Source of the DNA: Alphaproteobacteria bacterium
Lineage (GTDB): Bacteria > Pseudomonadota > Alphaproteobacteria > Micropepsales > Micropepsaceae
Assembly: GCA_947474565.1 (NCBI GenBank)
Contig: CANJIS010000019.1
Coordinates: 1 to 42,786, forward strand
Direction: 5' to 3'
DNA length: 42,786 bases
Every line of letters begins with the position of its first letter. The first letter of the stretch is position 1. The notes below the pieces were generated by a model that had not been told where the DNA came from, ran no database searches, and saw nothing but the letters and a program-made list of their open reading frames with translations. The position numbers were made by a program, and so were the translations under genes. Below, in pieces: positions 1 through 42,786 of this stretch.

Positions 1-300
1 CTCTGGGAGGAAGTGCAAGACTGGGTACAGAACCAAGGCAAACACGCTGCCGACCATAAAGGCCTGGACCATGGTTGAAGCCATGTCTCGCCATATCATG
101 TGTTTTTGGGAAACCGCATGACGGTATCTGTAGAGACGTTCGAGCGTGACTATAATGAGGAACGATACAAACGACTCGAAGTAGGGGACACCGGTATCGA
201 TCCATGTGTCTTTCGTAAAATAATCTACACCCACCAAAAATGTCGCTGCGAGCGGAAGCAGCGCATATTTACTGAGTTCATAAAGCTTGCTTGTTTGCAT
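1..300 (-). CDS. Partial sterol desaturase / fatty acid hydroxylase family membrane protein (N-terminal 100 codons)
   Basis: A minus-strand frame is open from an ATG at 300 to the window edge, so the gene is cut at its 3' side. The start is supported by a GAGGGG ribosome binding site about 6 bases upstream. The protein begins MQTSKLYELSKYALLPL and has hydrophobic stretches at about residues 13-25, 43-53 and 78-98. These are separated by a charged loop carrying LERLYRYRHAV and WRDMASTM, a layout I associate with the N-terminus of sterol desaturase/fatty acid hydroxylase-like di-iron membrane proteins. The diagnostic histidine boxes would lie beyond the window, so the family call is tentative. 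Base composition is visibly AT-richer than the neighbouring genes, which hints at foreign origin. A plus-strand frame over the same bases (100-435) is treated as a shadow. Confidence 0.6.
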   Translation of the reverse strand, partial: MQTSKLYELSKYALLPLAATFLVGVDYFTKDTWIDTGVPYFESFVSFLIIVTLERLYRYRHAVSQKHMIWRDMASTMVQAFMVGSVFALVLYPVLHFLPE

Positions 301-493
301 GAATTATCCCCTCAAGACCAAAAGAGATTTAACATAAAACCTATAAATTTTCATCCGGAACTTCTCAAACTCCGCGGGCATTTTGCGGTTTTCTTTTATA
401 AAAAATCAAGCCGATCGGTGACTGTAGATCATTGATTGTTCACAACAAATAATGGTTTTCGGCTGGTAGTCAACGCTTGAATGGTAGTCTAAG

Positions 494-530
494 ATGGGGC
501 GTCACGTAACATCGTGGCGCCCCATTTTTT
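494..530 (+). terminator. Strong terminator-like hairpin in the leader of the small secreted protein gene
   Basis: Bases 494-506 pair with 513-525 to give a 13-bp stem with one G-T pair, followed by a run of six T (525-530). This has the form of an intrinsic terminator, yet only 13 bases separate it from the ATG at 544. No promoter fits in between, so transcription of the downstream gene should pass through it. It may act as an attenuator or as the end of a short leader RNA. Confidence 0.6.
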
Positions 531-543
531 AGAGGAAACACAG

Positions 544-924
544 ATGAAAAAATTCCTGATCGCGTCCTGCGTGACGATGGCATTGCCCACCGCCGCCTTC
601 GCGGATGTCGCCGCGCAATTGACTGTCGCCGAACAGCATGCCGGTTTCGCCGCCAAGGCGGGGAACACCATCGACCAGGTGCATATGCATCTGCATCACG
701 TCTTGAACTGCCTGGTCGGTCCCAGCGGCGCCGGCTTTGACGCCGCGCCCGGCAATCCCTGCGCCAAGGCCGGCACCGGCGCGGTTGCCGAAGCCGATGC
801 CGCCGTGAAGGTCAAGCTGACGCCGGCCGTGGCTGCCGCCACTGCGGGCATTGCCGCCAGTGACGTGGCCGCCGCCCAGGCCGAAGCAGGCAAGGCCGCC
901 GCCGCGATTGCAGCTGCCAAGTAG
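544..924 (+). CDS. Small secreted alanine-rich protein of unknown function
   Basis: The 126-residue product starts at ATG 544, behind AGAGGAAA at 531-538, rather than at an earlier in-frame codon that lies inside the upstream hairpin. Residues 1-20 form a clear Sec signal peptide (basic MKK, hydrophobic core, AFA cleavage box), so the protein should be exported. The mature part has a histidine-rich segment (VHMHLHHVLNC, about residues 43-53), then LVGPSGAGFD and GNPCAKAG with a second cysteine, and a long Ala-rich tail that looks helical. The His cluster and two Cys could bind metal or form a disulfide, but this is a guess. I cannot assign a named family. A hairpin terminator follows closely and tRNA-Val lies on the other strand, so it is probably a single-gene unit. 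Confidence 0.75.
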   Translation: MKKFLIASCVTMALPTAAFADVAAQLTVAEQHAGFAAKAGNTIDQVHMHLHHVLNCLVGPSGAGFDAAPGNPCAKAGTGAVAEADAAVKVKLTPAVAAATAGIAASDVAAAQAEAGKAAAAIAAAK

Positions 925-937
925 CTTTACAAGATAA

Positions 938-967
938 AACGGCGAAGCTCTGCGGGGCTTCGCCGTT
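938..967 (+). terminator. Hairpin after the small secreted protein gene
   Basis: Bases 938-948 (AACGGCGAAGC) pair perfectly with 957-967 (GCTTCGCCGTT) around a short loop, 14 bases after the stop codon. The T tract is short. A second perfect hairpin (CAAACCGCC paired with GGCGGTTTG, 968-989) follows at once, so the pair may work together. Confidence 0.6.
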
Positions 968-992
968 CAAACCGCCATAGGCGGTTTGGGAA

Positions 993-1067
993 TGGTGGGC
1001 GCGACAGGGATCGAACCTGTGACCCCTTCCATGTCAAGGAAGTGCTCTCCCGCTGAGCTACGCGCCC
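993..1067 (-). tRNA. tRNA-Val (anticodon GAC)
   Basis: On the minus strand the sequence folds as a full cloverleaf. The acceptor arm is GGGCGCG with CGCGCCC, the D arm carries GCTC/GAGC, and the anticodon arm is CTTCC-TTGACAT-GGAAG with anticodon GAC. The T arm is ACAGG-TTCGATC-CCTGT, and an encoded A-CCA forms the 3' end. GAC reads valine codons GUC/GUU. It is a single tRNA gene, convergent with the secreted-protein gene to its left and in the same direction as cpdR. Confidence 0.97.
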
Positions 1068-1144
1068 GGGCCATTGCCGGAAGGATGGGGTTTTAGCCGC
1101 CCCTTCCCCATAAGGGCAAGGTTCGGAAAGGCGATTTTGGGGCT

Positions 1145-1507
1145 TTATGCGGCCGCCAGCATCCGGTCCACTTTCGCCACGATTTCGCGCAAATGGAAGG
1201 GTTTGGACAGGACTTTGGCCTGTTTGGGGGCGCCGGAGGCCGGATGCAGCGCCACGGCGGCAAAGCCGGTGATGAACATGACTTTCAGGGTGGCGTTCAT
1301 TTCCACCGCCCGCTTGGCCAGTTCGATCCCGTCCATGCCGGGCATCACGATATCGGTGAGAAGCAGGTCGAAAACCGCGTTCTGGACGCAGTCCCAGGCT
1401 TCGGAGCCGTCGCCAAAGTCAGTGACGTTATGGCCGGCCTTGATCAGGGCGGCGCACAGAAATTTGCGTAGAGACTCATCGTCTTCCGCAAGAAGGATAT
1501 GCGCCAT
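1145..1507 (-). CDS. cpdR: CpdR-type single-domain response regulator
   Basis: The 120-residue protein starts at ATG 1507 (MAHILLAEDDESLRKFL) and is a stand-alone receiver domain. The acidic pocket is D9/D10, the predicted phosphorylation site is D52 in LLTDIVMPGMDG, and T80 (FITGFA) and K102 (LSKPF) complete the conserved set. There is no output domain. The pattern AEDDES...LSDIVMP-MDGIEL...VMFITGFAAVAL...VLSKPFHLR matches CpdR, which in Caulobacter in its unphosphorylated form brings ClpXP to the pole to degrade CtrA and other cell-cycle proteins. The head-to-head position with an N-formylglutamate amidohydrolase gene is a familiar alphaproteobacterial arrangement. The longer frame reaching 1597 is less likely because it adds a non-conserved extension. 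A possible CtrA-like site lies upstream at 1556-1571. Confidence 0.9.
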   Translation of the reverse strand: MAHILLAEDDESLRKFLCAALIKAGHNVTDFGDGSEAWDCVQNAVFDLLLTDIVMPGMDGIELAKRAVEMNATLKVMFITGFAAVALHPASGAPKQAKVLSKPFHLREIVAKVDRMLAAA

Positions 1508-1555
1508 CGAACCGCCCTGCCCTTGGCTTGCAATAAAACCTATAAACGGCAAAGC

Positions 1556-1571
1556 GTAAACAGCGGTTAAC
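1556..1571 (-). promoter_or_regulatory. Possible CtrA-type box upstream of cpdR
   Basis: Read on the minus strand this is GTTAA-CCGCTGT-TTAC, one base away from the consensus TTAA-N7-TTAA. It lies about 50 bases upstream of the cpdR start and inside the 125-bp divergent region shared with the amidohydrolase gene. A single short motif carries a real chance of coincidence. Confidence 0.35.
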
Positions 1572-1632
1572 GGGCCGCTTGCGCGGGGGCCCCGCATGGG
1601 CTTGTCTTAAGGGGCCTCATCCGAGCTTTGCC

Positions 1633-2544
1633 ATGGCCCCCCCGAGTTCCGCCGATGCCGCCGGTGATGCCTCTCTGGCCCTGCTTTATTCCCAGCCGTT
1701 CCGGATTTCGCGCCCCGGGCGCCAGACCCTGCCCTTTGTTTTCGCCTCCCCCCATTCGGGCCGGGTTTATCCCACCAGCCTGACGGAAAAGAGCCGGCTT
1801 TCCGCGCTGACCCTGCGCCGCTCCGAAGACGCGTTTGTCGATGAATTGTTCGCCGGCGCCACGGCCCTGGGCGCCCCGTTGATCGCCGCCAGCTTTCCCC
1901 GCGCCTATTGCGACGTGAACCGGGCCCCGGCCGAGCTGGACCCGGCCATGTTTTCCGGCCCGCTTCAGATGGCGGTGGATGCACCCACGCCGCGGGTGCA
2001 GGCGGGGCTTGGCGCCATTCCCCGCATTGTGCGCGATGGCGCAGAAATCTATCGGAGCAAGCTGGCGCCCGAAGAAGCCCGCAGCCGCATCGAATTCCTG
2101 CACAAGCCCTATCACCTGGCGTTGAGTTTGCTGATTGAAGAAACCATGGCGCGCTTCGGCACCGCCATCGTGATTGATTGCCATTCCATGCCGTCAGCGC
2201 TGTCGGTGCCCGATATTGTTCTGGGTGACCGTTATGGCGCTTCGGCGGCGCCCGCGCTCACTGCCTGGGCGGAAAACGCCTTTACCGGCGCGGGTTTCTC
2301 CATCGCGCGCAATTCGCCTTATGCCGGCGGTTACACCACATCGCGCTATGGCAAGGGCGACAGCAACTGCCATGCGCTGCAGATCGAGATCAACCGCAGC
2401 CTGTATCTGGAAGAAGAGAGCCTGGTGAAACGCGCCGCGTTCGGCGCCATTCAAAAGCGGCTGACGGATGCGATGACCAAGCTGACATCGCTGCCGCTCT
2501 CGATCCTGGGCCGCCGCGGCGGCCTGCCCTTGGTAGCCGAATAG
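1633..2544 (+). CDS. N-formylglutamate amidohydrolase family protein
   Basis: The 303-residue protein (from ATG 1633) belongs to the N-formylglutamate amidohydrolase family, zinc enzymes that hydrolyse N-formyl-glutamate to formate and glutamate in histidine breakdown; some members act on other N-acyl amino acids. Visible family features are the N-terminal FASPHSGRVYP with its metal-site His, the RSEDAFVDELF segment, SFPRAYCDVNR, the central VIDCHSMPS, and ALQIEINRSLYLEE near the C-terminus. Length is usual for the family. An in-frame start at 1579 would add a stretch of low-complexity sequence and is less likely. No other histidine-utilisation genes are nearby. The gene is instead paired divergently with cpdR, so its role here may not be in histidine catabolism. 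Confidence 0.88.
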   Translation: MAPPSSADAAGDASLALLYSQPFRISRPGRQTLPFVFASPHSGRVYPTSLTEKSRLSALTLRRSEDAFVDELFAGATALGAPLIAASFPRAYCDVNRAPAELDPAMFSGPLQMAVDAPTPRVQAGLGAIPRIVRDGAEIYRSKLAPEEARSRIEFLHKPYHLALSLLIEETMARFGTAIVIDCHSMPSALSVPDIVLGDRYGASAAPALTAWAENAFTGAGFSIARNSPYAGGYTTSRYGKGDSNCHALQIEINRSLYLEEESLVKRAAFGAIQKRLTDAMTKLTSLPLSILGRRGGLPLVAE

Positions 2545-2551
2545 AACTCCA

Positions 2552-2656
2552 TTTTGCGCTAGGACTTTTGCGGCGTGGCCAGGCGCCGCGAGGGCCGTGA
2601 GCTTTGCCCACAAGCGAAGCGGCAACGCCGCCACGACGCAAAAGGACAGCGCAAAA
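2552..2656. repeat. Long imperfect inverted repeat
   Basis: The left arm (2552-2579) and right arm (2630-2656) are reverse complements over about 27 bases with a few mismatches; both contain TTTTGCGCT and TTTTGCG-CGTGGC blocks. About 50 bases separate the arms. It lies right after the amidohydrolase stop codon and overlaps the T tract of the small RNA coming from the other side, so it may serve as a two-way terminator or be a dispersed palindrome. Confidence 0.7.
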
Positions 2657-2743
2657 AAATGGCCGCTACGAGAGCGGCCAAGTTCAGGGAGGAACCGCCC
2701 AGGAAGGGCGGCGGCTTCGCAATCGGAGATCGCAATACCGCGC
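2653..2743 (-). ncRNA. Small RNA resembling the suhB/MmgR (alpha-r8) family
   Basis: On the minus strand a compact RNA of about 90 nt is predicted. It carries a GC hairpin (2695-2700 with 2706-2711), then an unpaired pyrimidine-rich stretch TTCCTCCCTG (2685-2694). A perfect 8-bp hairpin follows (2660-2667 with 2673-2680), then seven T (2653-2659). A stem-loop, a single-stranded UUCCUCCCU and a terminator hairpin is the architecture I recall for the alphaproteobacterial suhB/MmgR (alpha-r8) small RNAs. The pyrimidine motif is complementary to Shine-Dalgarno sequences, so translational repression by base pairing is likely. A good sigma-70 promoter lies upstream. No convincing reading frame covers the element. 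The 5' end is estimated from the promoter. The small-RNA call is firmer than the family name. Confidence 0.7.
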
Positions 2744-2749
2744 TGCAAC

Positions 2750-2778
2750 AATATGCCGAAGACCGTAGTTTAGTGCAA
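2750..2778 (-). promoter_or_regulatory. Sigma-70-type promoter of the small RNA
   Basis: On the minus strand TTGCAC (2773-2778) and CATATT (2750-2755) are separated by exactly 17 bases. Transcription would begin near 2743, giving a transcript of about 90 nt that ends at the T tract near 2653. Confidence 0.6.
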
Positions 2779-2848
2779 GTCTAAAAAATAGGCAGGTGTG
2801 AATAAATTCCCAGGAAAACCAAGGAGAAATTTCACAGCCGTGCATGGC

Positions 2849-2875
2849 TGACGCATCATTTTCGCAATGGTGCGT
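2849..2875. other. Unassigned stem-loop in the 2,780-3,027 gap
   Basis: GACGCATCATT (2849-2859) pairs with AATGGTGCGTC (2865-2875), an 11-bp stem with one wobble and a five-base loop. It stands alone between the small RNA promoter and the phosphoesterase gene and has no T tract. Its role is unknown; it could be part of the 5' leader of the gene at 3028. The rest of this gap shows nothing I can assign. Confidence 0.45.
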
Positions 2876-3027
2876 CGGGGCAAAAGCCGAGTTCCCCCGT
2901 CGTGATGCGTGAATTCACATCCCTGTCGTGGCCACGCAACAAAAGATTCGCGCGAAGCATTTAGCAAACCGCCAATCCCGGAAGGGCCAAATCTGGCGGC
3001 GCTTTCCGATAGTTAGGAGAACGAACG

Positions 3028-3954
3028 ATGGACTCTTCGTCCGATTTGCCCTTGGCCAGCCGAGGTCTGTGGTTCGAAAGCGCCCTGGGAAATTTGGGGC
3101 TGCCATCGGCCCGGCGCGTTGCACCTGCCGCCTTTGACACAAGGCCGGTTCGCAGCCACCGCACGATCTTCATTTCCGACACCCATCTGGGCACGCGCGG
3201 CTGCAAGGCCGAAGCGCTGGTGGATTTCCTGGTCCATAACGAATGCGAGACCCTGTTTCTGGTGGGGGACATTGTCGATGGCTGGCAGCTCAAGCGCCGC
3301 TGGATCTGGCCGCAAGCCCATACCCAGGTGATTGCGGAAATCCTGCGCAAGGCGGATGGCGGCACACGGGTGATTTTCGTGCCCGGCAATCATGACGAAT
3401 TCGCCCGCGATTATGCCGGCCGGCTGTTTGCCGGTGTCGAGATCATCAACGAGACGGTGCATGTCACCGCGGACGGCAAGCGTTTCCTGGTGCTGCACGG
3501 CGACCGCTTCGACGGCGTGATCGCCTGCGCCAAATGGCTGGCCCATGCCGGCGACTGGGCTTACGGCATGGCGCTTCGCGGCAACGATCTTCTGTTCCGC
3601 GTGCGCAAGGCGCTGGGCCTGCCTTACTGGTCGCTGTCGGCCTGGCTGAAGCACAAGGTCAAGAACGCGGTCGAATATATCTCCCACTACGAAGAAACCG
3701 TTGCGGCGGAAGCCAGGAGGCGGGGCGTAGACGGGGTGGTTTGCGGCCACATCCACCAAGCCGAAATCCGCATGATCGGGGATGTCCTTTATCTCAACGA
3801 CGGAGACTGGGTTGAAAGCTGCAGCGCCCTTGTCGAAGATGCCCGCGGAAATATGGAGATTCTGCGCTGGGAACTCCCGCCTCAAAGAAGCGCCGTCCGC
3901 ACCGGTCACGTCGAACCGGCCGGCGATCCCGCGCCCGCGCTTATTCCCGCGTAG
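3028..3954 (+). CDS. UDP-2,3-diacylglucosamine diphosphatase-like metallophosphoesterase (LpxH/COG2908 type)
   Basis: The 308-residue protein carries the full calcineurin-like metallophosphoesterase signature. SDTHLG gives D51 and H53, GDIVDGW gives D81, and GNHDE gives N121 and H122; HGD is at 157-159 and GHIH at 240-243. The RRWIWPQAH insert after the second motif is typical of the COG2908 group that includes LpxH, which cleaves UDP-2,3-diacylglucosamine to lipid X in lipid A synthesis. Many alphaproteobacterial members of this broader group are paralogues whose substrate is not proven. The first 45 residues are an extra N-terminal stretch. The start is supported by AGGAGA 9 bases upstream. 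A GT4 glycosyltransferase follows within 40 bases, and this pairing suggests an envelope-glycolipid role. Confidence 0.85.
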   Translation: MDSSSDLPLASRGLWFESALGNLGLPSARRVAPAAFDTRPVRSHRTIFISDTHLGTRGCKAEALVDFLVHNECETLFLVGDIVDGWQLKRRWIWPQAHTQVIAEILRKADGGTRVIFVPGNHDEFARDYAGRLFAGVEIINETVHVTADGKRFLVLHGDRFDGVIACAKWLAHAGDWAYGMALRGNDLLFRVRKALGLPYWSLSAWLKHKVKNAVEYISHYEETVAAEARRRGVDGVVCGHIHQAEIRMIGDVLYLNDGDWVESCSALVEDARGNMEILRWELPPQRSAVRTGHVEPAGDPAPALIPA

Positions 3955-3988
3955 AAAGCGGCGTTTGCAGCCGGGGCCCGTCCCCGGC

Positions 3989-5023
3989 GTGGCCGCGCAT
4001 TTGAAAATCCTTATCGTCACCGACGCCTGGAAGCCCCAGGTCAATGGCGTGGTGCGCACGCTGGAAGTGCTGGGTCAGGATCTGGCCGATCTGGGCCATA
4101 CCGTGCGGTATGCGACGCCGGAAGGCCGCTTCACTGTGCCGATGCCGACCTATCCCGAAATCCGCCTGGCGCTGTTTCCCCGCGCCACGCTGGAAAAGGA
4201 AATCCGCAGCTTCGCCCCGGATGCGGTGCATATCGCCACCGAAGGTACGCTGGGGCTTTCGGCGCGCGCCATCTGCATCAAATACGGCATCTCTTTTTCC
4301 ACCTCTTTTCACACACGCTTTCCCGAATACGTGAAAGCACGCTTTCCCTTTGTGCCGCTGGAAGCGGTCTATGCCTGGCTGCGCTGGTTCCATGGCCCGG
4401 CCGAGGCGATGATGGTGGCGACCCAAAGCCTGAAGCGCGAAATGCAAGCGCATGGCTTTCATCATTTGCGCATCTGGTCGCGCGGGGTGGATGTGGAGCG
4501 CTTTCATCCCATCCCGGATGCAACCCTGCCTTATGAAGCGCCGGTCTGGCTCTATGTCGGGCGCGTCGCGGTGGAAAAGAATATCGAAGAGTTTCTGGCG
4601 CTGGATCTGCCCGGCACCAAGCTGGTGGTGGGCGATGGCCCGGCCCGCGCGGCGCTGACACAGAAATATCCCGCTGTGCGTTTCCTGGGCGCCTTGGACG
4701 GCGACGCGCTGGTGCGGACCTATGCCGCCAGCACCGTGTTTGTCTTTCCCAGCCGCACCGACACCTTCGGCCTGGTGTTGCTGGAAGCTATGGCCTGCGG
4801 ACTGCCAGTGGCCGCCTATCCGGTGCAGGGGCCTCTGGATGTGGTCGGCGACGCCCCGGTGGGCGTGCTGGACGAAGACCTGAAAAAGGCCTGTCTGGGG
4901 GCGCTCCAGATCGCCAGGGCGCCTGGCAGCCCCACCCCCAGGGAATTCGCCCTGGGCCATTCCTGGCGGGCCTGCACCCTGCAATTCCTGCGCAATATCC
5001 TGGTCGAACCAGATCCAGATTAA
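3989..5023 (+). CDS. Glycosyltransferase family 4 protein
   Basis: The 344-residue protein has a two-domain GT-B layout. The N-terminal half opens with LKILIVTDAWKPQVNGVVRTLEVL, the usual nucleotide-sugar enzyme start with the QVNGV acceptor-side loop. The C-terminal half carries LYVGRVAVEKNIEEFL, VVGDGPAR, FLGALDG and FPSRTDTFGLVLLEAMACGLPV (about residues 253-274), the donor-binding E-x7-E region of GT4 retaining transferases. Close families include GDP-mannose-dependent alpha-mannosyltransferases, but donor and acceptor cannot be read from sequence. The frame is open back to 3782 inside the previous gene. I chose GTG 3989 (TTG 4001 is the alternative) because similarity begins there, although neither has a strong ribosome binding site. 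It probably works at the inner membrane on a lipid-linked glycan and is co-transcribed with the phosphoesterase. Confidence 0.85.
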   Translation: MAAHLKILIVTDAWKPQVNGVVRTLEVLGQDLADLGHTVRYATPEGRFTVPMPTYPEIRLALFPRATLEKEIRSFAPDAVHIATEGTLGLSARAICIKYGISFSTSFHTRFPEYVKARFPFVPLEAVYAWLRWFHGPAEAMMVATQSLKREMQAHGFHHLRIWSRGVDVERFHPIPDATLPYEAPVWLYVGRVAVEKNIEEFLALDLPGTKLVVGDGPARAALTQKYPAVRFLGALDGDALVRTYAASTVFVFPSRTDTFGLVLLEAMACGLPVAAYPVQGPLDVVGDAPVGVLDEDLKKACLGALQIARAPGSPTPREFALGHSWRACTLQFLRNILVEPDPD

Positions 5024-5100
5024 CCGCCTGAAACAGCGGCCTTTCTCTTAAGGCGAGGTCTGCGCTAGAATCATGGGAAAGCAGAGGTTCCCTGTCCCCG

Positions 5101-6693
5101 ATGGCGTTGGCGCCCCGCCCTTTTCTTGACCGCAGGGAATGGCTTTTTCTGAGTCTGGTGATCCTGTTCTGGGCCGCGTTTGTCGTGGTCCTGGGCAAGG
5201 ACACCAGCTGGGATTTCCGCAATTATCACTGGTACGCGCCCTACGCCTTTCTCAACGGGCGGCTGGGCCTTGATGTCGCCGTCGCCCATCAGGCGAGCTG
5301 GTACAATCCCTTTCTCGACATTCCTTTCTATCTGCTGGCCACCCACACGCGATCCTGGATCGCGCTGGCGATGCTGGGCGCCGTGCAGGGCGCCAATGTC
5401 GTTCCGCTGTATCTGATTGCGCGCGAAGGCCTGAACTTTGCCGACAAGAAATTGGCGGCGGGGGCGCTGGCGCTGGCGGGCGAATTCGGCGCGCTCACGC
5501 TCACCGAGTTCGGCACCACCTATTACGACAATGTGATGAGCCTGTTCGTGTTCACGGGGCTGGCGATTTTGATTGTCTGCCAGCGCCGCCTGCGGGATGG
5601 GCCGCCACAGGGCGCCGCCCTGATCGCCGGATTGGCCGGGCTGATCACCGGCATGGCGATGGGACTGAAGCTGCCGGAGATGCCGTTCTGCATCGGCTTT
5701 GCCGCGGCGCTGCTGGCTTTGGGCGGAAGCGGGAAACAACAAGCGGCGCGATTGATCGGCGGCGGCGTGGGCGGGCTGGCGGGGTTCACCCTGTTCAGCG
5801 CGCCGTGGATGCTGAAGATGTATCATCTCACCGGCAACCCGCTCTTTCCCTATTTCAACGAGTATTGGCGCTCGCCTTTGGTGCTGGCCGCGCCGTATCG
5901 CGACTTGCGCTTTGTCCCCACGCATTTCTGGCGGGAAGTGCTGTTCCCCATTCTGTTCTCGGTGGACTGGCATGTCGCCGACGATCTGGGCTTTCAGGAT
6001 TTCCGCGTCTGTGCCGCCTATTTTCTGGTGATCGCCGCCATCATCCTTTGGGTGGCCAAGCGCCAAAGCCGCGATCCCTTGATGACCAATCGCGTGGCGC
6101 TGCCGCTGATCGCCTTCTGCGCCGTCAGCTATCTGGTGTGGCTGAAAATGTTCGCCATCTATCGCTACATCGTGGCGCTGGAGATGATCGCGCCCATTCT
6201 GATCGTGACGGCAGTGGGGCTTTATCCGGCGTCGCGGCGGACACGCTATCTGGCGCTGGCTGCCATCGCCTTTCTGCTTCTGGTGACGGCGCGCAGTGAT
6301 TTCCTGGAGCGGGCGCCCTTGGGCGATCCCTATGTGCAGGCCGCGATCCCGCCCATCGCCAAACCGGACCGGACCATGGTGCTGATAACCGGCGACAGCC
6401 CGATGGGCTTTATCGCCACCCAATTGCCGCCCCAGATTCCGGTGCTGCGGGTGGATGGCTGGATGGTGCAGCCCAAGGACGGCACCGAGCTCACCCGTCA
6501 GATGAAGAGCCGGGCCGGCCGCCATCTGGCGGAAGGCGGCGATCTTTTCCTGATCGCCGACGCCACCGATATGACACGGGCGCGCGACGCGCTCGCAGAC
6601 TATAGTCTTGCCGTCCGCTGGCCCGAATGCCAGCAATTCGACACCAATCTGGCAGGCACCTATCAATGGTGCCCGCTTGCGAGAAAACCATGA
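5101..6693 (+). CDS. Polytopic membrane protein, GT-C-type glycosyltransferase-like
   Basis: The 530-residue protein has roughly ten or more membrane segments (for example residues 15-31, 67-80, 100-125, 150-170, 180-205, 215-238, 305-325, 340-360, 370-392 and 395-410) and a soluble C-terminal part of about 120 residues. The first external loop carries GKDTSWDFRNYHWY followed by PYAFLNGRL, resembling the acidic-residue loop of GT-C enzymes that use polyprenyl-phosphate sugars (GT39/GT87-like). The exact family is not recognised. The gene ends in an ATGA overlap with a GT2 gene, itself coupled to gtrA, so the protein is well placed to be the acceptor-specific transferase of a Gtr-type module. 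The start at ATG 5101 has no clear ribosome binding site, and an ATG at 5073 is out of frame. Confidence 0.7.
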   Translation: MALAPRPFLDRREWLFLSLVILFWAAFVVVLGKDTSWDFRNYHWYAPYAFLNGRLGLDVAVAHQASWYNPFLDIPFYLLATHTRSWIALAMLGAVQGANVVPLYLIAREGLNFADKKLAAGALALAGEFGALTLTEFGTTYYDNVMSLFVFTGLAILIVCQRRLRDGPPQGAALIAGLAGLITGMAMGLKLPEMPFCIGFAAALLALGGSGKQQAARLIGGGVGGLAGFTLFSAPWMLKMYHLTGNPLFPYFNEYWRSPLVLAAPYRDLRFVPTHFWREVLFPILFSVDWHVADDLGFQDFRVCAAYFLVIAAIILWVAKRQSRDPLMTNRVALPLIAFCAVSYLVWLKMFAIYRYIVALEMIAPILIVTAVGLYPASRRTRYLALAAIAFLLLVTARSDFLERAPLGDPYVQAAIPPIAKPDRTMVLITGDSPMGFIATQLPPQIPVLRVDGWMVQPKDGTELTRQMKSRAGRHLAEGGDLFLIADATDMTRARDALADYSLAVRWPECQQFDTNLAGTYQWCPLARKP

Positions 6694-7622
6694 CACGCAT
6701 TGCCGTTCTGGTGCCCTGTTATAACGAAGAAGCCGCCATCGCTGCGGTGGTGCGCGATTTCCGCCGCGTGCTGCCGGGCGCGGTAATTTATGTCTATGAT
6801 AACAACTCCAGCGACGGTACCGCAGCAGCCGCGCGGGAAGCCGGCGCGGTGGTGCGCCAGGAAGTCCGCCAGGGCAAAGGCAATGTGGTGCGGCGGATGT
6901 TCGCCGATGTCGATGCCGACATGTATGTGCTGGTGGATGGCGATGACACCTATGAAGCCGAGGCCGCGCCGCGCCTGATCCGGCACGCGATCGAAACCGG
7001 GACCGATCTAGTCACCGCCCGGCGTATTCATACCGAGGCCGGCGCCTATCGCCCCGGTCATGTGCTGGGCAACCAGATGCTGACCGGCCTGACCACTTTG
7101 CTGCTGAATGTGCAGCTTACCGACATGCTGTCGGGCTATCGCGTCTTTTCCCGCCGCTTTGTCAAAAGCTTTCCTTTCACCGCCCAGGGTTTCGGCATCG
7201 AGACCGAACTGACGGTGCATGCGGTGCGGCTGATGATGCCCATGGCCGAACTGGGCACACGCTATAAAGAGCGGCCGGCGGGATCGGTCTCCAAACTCAA
7301 CACCTGGGTGGACGGCTTTCGCATCCTGCGCACCATTGTGCATCTGATGCGGGAGGAGCGGCCGCTGATGTTCTTCATGACAGGGTTTATAATTCTCGCG
7401 CTGGCATCGCTGCTCACCAGCGCACCGGTCGTGAGCGAGTATCTGGAAACCGGGCTGGTGCCACGCCTGCCCACCGCCGTGCTGGCGACTGCCCTGATGC
7501 TGCTGGCGTTCCTGTCACTGATGGCCGGCCTGATCCTGGATACCGTGACGCGCGGCCGCTGGGAGCAGAAGCGAATGGCCTATCTGTCCATTCCCGGGCC
7601 GCAGGATCTTACGCCACCATGA
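6690..7622 (+). CDS. GT2 polyprenyl-phosphate glycosyltransferase (GtrB-like)
   Basis: The 310-residue protein begins MTRIAVLVPCYNEE at ATG 6690, overlapping the previous stop codon (ATGA), which implies translational coupling. It has a GT-A domain with YDNNSSDGTAA, KGNVVRRMF and the metal/nucleotide-binding VDGDDTYEAEAA near residue 81, followed by LSGYRVFSRRFVKSFP and GFGIETELTVHA. These are shared with dolichol/undecaprenyl-phosphate sugar synthases. Two C-terminal membrane segments (about residues 225-245 and 262-283) match GtrB-type enzymes, which load a sugar onto undecaprenyl phosphate at the cytoplasmic face of the inner membrane. The gene overlaps gtrA downstream by four bases. The sugar is unknown. 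Confidence 0.88.
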   Translation: MTRIAVLVPCYNEEAAIAAVVRDFRRVLPGAVIYVYDNNSSDGTAAAAREAGAVVRQEVRQGKGNVVRRMFADVDADMYVLVDGDDTYEAEAAPRLIRHAIETGTDLVTARRIHTEAGAYRPGHVLGNQMLTGLTTLLLNVQLTDMLSGYRVFSRRFVKSFPFTAQGFGIETELTVHAVRLMMPMAELGTRYKERPAGSVSKLNTWVDGFRILRTIVHLMREERPLMFFMTGFIILALASLLTSAPVVSEYLETGLVPRLPTAVLATALMLLAFLSLMAGLILDTVTRGRWEQKRMAYLSIPGPQDLTPP

Positions 7623-8053
7623 AGGGCCGTCCCGGATGGATCGGGTATTTGATCGGCCATCCCTTTGTGCGTTTCGCCCTGGTGGGCGGCTGCGGTTATT
7701 TCGTGGACCTCGGCATCCTGGCATGGGGCACAGACAGGATGGGATTGAGCTTCGCGCAGGCGCGCGTTTTTTCCATCTTCGGCGCCATGTGTTTTACCTG
7801 GGCGGGTAACCGCTATCTGACCTTTCCCGAAAGGCGGGCCCGCACCATTGCGGGGGCATTCCAGGAATGGCTGCGGTTTGTCGGCGCCAATCTGCTCGGG
7901 GCCGTGATTAATTATGCCGTGTCGGTGGCGCTGGTCCGTTATGCGGCGTTTCCCTTCAGCTATCCCTATGCCGCCCAGGCCATTGGCGTGCTGGCGGGAC
8001 TGGTGTTCAATTTCACCCTCTCCCGCGCCATCGTCTTCCGGAACCCCGCCTGA
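7619..8053 (+). CDS. GtrA-family membrane protein (putative polyprenyl-phosphate-sugar flippase)
   Basis: The 144-residue protein has four predicted membrane segments and the GtrA signature: FVRFALVGGCGYFVDLGIL near the start, FTWAGNRYLTFPERR in the middle, FVGANLLGAVINY, and a C-terminal GVLAGLVFNFTLSRAIVFR. GtrA proteins are thought to move polyprenyl-phosphate-linked sugars across the inner membrane for later transfer to O antigen, teichoic acid or arabinogalactan. It overlaps the GT2 gene by ATGA and lies downstream of the GT-C-like protein, so synthase, flippase and transferase are contiguous. A secreted protein gene follows after 16 bases, probably in the same transcript. Confidence 0.88.
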   Translation: MKGRPGWIGYLIGHPFVRFALVGGCGYFVDLGILAWGTDRMGLSFAQARVFSIFGAMCFTWAGNRYLTFPERRARTIAGAFQEWLRFVGANLLGAVINYAVSVALVRYAAFPFSYPYAAQAIGVLAGLVFNFTLSRAIVFRNPA

Positions 8054-8069
8054 GCGGCTAGCCTTCGGT

Positions 8070-9713
8070 ATGGGCTTGAAAGCGCTTTATCTTGGGGTAG
8101 CTATGTCCGCGCTTCTGGCGGCGCCCGCCGCTGCGGCCACCACCACAAACATCATTCGCCATGCCGCCTGGACGGCGGCGGACGAACGCGATTATGGCGA
8201 GTTCATCGCCGCGATCGGTGCTTCGGGCTGCCGCAGTGTGGATGCCTGTCTGCATGACAAAGCCAATGTCTTTGCCGCCAGCGATCCCAAAGGCGTGCGT
8301 TTTCGTTCCGACTGCGCCGACCTGCCTTATGTGCTGCGCTTCTATTATGCCTGGCACCGGGGGCTGCCTTTTTCCTATGTCACCGATGTGGCGCCCAGAG
8401 GGCGTGCTTCCGACATCCGTTATTCGCCGCGCGGCAATCAGGTGGCTGAGCGGCGGGATGTCCTGACCGGCGCCAATGCGCTGTCCATTCTGAATGTGCT
8501 GCGCGACGGCGTGTCGTCAGCCGCCTACCGCATCGATCCCGAACTGGAAGCGCCGCTCGCCAGCGATTTCTATTCGCCGGCGGTGGGGCCGGGATCCATC
8601 AAACCCGGCACGGTGATCTATGATCCCAACGACCATCTGGCGGTGATCTGGAAAGTCGAAGCCGATGGCCGGCTTCGCTATATCGATGCCCATCCCGACA
8701 ATTCGCTGACCAGGGGCTTTTACGATCTGCGCTTTGTGCGCTCCTCGCCCGGCATGGGCGCGGGCTTCAAGAATTGGCGGCCGGCGCGGCTGGAAGGAGC
8801 AAAACAGGGCGCGGACGGCGCGCTGGTGGGCGGCCATATCCGGCTGGCGAGGAACGACGAGATCCAGGATTTCTCTTTGACCCAATTCTACGGCACGGAG
8901 CGCGGCAACGATTGGCGGGGCACGGATTGGAGAAGTGGCCGCTTTGTCCTGAACGGCCAGCGAATGGATTATTACGACTATGTCCGTGCGCAGATGGCGG
9001 GCGGATCCTTGAGCTTCGATCCGGTGCGGGAAGTGGCTGACATGGTCGTGTCCAACTGCGCCGATCTCTCCTATCGCGCCGATGCAGTGAATCTGGGACT
9101 GGAAGCGGGGATGGACAAAAGGTCCGAACCGGCGCGGCTGCCGGTCAATATCTATGGCACCGAAGGCGAATGGGAGGATTTTTCCACCCCGTCACGCGAC
9201 GCCAGGCTCAAGACCGCTTTCAAGGAACTGCGCGACAATGCCGAGCGCTTTATGACGATGGCTCGCGCCGCAGATGCCCGGCTGGCCTACCGCGGCAATG
9301 ATCTGGCGGGCGACATGCTGGCGGCCTATGATCGCGCCGCCGCAGGGTGCAGCGTCAGCTATGTCCGCAGCGATGGCTCGCCTGTCTCTTTCGGTTATGA
9401 AGAGGCGCGCCGCCGCCTGTTCCGCTTTTCGTTCGATCCGTATCAATGCGCCGAGCGGCGCTGGGGTGCGGAAGGCGCCGAGCTTTCCACTTGCCCGGAC
9501 GGCCCCCTGAAACGGGCCTGGTATGCGGCGCAGAAGAGCCTGCGCAACCAGCTCGACCGCACCTATGAAGCCCGGATGGACTGGTCGCTGGCGGATCTGG
9601 AAACTGGGGACCAGCGCATCGGCGTCAAAGAGGCGCCCGATACCGACGTGCGCAGTTACCTGCTGGCCCAAAAAGAAAAACCGGGCGGCCTTTCGGACGC
9701 CCGGTTTCGCTAA
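8070..9713 (+). CDS. Secreted protein of unknown family with a possible Cys-His-Asp catalytic core
   Basis: The 547-residue protein starts at ATG 8070; earlier in-frame starts lie inside gtrA. Residues 1-24 form a signal peptide (LYLGVAMSALLAAPAAAA). The mature protein has DCADLPYVLRFYYAWHRGLP with Cys82. After GTVIYDPNDHLAVIWKV (His189) comes RYIDAHPDNS (Asp206, His208). Cys, then His on a strand, then a polar residue is the order of papain-like and NlpC/P60-like cysteine peptidases and of transglutaminase-like folds. A second Cys-Ala-Asp segment (SNCADLSYRAD) lies further on, and the C-terminal part is rich in charged and aromatic residues. I do not recognise the family. Its place directly behind the Gtr-like genes suggests an envelope role. 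The last codons double as a terminator hairpin for the convergent operon. Confidence 0.7.
   Translation: MGLKALYLGVAMSALLAAPAAAATTTNIIRHAAWTAADERDYGEFIAAIGASGCRSVDACLHDKANVFAASDPKGVRFRSDCADLPYVLRFYYAWHRGLPFSYVTDVAPRGRASDIRYSPRGNQVAERRDVLTGANALSILNVLRDGVSSAAYRIDPELEAPLASDFYSPAVGPGSIKPGTVIYDPNDHLAVIWKVEADGRLRYIDAHPDNSLTRGFYDLRFVRSSPGMGAGFKNWRPARLEGAKQGADGALVGGHIRLARNDEIQDFSLTQFYGTERGNDWRGTDWRSGRFVLNGQRMDYYDYVRAQMAGGSLSFDPVREVADMVVSNCADLSYRADAVNLGLEAGMDKRSEPARLPVNIYGTEGEWEDFSTPSRDARLKTAFKELRDNAERFMTMARAADARLAYRGNDLAGDMLAAYDRAAAGCSVSYVRSDGSPVSFGYEEARRRLFRFSFDPYQCAERRWGAEGAELSTCPDGPLKRAWYAAQKSLRNQLDRTYEARMDWSLADLETGDQRIGVKEAPDTDVRSYLLAQKEKPGGLSDARFR
9671..9707 (-). terminator. Intrinsic terminator of the tonB-exb operon, inside the opposite gene's 3' end
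   Basis: On the minus strand AAACCGGGCG (9698-9707) pairs with CGCCCGGTTT (9678-9687), followed by TTTTTCTTTT (9671-9680). It lies wholly within the coding sequence of the convergent secreted-protein gene (stop at 9711-9713), so the two genes overlap at transcript level. Confidence 0.85.
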
Positions 9714-9727
9714 GAAAAAAACGTCTC

Positions 9728-10906
9728 TTACTTCTTGGCGGGAGCCATAGCAGCAGGAGCAGCCTTGCCACCCACGGTGGTGGGGTGCGCCGCGTAGACG
9801 GCATAGAGGCCCACAATCATGGGACCAGCGCCGTCGCCGGCCTTGGCGGCGTTCAGGGTCTTGACGCCATCAGCGGCGGCACCAGACGCAACCTGCGCCA
9901 GGCCCAACACGATAGCGGCTTGTTCCTTGTCCTTCGCGCCCTTGGCGATGCCGTTCTTGGCCGTGGTCACGGCTTCCTTGGCCTGACCGGCGCCGACCTG
10001 CTGTTCGGCGATCTTGATCAGAGAATCGCCGTCCTTGGCAGCGGTGACAGCCGCAGCCTGACCGGCAGCAATCTGACCGGACTGTTGCTTGGCGAGCGCC
10101 GCAAGCTTCTTGGAGCGATCGTCGTTGAGCAGACCGGCGGCAGCGCCCTTGTCCATCACAGCGGAAGCTTCCTGCGGGAAGCCGAGCTGCAGGTCGATCT
10201 GCGCCATGTTGATGTAGTCATCCTTGGTCGCCAGCGTGCCCGTCAGGTACTTCAAGCGATAGATGTTCAGCGACTGATGGTCGGTCAGGCCCTTGGCGGT
10301 ATCAGCGATCTTCAGGAGCTGAGTCCAGTATTCGGCCTTGCCGGTCTTGGCCACCAGCTGCTGCAGCGCGTCGCGCTGGCTGACCTGATCGTTGGTGTCA
10401 TAAGCGCACTTCATCTGAAGCTGCAGCGTGGTCTCATCGGCCATGCCGCCCATGCCCTTAACGTACTTCACGCAGCCGGCCTTGTTGCCCGACAGGTAAT
10501 AAGCCTGTGCCACGGCGCCGGCCGAAGCGGCGTCCATGCCGCCAGCCGCCTGCAAGGCATTACCGTCGGCGATCACCGCGGCGTAGTTCTTGGCGTTGTA
10601 GTCGTTGGCAAGCTTGGTCTTGACGGCCGACACGCCGCCGATGCTGGCGTCGCCCGACTTGGCGCCGACATAGGTCTTGACCTGGTTGATGGTGCTGTTT
10701 TCCTCAGCGGTGCGATCGGCAACGGCAGACGCTTTTTCAACCAGCGACATCGCGCCCTTGTAGTCACCCTTGGCGGCAGCGGCCATCGCCTGCTGCAACG
10801 GTTCGCCGACGGCAGAGCGCACAGCGGCGGAAGCCGGACCGGCCACCAGCAAAGCGGCGCCGAGAAGAAGAGCCGCGGAAACGGCCTGAAGCTTGTTCGT
10901 AATCAT
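9728..10906 (-). CDS. Periplasmic TPR-like repeat protein of the TonB operon
   Basis: The 392-residue protein has an N-terminal signal peptide (about residues 1-28, ending GPASAA). Alanine-rich helical repeats of TPR type follow, for example LQQAMAAAAKGDYKGAMSLVEKA, NDYNAKNYAAVIADGNALQ, AGAVAQAYYLSGNKAGCVKYV and IDLQLGFPQEASAVMDKG. TPR proteins act as protein-protein adaptors, and in this position the protein may assemble or tune the TonB-ExbB-ExbD energy transducer in the periplasm. It is the last gene of the minus-strand operon, 86 bases downstream of the second exbD, with a large stem-loop in the gap and a strong terminator after it. Its precise function is not recognised. Confidence 0.8.
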   Translation of the reverse strand: MITNKLQAVSAALLLGAALLVAGPASAAVRSAVGEPLQQAMAAAAKGDYKGAMSLVEKASAVADRTAEENSTINQVKTYVGAKSGDASIGGVSAVKTKLANDYNAKNYAAVIADGNALQAAGGMDAASAGAVAQAYYLSGNKAGCVKYVKGMGGMADETTLQLQMKCAYDTNDQVSQRDALQQLVAKTGKAEYWTQLLKIADTAKGLTDHQSLNIYRLKYLTGTLATKDDYINMAQIDLQLGFPQEASAVMDKGAAAGLLNDDRSKKLAALAKQQSGQIAAGQAAAVTAAKDGDSLIKIAEQQVGAGQAKEAVTTAKNGIAKGAKDKEQAAIVLGLAQVASGAAADGVKTLNAAKAGDGAGPMIVGLYAVYAAHPTTVGGKAAPAAMAPAKK

Positions 10907-10929
10907 AAGAAAACCTCACCTTATTTAAC

Positions 10930-10968
10930 GCGGGAAGCCCGGGTCATATATCGACCACGGGCCCCCGC
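10930..10968 (-). other. Stable intercistronic stem-loop between exbD and the TPR gene
   Basis: On the minus strand GCGGG pairs with CCCGC, GGCCCG with CGGGCT, and GGTC with GACC around a short AT loop, giving about 15 base pairs with small internal loops. There is no T tract. It could protect upstream mRNA from 3' exonucleases or partly terminate transcription, setting different levels for ExbB/ExbD and the TPR protein. Confidence 0.55.
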
Positions 10969-10992
10969 CTAGCATTAACCCTTCACTTGGGA

Positions 10993-11412
10993 CTAATTAT
11001 ACTGGTCGATGCCCACAAAACCAATATGGGTCACGCCCAGATGTTGCGCGTCGGCCAAAACCATCGCAACAGCGTCATATTTGGCCAACCGGTTGGGATT
11101 AAGCTGAATTTCAGCCGCCGGCTTCATCTTGGAGGCTTCAAACAGCTTGGTATCCATCGTGTCCCGGTCCACGCGTTCGCCGTTCCAGGTGATAGTTCCG
11201 TCAAAGTCCACGCCCAGTTCCACGATGTTGGCTTCCGTGTTGGACTCAGGCGGAGCCTGGTCCGGACGCGGCATGTCCAGCTTCACGGCGTGGGTCTGGA
11301 TTGGGAGCGTGAGGATGAGCAGCGTAAGCAGCACCAGCATCACGTCGATCAGCGGGGTGGTGTTGATTTCCACAAGGATTTCACCATCCGCCTGAGAGGT
11401 CGACATACCCAT
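10993..11412 (-). CDS. exbD: ExbD/TolR-family biopolymer transport protein (second copy)
   Basis: The 139-residue protein has the ExbD layout: a short cytoplasmic N-terminus, the proton-path motif INTTPLIDVMLVLLTLLIL with the essential Asp in the single membrane helix (about residues 16-40), then a periplasmic domain ending THIGFVGIDQYN. ExbD pairs with ExbB to convert proton-motive force into TonB movement. The ribosome binding site AAGG lies 8 bases before ATG 11412. It is 30 bases downstream of another exbD. The two copies differ in their periplasmic domains (this one has WNGERVDRDTMDTKL), so they may form mixed complexes. Confidence 0.92.
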   Translation of the reverse strand: MGMSTSQADGEILVEINTTPLIDVMLVLLTLLILTLPIQTHAVKLDMPRPDQAPPESNTEANIVELGVDFDGTITWNGERVDRDTMDTKLFEASKMKPAAEIQLNPNRLAKYDAVAMVLADAQHLGVTHIGFVGIDQYN

Positions 11413-11442
11413 GATAAATTACCTTCTTCTGAAACGAACCAA

Positions 11443-11907
11443 TTACTCGGGTATCGGCGCATTCGGCGGAGGCTGGGTCAAGAAACCAACCTTCATGATG
11501 CCGACCTGCTGACAGATCGCGATCACCTTGCCCACCGCCTCAAAACGCGCATCCTTGTCACCGCGGATATGCACTTCGGGGAAGAGCTTGCCTTCGGCAT
11601 TCGCCTTAATTTCCGCCTGGATCAGGCGGTACTTCAGGTTGGGAATGTCGATCGGCGTGGTGGTCTCGCTACCCCAGTAGATTTCCTCATCCGTATTCAC
11701 CGCGATCACAATGTTCTCCGGCTTCGTCACCGTAGCTTGGTTGCGATAGGGCGGCAGGGTCATCGGCACCAGCTTCGACACCACCGGGATGGTGACGAGG
11801 AAGATGATCAGCAGAACCAGCATCACGTCGACCAACGGGGTCGTGTTGATGGTGGTGTTGAGACCTTCTTCCTCGGCCGCGGCCGCACTCATAGCGTTGA
11901 CTGCCAT
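11443..11907 (-). CDS. exbD: ExbD/TolR-family biopolymer transport protein (first copy)
   Basis: The 154-residue protein carries LNTTINTTPLVDVMLVLLIIFLVTIPVVS with the conserved membrane Asp (about residues 17-44). Its periplasmic domain is longer than in the neighbouring copy: KPENIVIAVNTDEEIYWG, FPEVHIRGDKDARFEAVGKVIAICQQVGIMKVGFLTQPP. It is 30 bases downstream of exbB and 30 bases upstream of the other exbD, so exbB-exbD-exbD is one transcript. Two exbD genes behind one exbB are often seen in alphaproteobacterial and xanthomonad TonB operons, where the second copy can be needed only for some substrates. Confidence 0.93.
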   Translation of the reverse strand: MAVNAMSAAAAEEEGLNTTINTTPLVDVMLVLLIIFLVTIPVVSKLVPMTLPPYRNQATVTKPENIVIAVNTDEEIYWGSETTTPIDIPNLKYRLIQAEIKANAEGKLFPEVHIRGDKDARFEAVGKVIAICQQVGIMKVGFLTQPPPNAPIPE

Positions 11908-11937
11908 ACCACTATACTCCGCTTAGCTGTCCGCGCC

Positions 11938-12726
11938 TTACTTCTTGGAGACGAGGAAGGTCTGCAAGTCGCCAGCGAAGCTCCTCAGCTTCTCGAGGAT
12001 GACCTTGTTGCGGCGAATCAGGTAGTTGTAGAGCAACACCGCCGGAACCGCGACCGCCAGACCGAGAGCGGTCATGATCAGCGCTTCACCGACCGGGCCT
12101 GCGACCTTATCGATCGACGCCTGACCGGCAACACCGATGGCGATAAGGGCCTGCAGAATGCCCCACACCGTGCCGAACAGACCGACGAACGGGGAGACCG
12201 AACCGACCGAACCCAGGAAAGACACGCCGCCCTGGATGTTGGCGTTGGCGTCTTCCAGCTGATGCGCGATCTGCATGCCGATCCAGTCGCTCACGCCCAC
12301 CAGCGAGGTGGTGTTGTTCGAGGCCTTTTGGCCGGCTACAGCCAGAGCGCGGAACAGCGAAACCTTCGGCATCGCTTCAATACCTTCGTTCAGCGTGGCG
12401 GCAGCCCAGAACTTCTTTTCCATAATCTTGGCGTGATTCAGGATGCGCTGCTGTTCGATGAACTTGGTGATGAAGATGTACCAGGTACCGGCCGACATGA
12501 CGGCAAGCACGAAGAGGATGAACTTGGAAACCATCGTGCCGGTCTGCCAGATGTGGGTAAGACCGTACGGGGTGGCTTCCTCGCCCTGCGCGAGGGCAGC
12601 GGCAGCGTTGGCCGAAGCAGCAGCGGGAGCTTCCTGCGCGAAGGCAGGGGAAACGTGACTGATGGTGATGGCCAGGCCCAGAACAAGGACGATGGCGGCG
12701 GCGATCGTCAGAAACTTCGAAACCAT
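11938..12726 (-). CDS. exbB: ExbB/MotA/TolQ-family proton channel protein
   Basis: The 262-residue protein starts at ATG 12726, behind GGAGAG. An N-terminal hydrophobic segment followed by an Ala-rich stretch (AFAQEAPAAASANAAAA, to about residue 50) looks like the cleavable or extended leader found in several alphaproteobacterial ExbB proteins. Three membrane helices follow: about 62-82 (FILFVLAVMSAGTWYIFI), about 165-190 (SVSPFVGLFGTVWGILQAL) and about 210-235 (ALIMTALGLAVAVPAVLLYNYL). The GTVWGI and ALGLAVAVPA signatures are those of the ExbB/TolQ proton-channel core. It forms the inner-membrane motor with ExbD. The gene sits directly after tonB, which favours ExbB over TolQ. Confidence 0.93.
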   Translation of the reverse strand: MVSKFLTIAAAIVLVLGLAITISHVSPAFAQEAPAAASANAAAALAQGEEATPYGLTHIWQTGTMVSKFILFVLAVMSAGTWYIFITKFIEQQRILNHAKIMEKKFWAAATLNEGIEAMPKVSLFRALAVAGQKASNNTTSLVGVSDWIGMQIAHQLEDANANIQGGVSFLGSVGSVSPFVGLFGTVWGILQALIAIGVAGQASIDKVAGPVGEALIMTALGLAVAVPAVLLYNYLIRRNKVILEKLRSFAGDLQTFLVSKK

Positions 12727-12778
12727 TTTTACTCTCCGTTTATAAAAGTTTGTAAGCGAGGTTGATTTGAACTGATTA

Positions 12779-13399
12779 TTACTGCGCGTTCTTAAGGTCC
12801 CAGACCACGTCGACCAGAATGGTGTCGACGACGGGGTTACCGCCACGGGTCGCCGGTTCCCAGCGCCAGTTGTCCTTCACGTGAGCAACGGCGGCCTGAT
12901 CCAGGCGGTTTGAACCGCTGGTCTTGTCAACCGACACTTCGGTGGCCTTGCCATCGGTGCTGACGGTGACCTTGAGGCGCGTGGTGCCCTGTTCGCCCAG
13001 ACGCTGCGACAGCGCCGGATAGGGCGGAAGGGTGTGCGTCTTTTCGATGCTCTTCGGCGGCTGCGGCGGCACGGGCGGCGGCGGCGGCGGAGCAGCCTTG
13101 ACCACCGGCGGCGGCGGCGGCGGAGCGGCGATAACGATTTGCGGCGGCGGCGGCGCGACAGACGGCGGCGGCTTCACCAGCGCGGGCGGCGGGGGCGGCG
13201 GCGCTTCAACGACGGCTTTCTTGCCGACGACCGATGCGCTGATGTCCATCACTTTGTTACGCAGCTGTTCGCTGGACAGACCGACGACCAAGGCAGCGAT
13301 GATGCCGACGTTGACACCCATGGCCACCAGGCCGCTGGTGGCACGCGCCTGCTTCGATCCCTTAACGGCGTCGCCTAAACTATGCTCAGGACGTTCCAT
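12779..13399 (-). CDS. tonB: TonB family energy transducer
   Basis: The 206-residue protein starts at ATG 13399 (MERPEHSLGDAVKGSKQ). It has a cytoplasmic N-terminus, one membrane anchor (about residues 24-42, LVAMGVNVGIIAALVVGL) and a proline-rich periplasmic spacer (about residues 66-118, with several PPPPPP runs). The C-terminal TonB domain has LPPYPALSQRLGEQGTTRLKVTVSTDGKATEVSV...SGSNRLDQAAVAHVKDNWRWEPA. This is the architecture of TonB, which carries energy from ExbB/ExbD to outer-membrane TonB-dependent receptors. It heads the tonB-exbB-exbD-exbD-TPR operon. No receptor gene is in the window, so the transported substrate is unknown. A frame extending to 13471 adds non-conserved residues and was not used. 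Confidence 0.93.
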   Translation of the reverse strand: MERPEHSLGDAVKGSKQARATSGLVAMGVNVGIIAALVVGLSSEQLRNKVMDISASVVGKKAVVEAPPPPPPALVKPPPSVAPPPPQIVIAAPPPPPPVVKAAPPPPPPVPPQPPKSIEKTHTLPPYPALSQRLGEQGTTRLKVTVSTDGKATEVSVDKTSGSNRLDQAAVAHVKDNWRWEPATRGGNPVVDTILVDVVWDLKNAQ

Positions 13400-14100
13400 G
13401 TGTTCTCGCTCATTTATAAAAATAAACAACCTATCGGGGCGTTGGTCGCATTCCGAAAGGACACCTCCCACTGACGCCTTTGTTAAGCGCTCGTTTCCAC
13501 CTTTTAATCAGTGGTAGACGCGCTTTGCAAGGGCACACTCAAACCGAATTCTTGCTTCTCGTCTTCAACCGCTTGGCAACCCGCCTCACAGTGCATTCAA
13601 CATCTCACGAACCACCCGGCGCATACCGCACCGGGTCATCAAACCGATAAATGTCGAGACAGAAGTCTCCCAACCCGGCGCCATTTCGTTGGCGCTTCTT
13701 GCCCCTCTTGTTAGAGCAATCGTGACCGGCCTTGGCAAGAGGGTGAAGACAATCTGCGCCTGCATATTCACTGCGAAGCTGGGGGCAACAGCAGCATTAT
13801 TTCGCAAATGCAGCATTGCATGACGCGTGACGGCGACGCGGTGAAAGCGCAAAAAAACGCAATAAAACCGCATAAAACGTACACAGACGGTTGTGGCGTA
13901 CACGCCATCCCGCAAGATTCATGCGCCGTTATTGCGGCGCGTGAGAAGGAGTTCCGCATGCTGCGCGGTTAGGACAAAAGCGCGCGCCCGATTGGCTTTT
14001 TTATGCGCTGCCTTCCGTTCAAGCCTGTTGCACAGGGCGCGGGCATGCCTGCAATAGTGACAGTATGTCGGTTTGATCGCATTTTTACGAAGGAATCTGC
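13400..14100. other. 701-bp divergent intergenic region (tonB / glyoxalase)
   Basis: No convincing gene is seen; short frames here (for example 13586-13915 minus) lack ribosome binding sites and family features. The region must hold the tonB operon promoter and the glyoxalase promoter, but I could not pick -35/-10 pairs with confidence. A run of three A-rich tracts at 13851-13857, 13861-13867 and 13872-13877, spaced one helical turn apart, may bend the DNA. Confidence 0.4.
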
Positions 14101-14553
14101 ATGCGCTATCTGCACACCATGGTGCGCGTCGGAAATCTGGACAGCGCACTCGATTTTTATTGCGGCAAGCTTGGGCTCGCAGAAGTGTGCCGGCATGAAA
14201 ACGAGAAAGGCCGCTTTACGCTGGTTTTTCTCGCCACGCCCGAAGAGGCGAAAAAGCTCAGTGGCAGCGCCACCACCGCGATGAGCCCGATGTTGGAGCT
14301 GACCTATAACTGGGATGAGACGCGTTATGCCGGCGGGCGCAACTTTGGTCACCTCGCCTATGCCGTCGAAGACATCTATGCGCTTTGCGAAAAACTGATG
14401 GCCGCGGGTGTGACCATCAACCGGCCGCCACGCGATGGCACCATGGCGTTCATCCGTTCGCCGGATGGAATCTCGATCGAGTTGCTGCAACAGGGCGAAG
14501 CTTTGCCGCCACGCGAACCTTGGGCGTCGATGCAAAACACCGGCGTTTGGTGA
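14101..14553 (+). CDS. gloA: Lactoylglutathione lyase (glyoxalase I)
   Basis: The 150-residue protein is a VOC-fold glyoxalase. It begins [26 protein letters not shown] (metal ligand His5), contains [36 protein letters not shown] (the Glu and His ligands) and ends with [19 protein letters not shown] (the last Glu ligand). Glyoxalase I isomerises the hemithioacetal of methylglyoxal and glutathione to S-lactoylglutathione, protecting against methylglyoxal. Length and motif order are those of the E. coli-type nickel/zinc enzyme. It reads toward the autotransporter gene, with only 14 bases between the two stop codons, and appears monocistronic. Confidence 0.9.
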
Positions 14554-14567
14554 TTGGAAAAGCGGTT

Positions 14568-17500
14568 TTAGATTCTGCCTAACAGCGAGATCGTTCCGAC
14601 TTGGGTTGTCGAAGCATTGCTGCCGCGAATCCAGTCGTAATTGAGCCCAATGCTCCAGGTGTCGGTGCCGCCGGAAAGACCGAAGCCCACCAGGACATTG
14701 CCCCGGTCAGGATCGGGTCCAACAACCGTGAAGGTGTTGGCTGGCGCGGAGAGGCCGCCGGTCGAGATGAAGGCCGACTTCAATTTCACGGGCGCGCCGA
14801 TCGTGTCATAGCGGTAGCCCATGCGCGCTTCCGGAGACAGCGTCGCGTCCCACAGATTGAAGCTTGTCTTGGCATCCACGCCCAGGAAGGCGCGCAGCGA
14901 ATTGGCATAATAAGGCGCGACCTGCAGATTGAAGCCATCGCCGCCGTTGGTTTCGGTATAGCCCTCTTCGCGCATGGTCAGGCCGTCCAGGCTGAAATGC
15001 GGGATGATGTCGAAGCCGTTATATTTCAGCGTCACGCCGGTGGTGGCGCCGATCGCACCCAGCAGGCTGGCGCGTTTGCCCTGGGCGACGCGGAGCTGGT
15101 TGCCGATGAGCAATTGGCGGGTGCCCTTCAGATTGCCATAACCGATGTCGAGCTTGGTATCGAGGAAGGCGCGATTGCCGCGCCAGTTGGTATAGCCGGT
15201 GAGCATGTACCAATTGAGCCGGGTTTGGCTGGCGCGCGGCAATGTCTGGTTGATGTCGCTGGAATAGAAAGTCAGCGCGCCGCCATACCAGCCGGTACGC
15301 GACGAGCCCGCATCCATGCCCAGCGAGAAGCCGAAGCCGTGATCCTTGTAGACGGTCAGATCATTCTCACCGTCATAGGCGCCCTGATTGCGGACCATGC
15401 CGGAGAATTCCTGGCCCCACAGCGTCAACTCGCCGGACTGATTGCCGTACGAGCGCAGCAAACGCTGGCGGGCGGCGACCGGGCCGGTGGCCTGGTCGGT
15501 GATCAGGATCGCCACCTGGCGCGCCCCGCCCGAAACATCCGGTGCGAATTGCGAAAAGATGCGCTGCGATTTTTGCTGGGACGCGGCGATGTTGATGCCG
15601 CTGGGGATGCCCGAATTGCCGTTATAGACGGTGAGGCCCGAGGCAATCGCGGCGCCCAGCGTGGAATCGTTGCCCAACGCGGCGACGGTGTAGGGGAACA
15701 GCTTCAGCGCCGAGCCCGAAAGGTTGAGGCCGGCGGTGCCATCGGCGTTGGTGGCGCCGGTGGAACGCGGGATCAGGGTCAAGGTCAGGGCCGTGCCGCT
15801 GTTGCGCAGCGGCGCACCGCCCGAATAACCCGTCTCGGAGGGCGATTCAAACAGGAACGGAATGGCCAGAGACAGCGCACTGTTCTGATCGGTCAAGCCG
15901 GCATCAACGACCGTGGGCGCGCTGATCAGGGTGATGGTCTGGGCGGTGGGCTTGGCCGCGCTGGGCGCGGAAATGAAGCTGCCGAATTGCAGGCCGATCA
16001 CGGCGGAGGAGGAAATGACGGCTTCGCGTGACGCCCTGATTACCGGCAGGCTGTTGGACGTGGTCTGGGAAATGGAAAGTCCCAGCACACCGCCATTGAT
16101 GTGAACATCCCTGGCGTTGAGCGAACCGGTGCCCTGATTGTTGGCGATAAAGAGCTGGCCGTTATTGTCCACTTCGACATCCAGCCCGCCCGGCGTCGAC
16201 AGGATGGCGGCGTTGACATAGCCATAGGAGCCGACATGCAATTGGTTGCCGACGCCGGCGCCGAAGCTGATCAGCGTAGGATCAGCGGTGGGCGCAAGAC
16301 CGGAGACGCTCGAGGTGACCACGCCGGACACGGTGGCGTAATTGCCGGGCGTGTTGGTAACGGCGGTGCCGCCATTGGCGGTGGTGATGGTGGTGTTGGC
16401 GTTGCCGGTGTGATCGTTAAACCCGACGCCGGTATTGCCGACATTCAGCTGATTGCCGTTGCCGCCGGCGTTGAAAAACAGATCGCCCTGGATCTTTCCG
16501 CTATTGTTGATGGTGGTGCGGCCATTGGTGCCGGCGGACAGGTCAATGGACTTGGCCGTGTTGCTGACCACCGCGCCCGAGGCAGGGTTCTGCGCCGTGA
16601 TTTGCGCCATAATGCTGCCGGCATTGTTGATGGTCTTGACGCCGCCCGAGGCATCGATGATGGCGGTCGAAGACTGGACAAAGGGCGCTGAACTGGTGGC
16701 CAGCGCCGCGGTCGGCGCCGTGGTGGTGGAGGCGACCTGGGCTGCGATGCTGGCGCGGGGCAGCACGGTGATTTCCGGCACAGTGGCATTGGCCAGAATG
16801 CTGAGCGCCGTGGCGGCGCCGCCGCCCGGGCCGCTGACGATGGCATTGATGGTGCCGGCGGTGAAGTTGGCGGACGACGCCGCCTGGCTGGAAACCACGA
16901 TCTTGGGAATGGTGGCGTAACTGCCGACGATGAAGCCGGTGGCCGAGGTGGCGGAATTGGTGTTCACCGAGGTGGCGGTGGTCGCTTGAATGATGCCCGT
17001 GTTGAGCAGGCCGCCCGCGATCTTGGTGTCGTAGAACGCCGAAGCGCCGTTGATCACCAGGCCCAGCACGCTTTCATTGTTGTTCAGCGGCCTTGTGGTG
17101 ATCTGGCCACGGTTGATGAAGCCATATTTGCCGCCATCCACCTGATCGACACTGGTGGGCACAAGGCCAAAAACGAGCGGCCCGGGAATGACGCTGGTTG
17201 CCGTGGTCAGATTGGCCGAAGGATCGACCACCATGACGGGCTGGACGCCGTTGCCGGTAATGGTGCCGGCAGGCGTGGAGGTGTTCGCGGTGGCCGGACC
17301 GTTATTGAGGAAACCGCCGGCGAGAGAGCCACCGATGACCAGGGCGACGCCGCCTTCATTGTTGCCGCCGGCGGACTTGATGACGGTGGTGCCGGTGGAA
17401 CTGATGGCACCGGCATTCACAAAGGCGCCGACATTGCCCAGAGCAGCGCCGCCTGCGATGGGGCTGCTGGTGCCGCAGGTATAGCTCAAGCTCGCAATGT

Positions 17501-18227
17501 CCTGGCAGGGCGTCAGGCTGCCCAGCAGCACCAGGCCGCGGGCGGCATTGCCGATGCTGGTAACGGCCGCTCGGGTGTCGAATACCAGGTTGCCCTGGAT
17601 ATTGCCGTCCAGTTCGACGGCGGTATTGCCGCTGGATTTGTCGCCCACAATGACCGTGGGCTGCAGCGCGACGGGTCCGCCAATGGTGAAGTTGCCATTG
17701 ATCGTCGTGCCCCGCTGCAGAAGAATCCCGTAGCTACCATCGCCTTTGACGCCGATGGAGGAAAAAAGATTGCCCTGGACACTCTGTCTGCTGCCCGTCT
17801 GGGCAACCGTGGTCAGCTCGGTCAACAGAACCGGGGCATTGAAGGTGTGCCCGCCGATGAAGCCCAGGCCGACCTTGTTGGAGCCGGCGCCCATCACGTC
17901 CAGCGTACCGATGCTGTAGATGCCGATATTGTTGGTGATATCGCCGGCGGTGGTATCGACCAGAATGCCGGAACCTGCGGAGGTGCCCAGATTGTTGATC
18001 GCGCCCGTCAGGGCCACGAAGTTATTGGAATTGAGGATAACGGCGGGCGAGGCGGTTTTGACCGAGACAACGCCGCCCTGTTCAATGGTGATGTTGCCCG
18101 CGCCGCTGGTGGCAAGCGCGCCGCTGGTGGTGCCTTGGGAGATTGTGGTGTCGGCCCGCACGCCGGAAGCAAAGCCGGCCACAAGCGCGGCCATTGCGGC
18201 GGAAAGCATCAAACGCTGCTTGTTCAA
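14568..18227 (-). CDS. Large autotransporter (type Va secretion) outer-membrane protein
   Basis: The protein has about 1,219 residues. I place the start at TTG 18227, behind AAGGA, because it gives a clean signal peptide (MNKQRLMLSAAMAALVAGFASGVRA); an in-frame ATG at 18281 would add 18 residues. The passenger (to about residue 920) is rich in Gly, Ser, Thr, Asn and Ala, with repeated INNAGSI-, GFINRGQI- and GLLNTGII-like strands typical of a right-handed beta-helix. The last 270-300 residues (from about LWGQEFSGMV) match an autotransporter beta-barrel with alternating aromatic strands (GFGFSLGMDAG, WYMLTGYTNW, FLDTKLDIGYG, EARMGYRYD, WSIGLNYDWI). The C-terminus is LLGRI instead of the usual aromatic Phe/Trp recognised by BAM. 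A surface adhesin or biofilm role is possible but unproven. Confidence 0.85.
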   Translation of the reverse strand: MNKQRLMLSAAMAALVAGFASGVRADTTISQGTTSGALATSGAGNITIEQGGVVSVKTASPAVILNSNNFVALTGAINNLGTSAGSGILVDTTAGDITNNIGIYSIGTLDVMGAGSNKVGLGFIGGHTFNAPVLLTELTTVAQTGSRQSVQGNLFSSIGVKGDGSYGILLQRGTTINGNFTIGGPVALQPTVIVGDKSSGNTAVELDGNIQGNLVFDTRAAVTSIGNAARGLVLLGSLTPCQDIASLSYTCGTSSPIAGGAALGNVGAFVNAGAISSTGTTVIKSAGGNNEGGVALVIGGSLAGGFLNNGPATANTSTPAGTITGNGVQPVMVVDPSANLTTATSVIPGPLVFGLVPTSVDQVDGGKYGFINRGQITTRPLNNNESVLGLVINGASAFYDTKIAGGLLNTGIIQATTATSVNTNSATSATGFIVGSYATIPKIVVSSQAASSANFTAGTINAIVSGPGGGAATALSILANATVPEITVLPRASIAAQVASTTTAPTAALATSSAPFVQSSTAIIDASGGVKTINNAGSIMAQITAQNPASGAVVSNTAKSIDLSAGTNGRTTINNSGKIQGDLFFNAGGNGNQLNVGNTGVGFNDHTGNANTTITTANGGTAVTNTPGNYATVSGVVTSSVSGLAPTADPTLISFGAGVGNQLHVGSYGYVNAAILSTPGGLDVEVDNNGQLFIANNQGTGSLNARDVHINGGVLGLSISQTTSNSLPVIRASREAVISSSAVIGLQFGSFISAPSAAKPTAQTITLISAPTVVDAGLTDQNSALSLAIPFLFESPSETGYSGGAPLRNSGTALTLTLIPRSTGATNADGTAGLNLSGSALKLFPYTVAALGNDSTLGAAIASGLTVYNGNSGIPSGINIAASQQKSQRIFSQFAPDVSGGARQVAILITDQATGPVAARQRLLRSYGNQSGELTLWGQEFSGMVRNQGAYDGENDLTVYKDHGFGFSLGMDAGSSRTGWYGGALTFYSSDINQTLPRASQTRLNWYMLTGYTNWRGNRAFLDTKLDIGYGNLKGTRQLLIGNQLRVAQGKRASLLGAIGATTGVTLKYNGFDIIPHFSLDGLTMREEGYTETNGGDGFNLQVAPYYANSLRAFLGVDAKTSFNLWDATLSPEARMGYRYDTIGAPVKLKSAFISTGGLSAPANTFTVVGPDPDRGNVLVGFGLSGGTDTWSIGLNYDWIRGSNASTTQVGTISLLGRI

Positions 18228-18511
18228 AGTAGTCCGATCCTTTTTGTGCCGGCCAAAGGGGCGGCGGTTGGCGCCCCACATCTGGCTGCCGCCCTGTCAG
18301 GCCCTTCCAGGCCTTCCGAGGTGATTTTTAAGCAATCCGTTCGATCCTCGAGGTTGTCAGCTACCGGCCGGCCCGGGTCACTCCTCCAGAGCCCCCTTTG
18401 TTACCCACTAAAAGCCCCGGTTCAACACCAAATTTTCGCGCTTTAATCAGGTGTTAGCCCCGGCTGGACCAATATCGGGGGTGAAAAATCCTTAACGGGG
18501 CACGTTTTGCC

Positions 18512-19750
18512 ATGACCCAGGCCCGGCATACCGGTTTTGCCCGCCTGACCCAGAAAGAGGTCAGTCAGGCCGTCGCCCGGCATGAAATGCTCTATTCCGG
18601 CCGTGTCGGCGGGGCCCGGGCATCTTTCGCTTTCTGTGACCTGTCGGGGACGGACCTGTCCGGCCGCAACCTGGCGGACGCCGATTTCACCGGCGCGGTG
18701 ATGGAAGAATGCAATATGGCGGGGACGCGGCTGGATTCCGCCAGTTTCTTCGGCACCGACCTGCGCCGCTCCAATCTTGCCCGCGCCAGCATGCGGCGTG
18801 CCGATTTGCGGGGCGCCAGCTTGCGCGGCGCCAATCTGATCGGAGCCGATCTCTATGAAGCCGATTTGCGCGAAGGCGCCATCGCCGAAAAAGAACGCTC
18901 GGGCAATCTGCGCCTGATGCAGCATGACATTGGCGGCGCCGAACTGCCCGCCGCCATGCTCAATTCCGCCAATCTGGAGCGCGCCAAAATGACCGGCGCG
19001 ATGGCGGTGCAAGCCGATTTCACCGACGCCATCATGAAGGGTTGCCGGCTGACACGGGCCAATCTGCGCCAGGCCAATTTGCGCGGCGCCGATCTGGAGA
19101 ACGCCGATCTCAGCGGTTGCAATCTCAGCGGCGCAGATCTGGCCACCACCCATGGCGCCGACCTCTCCAAGACCCTGATGGAACAAGTCGAGCCCGATCC
19201 CGCCGAAACCAAGCGGGTCGAGGATTTGCTGGAAGCCCATTCCCGCTGGGCCGAAAGCGACGGCCGCGAAGGCGCACCGGCCGATCTTTCCGGCCTGGAT
19301 CTGCGCCGTGTGTCGCGGCTTTCCCATCGCCGCCTGACGGCGCTGATCGCGCCGGGCGCAATTCTGTACGGCGTGGACCTGCAAGGCGCTTCGCTTCAAG
19401 GCAGCAACCTGGCCGGCGCGGACCTGCGTTCGGCCAAGCTGGGCGGCGCCGATCTGCGCGGCGTGAATTTTTCAGGCGCCAAGCTCAATCATGCCGATCT
19501 GCATGACACCAAGCTGGGGCCGTTAATGATTTCGGATTCCCGCCTTCTGCCGGCGCGGCTGGACAATGCCGAAGCGCGTTATGCCGATTTTCGCGGCGCC
19601 GACCTGCGCCGCGTACGCATCAATGGCAGCGATCTGGCCTATGCCAATCTCAGCGATGCCGATCTGCGCGAAGTCGACATGACGGGTGTGGATGTCACCG
19701 GCACCAAGCTGCCGATGCAGTTCGCCGAAACGGGTCAAATAACCGCTTAA
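18512..19750 (+). CDS. Pentapeptide-repeat protein
   Basis: The 412-residue protein consists mostly of A(D/N)Lxx pentapeptide repeats forming a right-handed quadrilateral beta-helix. Two repeat blocks (about residues 38-225 and 285-400) with runs such as TDLSGRNLADADF, ADLRGASLRGANLIGADL and ANLRQANLRGADLENADL flank a non-repeat linker (about 230-285, LMEQVEPDPAETKRVEDLLEAHSRWAE). No signal peptide or membrane segment is seen, so it should be cytoplasmic. The first 35 residues (FARLTQKEVSQAVARHEMLYSGRVGG) are non-repetitive. Pentapeptide proteins range from DNA mimics that protect gyrase to scaffolds, and nothing here assigns a target. The gene is divergent from the autotransporter. Confidence 0.8.
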   Translation: MTQARHTGFARLTQKEVSQAVARHEMLYSGRVGGARASFAFCDLSGTDLSGRNLADADFTGAVMEECNMAGTRLDSASFFGTDLRRSNLARASMRRADLRGASLRGANLIGADLYEADLREGAIAEKERSGNLRLMQHDIGGAELPAAMLNSANLERAKMTGAMAVQADFTDAIMKGCRLTRANLRQANLRGADLENADLSGCNLSGADLATTHGADLSKTLMEQVEPDPAETKRVEDLLEAHSRWAESDGREGAPADLSGLDLRRVSRLSHRRLTALIAPGAILYGVDLQGASLQGSNLAGADLRSAKLGGADLRGVNFSGAKLNHADLHDTKLGPLMISDSRLLPARLDNAEARYADFRGADLRRVRINGSDLAYANLSDADLREVDMTGVDVTGTKLPMQFAETGQITA

Positions 19751-19751
19751 A

Positions 19752-20645
19752 TCAAGCGTTTTCAGGCTGTATGTGCTGGGCCCGCGTTTTGCTGCGGATG
19801 AACTGACCCAGCCGCGCCAGCGAAACCTTGGCTTCATTGCTTTTGGCGTCCATCTGAAACAGGTGGCCCATGCCGTCATAGATTTCCACACTCACGGCGG
19901 TCTGCGCATCGGCGGCGCGGTCACCCAGTTTGGACGCATCATCGCGCAGAATCTCGGCGGCGCCGGCATGCACCATGACGGGCGGAAATTCCTTGAGGTT
20001 GGCGAAGGCCGGCGAGCAATAGGCGTCCGACGGATTGGACTTGCGCAAGTAATGCCGCGCGCATTGAAACAGAATCTCCCAATGCAGCGCCGGGTCGCTT
20101 TTCTGATTCTGCAGCATGGACCAGCCGGACAGCGACAGGTCGGCCCAGGGCGACATGGCGACAACGCCCGCCGGCATGGCCAGGCCGGCATTGCGGATTG
20201 CCAGCGCCACCGCAAAGGCCAGGCCGCCGCCCGAGCCGTCACCCGCCAGAATGATGCCGGACGGATCCTGGCCGGTGGCGAGCAAGCCGCGATAGGCATC
20301 AATGCCGTCGCGCACGGCGGCGGGATAAACGCATTCGGGCGCCAGGCGATAGCGCACCGCGAAGGCTTCGGCCTCTCCCGCTTCCACCAGCTTTCCGATC
20401 AGGGGACGGTGGCTTTCCGGCGAGCCGGCGATATAGCCGCCGCCATGGAAATAGAGCAGCACCCGGCCGGGTTGGGCGCGTGGATGGCGGGTCCATTCGC
20501 CCGGAATGGGGCCAAGCTGGCCGGGGATGAATTCCAGGCCGGCCGCGGGCTCTCCGAACCGGGCGAACAGGGCGGCAAAATGCGCGCGCAGTTGCCCGAT
20601 ATCGCTGGGCGCGGCGCCGGAGGATGGACGGGTCCACAAAGCCAT
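19752..20645 (-). CDS. Alpha/beta hydrolase (hormone-sensitive-lipase-like esterase)
   Basis: The protein is about 297 residues from ATG 20645 (MALWTRPSSGAAP). The HSL-family oxyanion motif HGGGYIAG (about residue 75) is followed by the nucleophile elbow GDGSGGG (Ser at about 155; most relatives have GDSAGG), then MVHAGAAEILRDDA with the acid residue and YDGMGHLFQM with the catalytic His. Such enzymes hydrolyse short-chain esters or amides; the substrate is unknown. An N-terminal alpha-helical cap (IGQLRAHFAALFARFG) fits the family. The gene is convergent with the pentapeptide-repeat gene, one base separating the stop codons, and lies downstream of hsp20 but beyond that gene's terminator, so it has its own promoter. 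Confidence 0.85.
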   Translation of the reverse strand: MALWTRPSSGAAPSDIGQLRAHFAALFARFGEPAAGLEFIPGQLGPIPGEWTRHPRAQPGRVLLYFHGGGYIAGSPESHRPLIGKLVEAGEAEAFAVRYRLAPECVYPAAVRDGIDAYRGLLATGQDPSGIILAGDGSGGGLAFAVALAIRNAGLAMPAGVVAMSPWADLSLSGWSMLQNQKSDPALHWEILFQCARHYLRKSNPSDAYCSPAFANLKEFPPVMVHAGAAEILRDDASKLGDRAADAQTAVSVEIYDGMGHLFQMDAKSNEAKVSLARLGQFIRSKTRAQHIQPENA

Positions 20646-20695
20646 GGGAGTGCCGAACCGTTTCGCGGGAAACAGTAACACCAAGCCCAGAAAGC

Positions 20696-20725
20696 AAAAA
20701 GGCGGGGCGCCACCGGCGCCCCGCC
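20696..20725 (-). terminator. Intrinsic terminator of hsp20
   Basis: On the minus strand GGCGGGGCGCC and GGCGCCCCGCC form an 11-bp GC stem (20701-20725) followed by TTTTT (20696-20700), 26 bases after the hsp20 stop codon. Confidence 0.9.
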
Positions 20726-20750
20726 CTGCTTTGACTTTATGCGCCGATGG

Positions 20751-21209
20751 TTAAGCGGCGGCCCTCTGCGAAGGCGTCTGTGCGCCCTGAATGGTCTTCA
20801 GGTCGGGTGCGCCAATGACGATCTTGCGGGGCTTTTTCTCGTCCGGCACGACACGCTCCAGATCGACATGGAGCAGGCCATTTTCCAGGCGCGCGCCCTT
20901 CACTTCGACATGCTCGGCAAGCTGGAATTGGCGCTGAAAGGCGCGGCCGGCAATGCCCTGGTGCAGATAGGAGGGCGTGGGCGAGGGGTCGCGCTTGCCT
21001 TCGACGGTGAGGACGCCGTCGCGGACCTCGATTTCGAGATCCTTCTCGGCAAAGCCGGCGACGGCGAGGCTTACGCGGTAATGGTTCTCGTCACTGCGCT
21101 CGATATTGTAGGGCGGATAGCCCGGTGCGCCTTCGGCTTGATCGAGCAGATCAAGCAGACGGTCAAAGCCGACGGTGGTGCGGAAGAAAGGGGAATAGTC
21201 CAAACGCAT
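20751..21209 (-). CDS. Hsp20 family small heat-shock protein
   Basis: The 152-residue protein starts at ATG 21209 behind AGGAGG. The N-terminus MRLDYSPFFRTTVGFDRLLDLLD is typical of IbpA-type (class A) alphaproteobacterial small heat-shock proteins. An alpha-crystallin domain follows (about residues 35-130): YPPYNIERSDENHYRVSLAVAGF, LEIEVRDGVLTVEG, YLHQGIAGRAFQRQFQLAEHVEV and the A-x-x-x-n-GLL motif as ARLENGLLHVDLER. It acts as an ATP-independent holdase in the cytoplasm that keeps denatured proteins soluble. Regulation is visible in the sequence: an RpoH-type promoter at 21274-21301 and a leader that could fold as a ROSE-like RNA thermometer. It is a single-gene unit closed by a strong terminator. 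Confidence 0.93.
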   Translation of the reverse strand: MRLDYSPFFRTTVGFDRLLDLLDQAEGAPGYPPYNIERSDENHYRVSLAVAGFAEKDLEIEVRDGVLTVEGKRDPSPTPSYLHQGIAGRAFQRQFQLAEHVEVKGARLENGLLHVDLERVVPDEKKPRKIVIGAPDLKTIQGAQTPSQRAAA

Positions 21210-21214
21210 GATTA

Positions 21215-21266
21215 CAACCTCCTGGAAGCGTTGAGTACGAGTTCCGGTGCAACTTGCCCCCGGAAC
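21215..21266 (-). promoter_or_regulatory. ROSE-like RNA thermometer in the hsp20 5' leader
   Basis: The leader can form two hairpins. The first is perfect (21241-21247 with 21260-21266, GTTCCGG/CCGGAAC). The second (21215-21233) pairs CAAC-(G)-CT with AGGTTG, hiding part of the AGGAGG ribosome binding site and leaving one G unpaired. A YGCU segment facing the Shine-Dalgarno sequence with an irregular G is the hallmark of ROSE thermometers that control many alphaproteobacterial small heat-shock genes. The fold is short and was drawn by eye. Confidence 0.5.
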
Positions 21267-21273
21267 AGCCTCT

Positions 21274-21301
21274 AGATAGGAGCCAAAAAAGTCCCTTCAA
21301 G
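21274..21301 (-). promoter_or_regulatory. RpoH (sigma-32) promoter of hsp20
   Basis: On the minus strand CTTG, 17 bases, then CCTATCT matches the alphaproteobacterial RpoH consensus CTTG-N17-CYTATNT at every defined position. The -35 element overlaps the last codons of the upstream gene (stop at 21297). Transcription would start near 21267, just before the leader hairpins. Confidence 0.8.
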
Positions 21302-21686
21302 CCTCTTGAAAAACGCCGAAATTCACCCAGGCCAGCACCCAGAACAGGGCCATGGCGCCATAGATAACCAGGTCCATGGCGCGGGGGCTGAGCGCCACCC
21401 CGGTCCGGCTTTTGATCAGGGTGCGAAGCCAGGCACCCTCTTCCGGATTGCGCTCGGGCGCGCGCCAGCTGCGATAGCGCAGCCAGTTTTCCAGATTGTT
21501 GAGAATGCAGGCATCGTTGTTGAGTTTCCAATGCAGCACCACGGCTGGAATGAAAAACAGATAGAAAATGAGAAAGCCGCGCCCGGGCAAAAGCCAGCCC
21601 AGCACGATCAGCGCCAACATCGCCAGATGCAGGTAAAAGCAGAAACTGCCGAGCGGATCGCGCCCCTGTGTGGTCTGGCCGGTCAT
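21297..21686 (-). CDS. Small membrane protein of unknown function
   Basis: The protein is about 129 residues from ATG 21686 (MTGQTTQGRDPLGSFCFYLHL). It has hydrophobic segments at about residues 12-30 and 34-50 and another near the C-terminus (about 106-124, LVIYGAMALFWVLAWVNFGVF), so it likely spans the inner membrane two to three times. Between them is a polar stretch with LNNDACILNNLENWLRYRSWRAPERNPEEG. The WKLNNDAC-LNNLE pattern suggests a conserved motif in an uncharacterised family; I do not recognise a named function. Its upstream end faces the divergent lysophospholipase-like gene 35 bases away, and the hsp20 promoter lies in its last codons. Confidence 0.65.
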   Translation of the reverse strand: MTGQTTQGRDPLGSFCFYLHLAMLALIVLGWLLPGRGFLIFYLFFIPAVVLHWKLNNDACILNNLENWLRYRSWRAPERNPEEGAWLRTLIKSRTGVALSPRAMDLVIYGAMALFWVLAWVNFGVFQEA

Positions 21687-21721
21687 GGAGACAAGTCTGT
21701 CCCCTTCCCCGCCGCGCTTCA

Positions 21722-22672
21722 ATGCGCTTTGTTCAGGCCATGATTCCGGCACGCGATTGTTTTGAGCCCGAAGGACTGGAGATCGACGGCACGCGCCTGC
21801 GGGTTGCCCGGTTCACGGCCGATCCGGCGCGCGCGCCCCGCGGGCTTTGCGTGCTGCTGAATGGTCAGACCGAGTTCATCGAGAAATATTTCGAAGTGAT
21901 CGACGAATTGCGCGGCCGCGGCTTCGGCGTAGCGGCGATGGATTGGCGCGGCCAGGGCGGCTCAGGCCGATTGGTCGCTTCACGCCCGCTGGCCGTGCAT
22001 ATCGAAGACTTCGCGCAGTATGACGCCGATCTCAGCGCCTTCATGGACCGCTTCGTGGCGCCCCTGCTTGGAAACGGGCAGCGCCCGATCGCCGTGGCGC
22101 ATTCCATGGGCGGCCACATTCTTCTCAACTACCTCAACCGAAATCCCGAACGGTTCGCCGCCACAGCCTTCAGCGCACCCATGGTGAAATTCTCCACCCG
22201 GCAGCAGCCGCAATGGCTGGTGCATATGGTGACAGCCGTCATGATGCTGGCGGGCCGGTCCAGGGATTTTGTCTGGGGCATTGCCGTGCGCGATCCGCTG
22301 ACCATGACGTTCGAGCGCCAGATCGTGACGTCCGATCCTGCCCGCTTTCAGCGCGCCAAGGATTTTCTGATGCGCCATCCCGATCTTCGGAGCGCAGGCC
22401 CGACCTGGGGCTGGGTTGCAGCAGCCTATAAGGCATCGGCGCGGTTCGTGGGGCCAGGCTTTGCCGAGAAAATTTCAACCCCGGCGCTGATCATGGCCGC
22501 AGGCCGCGACCGTGTGGTGATCAGTAAAGCCGCCAAAAATTTCACGCAGCGCATGCCGGCCAGCATTTATCACCGGATCGAAGGCGCGGAGCATGAAATT
22601 CTGATGGAGCGCGATGTCTTCCGTGAGGAATTCTGGCAAGCGTTCGATGCCCTCATGGCCAAACACGTATAA
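21722..22672 (+). CDS. Alpha/beta hydrolase, lysophospholipase/monoacylglycerol lipase-like
   Basis: The 316-residue protein starts at ATG 21722 (ATG 21740 is possible) and has the serine-lipase layout of PldB-like enzymes. The early strand CVLLNGQTEFIEKYFEVIDELRGRGFGVAAMDWRGQGGSGR carries the acyl-binding loop and DWRGQG. The nucleophile elbow is AVAHSMGGHI, the acid lies in ALIMAAGRDRVV and the catalytic His in IEGAEHEIL. No signal peptide is seen, so it is probably cytoplasmic or peripheral. Such enzymes remove acyl chains from lysophospholipids or monoacylglycerols; the substrate is unknown. The stop codon overlaps the T tract of the terminator used by the convergent gene. Confidence 0.87.
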   Translation: MRFVQAMIPARDCFEPEGLEIDGTRLRVARFTADPARAPRGLCVLLNGQTEFIEKYFEVIDELRGRGFGVAAMDWRGQGGSGRLVASRPLAVHIEDFAQYDADLSAFMDRFVAPLLGNGQRPIAVAHSMGGHILLNYLNRNPERFAATAFSAPMVKFSTRQQPQWLVHMVTAVMMLAGRSRDFVWGIAVRDPLTMTFERQIVTSDPARFQRAKDFLMRHPDLRSAGPTWGWVAAAYKASARFVGPGFAEKISTPALIMAAGRDRVVISKAAKNFTQRMPASIYHRIEGAEHEILMERDVFREEFWQAFDALMAKHV

Positions 22673-22699
22673 AAAAGCCCCGGCGTCACCGCCGGAGCT
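22671..22699 (-). terminator. Intrinsic terminator of the frameshifted gene
   Basis: On the minus strand the arms AGCTCCGGCG and CGCCGGGGCT (22676-22699) pair around GTGA with one T-G pair, and T residues follow at 22671-22676. It lies 17 bases after the stop at 22717 and abuts the convergent lysophospholipase gene. Confidence 0.8.
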
Positions 22700-22716
22700 T
22701 CTATCAACAGTCTCGA

Positions 22717-23366
22717 TTACTGAAGCGGCGGCATCTGGGCCACGGAAGCAGTAGGCTCCGACGGCGCGGTGATAGCAGGCGCGGTGACAGGCTGCTTCAA
22801 CGCAACCGTCGGCCCAGCAGTTACAGCAGGCGCTTCCGCAAGCTGCACCGAAGAACCTTCCTTCTGCGCCGGCGAGACATTGTCCATGGTGAAGGTCATG
22901 GGCGCGTCAATCGCCACGTTGTCGGTGGGACCAATGCCGATACCGGGCGTCACCGCTTTGGCGGTCTGCACCGGCGCTGCAGCCGGAGCTTCAACAGCAG
23001 CGCTTTGCACCGGCTCGGGCGCCGGCAAGGCTTCCGGCGCAGGCGCCGGCTCACTGGCCGCCAGCTTGGGTGCTGGCGCGGTTTTCATCGCCACCGCCTT
23101 GGCGGCGACATGATTGGTGGTGACGGACTGATAGGCATAAAGGCCACCGCCAGCACCGCGACCACCGCCGCGCCGATCAGTTTGGGAAGATTGGTGGTTT
23201 CTTCATCGTCCTGCGCCGTGGTGTGGATGGGCCGTATCGAAGACGAATCGTCTTGGTCGAACCTTTGCTCGATGACAGCCTCGCTCATCACACCTTGTGA
23301 AATTTCCGCAGGTGTCGGCTCAGCCAGGCTGTTGTTGACGTTCGGGTTGAAACTGAAGTCGCGCAT
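22717..23366 (-). pseudogene. Frameshifted single-span membrane protein with Pro/Ala-rich periplasmic domain
   Basis: One gene appears split between two frames. The 5' part starts at ATG 23366, behind a perfect AGGAGG, as MRDFSFNPNVNNSLAEPTPAE and runs into LPKLIGAAVVAVL, the start of a membrane helix, then shifts into non-helical SPSPPIMSPPRRWR and stops at 23085. The other frame over the same bases reads GGLYAYQSVTTNHVAAKAVAM, a natural end to that helix. It continues without interruption through a Pro/Ala-rich domain (APAPEALPAPEPV ... TPGIGIGPTDNVAIDAPMTFTMD) to 22717, directly before a good terminator. The frame change falls between about 23141 and 23175 and equals loss of one base. It may be a real mutation, a sequencing error in GC-rich DNA, or recoding. 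The function is unknown. Confidence 0.65.
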
Positions 23367-23537
23367 TTTTCCTCCTGCATGCAATTGATCTGCAAAGAGA
23401 ACGGCTTGATGCGCATGCGGTTGCGAAGCAGCGGCGAACAAGGGCGAAATTGCGGCGATGTGGAATTTTGCGCGTTGAATATCAGGGAAAACATTGGCGC
23501 TTATCTTTTTCCCGCCATGTTTCTGCGCGCTACAAAA

Positions 23538-24329
23538 TCAACCTGCGAGCAGTGCCATCGCTTGTGCATGCAAGCGCTTGTCGCCCGCGGCCAGGATAGT
23601 CTTGCCGGATTGCGCTGATCCGCCATCCCAACTTGTCATGATACCGCCCGCACCTTCCACCAGCGGAATGAGCGCTGCGGCATCCCAGGCCTTGAATCCG
23701 GCTTCGATAATCACATCGACAAAGCCCATCGCCAGCGCTGCGAAAATATAGCAATCGCCGCCATAACGGGTCAGGCGCGCCTTGTGGTGAACGCGCGTGA
23801 AGGCCGCCTGCTGCTCCGGCGACATATAAGCGGACGGATCGGTGGCGCAGAGCACTGCTTCGGAAATGTCAGCACAGGCGCGCACCTGGATCGCTGTGCT
23901 GCGTCCGGCCTGCACCAAGTGGGCGGCGCCATTGACGCCGATAAAGCGTTCGCCCAACACCGGCTGATCGAGAATGCCCAGTACCGGACGGCCCGCTTCT
24001 TCCAGCGCGATCAACTGACCCCATTCATGGCGGCCGGTGATGAAGGCACGGGTGCCATCCACGGGATCAAGCACCCAGCGATAGGAATTCTTGCCGGCCG
24101 CCTCGCCGAATTCTTCGCCCAGAATACCGTCGTCCGGCCGCTCTTTGGCAATCAGCGCGCGCATGGCGCGCTCGGCCCCGCGATCCGCTTCGGTCACCGG
24201 ATCAAAAGCGTGCTCGCCTTTTTTGTTGGTGACATCCAGCGGCTTGCGGAAATAGGGCCGGATCACCGCGCCGCCGGCATCCGCGAGCCGGTTGGCGAAA
24301 GCGATCAATCCGTCATCGACCTGGGTCAT
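23538..24329 (-). CDS. hisN: Inositol-monophosphatase family phosphatase, histidinol-phosphatase (HisN)-like
   Basis: The 263-residue protein has the metal-dependent lithium-sensitive phosphatase signatures. DPVTEADRGAERAMRALI and ILGEEFGE carry the first Glu ligand, VLDPVDGTRAFITG is the core metal site, and FKAWDAAALIPLVEGAGGIMTSWDG is the C-terminal Asp motif. Within the family, DPVDGTRAF-TG and YGGDCYIFAALAMGFVDVIIEAG resemble the HisN-type histidinol-phosphate phosphatases of actinobacteria and alphaproteobacteria more than myo-inositol monophosphatases. The likely reaction is removal of phosphate from L-histidinol phosphate in histidine synthesis, in the cytoplasm. No other his genes are nearby, so the specific assignment is an inference. 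Confidence 0.8.
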   Translation of the reverse strand: MTQVDDGLIAFANRLADAGGAVIRPYFRKPLDVTNKKGEHAFDPVTEADRGAERAMRALIAKERPDDGILGEEFGEAAGKNSYRWVLDPVDGTRAFITGRHEWGQLIALEEAGRPVLGILDQPVLGERFIGVNGAAHLVQAGRSTAIQVRACADISEAVLCATDPSAYMSPEQQAAFTRVHHKARLTRYGGDCYIFAALAMGFVDVIIEAGFKAWDAAALIPLVEGAGGIMTSWDGGSAQSGKTILAAGDKRLHAQAMALLAG

Positions 24330-24387
24330 ACGCCCCTATTGCCACGAAACAGCCTTTCACGACAGAGGCCACTATAGGCGCGAGAAA

Positions 24388-24485
24388 TTTTTGTCCCTGA
24401 GCAGGGTTGCCTAGCGACAGCGTAGGCAACGAGCGCTGTGGGCACTTAGCCCATGAGCGACGAGCGACGAACTCAGGGGCAAAAA
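24388..24485. repeat. Nested inverted-repeat element between typA and hisN
   Basis: The outer arms TTTTTGTCCCTGAG (24388-24401) and CTCAGGGGCAAAAA (24472-24485) are near-perfect complements. Inside lie a perfect hairpin TTGCCTA/TAGGCAA (24407-24413 with 24423-24429), a short GGGC/GCCC hairpin and a CGACGAGCGACGA repeat. Together they can form a multi-branched structure. It sits directly after typA (minus strand) and its outer arm ends in T on that strand, so it may terminate typA. The GTTCGTCGCTCG part recurs near 35,131-35,142, suggesting a dispersed repeat family. Confidence 0.6.
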
Positions 24486-24494
24486 GGACCGCAC

Positions 24495-26318
<1,824 letters not shown>

Positions 26319-26689
26319 GATGCTTATAGCTTCGCGGTTGGGCAGCGGCGGCTTCATAGAGGGCCTACTGCCCCTTGCCAAGGAAACCCTGACAGGTTCC
26401 CGGAATTATAAATTATATAGCATTATCAATTACTTATATGGATGCCGGCGGTCATCCCCCAGGCGCATTTCCGAAAAACCGAGACAATCATGGGAAAGCT
26501 TTGGCTTAATACGAGTCAGGGAAGGCAATTACGGACGGAACAAGGTCGCAAAAGACCCGCCGTCTGAGGGGGCGAAATCTCGCCGAACTAATTTTTACGG
26601 GTCGCGATGTCTGCCGTCAGAGGCAGCGCAAACGCCATGCGTAGGACGTGTCGCTAAAACAAAACAATGTGTCCAGGGGAAACGAGTCG
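26319..26689. other. 371-bp divergent region between typA and the RND pump genes
   Basis: No gene is convincing here; the frame 26296-26712 runs through the typA start and lacks a ribosome binding site. The region has an unusually AT-rich core (about 26403-26440, ATTATAAATTATATAGC and neighbours) that probably holds promoters for typA leftward and the pump rightward. No clear operator palindrome or adjacent regulator gene was seen. Confidence 0.4.
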
Positions 26690-27886
26690 ATGAACGCGCC
26701 AGTGGAATATGAAGAGGCCGGCCCATCTTGGAAGGCATGGGTGATCGGTGCTGCTGCTCTGAGCCTGCTGTTCGGCGGCTACTGGTACATGAACAGTGAG
26801 AAGGCGCCGACGCGCGCCAAGAAGCCGCCGGTGCCGGTGCGCGCCGCCGCGGTCGAGCGCCGCGACATGGCGGTGGTGGAGCACACGTTGGGCACAGTGG
26901 TGCCCTTCACCACGGTGCAAATCGCCAGCCGCGTTTCCGGCGTCATCACCCACACCTATTTCAAAGACGGCCAGATGGTGAAGAAGGGCAATCTTCTGTT
27001 CGAGATCGATCCGCGCCCCTATCAAGCCGCCTTCAACAACGCCACCGCCACGGAAGCCAACGCGAAGTCCAAGGCCGACCGCATGCGGCGGCTGTTCCAG
27101 GAAAACGCCATCGGGGCCCAGGACAATTCCGATGCCCAGACCGCCTATGCGGTGGCCCAGGCCCAGGCCGAGGTGGCGCGCCTGAATCTGGAATTCACCA
27201 AGATCCGCTCACCCGTCGATGGCAAGACCGGCGCCATGCTGGTGCAGGAGGGCAATACGGTGATCGCCAATCTGACCACCACGCCGCTGGTGACCATCGA
27301 TCAGATTCAACCCATCAAGGTTTCGTTCGCGTTGCCGCAAAGCGATCTGCCACGCATCAAGGCGCGCCAGAAGGCCAACGGGCTCACCGCCACGGTGGAT
27401 TTCCAGGATCAGGACGGTCACCCGATCCAGACCGACGGCCCGCCTTTGGTGGCGCCGGTGGATTTCATCAACAATGCCGTCAACAATGTCAGCGGCACCA
27501 TCGAAATGCGCTCGGTCTTCGCCAATGCCGAAGACACGCTGGTGCCCGGCCAGCTGGTCAATGTCACGGTGCAGCTGAACGATATCCCGAACGCCCTGAC
27601 GGTGCCGCATGATGCGGTCAATATCGGCCCGGATGGCAATTTCGTTTTCGTGATCGAAGACGAGAAGGCAGCCACCAGGCCGGTGACTGTGTTGTTCGAC
27701 AATGGCAAATCCGCCGCCATCACCGGCGCGCTGCAGCCCGGCGATCAGGTGGTGATCGAAGGCCAGTTGCGCCTGACCCCCGGCTCGACAGTCGCGGTTG
27801 AAGGGGCGCTTGAGCGGCCCGTCAAAGGCAAGGGTAAAGGCAAGGGTAAAGGCAAGGGCAAACGCGGCGCTGCGAAAGAAGGCTGA
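26690..27886 (+). CDS. RND efflux pump periplasmic adaptor subunit (MdtA-like)
   Basis: The 398-residue protein starts at ATG 26690 after AGGGGAAA. It has an N-terminal membrane anchor (about residues 16-34), the lipoyl/biotinyl half-motifs VQIASRVSGVITHTYFKDGQMVKKGNLLFEIDPRPYQAA and FTKIRSPVDGKTGAMLVQEGNTV, a helical hairpin between them, and a beta-barrel domain with LPQSDLPRIKARQ and LVPGQLVNVTVQL. This is the membrane-fusion protein of an RND tripartite exporter, closest in type to MdtA. The C-terminus has three exact-or-near 12-bp repeats (27827-27862) encoding a GKGKGKGKGKGK run, an unusual basic tail. The pump gene follows after 3 bases. No outer-membrane channel gene is present, so a TolC-like protein must be supplied from elsewhere. 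Confidence 0.92.
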   Translation: MNAPVEYEEAGPSWKAWVIGAAALSLLFGGYWYMNSEKAPTRAKKPPVPVRAAAVERRDMAVVEHTLGTVVPFTTVQIASRVSGVITHTYFKDGQMVKKGNLLFEIDPRPYQAAFNNATATEANAKSKADRMRRLFQENAIGAQDNSDAQTAYAVAQAQAEVARLNLEFTKIRSPVDGKTGAMLVQEGNTVIANLTTTPLVTIDQIQPIKVSFALPQSDLPRIKARQKANGLTATVDFQDQDGHPIQTDGPPLVAPVDFINNAVNNVSGTIEMRSVFANAEDTLVPGQLVNVTVQLNDIPNALTVPHDAVNIGPDGNFVFVIEDEKAATRPVTVLFDNGKSAAITGALQPGDQVVIEGQLRLTPGSTVAVEGALERPVKGKGKGKGKGKGKRGAAKEG

Positions 27887-27889
27887 GCC

Positions 27890-30800
27890 ATGAACATCTC
27901 CAAGCGGTTCATTGAATATCCAGTGATGACGACGCTCCTGATGGCGTCGCTGCTCGTCTTCGGCATTGCCGGTTATTTCAAATTGCCCAACAGCGAATTG
28001 CCGAATGTGGATTTTCCCACCATTCAGGTGAGCGCCAATCTGGCGGGTGCGGACCCGGAAACCATGGCTTCGGCCGTGGCCGCGCCGCTGGAAGCTGCCT
28101 TCGGCACCGTGCCGGGCATCGCCCAGATGTCGTCCAGCAATACGATGGGCAGTACCCGCATCACCATGCAGTTCGAGCTGGACCGCAACATCGACGCGGC
28201 GGCGAATGACGTGCAGGCGGCGCTTTCGTCCGCTGCGCGGCAGATGCCGAAGTCGATGATCAATCCGCCGACCTTTCACAAGACCAACCCGATTGACCAG
28301 CCGATCTTCTTCCTGGTGCTGACCTCGCACACCCTGCCGGTCACCACCATTGAACGCTTTGCCAACCTGTTCTCGCGCCAGATCTCGGTGCTGAGCGGCG
28401 TGTCGGAAGTGCCGGTGGTCGGCGTCTCAAAATACGCAGTGCGCGTGCAGGCCGACCCCAATGCGCTTGCGACGCGCGGCATCGGCATCGACACCGTGGC
28501 CAGCGCCATTGGCACGGCCAACGTCAATCAGGCCACCGGATCGCTGAACGGCGTGGACGCCAAGATGATCCGCGCCGACGGCCAGCTGAGCAGCGCCGAT
28601 GATTTCCGCAAGCAGGTGATTGCCTATCGCGACGGCGCGCCGGTGCGCCTGGGCGATGTCGCCAAGGTGATCGACGCCAGCGCCGATGTGCGCACCGCCG
28701 AATGGTACCGCACCCAGCGCGCCGTTTCCGTGTGGGTCCGCCGCCAGCCCGGCGCCAACACCATCGAGGTGGTGAAGAAAATCCGCGAGCTGATGCCGCA
28801 ATTCCGCGCCGCCCTGCCCGCCGATATCGACCTGGAAGTGCGCCATGACCGCAGCGAAAGCATCAAGGTCTCGGTCGACAATGTCGAAGAGACGCTGCTG
28901 ATCGCCGCCGCCCTGGTGGTGGGTGTGATTTTCCTGTTCCTGCGAAAAGTCTCCGCCACCATCATCCCGGCGCTGGCGCTGCCGCTGTCGATCATCGGCA
29001 CCTTCGCCGGCATGTCGATGATGGGTTTCAGCCTCGATAACCTGTCGCTGATGGCACTGACCCTGTCGGTCGGCTTTGTCGTCGATGACGCCATCGTGAT
29101 GCTGGAGAACATCGTCCGGCATATTGAAATGGGTGAGAAACCCTATGACGCCGCCCTGAAGGGTTCAGGCGAAGTCGCCTTCACCATTCTGTCCATGACC
29201 GTGTCGCTGGTGGCGGTGTTCATCCCCATCGTGTTCATGACCGGGCTGGTGGGGCGTCTGCTCTATGAATTCTCCATCACCATCATCATGGCGATTGTGA
29301 TCTCGGGCTTTATCTCCATCACCTTCACACCCATGCTGTGCGCCCGCCTGCTGCGCGATGAACGCGGCAAAAAGCACAATGTCTTCTATCGCTGGAGCGA
29401 AGCTGGCTTCAACGCGATGCAGAACGGCTATAACAGCAGCCTGAACTGGGCGATGCACAACCGGCCGTTCATCATCGGCGTGTTCTTCGCTTCCATCGTC
29501 GCCAGCGTGCTTTTGTTCCGCGTCATGCCGCAGGACTTCATGCCGCCGGACGACCAGGCGCAGCTGGGTGTGCAGATCCAGGCGCAGAACGGCACGTCCT
29601 ATGAGCGCATGGTGGAATACGCCCAGAACGTCAGCCGCATCGTCCATGAGAACAAAAATGTCTCGGGCGGCATGCTGGATGTCAGTTCGCCCGGCGCCGG
29701 CGCCAGCAGCGCCAGCATCAATGTGATGCTGTATGAACGCGGGCCCGAACGTTCGACCCCGGCCAGCGATGTGGCGATTGAGCTGCGCAAGAAGCTCACC
29801 AACCTCACCGGCATCAACGTCTTTGTGACACAGCCGGCCACCTTCAATATCGGCGGCCGTTCGGCGCGCTCGGCCTACCAGTACACGCTGCAGGGCCTTG
29901 ATCTGGCCCAGTTGCAGCAAATGTCGATGCTGCTGGAGGAACAACTTTCGGCGCGTCCGGAATTTGTCGGCGTCACCAGCGACTTTGACCGCGTTGCACC
30001 TTCGGCCAATGTCCATATCGACCGTGACCGCGCCGGCGCCCTTGGGGTCACGGTGCAGCAGATCGAAAGCGCCATGGGCTATGCCTATGGCGGCCAGCAG
30101 GTGTCGCAGATCTTCGGCTCATCGGACCAATATCCGGTGATGCTGGAATTGCTGCCCTCCTACCAGAACAACACACAGTCGCTGCGCTCGCTCTACATCA
30201 CCGGCAGTGGTGGCCGATTGGTGCCGCTGTCATCGGTGACCACCACCCAGATCAAGACCACGCCCCTGGCCATCAACCATTCCGGCCAGTTGCCGTCTGT
30301 GACCGTCGCCTTCGATCTGGCGCCGGGCTACACGCTGGGCGATGCGGTGAAGGGCATCCAGGAAGCCAGCGACAAGATCGGCATGCCGGCGACGGTGCAG
30401 GGCTCGTTCCAGGGCGTCGCCAACGCCTTCCAGGAATCCATGGCCGACATGCCCCAGCTGCTGCTGATCGCCGTCCTCACCGTCTATATCGTGCTGGGCA
30501 TCCTGTATGAGAGCTTCATCCACCCGCTCACCATCCTGTCGGGGCTGCCCTCGGCGGCGGTGGGTGCGCTGGCGACGCTGTTCCTCTTCGGCCTGCCGCT
30601 CACCGTCTATGCCTTTGTCGGCATGGTCATGCTGGTGGGCATCGTCAAGAAAAACGCGATCATGATGATCGACTTTGCCCTGCACAAACAGCGTACCGAA
30701 GGCACGCCCGCGCATGTGGCGATCACGGAAGCCGCCCGTGTCCGTTTCCGGCCGATCATGATGACCACCATGGCGGCGTTGATGGGCACCTTGCCGATCG

Positions 30801-30988
30801 CCATCGGCACGGGCTTGGGCGCCGAAGCGCGCAAGCCCATCGGCCTGGCGGTGGTGGGTGGCCTGATCTTCTCGCAGGCGCTGACGCTCTACATCACCCC
30901 GGTAATCTATGTGTACATGGACAAGCTGGCGGGGGTGCGCCTGACGCGCCGCCGCAAGAAGGTCGTGCGGCCTGCGCCGGCGGAGTAG
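27890..30988 (+). CDS. RND efflux transporter inner-membrane pump (MdtB/MdtC-like)
   Basis: The 1,032-residue protein is a full-length HAE1-type RND permease. It opens MNISKRFIEYPVMTTLLMASLLVFGIAGYFKLP, has two periplasmic porter regions, and twelve expected membrane helices. The proton-relay motif is LSVGFVVDDAIVMLENIVRH (D399 and D400 in helix 4). Further signatures are GDVAKVIDASADVRTAEW and, in the C-terminal half, ILYESFIHPLTILSGLPSAAVGALA and MVGIVKKNAIMMIDFAL. These place it among multidrug/bile-salt/novobiocin-type exporters such as MdtB/MdtC; the substrate cannot be read. It is translated right after the adaptor gene and ends in TAG-TGA followed by a strong terminator. Confidence 0.93.
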   Translation: MNISKRFIEYPVMTTLLMASLLVFGIAGYFKLPNSELPNVDFPTIQVSANLAGADPETMASAVAAPLEAAFGTVPGIAQMSSSNTMGSTRITMQFELDRNIDAAANDVQAALSSAARQMPKSMINPPTFHKTNPIDQPIFFLVLTSHTLPVTTIERFANLFSRQISVLSGVSEVPVVGVSKYAVRVQADPNALATRGIGIDTVASAIGTANVNQATGSLNGVDAKMIRADGQLSSADDFRKQVIAYRDGAPVRLGDVAKVIDASADVRTAEWYRTQRAVSVWVRRQPGANTIEVVKKIRELMPQFRAALPADIDLEVRHDRSESIKVSVDNVEETLLIAAALVVGVIFLFLRKVSATIIPALALPLSIIGTFAGMSMMGFSLDNLSLMALTLSVGFVVDDAIVMLENIVRHIEMGEKPYDAALKGSGEVAFTILSMTVSLVAVFIPIVFMTGLVGRLLYEFSITIIMAIVISGFISITFTPMLCARLLRDERGKKHNVFYRWSEAGFNAMQNGYNSSLNWAMHNRPFIIGVFFASIVASVLLFRVMPQDFMPPDDQAQLGVQIQAQNGTSYERMVEYAQNVSRIVHENKNVSGGMLDVSSPGAGASSASINVMLYERGPERSTPASDVAIELRKKLTNLTGINVFVTQPATFNIGGRSARSAYQYTLQGLDLAQLQQMSMLLEEQLSARPEFVGVTSDFDRVAPSANVHIDRDRAGALGVTVQQIESAMGYAYGGQQVSQIFGSSDQYPVMLELLPSYQNNTQSLRSLYITGSGGRLVPLSSVTTTQIKTTPLAINHSGQLPSVTVAFDLAPGYTLGDAVKGIQEASDKIGMPATVQGSFQGVANAFQESMADMPQLLLIAVLTVYIVLGILYESFIHPLTILSGLPSAAVGALATLFLFGLPLTVYAFVGMVMLVGIVKKNAIMMIDFALHKQRTEGTPAHVAITEAARVRFRPIMMTTMAALMGTLPIAIGTGLGAEARKPIGLAVVGGLIFSQALTLYITPVIYVYMDKLAGVRLTRRRKKVVRPAPAE

Positions 30989-31008
30989 TGAGCCGCGGGT
31001 AAAAACTG

Positions 31009-31038
31009 AAAAGGCGCCGGTATTTCCGGCGCCTTTTT
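31009..31038 (+). terminator. Terminator between the RND pump and the rhomboid gene
   Basis: AAAGGCGCCGG (31010-31020) pairs perfectly with CCGGCGCCTTT (31026-31036), followed by T on the plus strand and, on the minus strand, by TT-CAG-TTTTT. It probably serves both the pump operon and the convergent rhomboid gene. Confidence 0.88.
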
Positions 31039-31045
31039 CTTTGTC

Positions 31046-31777
31046 TTAGATTTGGTGGCCGACGGCGCGAGGTCTTAACGCATCGAAGGGGCCTGATAAC
31101 AAAAGCCCGGCGGCATAGCCGCCCAGATGCGCCTGCCAGGCGATCAGACCCGTTTCACCCGCCATGCCGAAGCCGGTAAGCCCCGCCACCACATTCAGCA
31201 CCGCCCAGATCACAGTGAACAGGATGATCTGCCGCGACCACAGCGGCAGCATGGCGGCCTCGGCAGAGGGGCCCTGCCCTAGCAGGGCCGGCCGTTCCGT
31301 GGGCAGCAGCCGGATGCCCGCCGCCATCAGACCGGAGACTGCGGCTGACGCCCCGATCACCGGCTCCATCGAAGCCCAGTTGAACGCCAGATGCGTCGCC
31401 GCCCCTGCCACACCGCAGACTGCAAAGAAGACCAGGAGCAGGGCAGCACCGAAGCGGCGCGCCACGATCGGCCCGAAGGCAAGCAGCCACAGACTGTTGA
31501 TCGCCAGGTGGGTGTAGTCGTTGTGCAGGAACATATAAGTGAGAAAGGGAATTCCCCGCTCCACCAGGCTGCCGCCGTCAATCCCATGCTGGGACAGGAA
31601 GTCGGCACTGTAGCGTGCCGGAATGAAAGCGTACTGGTTAATCCAGGCCAGCGACTGCGCGGCAGACACCAGGGTGCGGGCGGCATGCGCCGCCACCAGC
31701 AACGCGATCAGGATCAGCACCACCGCCGGCGCGCGGAAAATGGGTTGGCGAGGGGCGTGCGGCTGCAGGAAGGCCAT
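31046..31777 (-). CDS. Rhomboid family intramembrane serine protease
   Basis: The 243-residue protein starts at ATG 31777 (MAFLQPHAPRQPIFRAP). It has about six membrane helices, with the rhomboid signatures in order. LHNDYTHLAINSLWLLAFG gives the conserved H..N pair of helix 2 (H85 to N94). GASAAVSGLMAAG carries the catalytic Ser144 in helix 4, and AHLGGYAAGLLL carries the catalytic His217 in helix 6. Both catalytic residues are present, so it should be an active protease that cuts other membrane proteins in the inner membrane. The substrate is unknown. It lies convergent to the RND pump operon. Confidence 0.9.
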   Translation of the reverse strand: MAFLQPHAPRQPIFRAPAVVLILIALLVAAHAARTLVSAAQSLAWINQYAFIPARYSADFLSQHGIDGGSLVERGIPFLTYMFLHNDYTHLAINSLWLLAFGPIVARRFGAALLLVFFAVCGVAGAATHLAFNWASMEPVIGASAAVSGLMAAGIRLLPTERPALLGQGPSAEAAMLPLWSRQIILFTVIWAVLNVVAGLTGFGMAGETGLIAWQAHLGGYAAGLLLSGPFDALRPRAVGHQI

Positions 31778-31983
31778 GGCGCTTATATCTAAGAGGTCCG
31801 CGCGCCCGTGCAATGCTTCGGATTGGCACAGCGCAAATTTTCAATCCGGCACAGCGCCGGTCCCAGGCGCCAGCTTCGCCCCGTTAACCCGCCGGTAACA
31901 CCTGAATAAAGCCCGTTTTCCGCGGCTTTTTAATTGCATTCGTTCCTGTTTGAGACGCCAACCTCTTAACGGCGCTTAAGAAC

Positions 31984-31999
31984 TGGCACGGCGGTTGCT
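31984..31999 (+). promoter_or_regulatory. Sigma-54 (RpoN) promoter of the holdfast-anchor genes
   Basis: TGGCACG, four bases, then TTGCT is an exact match to the -24/-12 consensus TGGCACG-N4-TTGCW. Transcription would start near 32011, about 20 bases before the ATG at 32032. Just upstream, two TTAA half-sites (31966-31969 and 31976-31979) are spaced by six rather than the seven bases of a CtrA box. Confidence 0.8.
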
Positions 32000-32031
32000 G
32001 TGTAGGACGCAAGCAATTCAGGAACCGCGTC

Positions 32032-32436
32032 ATGCCCCATACCAAGAAAGTCCTCGCCCTCGTCCTTTTCAGCGCTCTGTCGGCCACTGCGGCCCAGGCG
32101 CAAAGCTGGACCCAGGCTTCCAACTACAATGGCAACGCCTCCTCGCAGAATACCCCGTCCAATTTCCAGCTGCGCGACCCCCAGGGCAACCTGACCCGGG
32201 TCAATGGCGAGTTTCAGTCTTCCTCCGGCGGCTACTCGTCTCAGGGCGGCACACAGACTGCCTCTGCCGGCACCGGTGGAGCTGGCACGAGCGGTGCAGG
32301 AGCACAGTACGGCCAAGCCTCTGCAATCGGTAACTCGCTGAACGTGGTCGTACTTGGAAATCGGAACACGACTGTCATCGACGCCACGCAAATCAATAAC
32401 GGCAATCAGACCGCCTCTGTCGAACTGAATCACTAA
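32032..32436 (+). CDS. hfaA: HfaA-like holdfast anchor protein
   Basis: The 134-residue protein has a signal peptide (MPHTKKVLALVLFSALSATAAQAQ), then SWTQASNYNGNASSQNTPSNFQLRDPQGNLTRVNGEFQSS. After a Gly/Ser/Thr-rich middle it ends with AIGNSLNVVVLGNRNTTVIDATQINNGNQTASVELNH. The LRD-GNLT-VNG segment and the IGN-LNVVV-G--NT-I--TQ-N-GN repeat are features I associate with HfaA, a small amyloid-like/curli-like outer-membrane protein that helps anchor the polysaccharide holdfast in Caulobacter. It is followed by a CsgG-like hfaB and an hfaD-like gene, as in the hfaABD locus. It is the first gene behind a consensus sigma-54 promoter. Confidence 0.8.
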   Translation: MPHTKKVLALVLFSALSATAAQAQSWTQASNYNGNASSQNTPSNFQLRDPQGNLTRVNGEFQSSSGGYSSQGGTQTASAGTGGAGTSGAGAQYGQASAIGNSLNVVVLGNRNTTVIDATQINNGNQTASVELNH

Positions 32437-32460
32437 GTAGGAAGAAGGGAAGCCCCTCCC

Positions 32461-33519
32461 ATGACTCGCCGCGGACGTAAACACCTCCTGAAGCCCCTGG
32501 CCCTCGTTCTGGCCTCTGTGGCGCTCGCAGGCTGCATTCACACCGATCCCGACGCTTCGGGGCGGTACACCTCGCCCATCGGTGGCGCCCCGGTGATCAC
32601 CAACGAAACGCCCTATTCATAGTCCCTGCGCTGCATGTCCGGCATTGTCGGTCAGCATCCGGTGCGCATCGCGGTGGGCCAGATCTCTGACTATACCGGC
32701 AAGTACGAATCCGATGGTTCGGGCCGCAAGGTCACCGCCGGCGCCGCCCTGATGGCGATGACCGCCCTGTCCAAGTCGGGCGTCCATATGGTCGAACGCT
32801 TCGACACCTCGGTCGCCGAGATGGAACTGAAATACGCCAACAACAAGCTGATCGCCAACGATCAGAACCCGCAGCCGGACGACTATCGCAAGATCATGGC
32901 CGGCGCCATCCCGGGTTCGGATTACTACATCGTCGGCGGCGTCACCGAGCTGAACTTCAATCTTCGCTCGCAGAACGCCAGCGGCAATGGCGGCGGCACC
33001 GGCACCAACGCCACCACCGGCACCATCGGCGGCAGCGACTATGTGATGAATGTCGGCCTGGACCTTCGCCTGGTCAACAGCAACACCCTGGAAGTCGCGG
33101 ACGTGATTTCCTACCAGAAGCAGATCATCGGCCATCAGATCCAGGCCGGCGTGTTCGACTTCCTGGGCAGCACCTTCTTCGACATCAGCGCCGGTGAAAG
33201 CGCGCTGGAGCCGATCCAGCTGGCCATCCGTTCGGTGATCGAACGCGGCGTGCTGGAAATGGTGGGCCGCATCTATCGCGCCTCACCCGGTGCCTGCGCC
33301 ATGTCGAGCGATCCGCTTTACGACGCCCGCTACACCATGGGTCAGCCGTCGCCTTACCAGATGGGCCCGTATCAGCAGCCGTATCCGCAACCAGCCTACT
33401 ATGCCCCTAACCAGGCTTACAATCAGGAGAACTTCAATGAATACGCGCGTCAAATCCCTTTTAGCGGCTACGGTTCTGTCGACCCTGTCGGTGGCGTGCG
33501 CCTCCGCGCAGGCTACTGA
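32461..33519 (+). pseudogene. hfaB: hfaB-like CsgG-family outer-membrane lipoprotein gene interrupted by an in-frame amber codon
   Basis: From ATG 32461 the frame encodes a lipoprotein signal (LASVALAGC, lipidated Cys at residue 22) and GRYTSPIGGAPVITNETPYS. It meets TAG at 32620-32622, then stays open in the same frame as SLRCMSG...HPVRIAVGQISDYTGKYESDG to 33519. The downstream part (VTAGAALMAMTALSKSGVHMVERFDTSVAEMELKYANN, GSDYYIVGGVTELNFNLRS, YVMNVGLDLRLVNSNTLEVADVISYQKQIIG, IRSVIERGVLEMVGRIY) is a full CsgG-like secretin domain as in HfaB, which forms the pore that exports HfaA and HfaD. With the stop, the lipoprotein and pore parts are separate; a restart at ATG 32635 would lack a signal peptide. 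The cause may be mutation, sequence error or readthrough. The tail is rich in Tyr, Pro and Gln. Confidence 0.8.
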
Positions 33520-34138
33520 GTACGGCAGCTGGGGCGACAGCATGTTTGCTGGCGGCGCCATGGGCAGCCAGGTCAGCAACATTCAGGAAAACAACGCCGT
33601 CAACTGGTCCAATCTGAACGGCAAAGTTGATACCGTTCAGGGCGATGTGGTTGTCCAGGGCGCTGCAGGCGGCAACATGATGGACATCACCACCATGAGC
33701 AACACGTTCGTCAGCAGCGACCAGTATGTCGGCTTTAACGGCTCCATCGGCTCCAACATCAATGTCGGGATCAACAATGTCGGCGGCAGCGTCGGCATCG
33801 GGAACCAGGTAGTCTGCAACAGCCTGGGCGTTTCGACCGAACCGGTCTGGACCGCCACGCAGAGCGCCCAGACCTGTAACGCGTCCGATCCGTCCGGCGA
33901 AATCCACGCCAATGTGAGCAATGTGTATGGCGATGCCATCTTCCAGAGCTCGGTGATGAGCAACAAGTTCGAAGTCGACTCCAACGCGCCGAATATGCCG
34001 GTCTTCAATTCTCAGCTGAACAACAGCGCGGTGTCTTCGACGGTCAACGCCAAGGTGTTCAATCTGGGTGGTTCGACGATGTTGTCTTCCAGTGCCATCG
34101 GCAACACTGGCCAGGTCATCCATTACAGCACCGATTGA
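33437..34138 (+). CDS. hfaD: HfaD-like secreted holdfast anchor protein
   Basis: The 233-residue protein starts at ATG 33437 after AGGAGA and overlaps the 3' end of the hfaB frame by 83 bases. Residues 1-26 are a signal peptide (KSLLAATVLSTLSVACASAQA). The mature protein is Ser/Asn/Val/Gly-rich with repeated patterns such as NGKVDTVQGDVVVQGAAGGN, GSIGSNINVGINNVGGSVGIGNQ, HANVSNVYGDAIFQSSVMSN and NAKVFNLGGSTMLSSSAIGN. These suggest a beta-solenoid amyloid-like fold, and there is a Cys pair (CNSLGV ... CNAS). Position after hfaA and hfaB and this composition fit HfaD, a surface protein that tethers the holdfast. Sequence identity to HfaD was not checked, so the symbol rests largely on context. 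Confidence 0.65.
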   Translation: MNTRVKSLLAATVLSTLSVACASAQATEYGSWGDSMFAGGAMGSQVSNIQENNAVNWSNLNGKVDTVQGDVVVQGAAGGNMMDITTMSNTFVSSDQYVGFNGSIGSNINVGINNVGGSVGIGNQVVCNSLGVSTEPVWTATQSAQTCNASDPSGEIHANVSNVYGDAIFQSSVMSNKFEVDSNAPNMPVFNSQLNNSAVSSTVNAKVFNLGGSTMLSSSAIGNTGQVIHYSTD

Positions 34139-34221
34139 TCCGGAGAGGCGGGTCTGAGACCTGCCTTGCCAACGATGTTCCGCTTCGGCGTCCCTGGGGC
34201 AAACGGGAATGCCGGACAAGC

Positions 34222-34256
34222 AAAGGGAGGGTCCAAAAGACCCTCCCTTTGTGTTT
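34222..34256 (+). terminator. Terminator of the holdfast-anchor operon
   Basis: AAAGGGAGGGTC (34222-34233) pairs perfectly with GACCCTCCCTTT (34239-34250), followed by GTGTTT. It ends the hfaABD-like unit, 84 bases after the hfaD stop. The stretch 34257-34439 up to the next gene shows nothing else I can assign. Confidence 0.85.
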
Positions 34257-34439
34257 ACGCCCCTCCGGCTATCGCTGGCTGTCGGACGCGCGGCAGTAGC
34301 CGTTGCCTACGCTGCCGTTAGACAACCCTCGGCCAGCTACAGCCACCTCCCCTCCAGCGCGTGCGCGGAAGGGAGGAGGGCCTGTGCAAGCTGCACCGCC
34401 CCTTTGCCTTTTGCCGTCCCAGATAGTATTTCCGGGCTT

Positions 34440-35084
34440 ATGACCGCCTTGCCGATCGACCTGGACGCCTTCAACGCCGCGCCCCTGACGCGCGAGCCCT
34501 TTGCCTTTTTGATGGTGCCGCAGTTCGTGAAGCGCGAGGCGATGGCCGCGATCAATGCCGATTACCCCCTGGTCAGCCACCCCGGCAGCTTTCCGCTGCC
34601 CACCCTGAAATATGGCCCGGCTTTCGCGAACTTCATGACCGCGATCCAGGGACCGGAATTCACCCGCGCCGTGGAAGAGAAACTGGGCGTCGACCTGTCG
34701 GGCCGCCCCACCATGGTAACGGCGCGGGGCGTTTCCGCCGCGCGCGACGGCCAGATCCACACCGACAGCCGCACCAAGCTGATCACGGTGCTGATCTATA
34801 TGAACAATGCCTGGGAGGCGAAGACCGGCCGCCTGAGGCTGCTGCGCGGACCGGATGATCTGGAAGATGTGATCGCGGAAGTGCCGCCGGACGAAGGCAC
34901 ACTGGTGATCTTCAAGAACGAACCCAACGCCTGGCACGGATTTCATCCCTTTGAGGGACCGCGCCGGGTGATTCAGCTCAATTGGGTGACCGATACCGGG
35001 GTGGTGAAGCGCGAGCAGACCCGCCACCGGGTCAGCGCATTCTTCAAGCGCTTGCGTGGAAAGAACGTCCCAGAGCGGATGTAG
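34440..35084 (+). CDS. 2-oxoglutarate/Fe(II)-dependent oxygenase-like protein
   Basis: The protein is about 214 residues from ATG 34440 (MTALPIDLDAFNAAPLTREPFAFLMVPQFV). It has a prolyl-hydroxylase-type double-stranded beta-helix. The metal motif H-x-D is in GQIHTDSRTKLITVLIYMNN, the distal His is in NAWHGFHPFEGPRRVIQLNWV, and the Arg that binds 2-oxoglutarate follows it (GPRRVIQLN). LRGPDDLEDVIAEVPPDEGTLVIFKNE lies between them, as in P4H-like enzymes. The substrate is unknown; related proteins modify small molecules or proteins in polysaccharide clusters. The frame is open further upstream to 34209 but runs through the terminator, so the internal ATG is preferred. It ends TAG-TGA. Confidence 0.78.
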   Translation: MTALPIDLDAFNAAPLTREPFAFLMVPQFVKREAMAAINADYPLVSHPGSFPLPTLKYGPAFANFMTAIQGPEFTRAVEEKLGVDLSGRPTMVTARGVSAARDGQIHTDSRTKLITVLIYMNNAWEAKTGRLRLLRGPDDLEDVIAEVPPDEGTLVIFKNEPNAWHGFHPFEGPRRVIQLNWVTDTGVVKREQTRHRVSAFFKRLRGKNVPERM

Positions 35085-35111
35085 TGAGGAGCGGTTTGCC
35101 GTAGGAAAATG

Positions 35112-35132
35112 AAATGGTCCAGTGGACCATTT
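35112..35132. repeat. Perfect 21-bp palindrome
   Basis: AAATGGTCCA, G, TGGACCATTT is a perfect palindrome between the oxygenase and epmB stop codons, followed by CGAGCGACGAAC. A related CGACGA-type sequence is found near typA (24,458-24,472), so it may belong to a dispersed palindromic repeat family. It could also serve as a two-way terminator, although it lacks a T tract. Confidence 0.6.
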
Positions 35133-35152
35133 CGAGCGACGAACGCCACGAG

Positions 35153-36133
35153 CTAAAGCGAGGGGCCAGGATAGATATGCCAGCGTCCGTTGAAGTCACG
35201 GATGCGGTGGCCAGTTTCCGTCTTTTCCACATTGCTGGAATCCAGCGGCAATTTGCCGAAGCCGCCGGGAATATCGAGCACATAAGTCGGCTGGGCCAGG
35301 CCGGAAAGCGTGGCGCGCAGTTGATGGGTCAACGCCAGCCCTTCCTCGACGCCGATCCGGAAATGCGACGTGCCGCGCGCCAGATCGGGATGGTGCAGGT
35401 AATAGGGCTTGATGCGGTTGGCGAGAAAGGCGCGCATCAGATCCGCCAGCGCCTCGACCTTGTCATTGACGCCTTTCAGCAGCACCGTTTGGCTGACCAG
35501 GGGAATGCCGGCATCCGCCAAGCGCGCCAGCGCGGCACGGGCCGATGGTGAAAATTCTTTCGCATGATTGGCATGGATCGCCACCCAGCTTGTGGCGCCC
35601 GGCGCCATCAAGGCAGCGATGAAATCATCGGTCACCCGATCGGGGTCCACCATCGGCACGCGGGTGTGCCAGCGAATGATCTTCACATGCGCAATGGCGG
35701 CCAGTGTTTGGGTGATCTCGGCGATGCGGCGGCTGCTCATCACAAAGGGATCGCCGCCGGTCAGGATCACTTCTTCGATTTGCGGATGATCGGCGATATA
35801 GGCGAAAGCCTGTGCCAGTTCATCGGCGGTCAGCGGCGCGGTCTTGCCCGGGCCCACCATCTCGCGGCGAAAGCAGAAGCGGCAATAGACCGGGCAGCGC
35901 GAAACCGCCTTGAACAACACGCGGTCCTGATGGCGATGCACCAGCCCGCGCACCGGTTCATGGGCGGCGTCACCGATGGGATCGGAACGCTCTTCCAGTG
36001 TCTCGATCAGCTCGGCGATATCGGGCAGAAACTGGCGCGCGATGGGATCGTTCGGATCGGCCGGATCAATCAGCGCCTGCAGGGTGGGCGAAACCGCCAC
36101 TGCATATTTCTGCGCTACCAGCGCCAAGCTCAT
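35153..36133 (-). CDS. epmB: EF-P (R)-beta-lysine pathway radical-SAM lysine 2,3-aminomutase
   Basis: The 326-residue protein is a KamA/EpmB-type aminomutase. The radical-SAM cysteine motif is C80-x3-C84-x2-C87 (RCPVYCRFCFRR), followed by VILTGGDPFVMS. Later come RWHTRVPMVDPDRV, PLVSQTVLLKGVND, KPYYLHHPDLARGTSHFR and the PLP-lysine segment DIPGGFGKLPL (Lys at about 294). It converts (S)-alpha-lysine to (R)-beta-lysine, which EpmA attaches to elongation factor P. The short length (326) and neighbouring epmA and efp favour EpmB over catabolic KamA. Its ATG overlaps the stop codon of the MFS gene (ATGA), so the two are translationally coupled. Confidence 0.92.
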   Translation of the reverse strand: MSLALVAQKYAVAVSPTLQALIDPADPNDPIARQFLPDIAELIETLEERSDPIGDAAHEPVRGLVHRHQDRVLFKAVSRCPVYCRFCFRREMVGPGKTAPLTADELAQAFAYIADHPQIEEVILTGGDPFVMSSRRIAEITQTLAAIAHVKIIRWHTRVPMVDPDRVTDDFIAALMAPGATSWVAIHANHAKEFSPSARAALARLADAGIPLVSQTVLLKGVNDKVEALADLMRAFLANRIKPYYLHHPDLARGTSHFRIGVEEGLALTHQLRATLSGLAQPTYVLDIPGGFGKLPLDSSNVEKTETGHRIRDFNGRWHIYPGPSL

Positions 36134-37329
36134 TTTTTGTGCGCCAGATTGGGCAGGAACATGGTCAGAAGTCCGATCGCCGGCAGGAAAGCGCAGACCT
36201 TATAGATGAAAGTGATGCTGGTGGCATCGGCCAAAACGCCCAGCACCGCCGCACCCAGCCCGCCCATGCCGAAGGCAAAGCCGTAAAACAGACCCGAAAC
36301 CATGCCCACCCGCCCGGGCAACAGATCCTGGGCATAGACCACAATGGCAGGGAACGCCGAGGCCATCACGATGCCGATGATCACCGACAGGATGCCGGTC
36401 CAGAACAGATCAACGAAAGGCAGCATCAGGGTGAAAGGCAGACAGCCCAGGATGGAGAACCAGATCACATATTTTCGGCCGAAATGATCGCCGAGCGGGC
36501 CGCCCAGGAAGGTGCCAACCGCCACCGCCGCCAGGAAGGCGAACAGATGCAACTGCGCCGCCGCCACCGACACGTTGAACGCATGGATCAGATAGAAGGT
36601 GAAATAGCTGGTGATGGCGGTGAGATAGAAAAACTTGGAGAAAATCAGCAGCAGCAGGATCGCCACGCTTGTGGCGATGTGGGCGCGGCTATAGCCGTCC
36701 AGGGGCGCATGCTTGGCATGGTGCATGCGCACCAAGCCATGATGTTTATACCAGGTGCCGACCTGAAACAGGATCACGGCGCCCAAAATCGCGATGGCGC
36801 TGTAAAACGCCACGCCTTTCTGGCCCCAGCTTGCGACCACAAAGGCGGCGCTTAACGGACCCAGTGCGGACCCGCTATTGCCGCCGACCTGGAACATCGC
36901 CTGCGCCAGCCCATTGCGGCCGCCCGACGCCATACGCGCCACCCGCGACGACTCGGGATGAAACACCGACGAGCCGACGCCGATCAGCATGGCCGCCAGC
37001 AAAAGCATGGCGTAGTTCGAGGCGAAGGCCACCGCGACGATGCCGGCCAGGGTGACGATCATGCCCCACACCAGCGAATACGGTGCGGGCTTCTTGTCGG
37101 ACAAATGGCCCACCAACGGCTGCAGCAGCGAGGCCGTGCATTGGAACGCCGTGGTCACCAGACCGATTTGGGCGAAGGACAGATGAAAATCATTTTTGAG
37201 ATTGGGGTAGATCGCCGGCAGCACCGCCTGGATCATGTCATTGAGCAGATGACAAAAAGAAATCGCGAACAGCACCGAAAAGGCGGTGGTCTGAACGGCG
37301 TTTTTGACGGGCGCGGTGCTATCGCTCAT
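36130..37329 (-). CDS. MFS transporter of the fosmidomycin-resistance (Fsr) type
   Basis: The 399-residue protein has about twelve membrane helices and the major-facilitator loop motifs (QPLVGHLSDKKPAPYSLVWG after helix 2, GGPLGDHFGRKYVIWFSILG after helix 8). SFCHLLNDMIQAVLPAIYPNLKNDFHLSFAQIGLVTTAFQ at the N-terminus, IGVGSSVFHPESSRVARMASGGRNGLAQAMFQVGGNSGSALGPL and GRVGMVSGLFYGFAFGMGGLGAAVLG are typical of Fsr-like proton-driven exporters. The natural substrate is unknown. It lies between epmA and epmB on the same strand and is translationally coupled to epmB, an unusual place for an exporter. Confidence 0.88.
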   Translation of the reverse strand: MSDSTAPVKNAVQTTAFSVLFAISFCHLLNDMIQAVLPAIYPNLKNDFHLSFAQIGLVTTAFQCTASLLQPLVGHLSDKKPAPYSLVWGMIVTLAGIVAVAFASNYAMLLLAAMLIGVGSSVFHPESSRVARMASGGRNGLAQAMFQVGGNSGSALGPLSAAFVVASWGQKGVAFYSAIAILGAVILFQVGTWYKHHGLVRMHHAKHAPLDGYSRAHIATSVAILLLLIFSKFFYLTAITSYFTFYLIHAFNVSVAAAQLHLFAFLAAVAVGTFLGGPLGDHFGRKYVIWFSILGCLPFTLMLPFVDLFWTGILSVIIGIVMASAFPAIVVYAQDLLPGRVGMVSGLFYGFAFGMGGLGAAVLGVLADATSITFIYKVCAFLPAIGLLTMFLPNLAHKK

Positions 37330-37363
37330 GGGGTGCGAAAATTGCTACCGGCCAAGAGTTTTG

Positions 37364-37461
37364 GCCATGCCCGTTCCGGCATGGCGGCTATGAAGTGACT
37401 CTCCCTGTTTTGCGCGAAGCGCCTAAAAAGGGGAGATGCCGTAGCACGGGCTCGGCCGTGC
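37364..37461. other. Structured gap between epmA and the MFS gene
   Basis: The 148-bp gap holds a perfect hairpin GCCATGCC/GGCATGGC (37364-37385) and a second one, GCACGG/CCGTGC (37444-37461). Between them CTCCC and GGGGAG flank a GCGCGAAGCGC core. These could weakly terminate epmA transcription or separate expression of epmA from the MFS-epmB pair. Confidence 0.4.
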
Positions 37462-37477
37462 GAAGGCAGAGGGGTCA

Positions 37478-38521
37478 TCAAGAAGCCTGCGGAGTCCATA
37501 AAACGGCATCAATGTTGGGAGCACCGGACGCCAGCATCACCAGGCGATCAAAGCCAAGCGCCACGCCGGAAGCGGGCGGCATATGCGCCAGTGCCGCCAG
37601 GAAATCCTCATCCAGCGGATAGCGGTCGCCATGCACGCGTTCCTTCTCATCCATTTCTGCGATGAAGCGGGCGCGTTGTTCGTTCGCGTCGGTCAATTCG
37701 CCAAAGCCATTGGCCAGCTCCACGCCACAGGCATAAAGCTCAAAACGTTCTGCCAGGCGCGGGTCTTCCGGCTTGGGGCGCGCCAGCGCGGCTTCCGCGC
37801 GGGGGTAATCGTAAAGCACGGTGGGCTTTCCCGCGCCCAAGCGCGGTTCAATGCTGGCGGCCAGCACCTTGCTGAAAATATCCGACCAGCCATCGTGATC
37901 GGCGATGACAAAGCCGGCCCGCTTGGCGCGGGTGGCGAGCATGTCGCGATCACCCTTGCCATAGGGCGACAGGGTATCCAGCAATTCCATGCCAGCATGA
38001 ATGCGGAAGGCGTCTGCCACCGTCAGCCATTCGGCTTCAGCAGCCGCATCACATTCCCGATCCAGATAGGTGAGTTTCTTTCCCGCTTCATCCGCCGCCA
38101 GCTTGAGCAGTATCAACGTATCGGCGATCACGGCGCGGTAATCGGCCCCATCATCCTTGGGTTGGGCGCGGTACCATTCCAGCATGGTGAATTCCGGCGC
38201 ATGCAGCCGGCCCCGTTCCCGATTGCGGAAAACGCGCGCGAATTCAAAAATCTTTTCTTCCCCCGCCGCCAGCAGTTTCTTGGCGGCAAATTCCGGGGAG
38301 GTGTGAAGGTAAAGCGGCTTGCGGCTGCCATCAGGCAGATGCGCTTGCGTGCCAAAGGCATGCAGATGCGCCTCATTGCCGGGCGAGGATTGGAGGATGC
38401 CGCATTCCACTTCGGTGAATTCCTGGGCGTGAAACCAGGCCGCCAGACGCGCCTTGATCCGGCCCCGGAGCATCAGCAGGGGCCGCCGGTCGGCATGAAT
38501 TTGGGCGTCCCACCAGGGCAT
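37478..38521 (-). CDS. epmA: EF-P lysyl/beta-lysyl transferase, LysRS-like (EpmA/PoxA/GenX)
   Basis: The 347-residue protein is the catalytic core of a class II lysyl-tRNA synthetase without the N-terminal tRNA-binding domain, as expected of EpmA. Motif 2 is seen in FARVFRNRERGRLHAPEFTMLEWYRA and motif 3 in GVALGFDRLVMLASG. ELANGFGELTDANEQRARF is the lysine-site segment, and PLYLHTSPEFAAKKLLAAGEEKIFEF precedes motif 2. EpmA activates (R)-beta-lysine with ATP and transfers it to Lys34 of elongation factor P. The start ATG 38521 is supported by AGAGG. efp lies head to head 65 bases away, so the two genes share a divergent promoter region. Confidence 0.93.
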   Translation of the reverse strand: MPWWDAQIHADRRPLLMLRGRIKARLAAWFHAQEFTEVECGILQSSPGNEAHLHAFGTQAHLPDGSRKPLYLHTSPEFAAKKLLAAGEEKIFEFARVFRNRERGRLHAPEFTMLEWYRAQPKDDGADYRAVIADTLILLKLAADEAGKKLTYLDRECDAAAEAEWLTVADAFRIHAGMELLDTLSPYGKGDRDMLATRAKRAGFVIADHDGWSDIFSKVLAASIEPRLGAGKPTVLYDYPRAEAALARPKPEDPRLAERFELYACGVELANGFGELTDANEQRARFIAEMDEKERVHGDRYPLDEDFLAALAHMPPASGVALGFDRLVMLASGAPNIDAVLWTPQAS

Positions 38522-38586
38522 TTTGACCTCTTATAGCCCCCCTGCTATTAGCCCCCGGCAAATCCGCTGATTTGAAGAGGTTTTCC

Positions 38587-39156
38587 GTGGTCTCGGTTAT
38601 CGCCAGCTCTGTGCGCAAAGGCAATGTCATTGAGAAAGAGGGCAAACTCTATCTCGTGCTGACAGCCGAAAATATCCATCCGGGCAAAGGCACGCCTGTC
38701 ACCCATCTGGAAATGCGCCGCATCTCGGATGGCGTGAAGACCGTGGAACGCCTGCGTACCACCGACAGTATCGAGAAGGCCTTCGTCGAGCACAGCGACT
38801 ATAATTACCTCTACCAGGACGGCGACACCTACGTGTTCATGGAACCGCAGACCTTCGATCAGGTGCCGGTGCCGGCGGATGTGGTGGGCGATTACGCGCC
38901 CTATCTGACGGAAAACATGCGGGTGCAGCTGCAGACTTTCGAGGGCCGCCCCATCTCCATCGAGATTCCGCAGCGCGCCACTTTTGAAGTGGTGGATACC
39001 GAGCCGGTGATGAAAGGCCAGACCGCCTCTGGCTCCTTCAAGCCTGCCGTGCTGTCCAATGGGGTGCGCACCATGGTGCCCACCCACATTACGGTGGGCA
39101 CAAGAATTGTTGTGATGACCGACGGCGGCGCCTATGTCGAACGGGCAAAAGACTAG
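38587..39156 (+). CDS. efp: Translation elongation factor P
   Basis: The 189-residue protein starts at GTG 38587 ([22 protein letters not shown]), behind GAAGAGG. This start puts the modified lysine exactly at position 34 in NIHPGKGTP, as in E. coli EF-P. The three OB-like domains are complete, ending in [20 protein letters not shown] binds the ribosome between P and E sites and relieves stalling at polyproline; here epmA and epmB nearby show that beta-lysylation of Lys34 is the expected modification. No epmC-like hydroxylase is in the window. The stop codon is TAG. Confidence 0.97.
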
Positions 39157-39269
39157 GATTCCCAGGATTTTAAGGGTTTTCAGGGCCCTGGCGGGCTTTT
39201 TCCCGCCATAGGGTTTTGCCCTGCTTTGTGGTAGCGTTCGCCGCCTAATATTCGGAGGAACCGTTCCAT

Positions 39270-39863
39270 ATGAAGACCGTCATTCTGGGCCTCGCTCTGG
39301 CCACTGCCTTTTCCCTTCCCGCCTTTGCCGCCCTGAAAGTGGGCGACGTTGCGCCGGACTTCACTGTCACCGCCAGCCTGGCGGGCAAGGATTCCACCTT
39401 CAATCTCTACACCGCGCTCAAGAAGGGCCCGGCGGTGGTTTACTTCTATCCCTCCGCCTACACCGGCGGCTGCGATCTGGAAGCCCACACCTTTGCGGAA
39501 AGCGCCGACAAGTTTGCCAGCGCCAACGCCACGATTATTGGGGTTTCCGCCGATAATCTGGAGCGTTTGAACCAGTTCTCCGCCGATCCCGCTTTCTGCG
39601 CCGGCAAGTTCTCCATCGCTTCGGATGAAAGCACCAAGATCGCCCAGACCTATAACCTCAAGGTTACGCCGCCCCGCGCCGGCGCCAAGGATGTCCGCGG
39701 CGTGGATATCGGCCATGGCTTTATCGAGCGCGTGACGTTTGTTGTCGGGACCGACCACAAGGTCCTGTCGGTGATGTCGTCGACCGATGACAAGCTTTCG
39801 CCCGACCAGCATGTCGATAAATCGCTGGAGATGGTCCAGAAGGTCAAAATGGCGGCCAAGTAA
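39270..39863 (+). CDS. Exported peroxiredoxin (AhpC/TSA, Bcp-like)
   Basis: The 197-residue protein has a Sec signal peptide (MKTVILGLALATAFSLPAFA, cleavage after residue 20) and a thioredoxin-fold peroxiredoxin domain. VGDVAPDFTVTA is followed by YFYPSAYTGGC with the peroxidatic Cys68 (P61, T65 and C68 of the PxxxTxxC motif), then GVSADNLERLNQF and DPAFCAGKFSIASDES with Cys110 as a candidate resolving cysteine. Family members reduce hydrogen peroxide and alkyl peroxides using thioredoxin-type donors; this one should act in the periplasm. GGAGG upstream supports ATG 39270. It is a single-gene unit ending in a strong hairpin. Confidence 0.9.
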   Translation: MKTVILGLALATAFSLPAFAALKVGDVAPDFTVTASLAGKDSTFNLYTALKKGPAVVYFYPSAYTGGCDLEAHTFAESADKFASANATIIGVSADNLERLNQFSADPAFCAGKFSIASDESTKIAQTYNLKVTPPRAGAKDVRGVDIGHGFIERVTFVVGTDHKVLSVMSSTDDKLSPDQHVDKSLEMVQKVKMAAK

Positions 39864-39887
39864 GGCGGCCTTTCCGATCTGAAACCA

Positions 39888-39926
39888 GCGCGCCTCGCGG
39901 GAAATCCGTGGGGCGCGTTTTCTTTT
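39888..39926 (+). terminator. Terminator of the peroxiredoxin gene
   Basis: CGCGCC (39889-39894) pairs with GGCGCG (39912-39917) and an inner CGCGG/CCGTG stem continues the helix; TTTTCTTTT follows (39918-39926). Confidence 0.8.
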
Positions 39927-40091
39927 GGGCCGTCCCCTTCAGGGGGTTTTCAATCCCGCCCAGCCTGACAGCCTATCAGTCACAAACCCTGTTGCGGGAT
40001 GGCACCAATTTGCAATTAATATAATAAGTTCAATGCCTTATAACGGCAGGAATACCACTAACCAGTGGCAAGGAAACGTCTTTGTGACGGT

Positions 40092-40178
40092 CCCAAGTCT
40101 TGCTTAAGTCCGGTCGGGCTAGGCGGTTTGGGGGCACCAGACATCCAACGTCCGCACAAAACAAAAACCGGACTTGGG
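40092..40178 (+). promoter_or_regulatory. Leader with two alternative pairings next to the CHAP gene start
   Basis: The segment GACTTGGG (40171-40178), just before ATG 40182, is complementary to CCCAAGTC (40092-40099). The overlapping segment ACCGGACTT (40167-40175) is complementary to AAGTCCGGT (40106-40114). The two pairings share bases 40171-40175 and so exclude each other, as in leader switches. Both would cover the translation start region. Found by eye, without folding energies. Confidence 0.4.
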
Positions 40179-40181
40179 GTA

Positions 40182-40871
40182 ATGGTCAGTTTCAAACGCG
40201 TGATATTGGCGGCCGCCGCAGCGGCGCCCTTGTTCGCACCAGTGGCGGCTGAGGCTTCCATTCGCGACACCGTCACCCATTTGCTGGATCAGGTCGTTGC
40301 CGTGGTTCATCCCGACGCCGTGGCCCCAGATCCGGTCGTGATGTTGCCCGCGACCCGCAGCGTCGCGGCGCCTTCCGCATCCGCCTTCACGTCACATCTG
40401 CCAGAACTCAATCTGCCGTCGCTGCCTTCTGTGGCCGTGGCCGAACTGCCGGAGCCTTCGATCGAGATCCCGCTGAAGAGGCTGGCGTGTGTGGAATATG
40501 CCCGGGCGCGTTCCGGCATGGCCGTGTTCGGCGACGCCAAATACTGGTGGGCGCGGGCCAAGAACATCTACGCCCGCATACGCACCCCGGTTGAGAATTC
40601 TGTGATGGTGTTCACCGCCACCAAGAAGATCCGGCTGGGCCATGTTGCGGTGGTGACGCACATCATTTCAAACCGCGAAATTCGCGTCGATCAGGCCAAT
40701 TGGCAAAACCATGGCGAGATCGATCATTCCACCCCGATCCGTGACGTCAGCGCCAAGAATGACTGGAGCAAGGTCCGGGTGTGGGACCTGAAATCGGGCC
40801 AGTTCGGCGCCGTCTATCCGGTGTCCGGCTTTATCGCCAAAGACCTGGTGCGCCAGGCTTCGCTGGACTAA
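40182..40871 (+). CDS. Secreted CHAP-domain protein (putative peptidoglycan amidase/endopeptidase)
   Basis: The protein is about 229 residues from ATG 40182. Residues 1-24 form a signal peptide (VILAAAAAAPLFAPVAAEA). A Pro/Val/Ala-rich linker (to about residue 95) leads to a CHAP domain: LACVEYARARSGMAVFGDAKYWWARA with catalytic Cys103, then VMVFTATKKIRLGHVAVVTHIISNREIRVDQANW with catalytic His154 and the polar Asn/Asp. CHAP enzymes usually cleave amide bonds in peptidoglycan; small periplasmic ones act in cell-wall remodelling. The absence of other wall-binding domains suggests an endogenous enzyme rather than a phage lysin. The leader contains overlapping inverted repeats. Confidence 0.85.
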   Translation: MVSFKRVILAAAAAAPLFAPVAAEASIRDTVTHLLDQVVAVVHPDAVAPDPVVMLPATRSVAAPSASAFTSHLPELNLPSLPSVAVAELPEPSIEIPLKRLACVEYARARSGMAVFGDAKYWWARAKNIYARIRTPVENSVMVFTATKKIRLGHVAVVTHIISNREIRVDQANWQNHGEIDHSTPIRDVSAKNDWSKVRVWDLKSGQFGAVYPVSGFIAKDLVRQASLD

Positions 40872-40887
40872 CGCCGGCGCCTGGGGT

Positions 40888-41034
40888 TCAGCCCCAATCT
40901 TTGCCTTTGTGCGGCTTGCGGATCAGCTGGGGTTCCTGAAAACCCGGCTTGGGCGAAACCGAAACCGGCGCGCCCTTCTTGTCGGCCTTGGGTTTTTTCT
41001 TTTCCCGATTGTTCTTCTGTTCGCGGTTGGCCAT
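40888..41034 (-). CDS. Very small basic protein of unknown function
   Basis: The 48-residue protein starts at ATG 41034, with AAGGA upstream. It begins MANREQKNNREKKKPKADKK and ends QLIRKPHKGKDWG; over a third of the residues are Lys, Arg or His, and it appears disordered. Small lysine-rich proteins with a similar NREKKKPK start are, as far as I recall, common in alphaproteobacteria, without known function. Nucleic-acid or ribosome binding is possible. A longer frame to 41139 adds an unlikely extension. The stop is 17 bases from that of the convergent CHAP gene. Confidence 0.65.
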   Translation of the reverse strand: MANREQKNNREKKKPKADKKGAPVSVSPKPGFQEPQLIRKPHKGKDWG

Positions 41035-41148
41035 GGGCAATTCCTTGAGTTCAGATTCGGGAACCAAGGATAAAGCGGAAAATTGGACCGGAAAAGAGGT
41101 GTTTGGCCATCTCGCCGCGCATCGTTGCCGGAAGAGCAAGGCTTTTAT

Positions 41149-42039
41149 CTATCGCCGCATACTATGACGAATTTCCTGGGTTAGCGTTCCGTCATTCGAC
41201 AGCCAAGGCTGGAGCTCACCCGTCTTTAGAATAGCGAATGCAAACTCGTTGCTCTGCCTGGGAAATACCGCTGCAAAAGCCTTGGCCAGCGGCGCAACTA
41301 CGCGAAGGAAATGAGCCTTGAACCGGCGCCCGGTGGTATCAAAGCGCTCATACGGCAGGCGCAGGCCGTAAAAGAATTTGACGTGGTGGACGTGCTGCGG
41401 ATCAAAGCTTTGGATAGTCTTGTAGACCTCGCGCTCCGTCTAACGGTAGATGAAGTTCGGGACCGGACCATTCTATACGCCACCATATTGGCAGTTATCC
41501 GAGGTTACGACAGCCTCAATCTCGTAATCTGGAGTTAGCCCCGACAGGCGCGCGATTTTCATTGCCAAGCTGTCGCGCGCTTCAAAAACCACTACAGCCT
41601 TCTTGGCCACCCTATACATTTCCAAGAGAGCCCGGTGCGGTGACCGACAATGATGTAGCCCGGCATGGACCAGCGCGACATCAAACGCCTGATTCTCATA
41701 GGTGAGGCATTCGGCGTTTTGGTGGGCCCATTGGAGCGGCGCGACTGAACCATGCTGCTGGTTGTCTAGGTTCGTGATGGTGGCATCGCGAAAGCCGAGG
41801 CGAAGTAATGTCTCGCCATCGAGGGGGCCACCGCAGGTAACGAGTACTTTATCGTCTAACTTGAGCAGCCCCTCGCCAAGAAGGCGATGCAACACTGCGT
41901 CATAGAAATCGTGGCCCATTTCTAGGAAATAGCAGAAATTAGCGGTGGGTCCAAGATGGCGGACTTTTCGGCGTTGGAGGCAGGCCGTGCGCGGGAATTC
42001 GCCAGCATTGAAACCGATTTTTCCAGGCGAACGGCCCAT
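41149..42039 (-). pseudogene. SAM-dependent methyltransferase gene with two in-frame amber codons
   Basis: From ATG 42039 (MGRSPGKIGFNAGEFPRTA) the frame shows a class I methyltransferase: VRHLGPTANFCYFLEMGHDFYDAVLHRLL, motif I as VLVTCGGPLDGETLLRLGF, TITNLD, and FDVALVHAGLHHCRSPHRALLEMYRVAKK. It reaches TAG at 41473-41475 after QYGGV, reads NGPVPNFIYR, and meets a second TAG at 41440-41442. It then stays open in the same frame (TEREVYKTIQSFDPQHVHHVKFFYG ... AILKTGELQPWLS) for nearly a hundred codons to the stop at 41149. The sequence on both sides looks like one normal protein, so this is probably a recently inactivated gene or a readthrough case. Base composition is less GC-rich than its neighbours, and it sits beside the rRNA operon. 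Confidence 0.75.
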
Positions 42040-42090
42040 AGCGGCAGTGTATGAACGCGGCGCGCGGCCGGAACAGATTTTCGCTCCGCC

Positions 42091-42131
42091 AAAAACAAAA
42101 AGCCCCGCGAGATTTCTCTCGCGGGGCTTTT
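42091..42131 (-). terminator. Terminator of the rRNA operon
   Basis: A 15-bp perfect stem (42098-42112 with 42117-42131, AAAAGCCCCGCGAGA/TCTCGCGGGGCTTTT) with a four-base loop is followed on the minus strand by a T-rich tract (TTTTTGTTTTT). It lies about 40 bases after the 5S gene. Confidence 0.9.
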
Positions 42132-42173
42132 CATTGTTCAAGCGGATTATCTTGTTTTGCTTCCTGCCCTTGG

Positions 42174-42293
42174 CAGACCTGGCAGCGTTCTACTCTCCCG
42201 CGGCTTGAGCCGCAGTACCATGGACGCAGAAGGCTTTGACGGCCGAGTTCGAAATGGGATCGGGTAGAATTCCTTCGCTATGACCACCAGGTC
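42174..42293 (-). rRNA. rrf: 5S ribosomal RNA
   Basis: On the minus strand the sequence begins near GACCTGGTGGTCATAGCG and contains CCCGATCCCATTTCGAACTC, the universal 5S loop B/C region. It ends near CGCTGCCAGGTC, which pairs with the 5' GACCTGG. Ends are estimated from the terminal helix and may be off by a few bases. It follows the 23S gene in the usual order. Confidence 0.92.
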
Positions 42294-42419
42294 GGCAAAG
42301 GGCAGAAAGCATTCGCACATTGCTGCGCGAACCGCACAAAATTCATACGACACGTTTGACCGTAGTTATTGGGTATTGGAATGCCTGGCTTTGTTTCCAG
42401 GCATGAAACGAGTGCTGGC

Positions 42420-42786
<367 letters not shown>

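Follow-up and report, generated by a model that had tools for sequence, protein, structure and literature searches.

The window, the whole stretch of 42,786 nucleotides analysed here, is contig C19 of genome G000, a draft consensus of 2.18 Mb in 39 contigs that is 99.84% complete. It holds the genes hfaA, hfaB and hfaD side by side. The central one, hfaB, is frame 1 of 32461-33519 on the + strand by translation of the window, with its final stop at 33517-33519, and is interrupted by an in-frame TAG. The cluster and its two flanking genes, which served as controls, are laid out as follows.

31046..31813, - strand: rhomboid-family membrane protease, upstream flank, control gene (Pfam Rhomboid, 1.1e-23)
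32032..32436, + strand: hfaA, intact, a single open frame of 134 aa (NCBIfam NF037934, 55.5 bits against a cut-off of 50)
32461..32622, + strand: 5' fragment of hfaB, carrying the lipoprotein signal (ALAGC) and the N-terminus and ending at the TAG, with frame and order as in relatives' intact HfaB
32620..32622, + strand: in-frame TAG, hfaB codon 54; GCC (Ala) here in the relatives G009 and G106, both with hfaB intact
32623..33519, + strand: 3' part of hfaB, CsgG-like pore domain, then a proline-rich tail
33437..34138, + strand: hfaD, intact, one open frame of 233 aa, 47-64% identical to the same-place hfaD of five relatives
34440..35084, + strand: 2OG-Fe(II) oxygenase, downstream flank, control gene (Pfam 2OG-FeII_Oxy_3, 3.5e-9)

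Fifty-three codons precede the TAG. The frame reads MTRRGRK...ALAGC...NETPYS, then TAG, then SLRCMSG..., and the stop sits between the lipoprotein signal with the N-terminus and the CsgG pore domain, all in one frame, dividing what would otherwise be one polypeptide. The whole frame scored 360.2 bits against the HfaB model (NCBIfam NF037935, an equivalog) with exactly one TAG within it; the portion from ATG 32635 alone scored 313.9 bits against a cut-off of 300 (7.1e-94) and matched Pfam CsgG (PF03783) at 1.2e-18. This is the one HfaB match in G000, and its position between hfaA and hfaD was confirmed, with hfaD, which matched no NCBIfam or Pfam model at E<=0.1, assigned by homology to relatives alone. 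Reading frame, Pfam domain and HfaB model thus agree with the original prediction of an hfaB-like pore gene interrupted by a single TAG, and its description of the rest of hfaB and of both neighbours as intact holds as well. The first 83 bases of hfaD (33437-33519) overlap the hfaB tail in another frame, which suggests translational coupling.

Intact hfaB orthologues are present in close relatives, and the stop is private to G000. The possibility that relatives ordinarily carry the two parts as distinct genes, which the original prediction had raised against itself, was rejected, since hfaB is one gene in the intact copies examined. Alignment to relatives' HfaB, also proposed there, placed a sense codon opposite the TAG: none of 68 distinct relatives' sequences, sampled by DNA pattern in loci and some of them from outside the order, has a stop at codon 54, and the aligned residue varies (A 39, S 8, D 7, T 5, N 4, Q 3, E 1, G 1). 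Against G009 and G106, the TAG codon differs at all three bases, and so do the last base of the preceding codon and the first base of the following one. A single miscalled base would therefore be insufficient to make the TAG, and the site had already drifted.

To screen the window for broken genes, we set it against reading frames of two relatives, 41 from G009 and 34 from G014. Of 13 flags, two were hfaB, and this comparison revealed no other real gene with an interruption in the window. The other 11 were rejected as interrupted genes: four are start-site extensions (at 3737, 37490-38554, 39225 and 1151-1660), one is a glyoxalase gene that is itself intact and is preceded by an unrelated frame (13302-14550), and six are other frames, three without a Pfam hit (23146-23691, 40889-41032 and 18178-18454), two over 5S rRNA (at 42051-42339) and one overlapping an mmgR-type small RNA (2637-2960). 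That small RNA, of the Rfam suhB/mmgR family, lies at 2646-2716 on the - strand (54.9 bits). The segment 42177-42786 on the - strand is 5S rRNA and the 3' end of 23S rRNA, and the contig ends within the rRNA operon. The window also encodes an autotransporter of 1237 aa (Pfam PF03797; 14568-18281, - strand), possibly another surface protein retained by G000.

The hfaB pore domain gave a dN/dS of 0.18 (0.09-0.33) on the window branch and 0.19 (0.08-0.42) on the G009 branch with G014 as outgroup, and of 0.28 (0.15-0.52) on the window branch and 0.25 (0.12-0.52) on the G106 branch with G009 as outgroup. The window values are similar to those of the comparator branches. The pore domain was therefore constrained over most of the window branch, and the stop, judged from these ratios, is young, or wrong. 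This is in line with the original view of a very recent loss. A clear relaxation of hfaB was not found, as dN/dS was not raised and no decay after the stop can be seen. For hfaD, the window branch stood at 0.51 versus 0.21 for G009, with overlapping intervals, and at 0.45 versus 0.43 for G106, which is not raised.

Private amino-acid changes numbered 28 in the window versus 14 in G009 for hfaB and 36 versus 14 for hfaD; against G106 they numbered 41 versus 14 and 48 versus 15. Synonymous changes were also higher in the window lineage than in G106 (35 versus 22 in hfaB, 27 versus 12 in hfaD), and across 29 control frames, at least one of which (42369-42653) lies in 23S rRNA, is no gene and adds one change per side, the window lineage was somewhat faster overall (763 versus 589 changes). 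The excess of private changes over the control frames was not significant for hfaB (p=0.21); it reached p=0.03 for hfaD and p=0.016 for hfaABD together. The favoured sister of G000 differs by gene, being G106 in the HfaB+HfaD tree and for the oxygenase, and G009 for the rhomboid gene and hfaA. The window's strongest outlier in private changes is a glycosyltransferase family 2 gene (6627-7622, + strand), with 29 amino-acid changes versus 2 in G009.

For the wider sample we took 96 genomes from seven genera of one family in the order; the HfaB model matched in 71. A stop inside the matched stretch was found in G000 alone among these 71; the match is split by a frameshift in G001, and its beginning is missing in G104. 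Scoring of the three hfa genes and of both flanking genes covered 63 of these 71 genomes, G000 included, and left out G081, cut by a contig end, and G110-G114, G116 and G118, with weak, sub-cut-off matches. G035 and G065, whose hfaB is cut by contig ends, were kept and counted as unbroken. Genes that were not found, being cut off or diverged, were not counted as lesions (hfaA in G065 and G068; hfaD in G035, G068, G071, G074, G075, G095 and G119), nor were stops in the proline-rich hfaB tail (G105; L074, from outside the order). Core hfa lesions were present in 4 of the 63 genomes, each different.

G000: TAG in hfaB
G001: frameshift in hfaB
G006: in-frame TAA at hfaA codon 46 (L061 2536-2538, also L009), with hfaA otherwise open
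G104: hfaB start codon and signal peptide deleted (L049 about 2946-2974), plus a later frameshift

G006 also carries stops in the hfaB tail and was scored for its hfaA stop. In G104, hfaB resumes at TPYS, near the position of the window's TAG. The four genomes fall on separate branches of a FastTree tree of HfaB and HfaD, branch supports not being considered. The rhomboid gene showed no internal stop or frameshift at any of the 46 loci where it was found (many of these covered only in part; 63 examined), and the oxygenase gene none at 20 (63 examined). One related genome holds a second, diverged HfaB with 42% identity (G008:C251:6548-7321).

As markers of the flagellum and of the Tad pilus we took FlhA, which has a match in 65 of 96 genomes, and CpaB, which passes its cut-off in 75. 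G000, G001, G006 and G104 have no FlhA or CpaB match of any kind. Of the 13 scored genomes that lack FlhA and in which CpaB does not reach its cut-off, 4 carry lesions, versus 0 of 50 others (Fisher p=0.0012), and the counts are 4 of 10 versus 0 of 38 among genomes at least 90% complete and at most 5% contaminated (p=0.0011); these p values are optimistic, because the markers were picked post hoc, once lesions had been seen in small genomes, the marker-free lineages are grouped on the tree, and a single marker gene stood for each structure in genomes that are drafts. G106, G015, G101 and G105 are without both markers and keep the hfa core. No HfaB match was found in 6 of 60 high-quality genomes, and five of the six (G078, G020, G024, G067 and G117, 96-99% complete) keep FlhA and CpaB. 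Thus, hfa loss is not always consequent on motility loss.

We consider it probable, with good but incomplete confidence, that hfaB in G000 is a young pseudogene produced by nonsense mutation, and the likely loss of function that the original prediction attached to such a mutation is supported. The main rival is an error of sequencing, assembly or binning, the true codon being a sense codon and hfaB intact. The draft state of the genome, in 39 contigs, and the unrelaxed pore domain both suit an error. Against it, the window showed no second real gene with an interruption, a single wrong base would not convert the G009 or G106 sequence to TAG, and random errors would not be expected to gather hfa lesions in genomes that have neither FlhA nor CpaB. 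On balance we regard an error as unlikely.

Less likely again is a polymorphism or switch within the population, with many cells still making HfaB. A stop that is young by dN/dS and a genome that is a consensus would both accommodate it; a switch, however, would not be expected to leave different lesions in every affected relative, and no repeat or slippage tract was seen by eye at the TAG site. A working pore domain, cytoplasmic or otherwise exported, made by restarting at ATG 32635 has very little probability in our estimate. That ATG lies 12 bases past the stop and opens the longest ATG-started frame after it (32635-33519, 294 open codons), but its methionine is an ordinary residue of full-length HfaB common to many relatives, and by eye neither a Shine-Dalgarno-like stretch ahead of it nor a signal peptide or lipobox in its product was found, in keeping with the original expectation that such a product would lack a signal peptide.

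Whether the TAG can be read bears on the remaining alternative. Among the 43 tRNAs found in G000, none has the CTA anticodon that reads UAG; Ile-GAT and Ala-TGC tRNAs were likewise not found in G000. As the contig breaks off within 23S rRNA, the rRNA operon, tRNAs included, has probably not been assembled. Of 31 listed window frames, 6 stop with TAG, all six with Pfam hits, and TAG is an ordinary stop in G000. The base after the hfaB TAG is T, and T after a stop codon is a strong termination context in E. coli. Conserved recoding was rejected, as the aligned residue varies and no stop occurs among the 68 sequences, and recoding of this TAG is unlikely, because none of the 43 tRNAs found reads UAG and six Pfam-supported genes end in TAG. 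Amber readthrough producing full-length HfaB in low or regulated amounts, which the original prediction had entertained and for which a frame open for some 300 further codons under purifying selection could be cited, is on these grounds the least credible of the alternatives and can hardly be given any weight.

For a young pseudogene the predicted consequences are simple. Translation would end at the TAG and the pore would not be made; without it, HfaA and HfaD would not be exported and the anchor would not form, as in Caulobacter hfaB deletions. Translation of hfaD may also be lowered, its start being inside hfaB. As to cause, lineages of the order in which flagella and Tad pili were given up may no longer need an anchor, and because it would then be dispensable, hfa genes would break repeatedly and independently, the hfaB TAG being one such event. 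In our best reading, the loss of hfaB is one of several hfa breakdowns in lineages without the swarmer and attachment apparatus. That this three-gene cluster is broken in four related genomes, each time in a different way and always where flagellum and Tad-pilus markers went undetected, gives the case a weight beyond that of one ordinary nonsense mutation, and the order in which an attachment programme is lost could become traceable gene by gene.

We searched for the holdfast itself with HfsA and HfsD queries taken from adjoining Wzz and Poly_export genes of G120 (Caulobacter sp.) and G121 (Caulobacteraceae), their names being inferred. Pfam Wzz was rejected as a discriminator, since 8 of 12 genomes searched had nothing above the cut-off, several of these with intact hfaB. 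The HfsA query matched in 44 of 96 order genomes, at best at 4.3e-15, and had no match in G000 at E<=0.001, the two query genomes being the only positive controls. G000 also has no HfsD-grade match, its best (1.8e-13) being a general polysaccharide-export match. Among 11 hfaB-bearing genomes outside the order, HfsD scored 7.6e-67 to 6e-163 in seven, all titled Caulobacterales, two of which had supplied the query; in G039, G044, G124 and G126, also outside the order and with an HfaB match, no HfsD orthologue was found. Within the order, 68 genomes were tested, including 62 that match HfaB, and a Caulobacter-type HfsD was found in none (best 1.1e-21).

As judged by these matches, HfaB occurs in this order without a recognisable HfsD, and a diverged exporter could do HfsD's job there. 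Because none of the 62 HfaB-matched genomes has a Caulobacter-type HfsD, the term holdfast anchor is an assumption for this order's HfaABD. The original prediction that the strain may not anchor its holdfast is therefore upheld in part: loss of the anchor would follow from the break in hfaB, and the holdfast was presumed. In G000 the attachment programme may have been lost already before hfaB broke, as the genome has no HfsA, HfsD-grade, FlhA or CpaB match. That all 68 order genomes tested lack an HfsD orthologue questions the role of HfaABD outside Caulobacterales. We tentatively raise the idea, to which we give rather less than an even chance, that HfaABD is there a self-standing curli-like surface system or the anchor of another polymer, present widely in the order without an HfsD orthologue and shed piecemeal and independently in lineages without flagella and Tad pili, the window having caught one loss at its first mutation.

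Window HfaB shares the Pfam family PF03783 with the curli pore CsgG, but reaches only 29.5 bits against the CsgG equivalog cut-off of 505 and has HfaA and HfaD as partners. The holdfast-less laboratory strain C. crescentus NA1000/CB15N carries a frameshift in hfsA, like the window a single lesion in one holdfast gene with the remainder intact; there the lesion is in a synthesis and export gene of a laboratory strain, whereas here it is in the anchor pore of a natural lineage. Work with an hfsA+ C. crescentus strain is described in excerpts of PMC11481889. In C. crescentus, according to excerpts of PMC6707917, HfaA and HfaD reach the outer membrane only with HfaB, cells without HfaB show no anchor complex and shed the holdfast, and anchor assembly requires HfsDAB. 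The window resembles that system in having hfaA, hfaB and hfaD together, with a CsgG-like HfaB, and in HfaB and HfaA scores that exceed the NCBIfam equivalog cut-offs; it differs in its broken hfaB and in the lack of an HfsA or HfsD-grade match in G000. Among open-licence PMC papers, we found none on an hfaB pseudogene in a holdfast context, and none on hfa decay in this order among the titles and abstract openings listed. A parallel comes from Caulobacterales, for which excerpts of a freshwater metagenome study (PMC12700997) describe convergent loss, flagellar and holdfast genes disappearing together in independent lineages; larger genomes in freshwater strains with motility genes are reported in excerpts of PMC12381374. 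In Caulobacterales, as far as the excerpts of PMC12700997 extend, the genes are absent wholesale, whereas here different lesions strike single hfa genes in another order, which those excerpts do not name. We conclude that the case of G000 fits the convergent-loss picture as given in those excerpts and adds to it separate lesions in another order.
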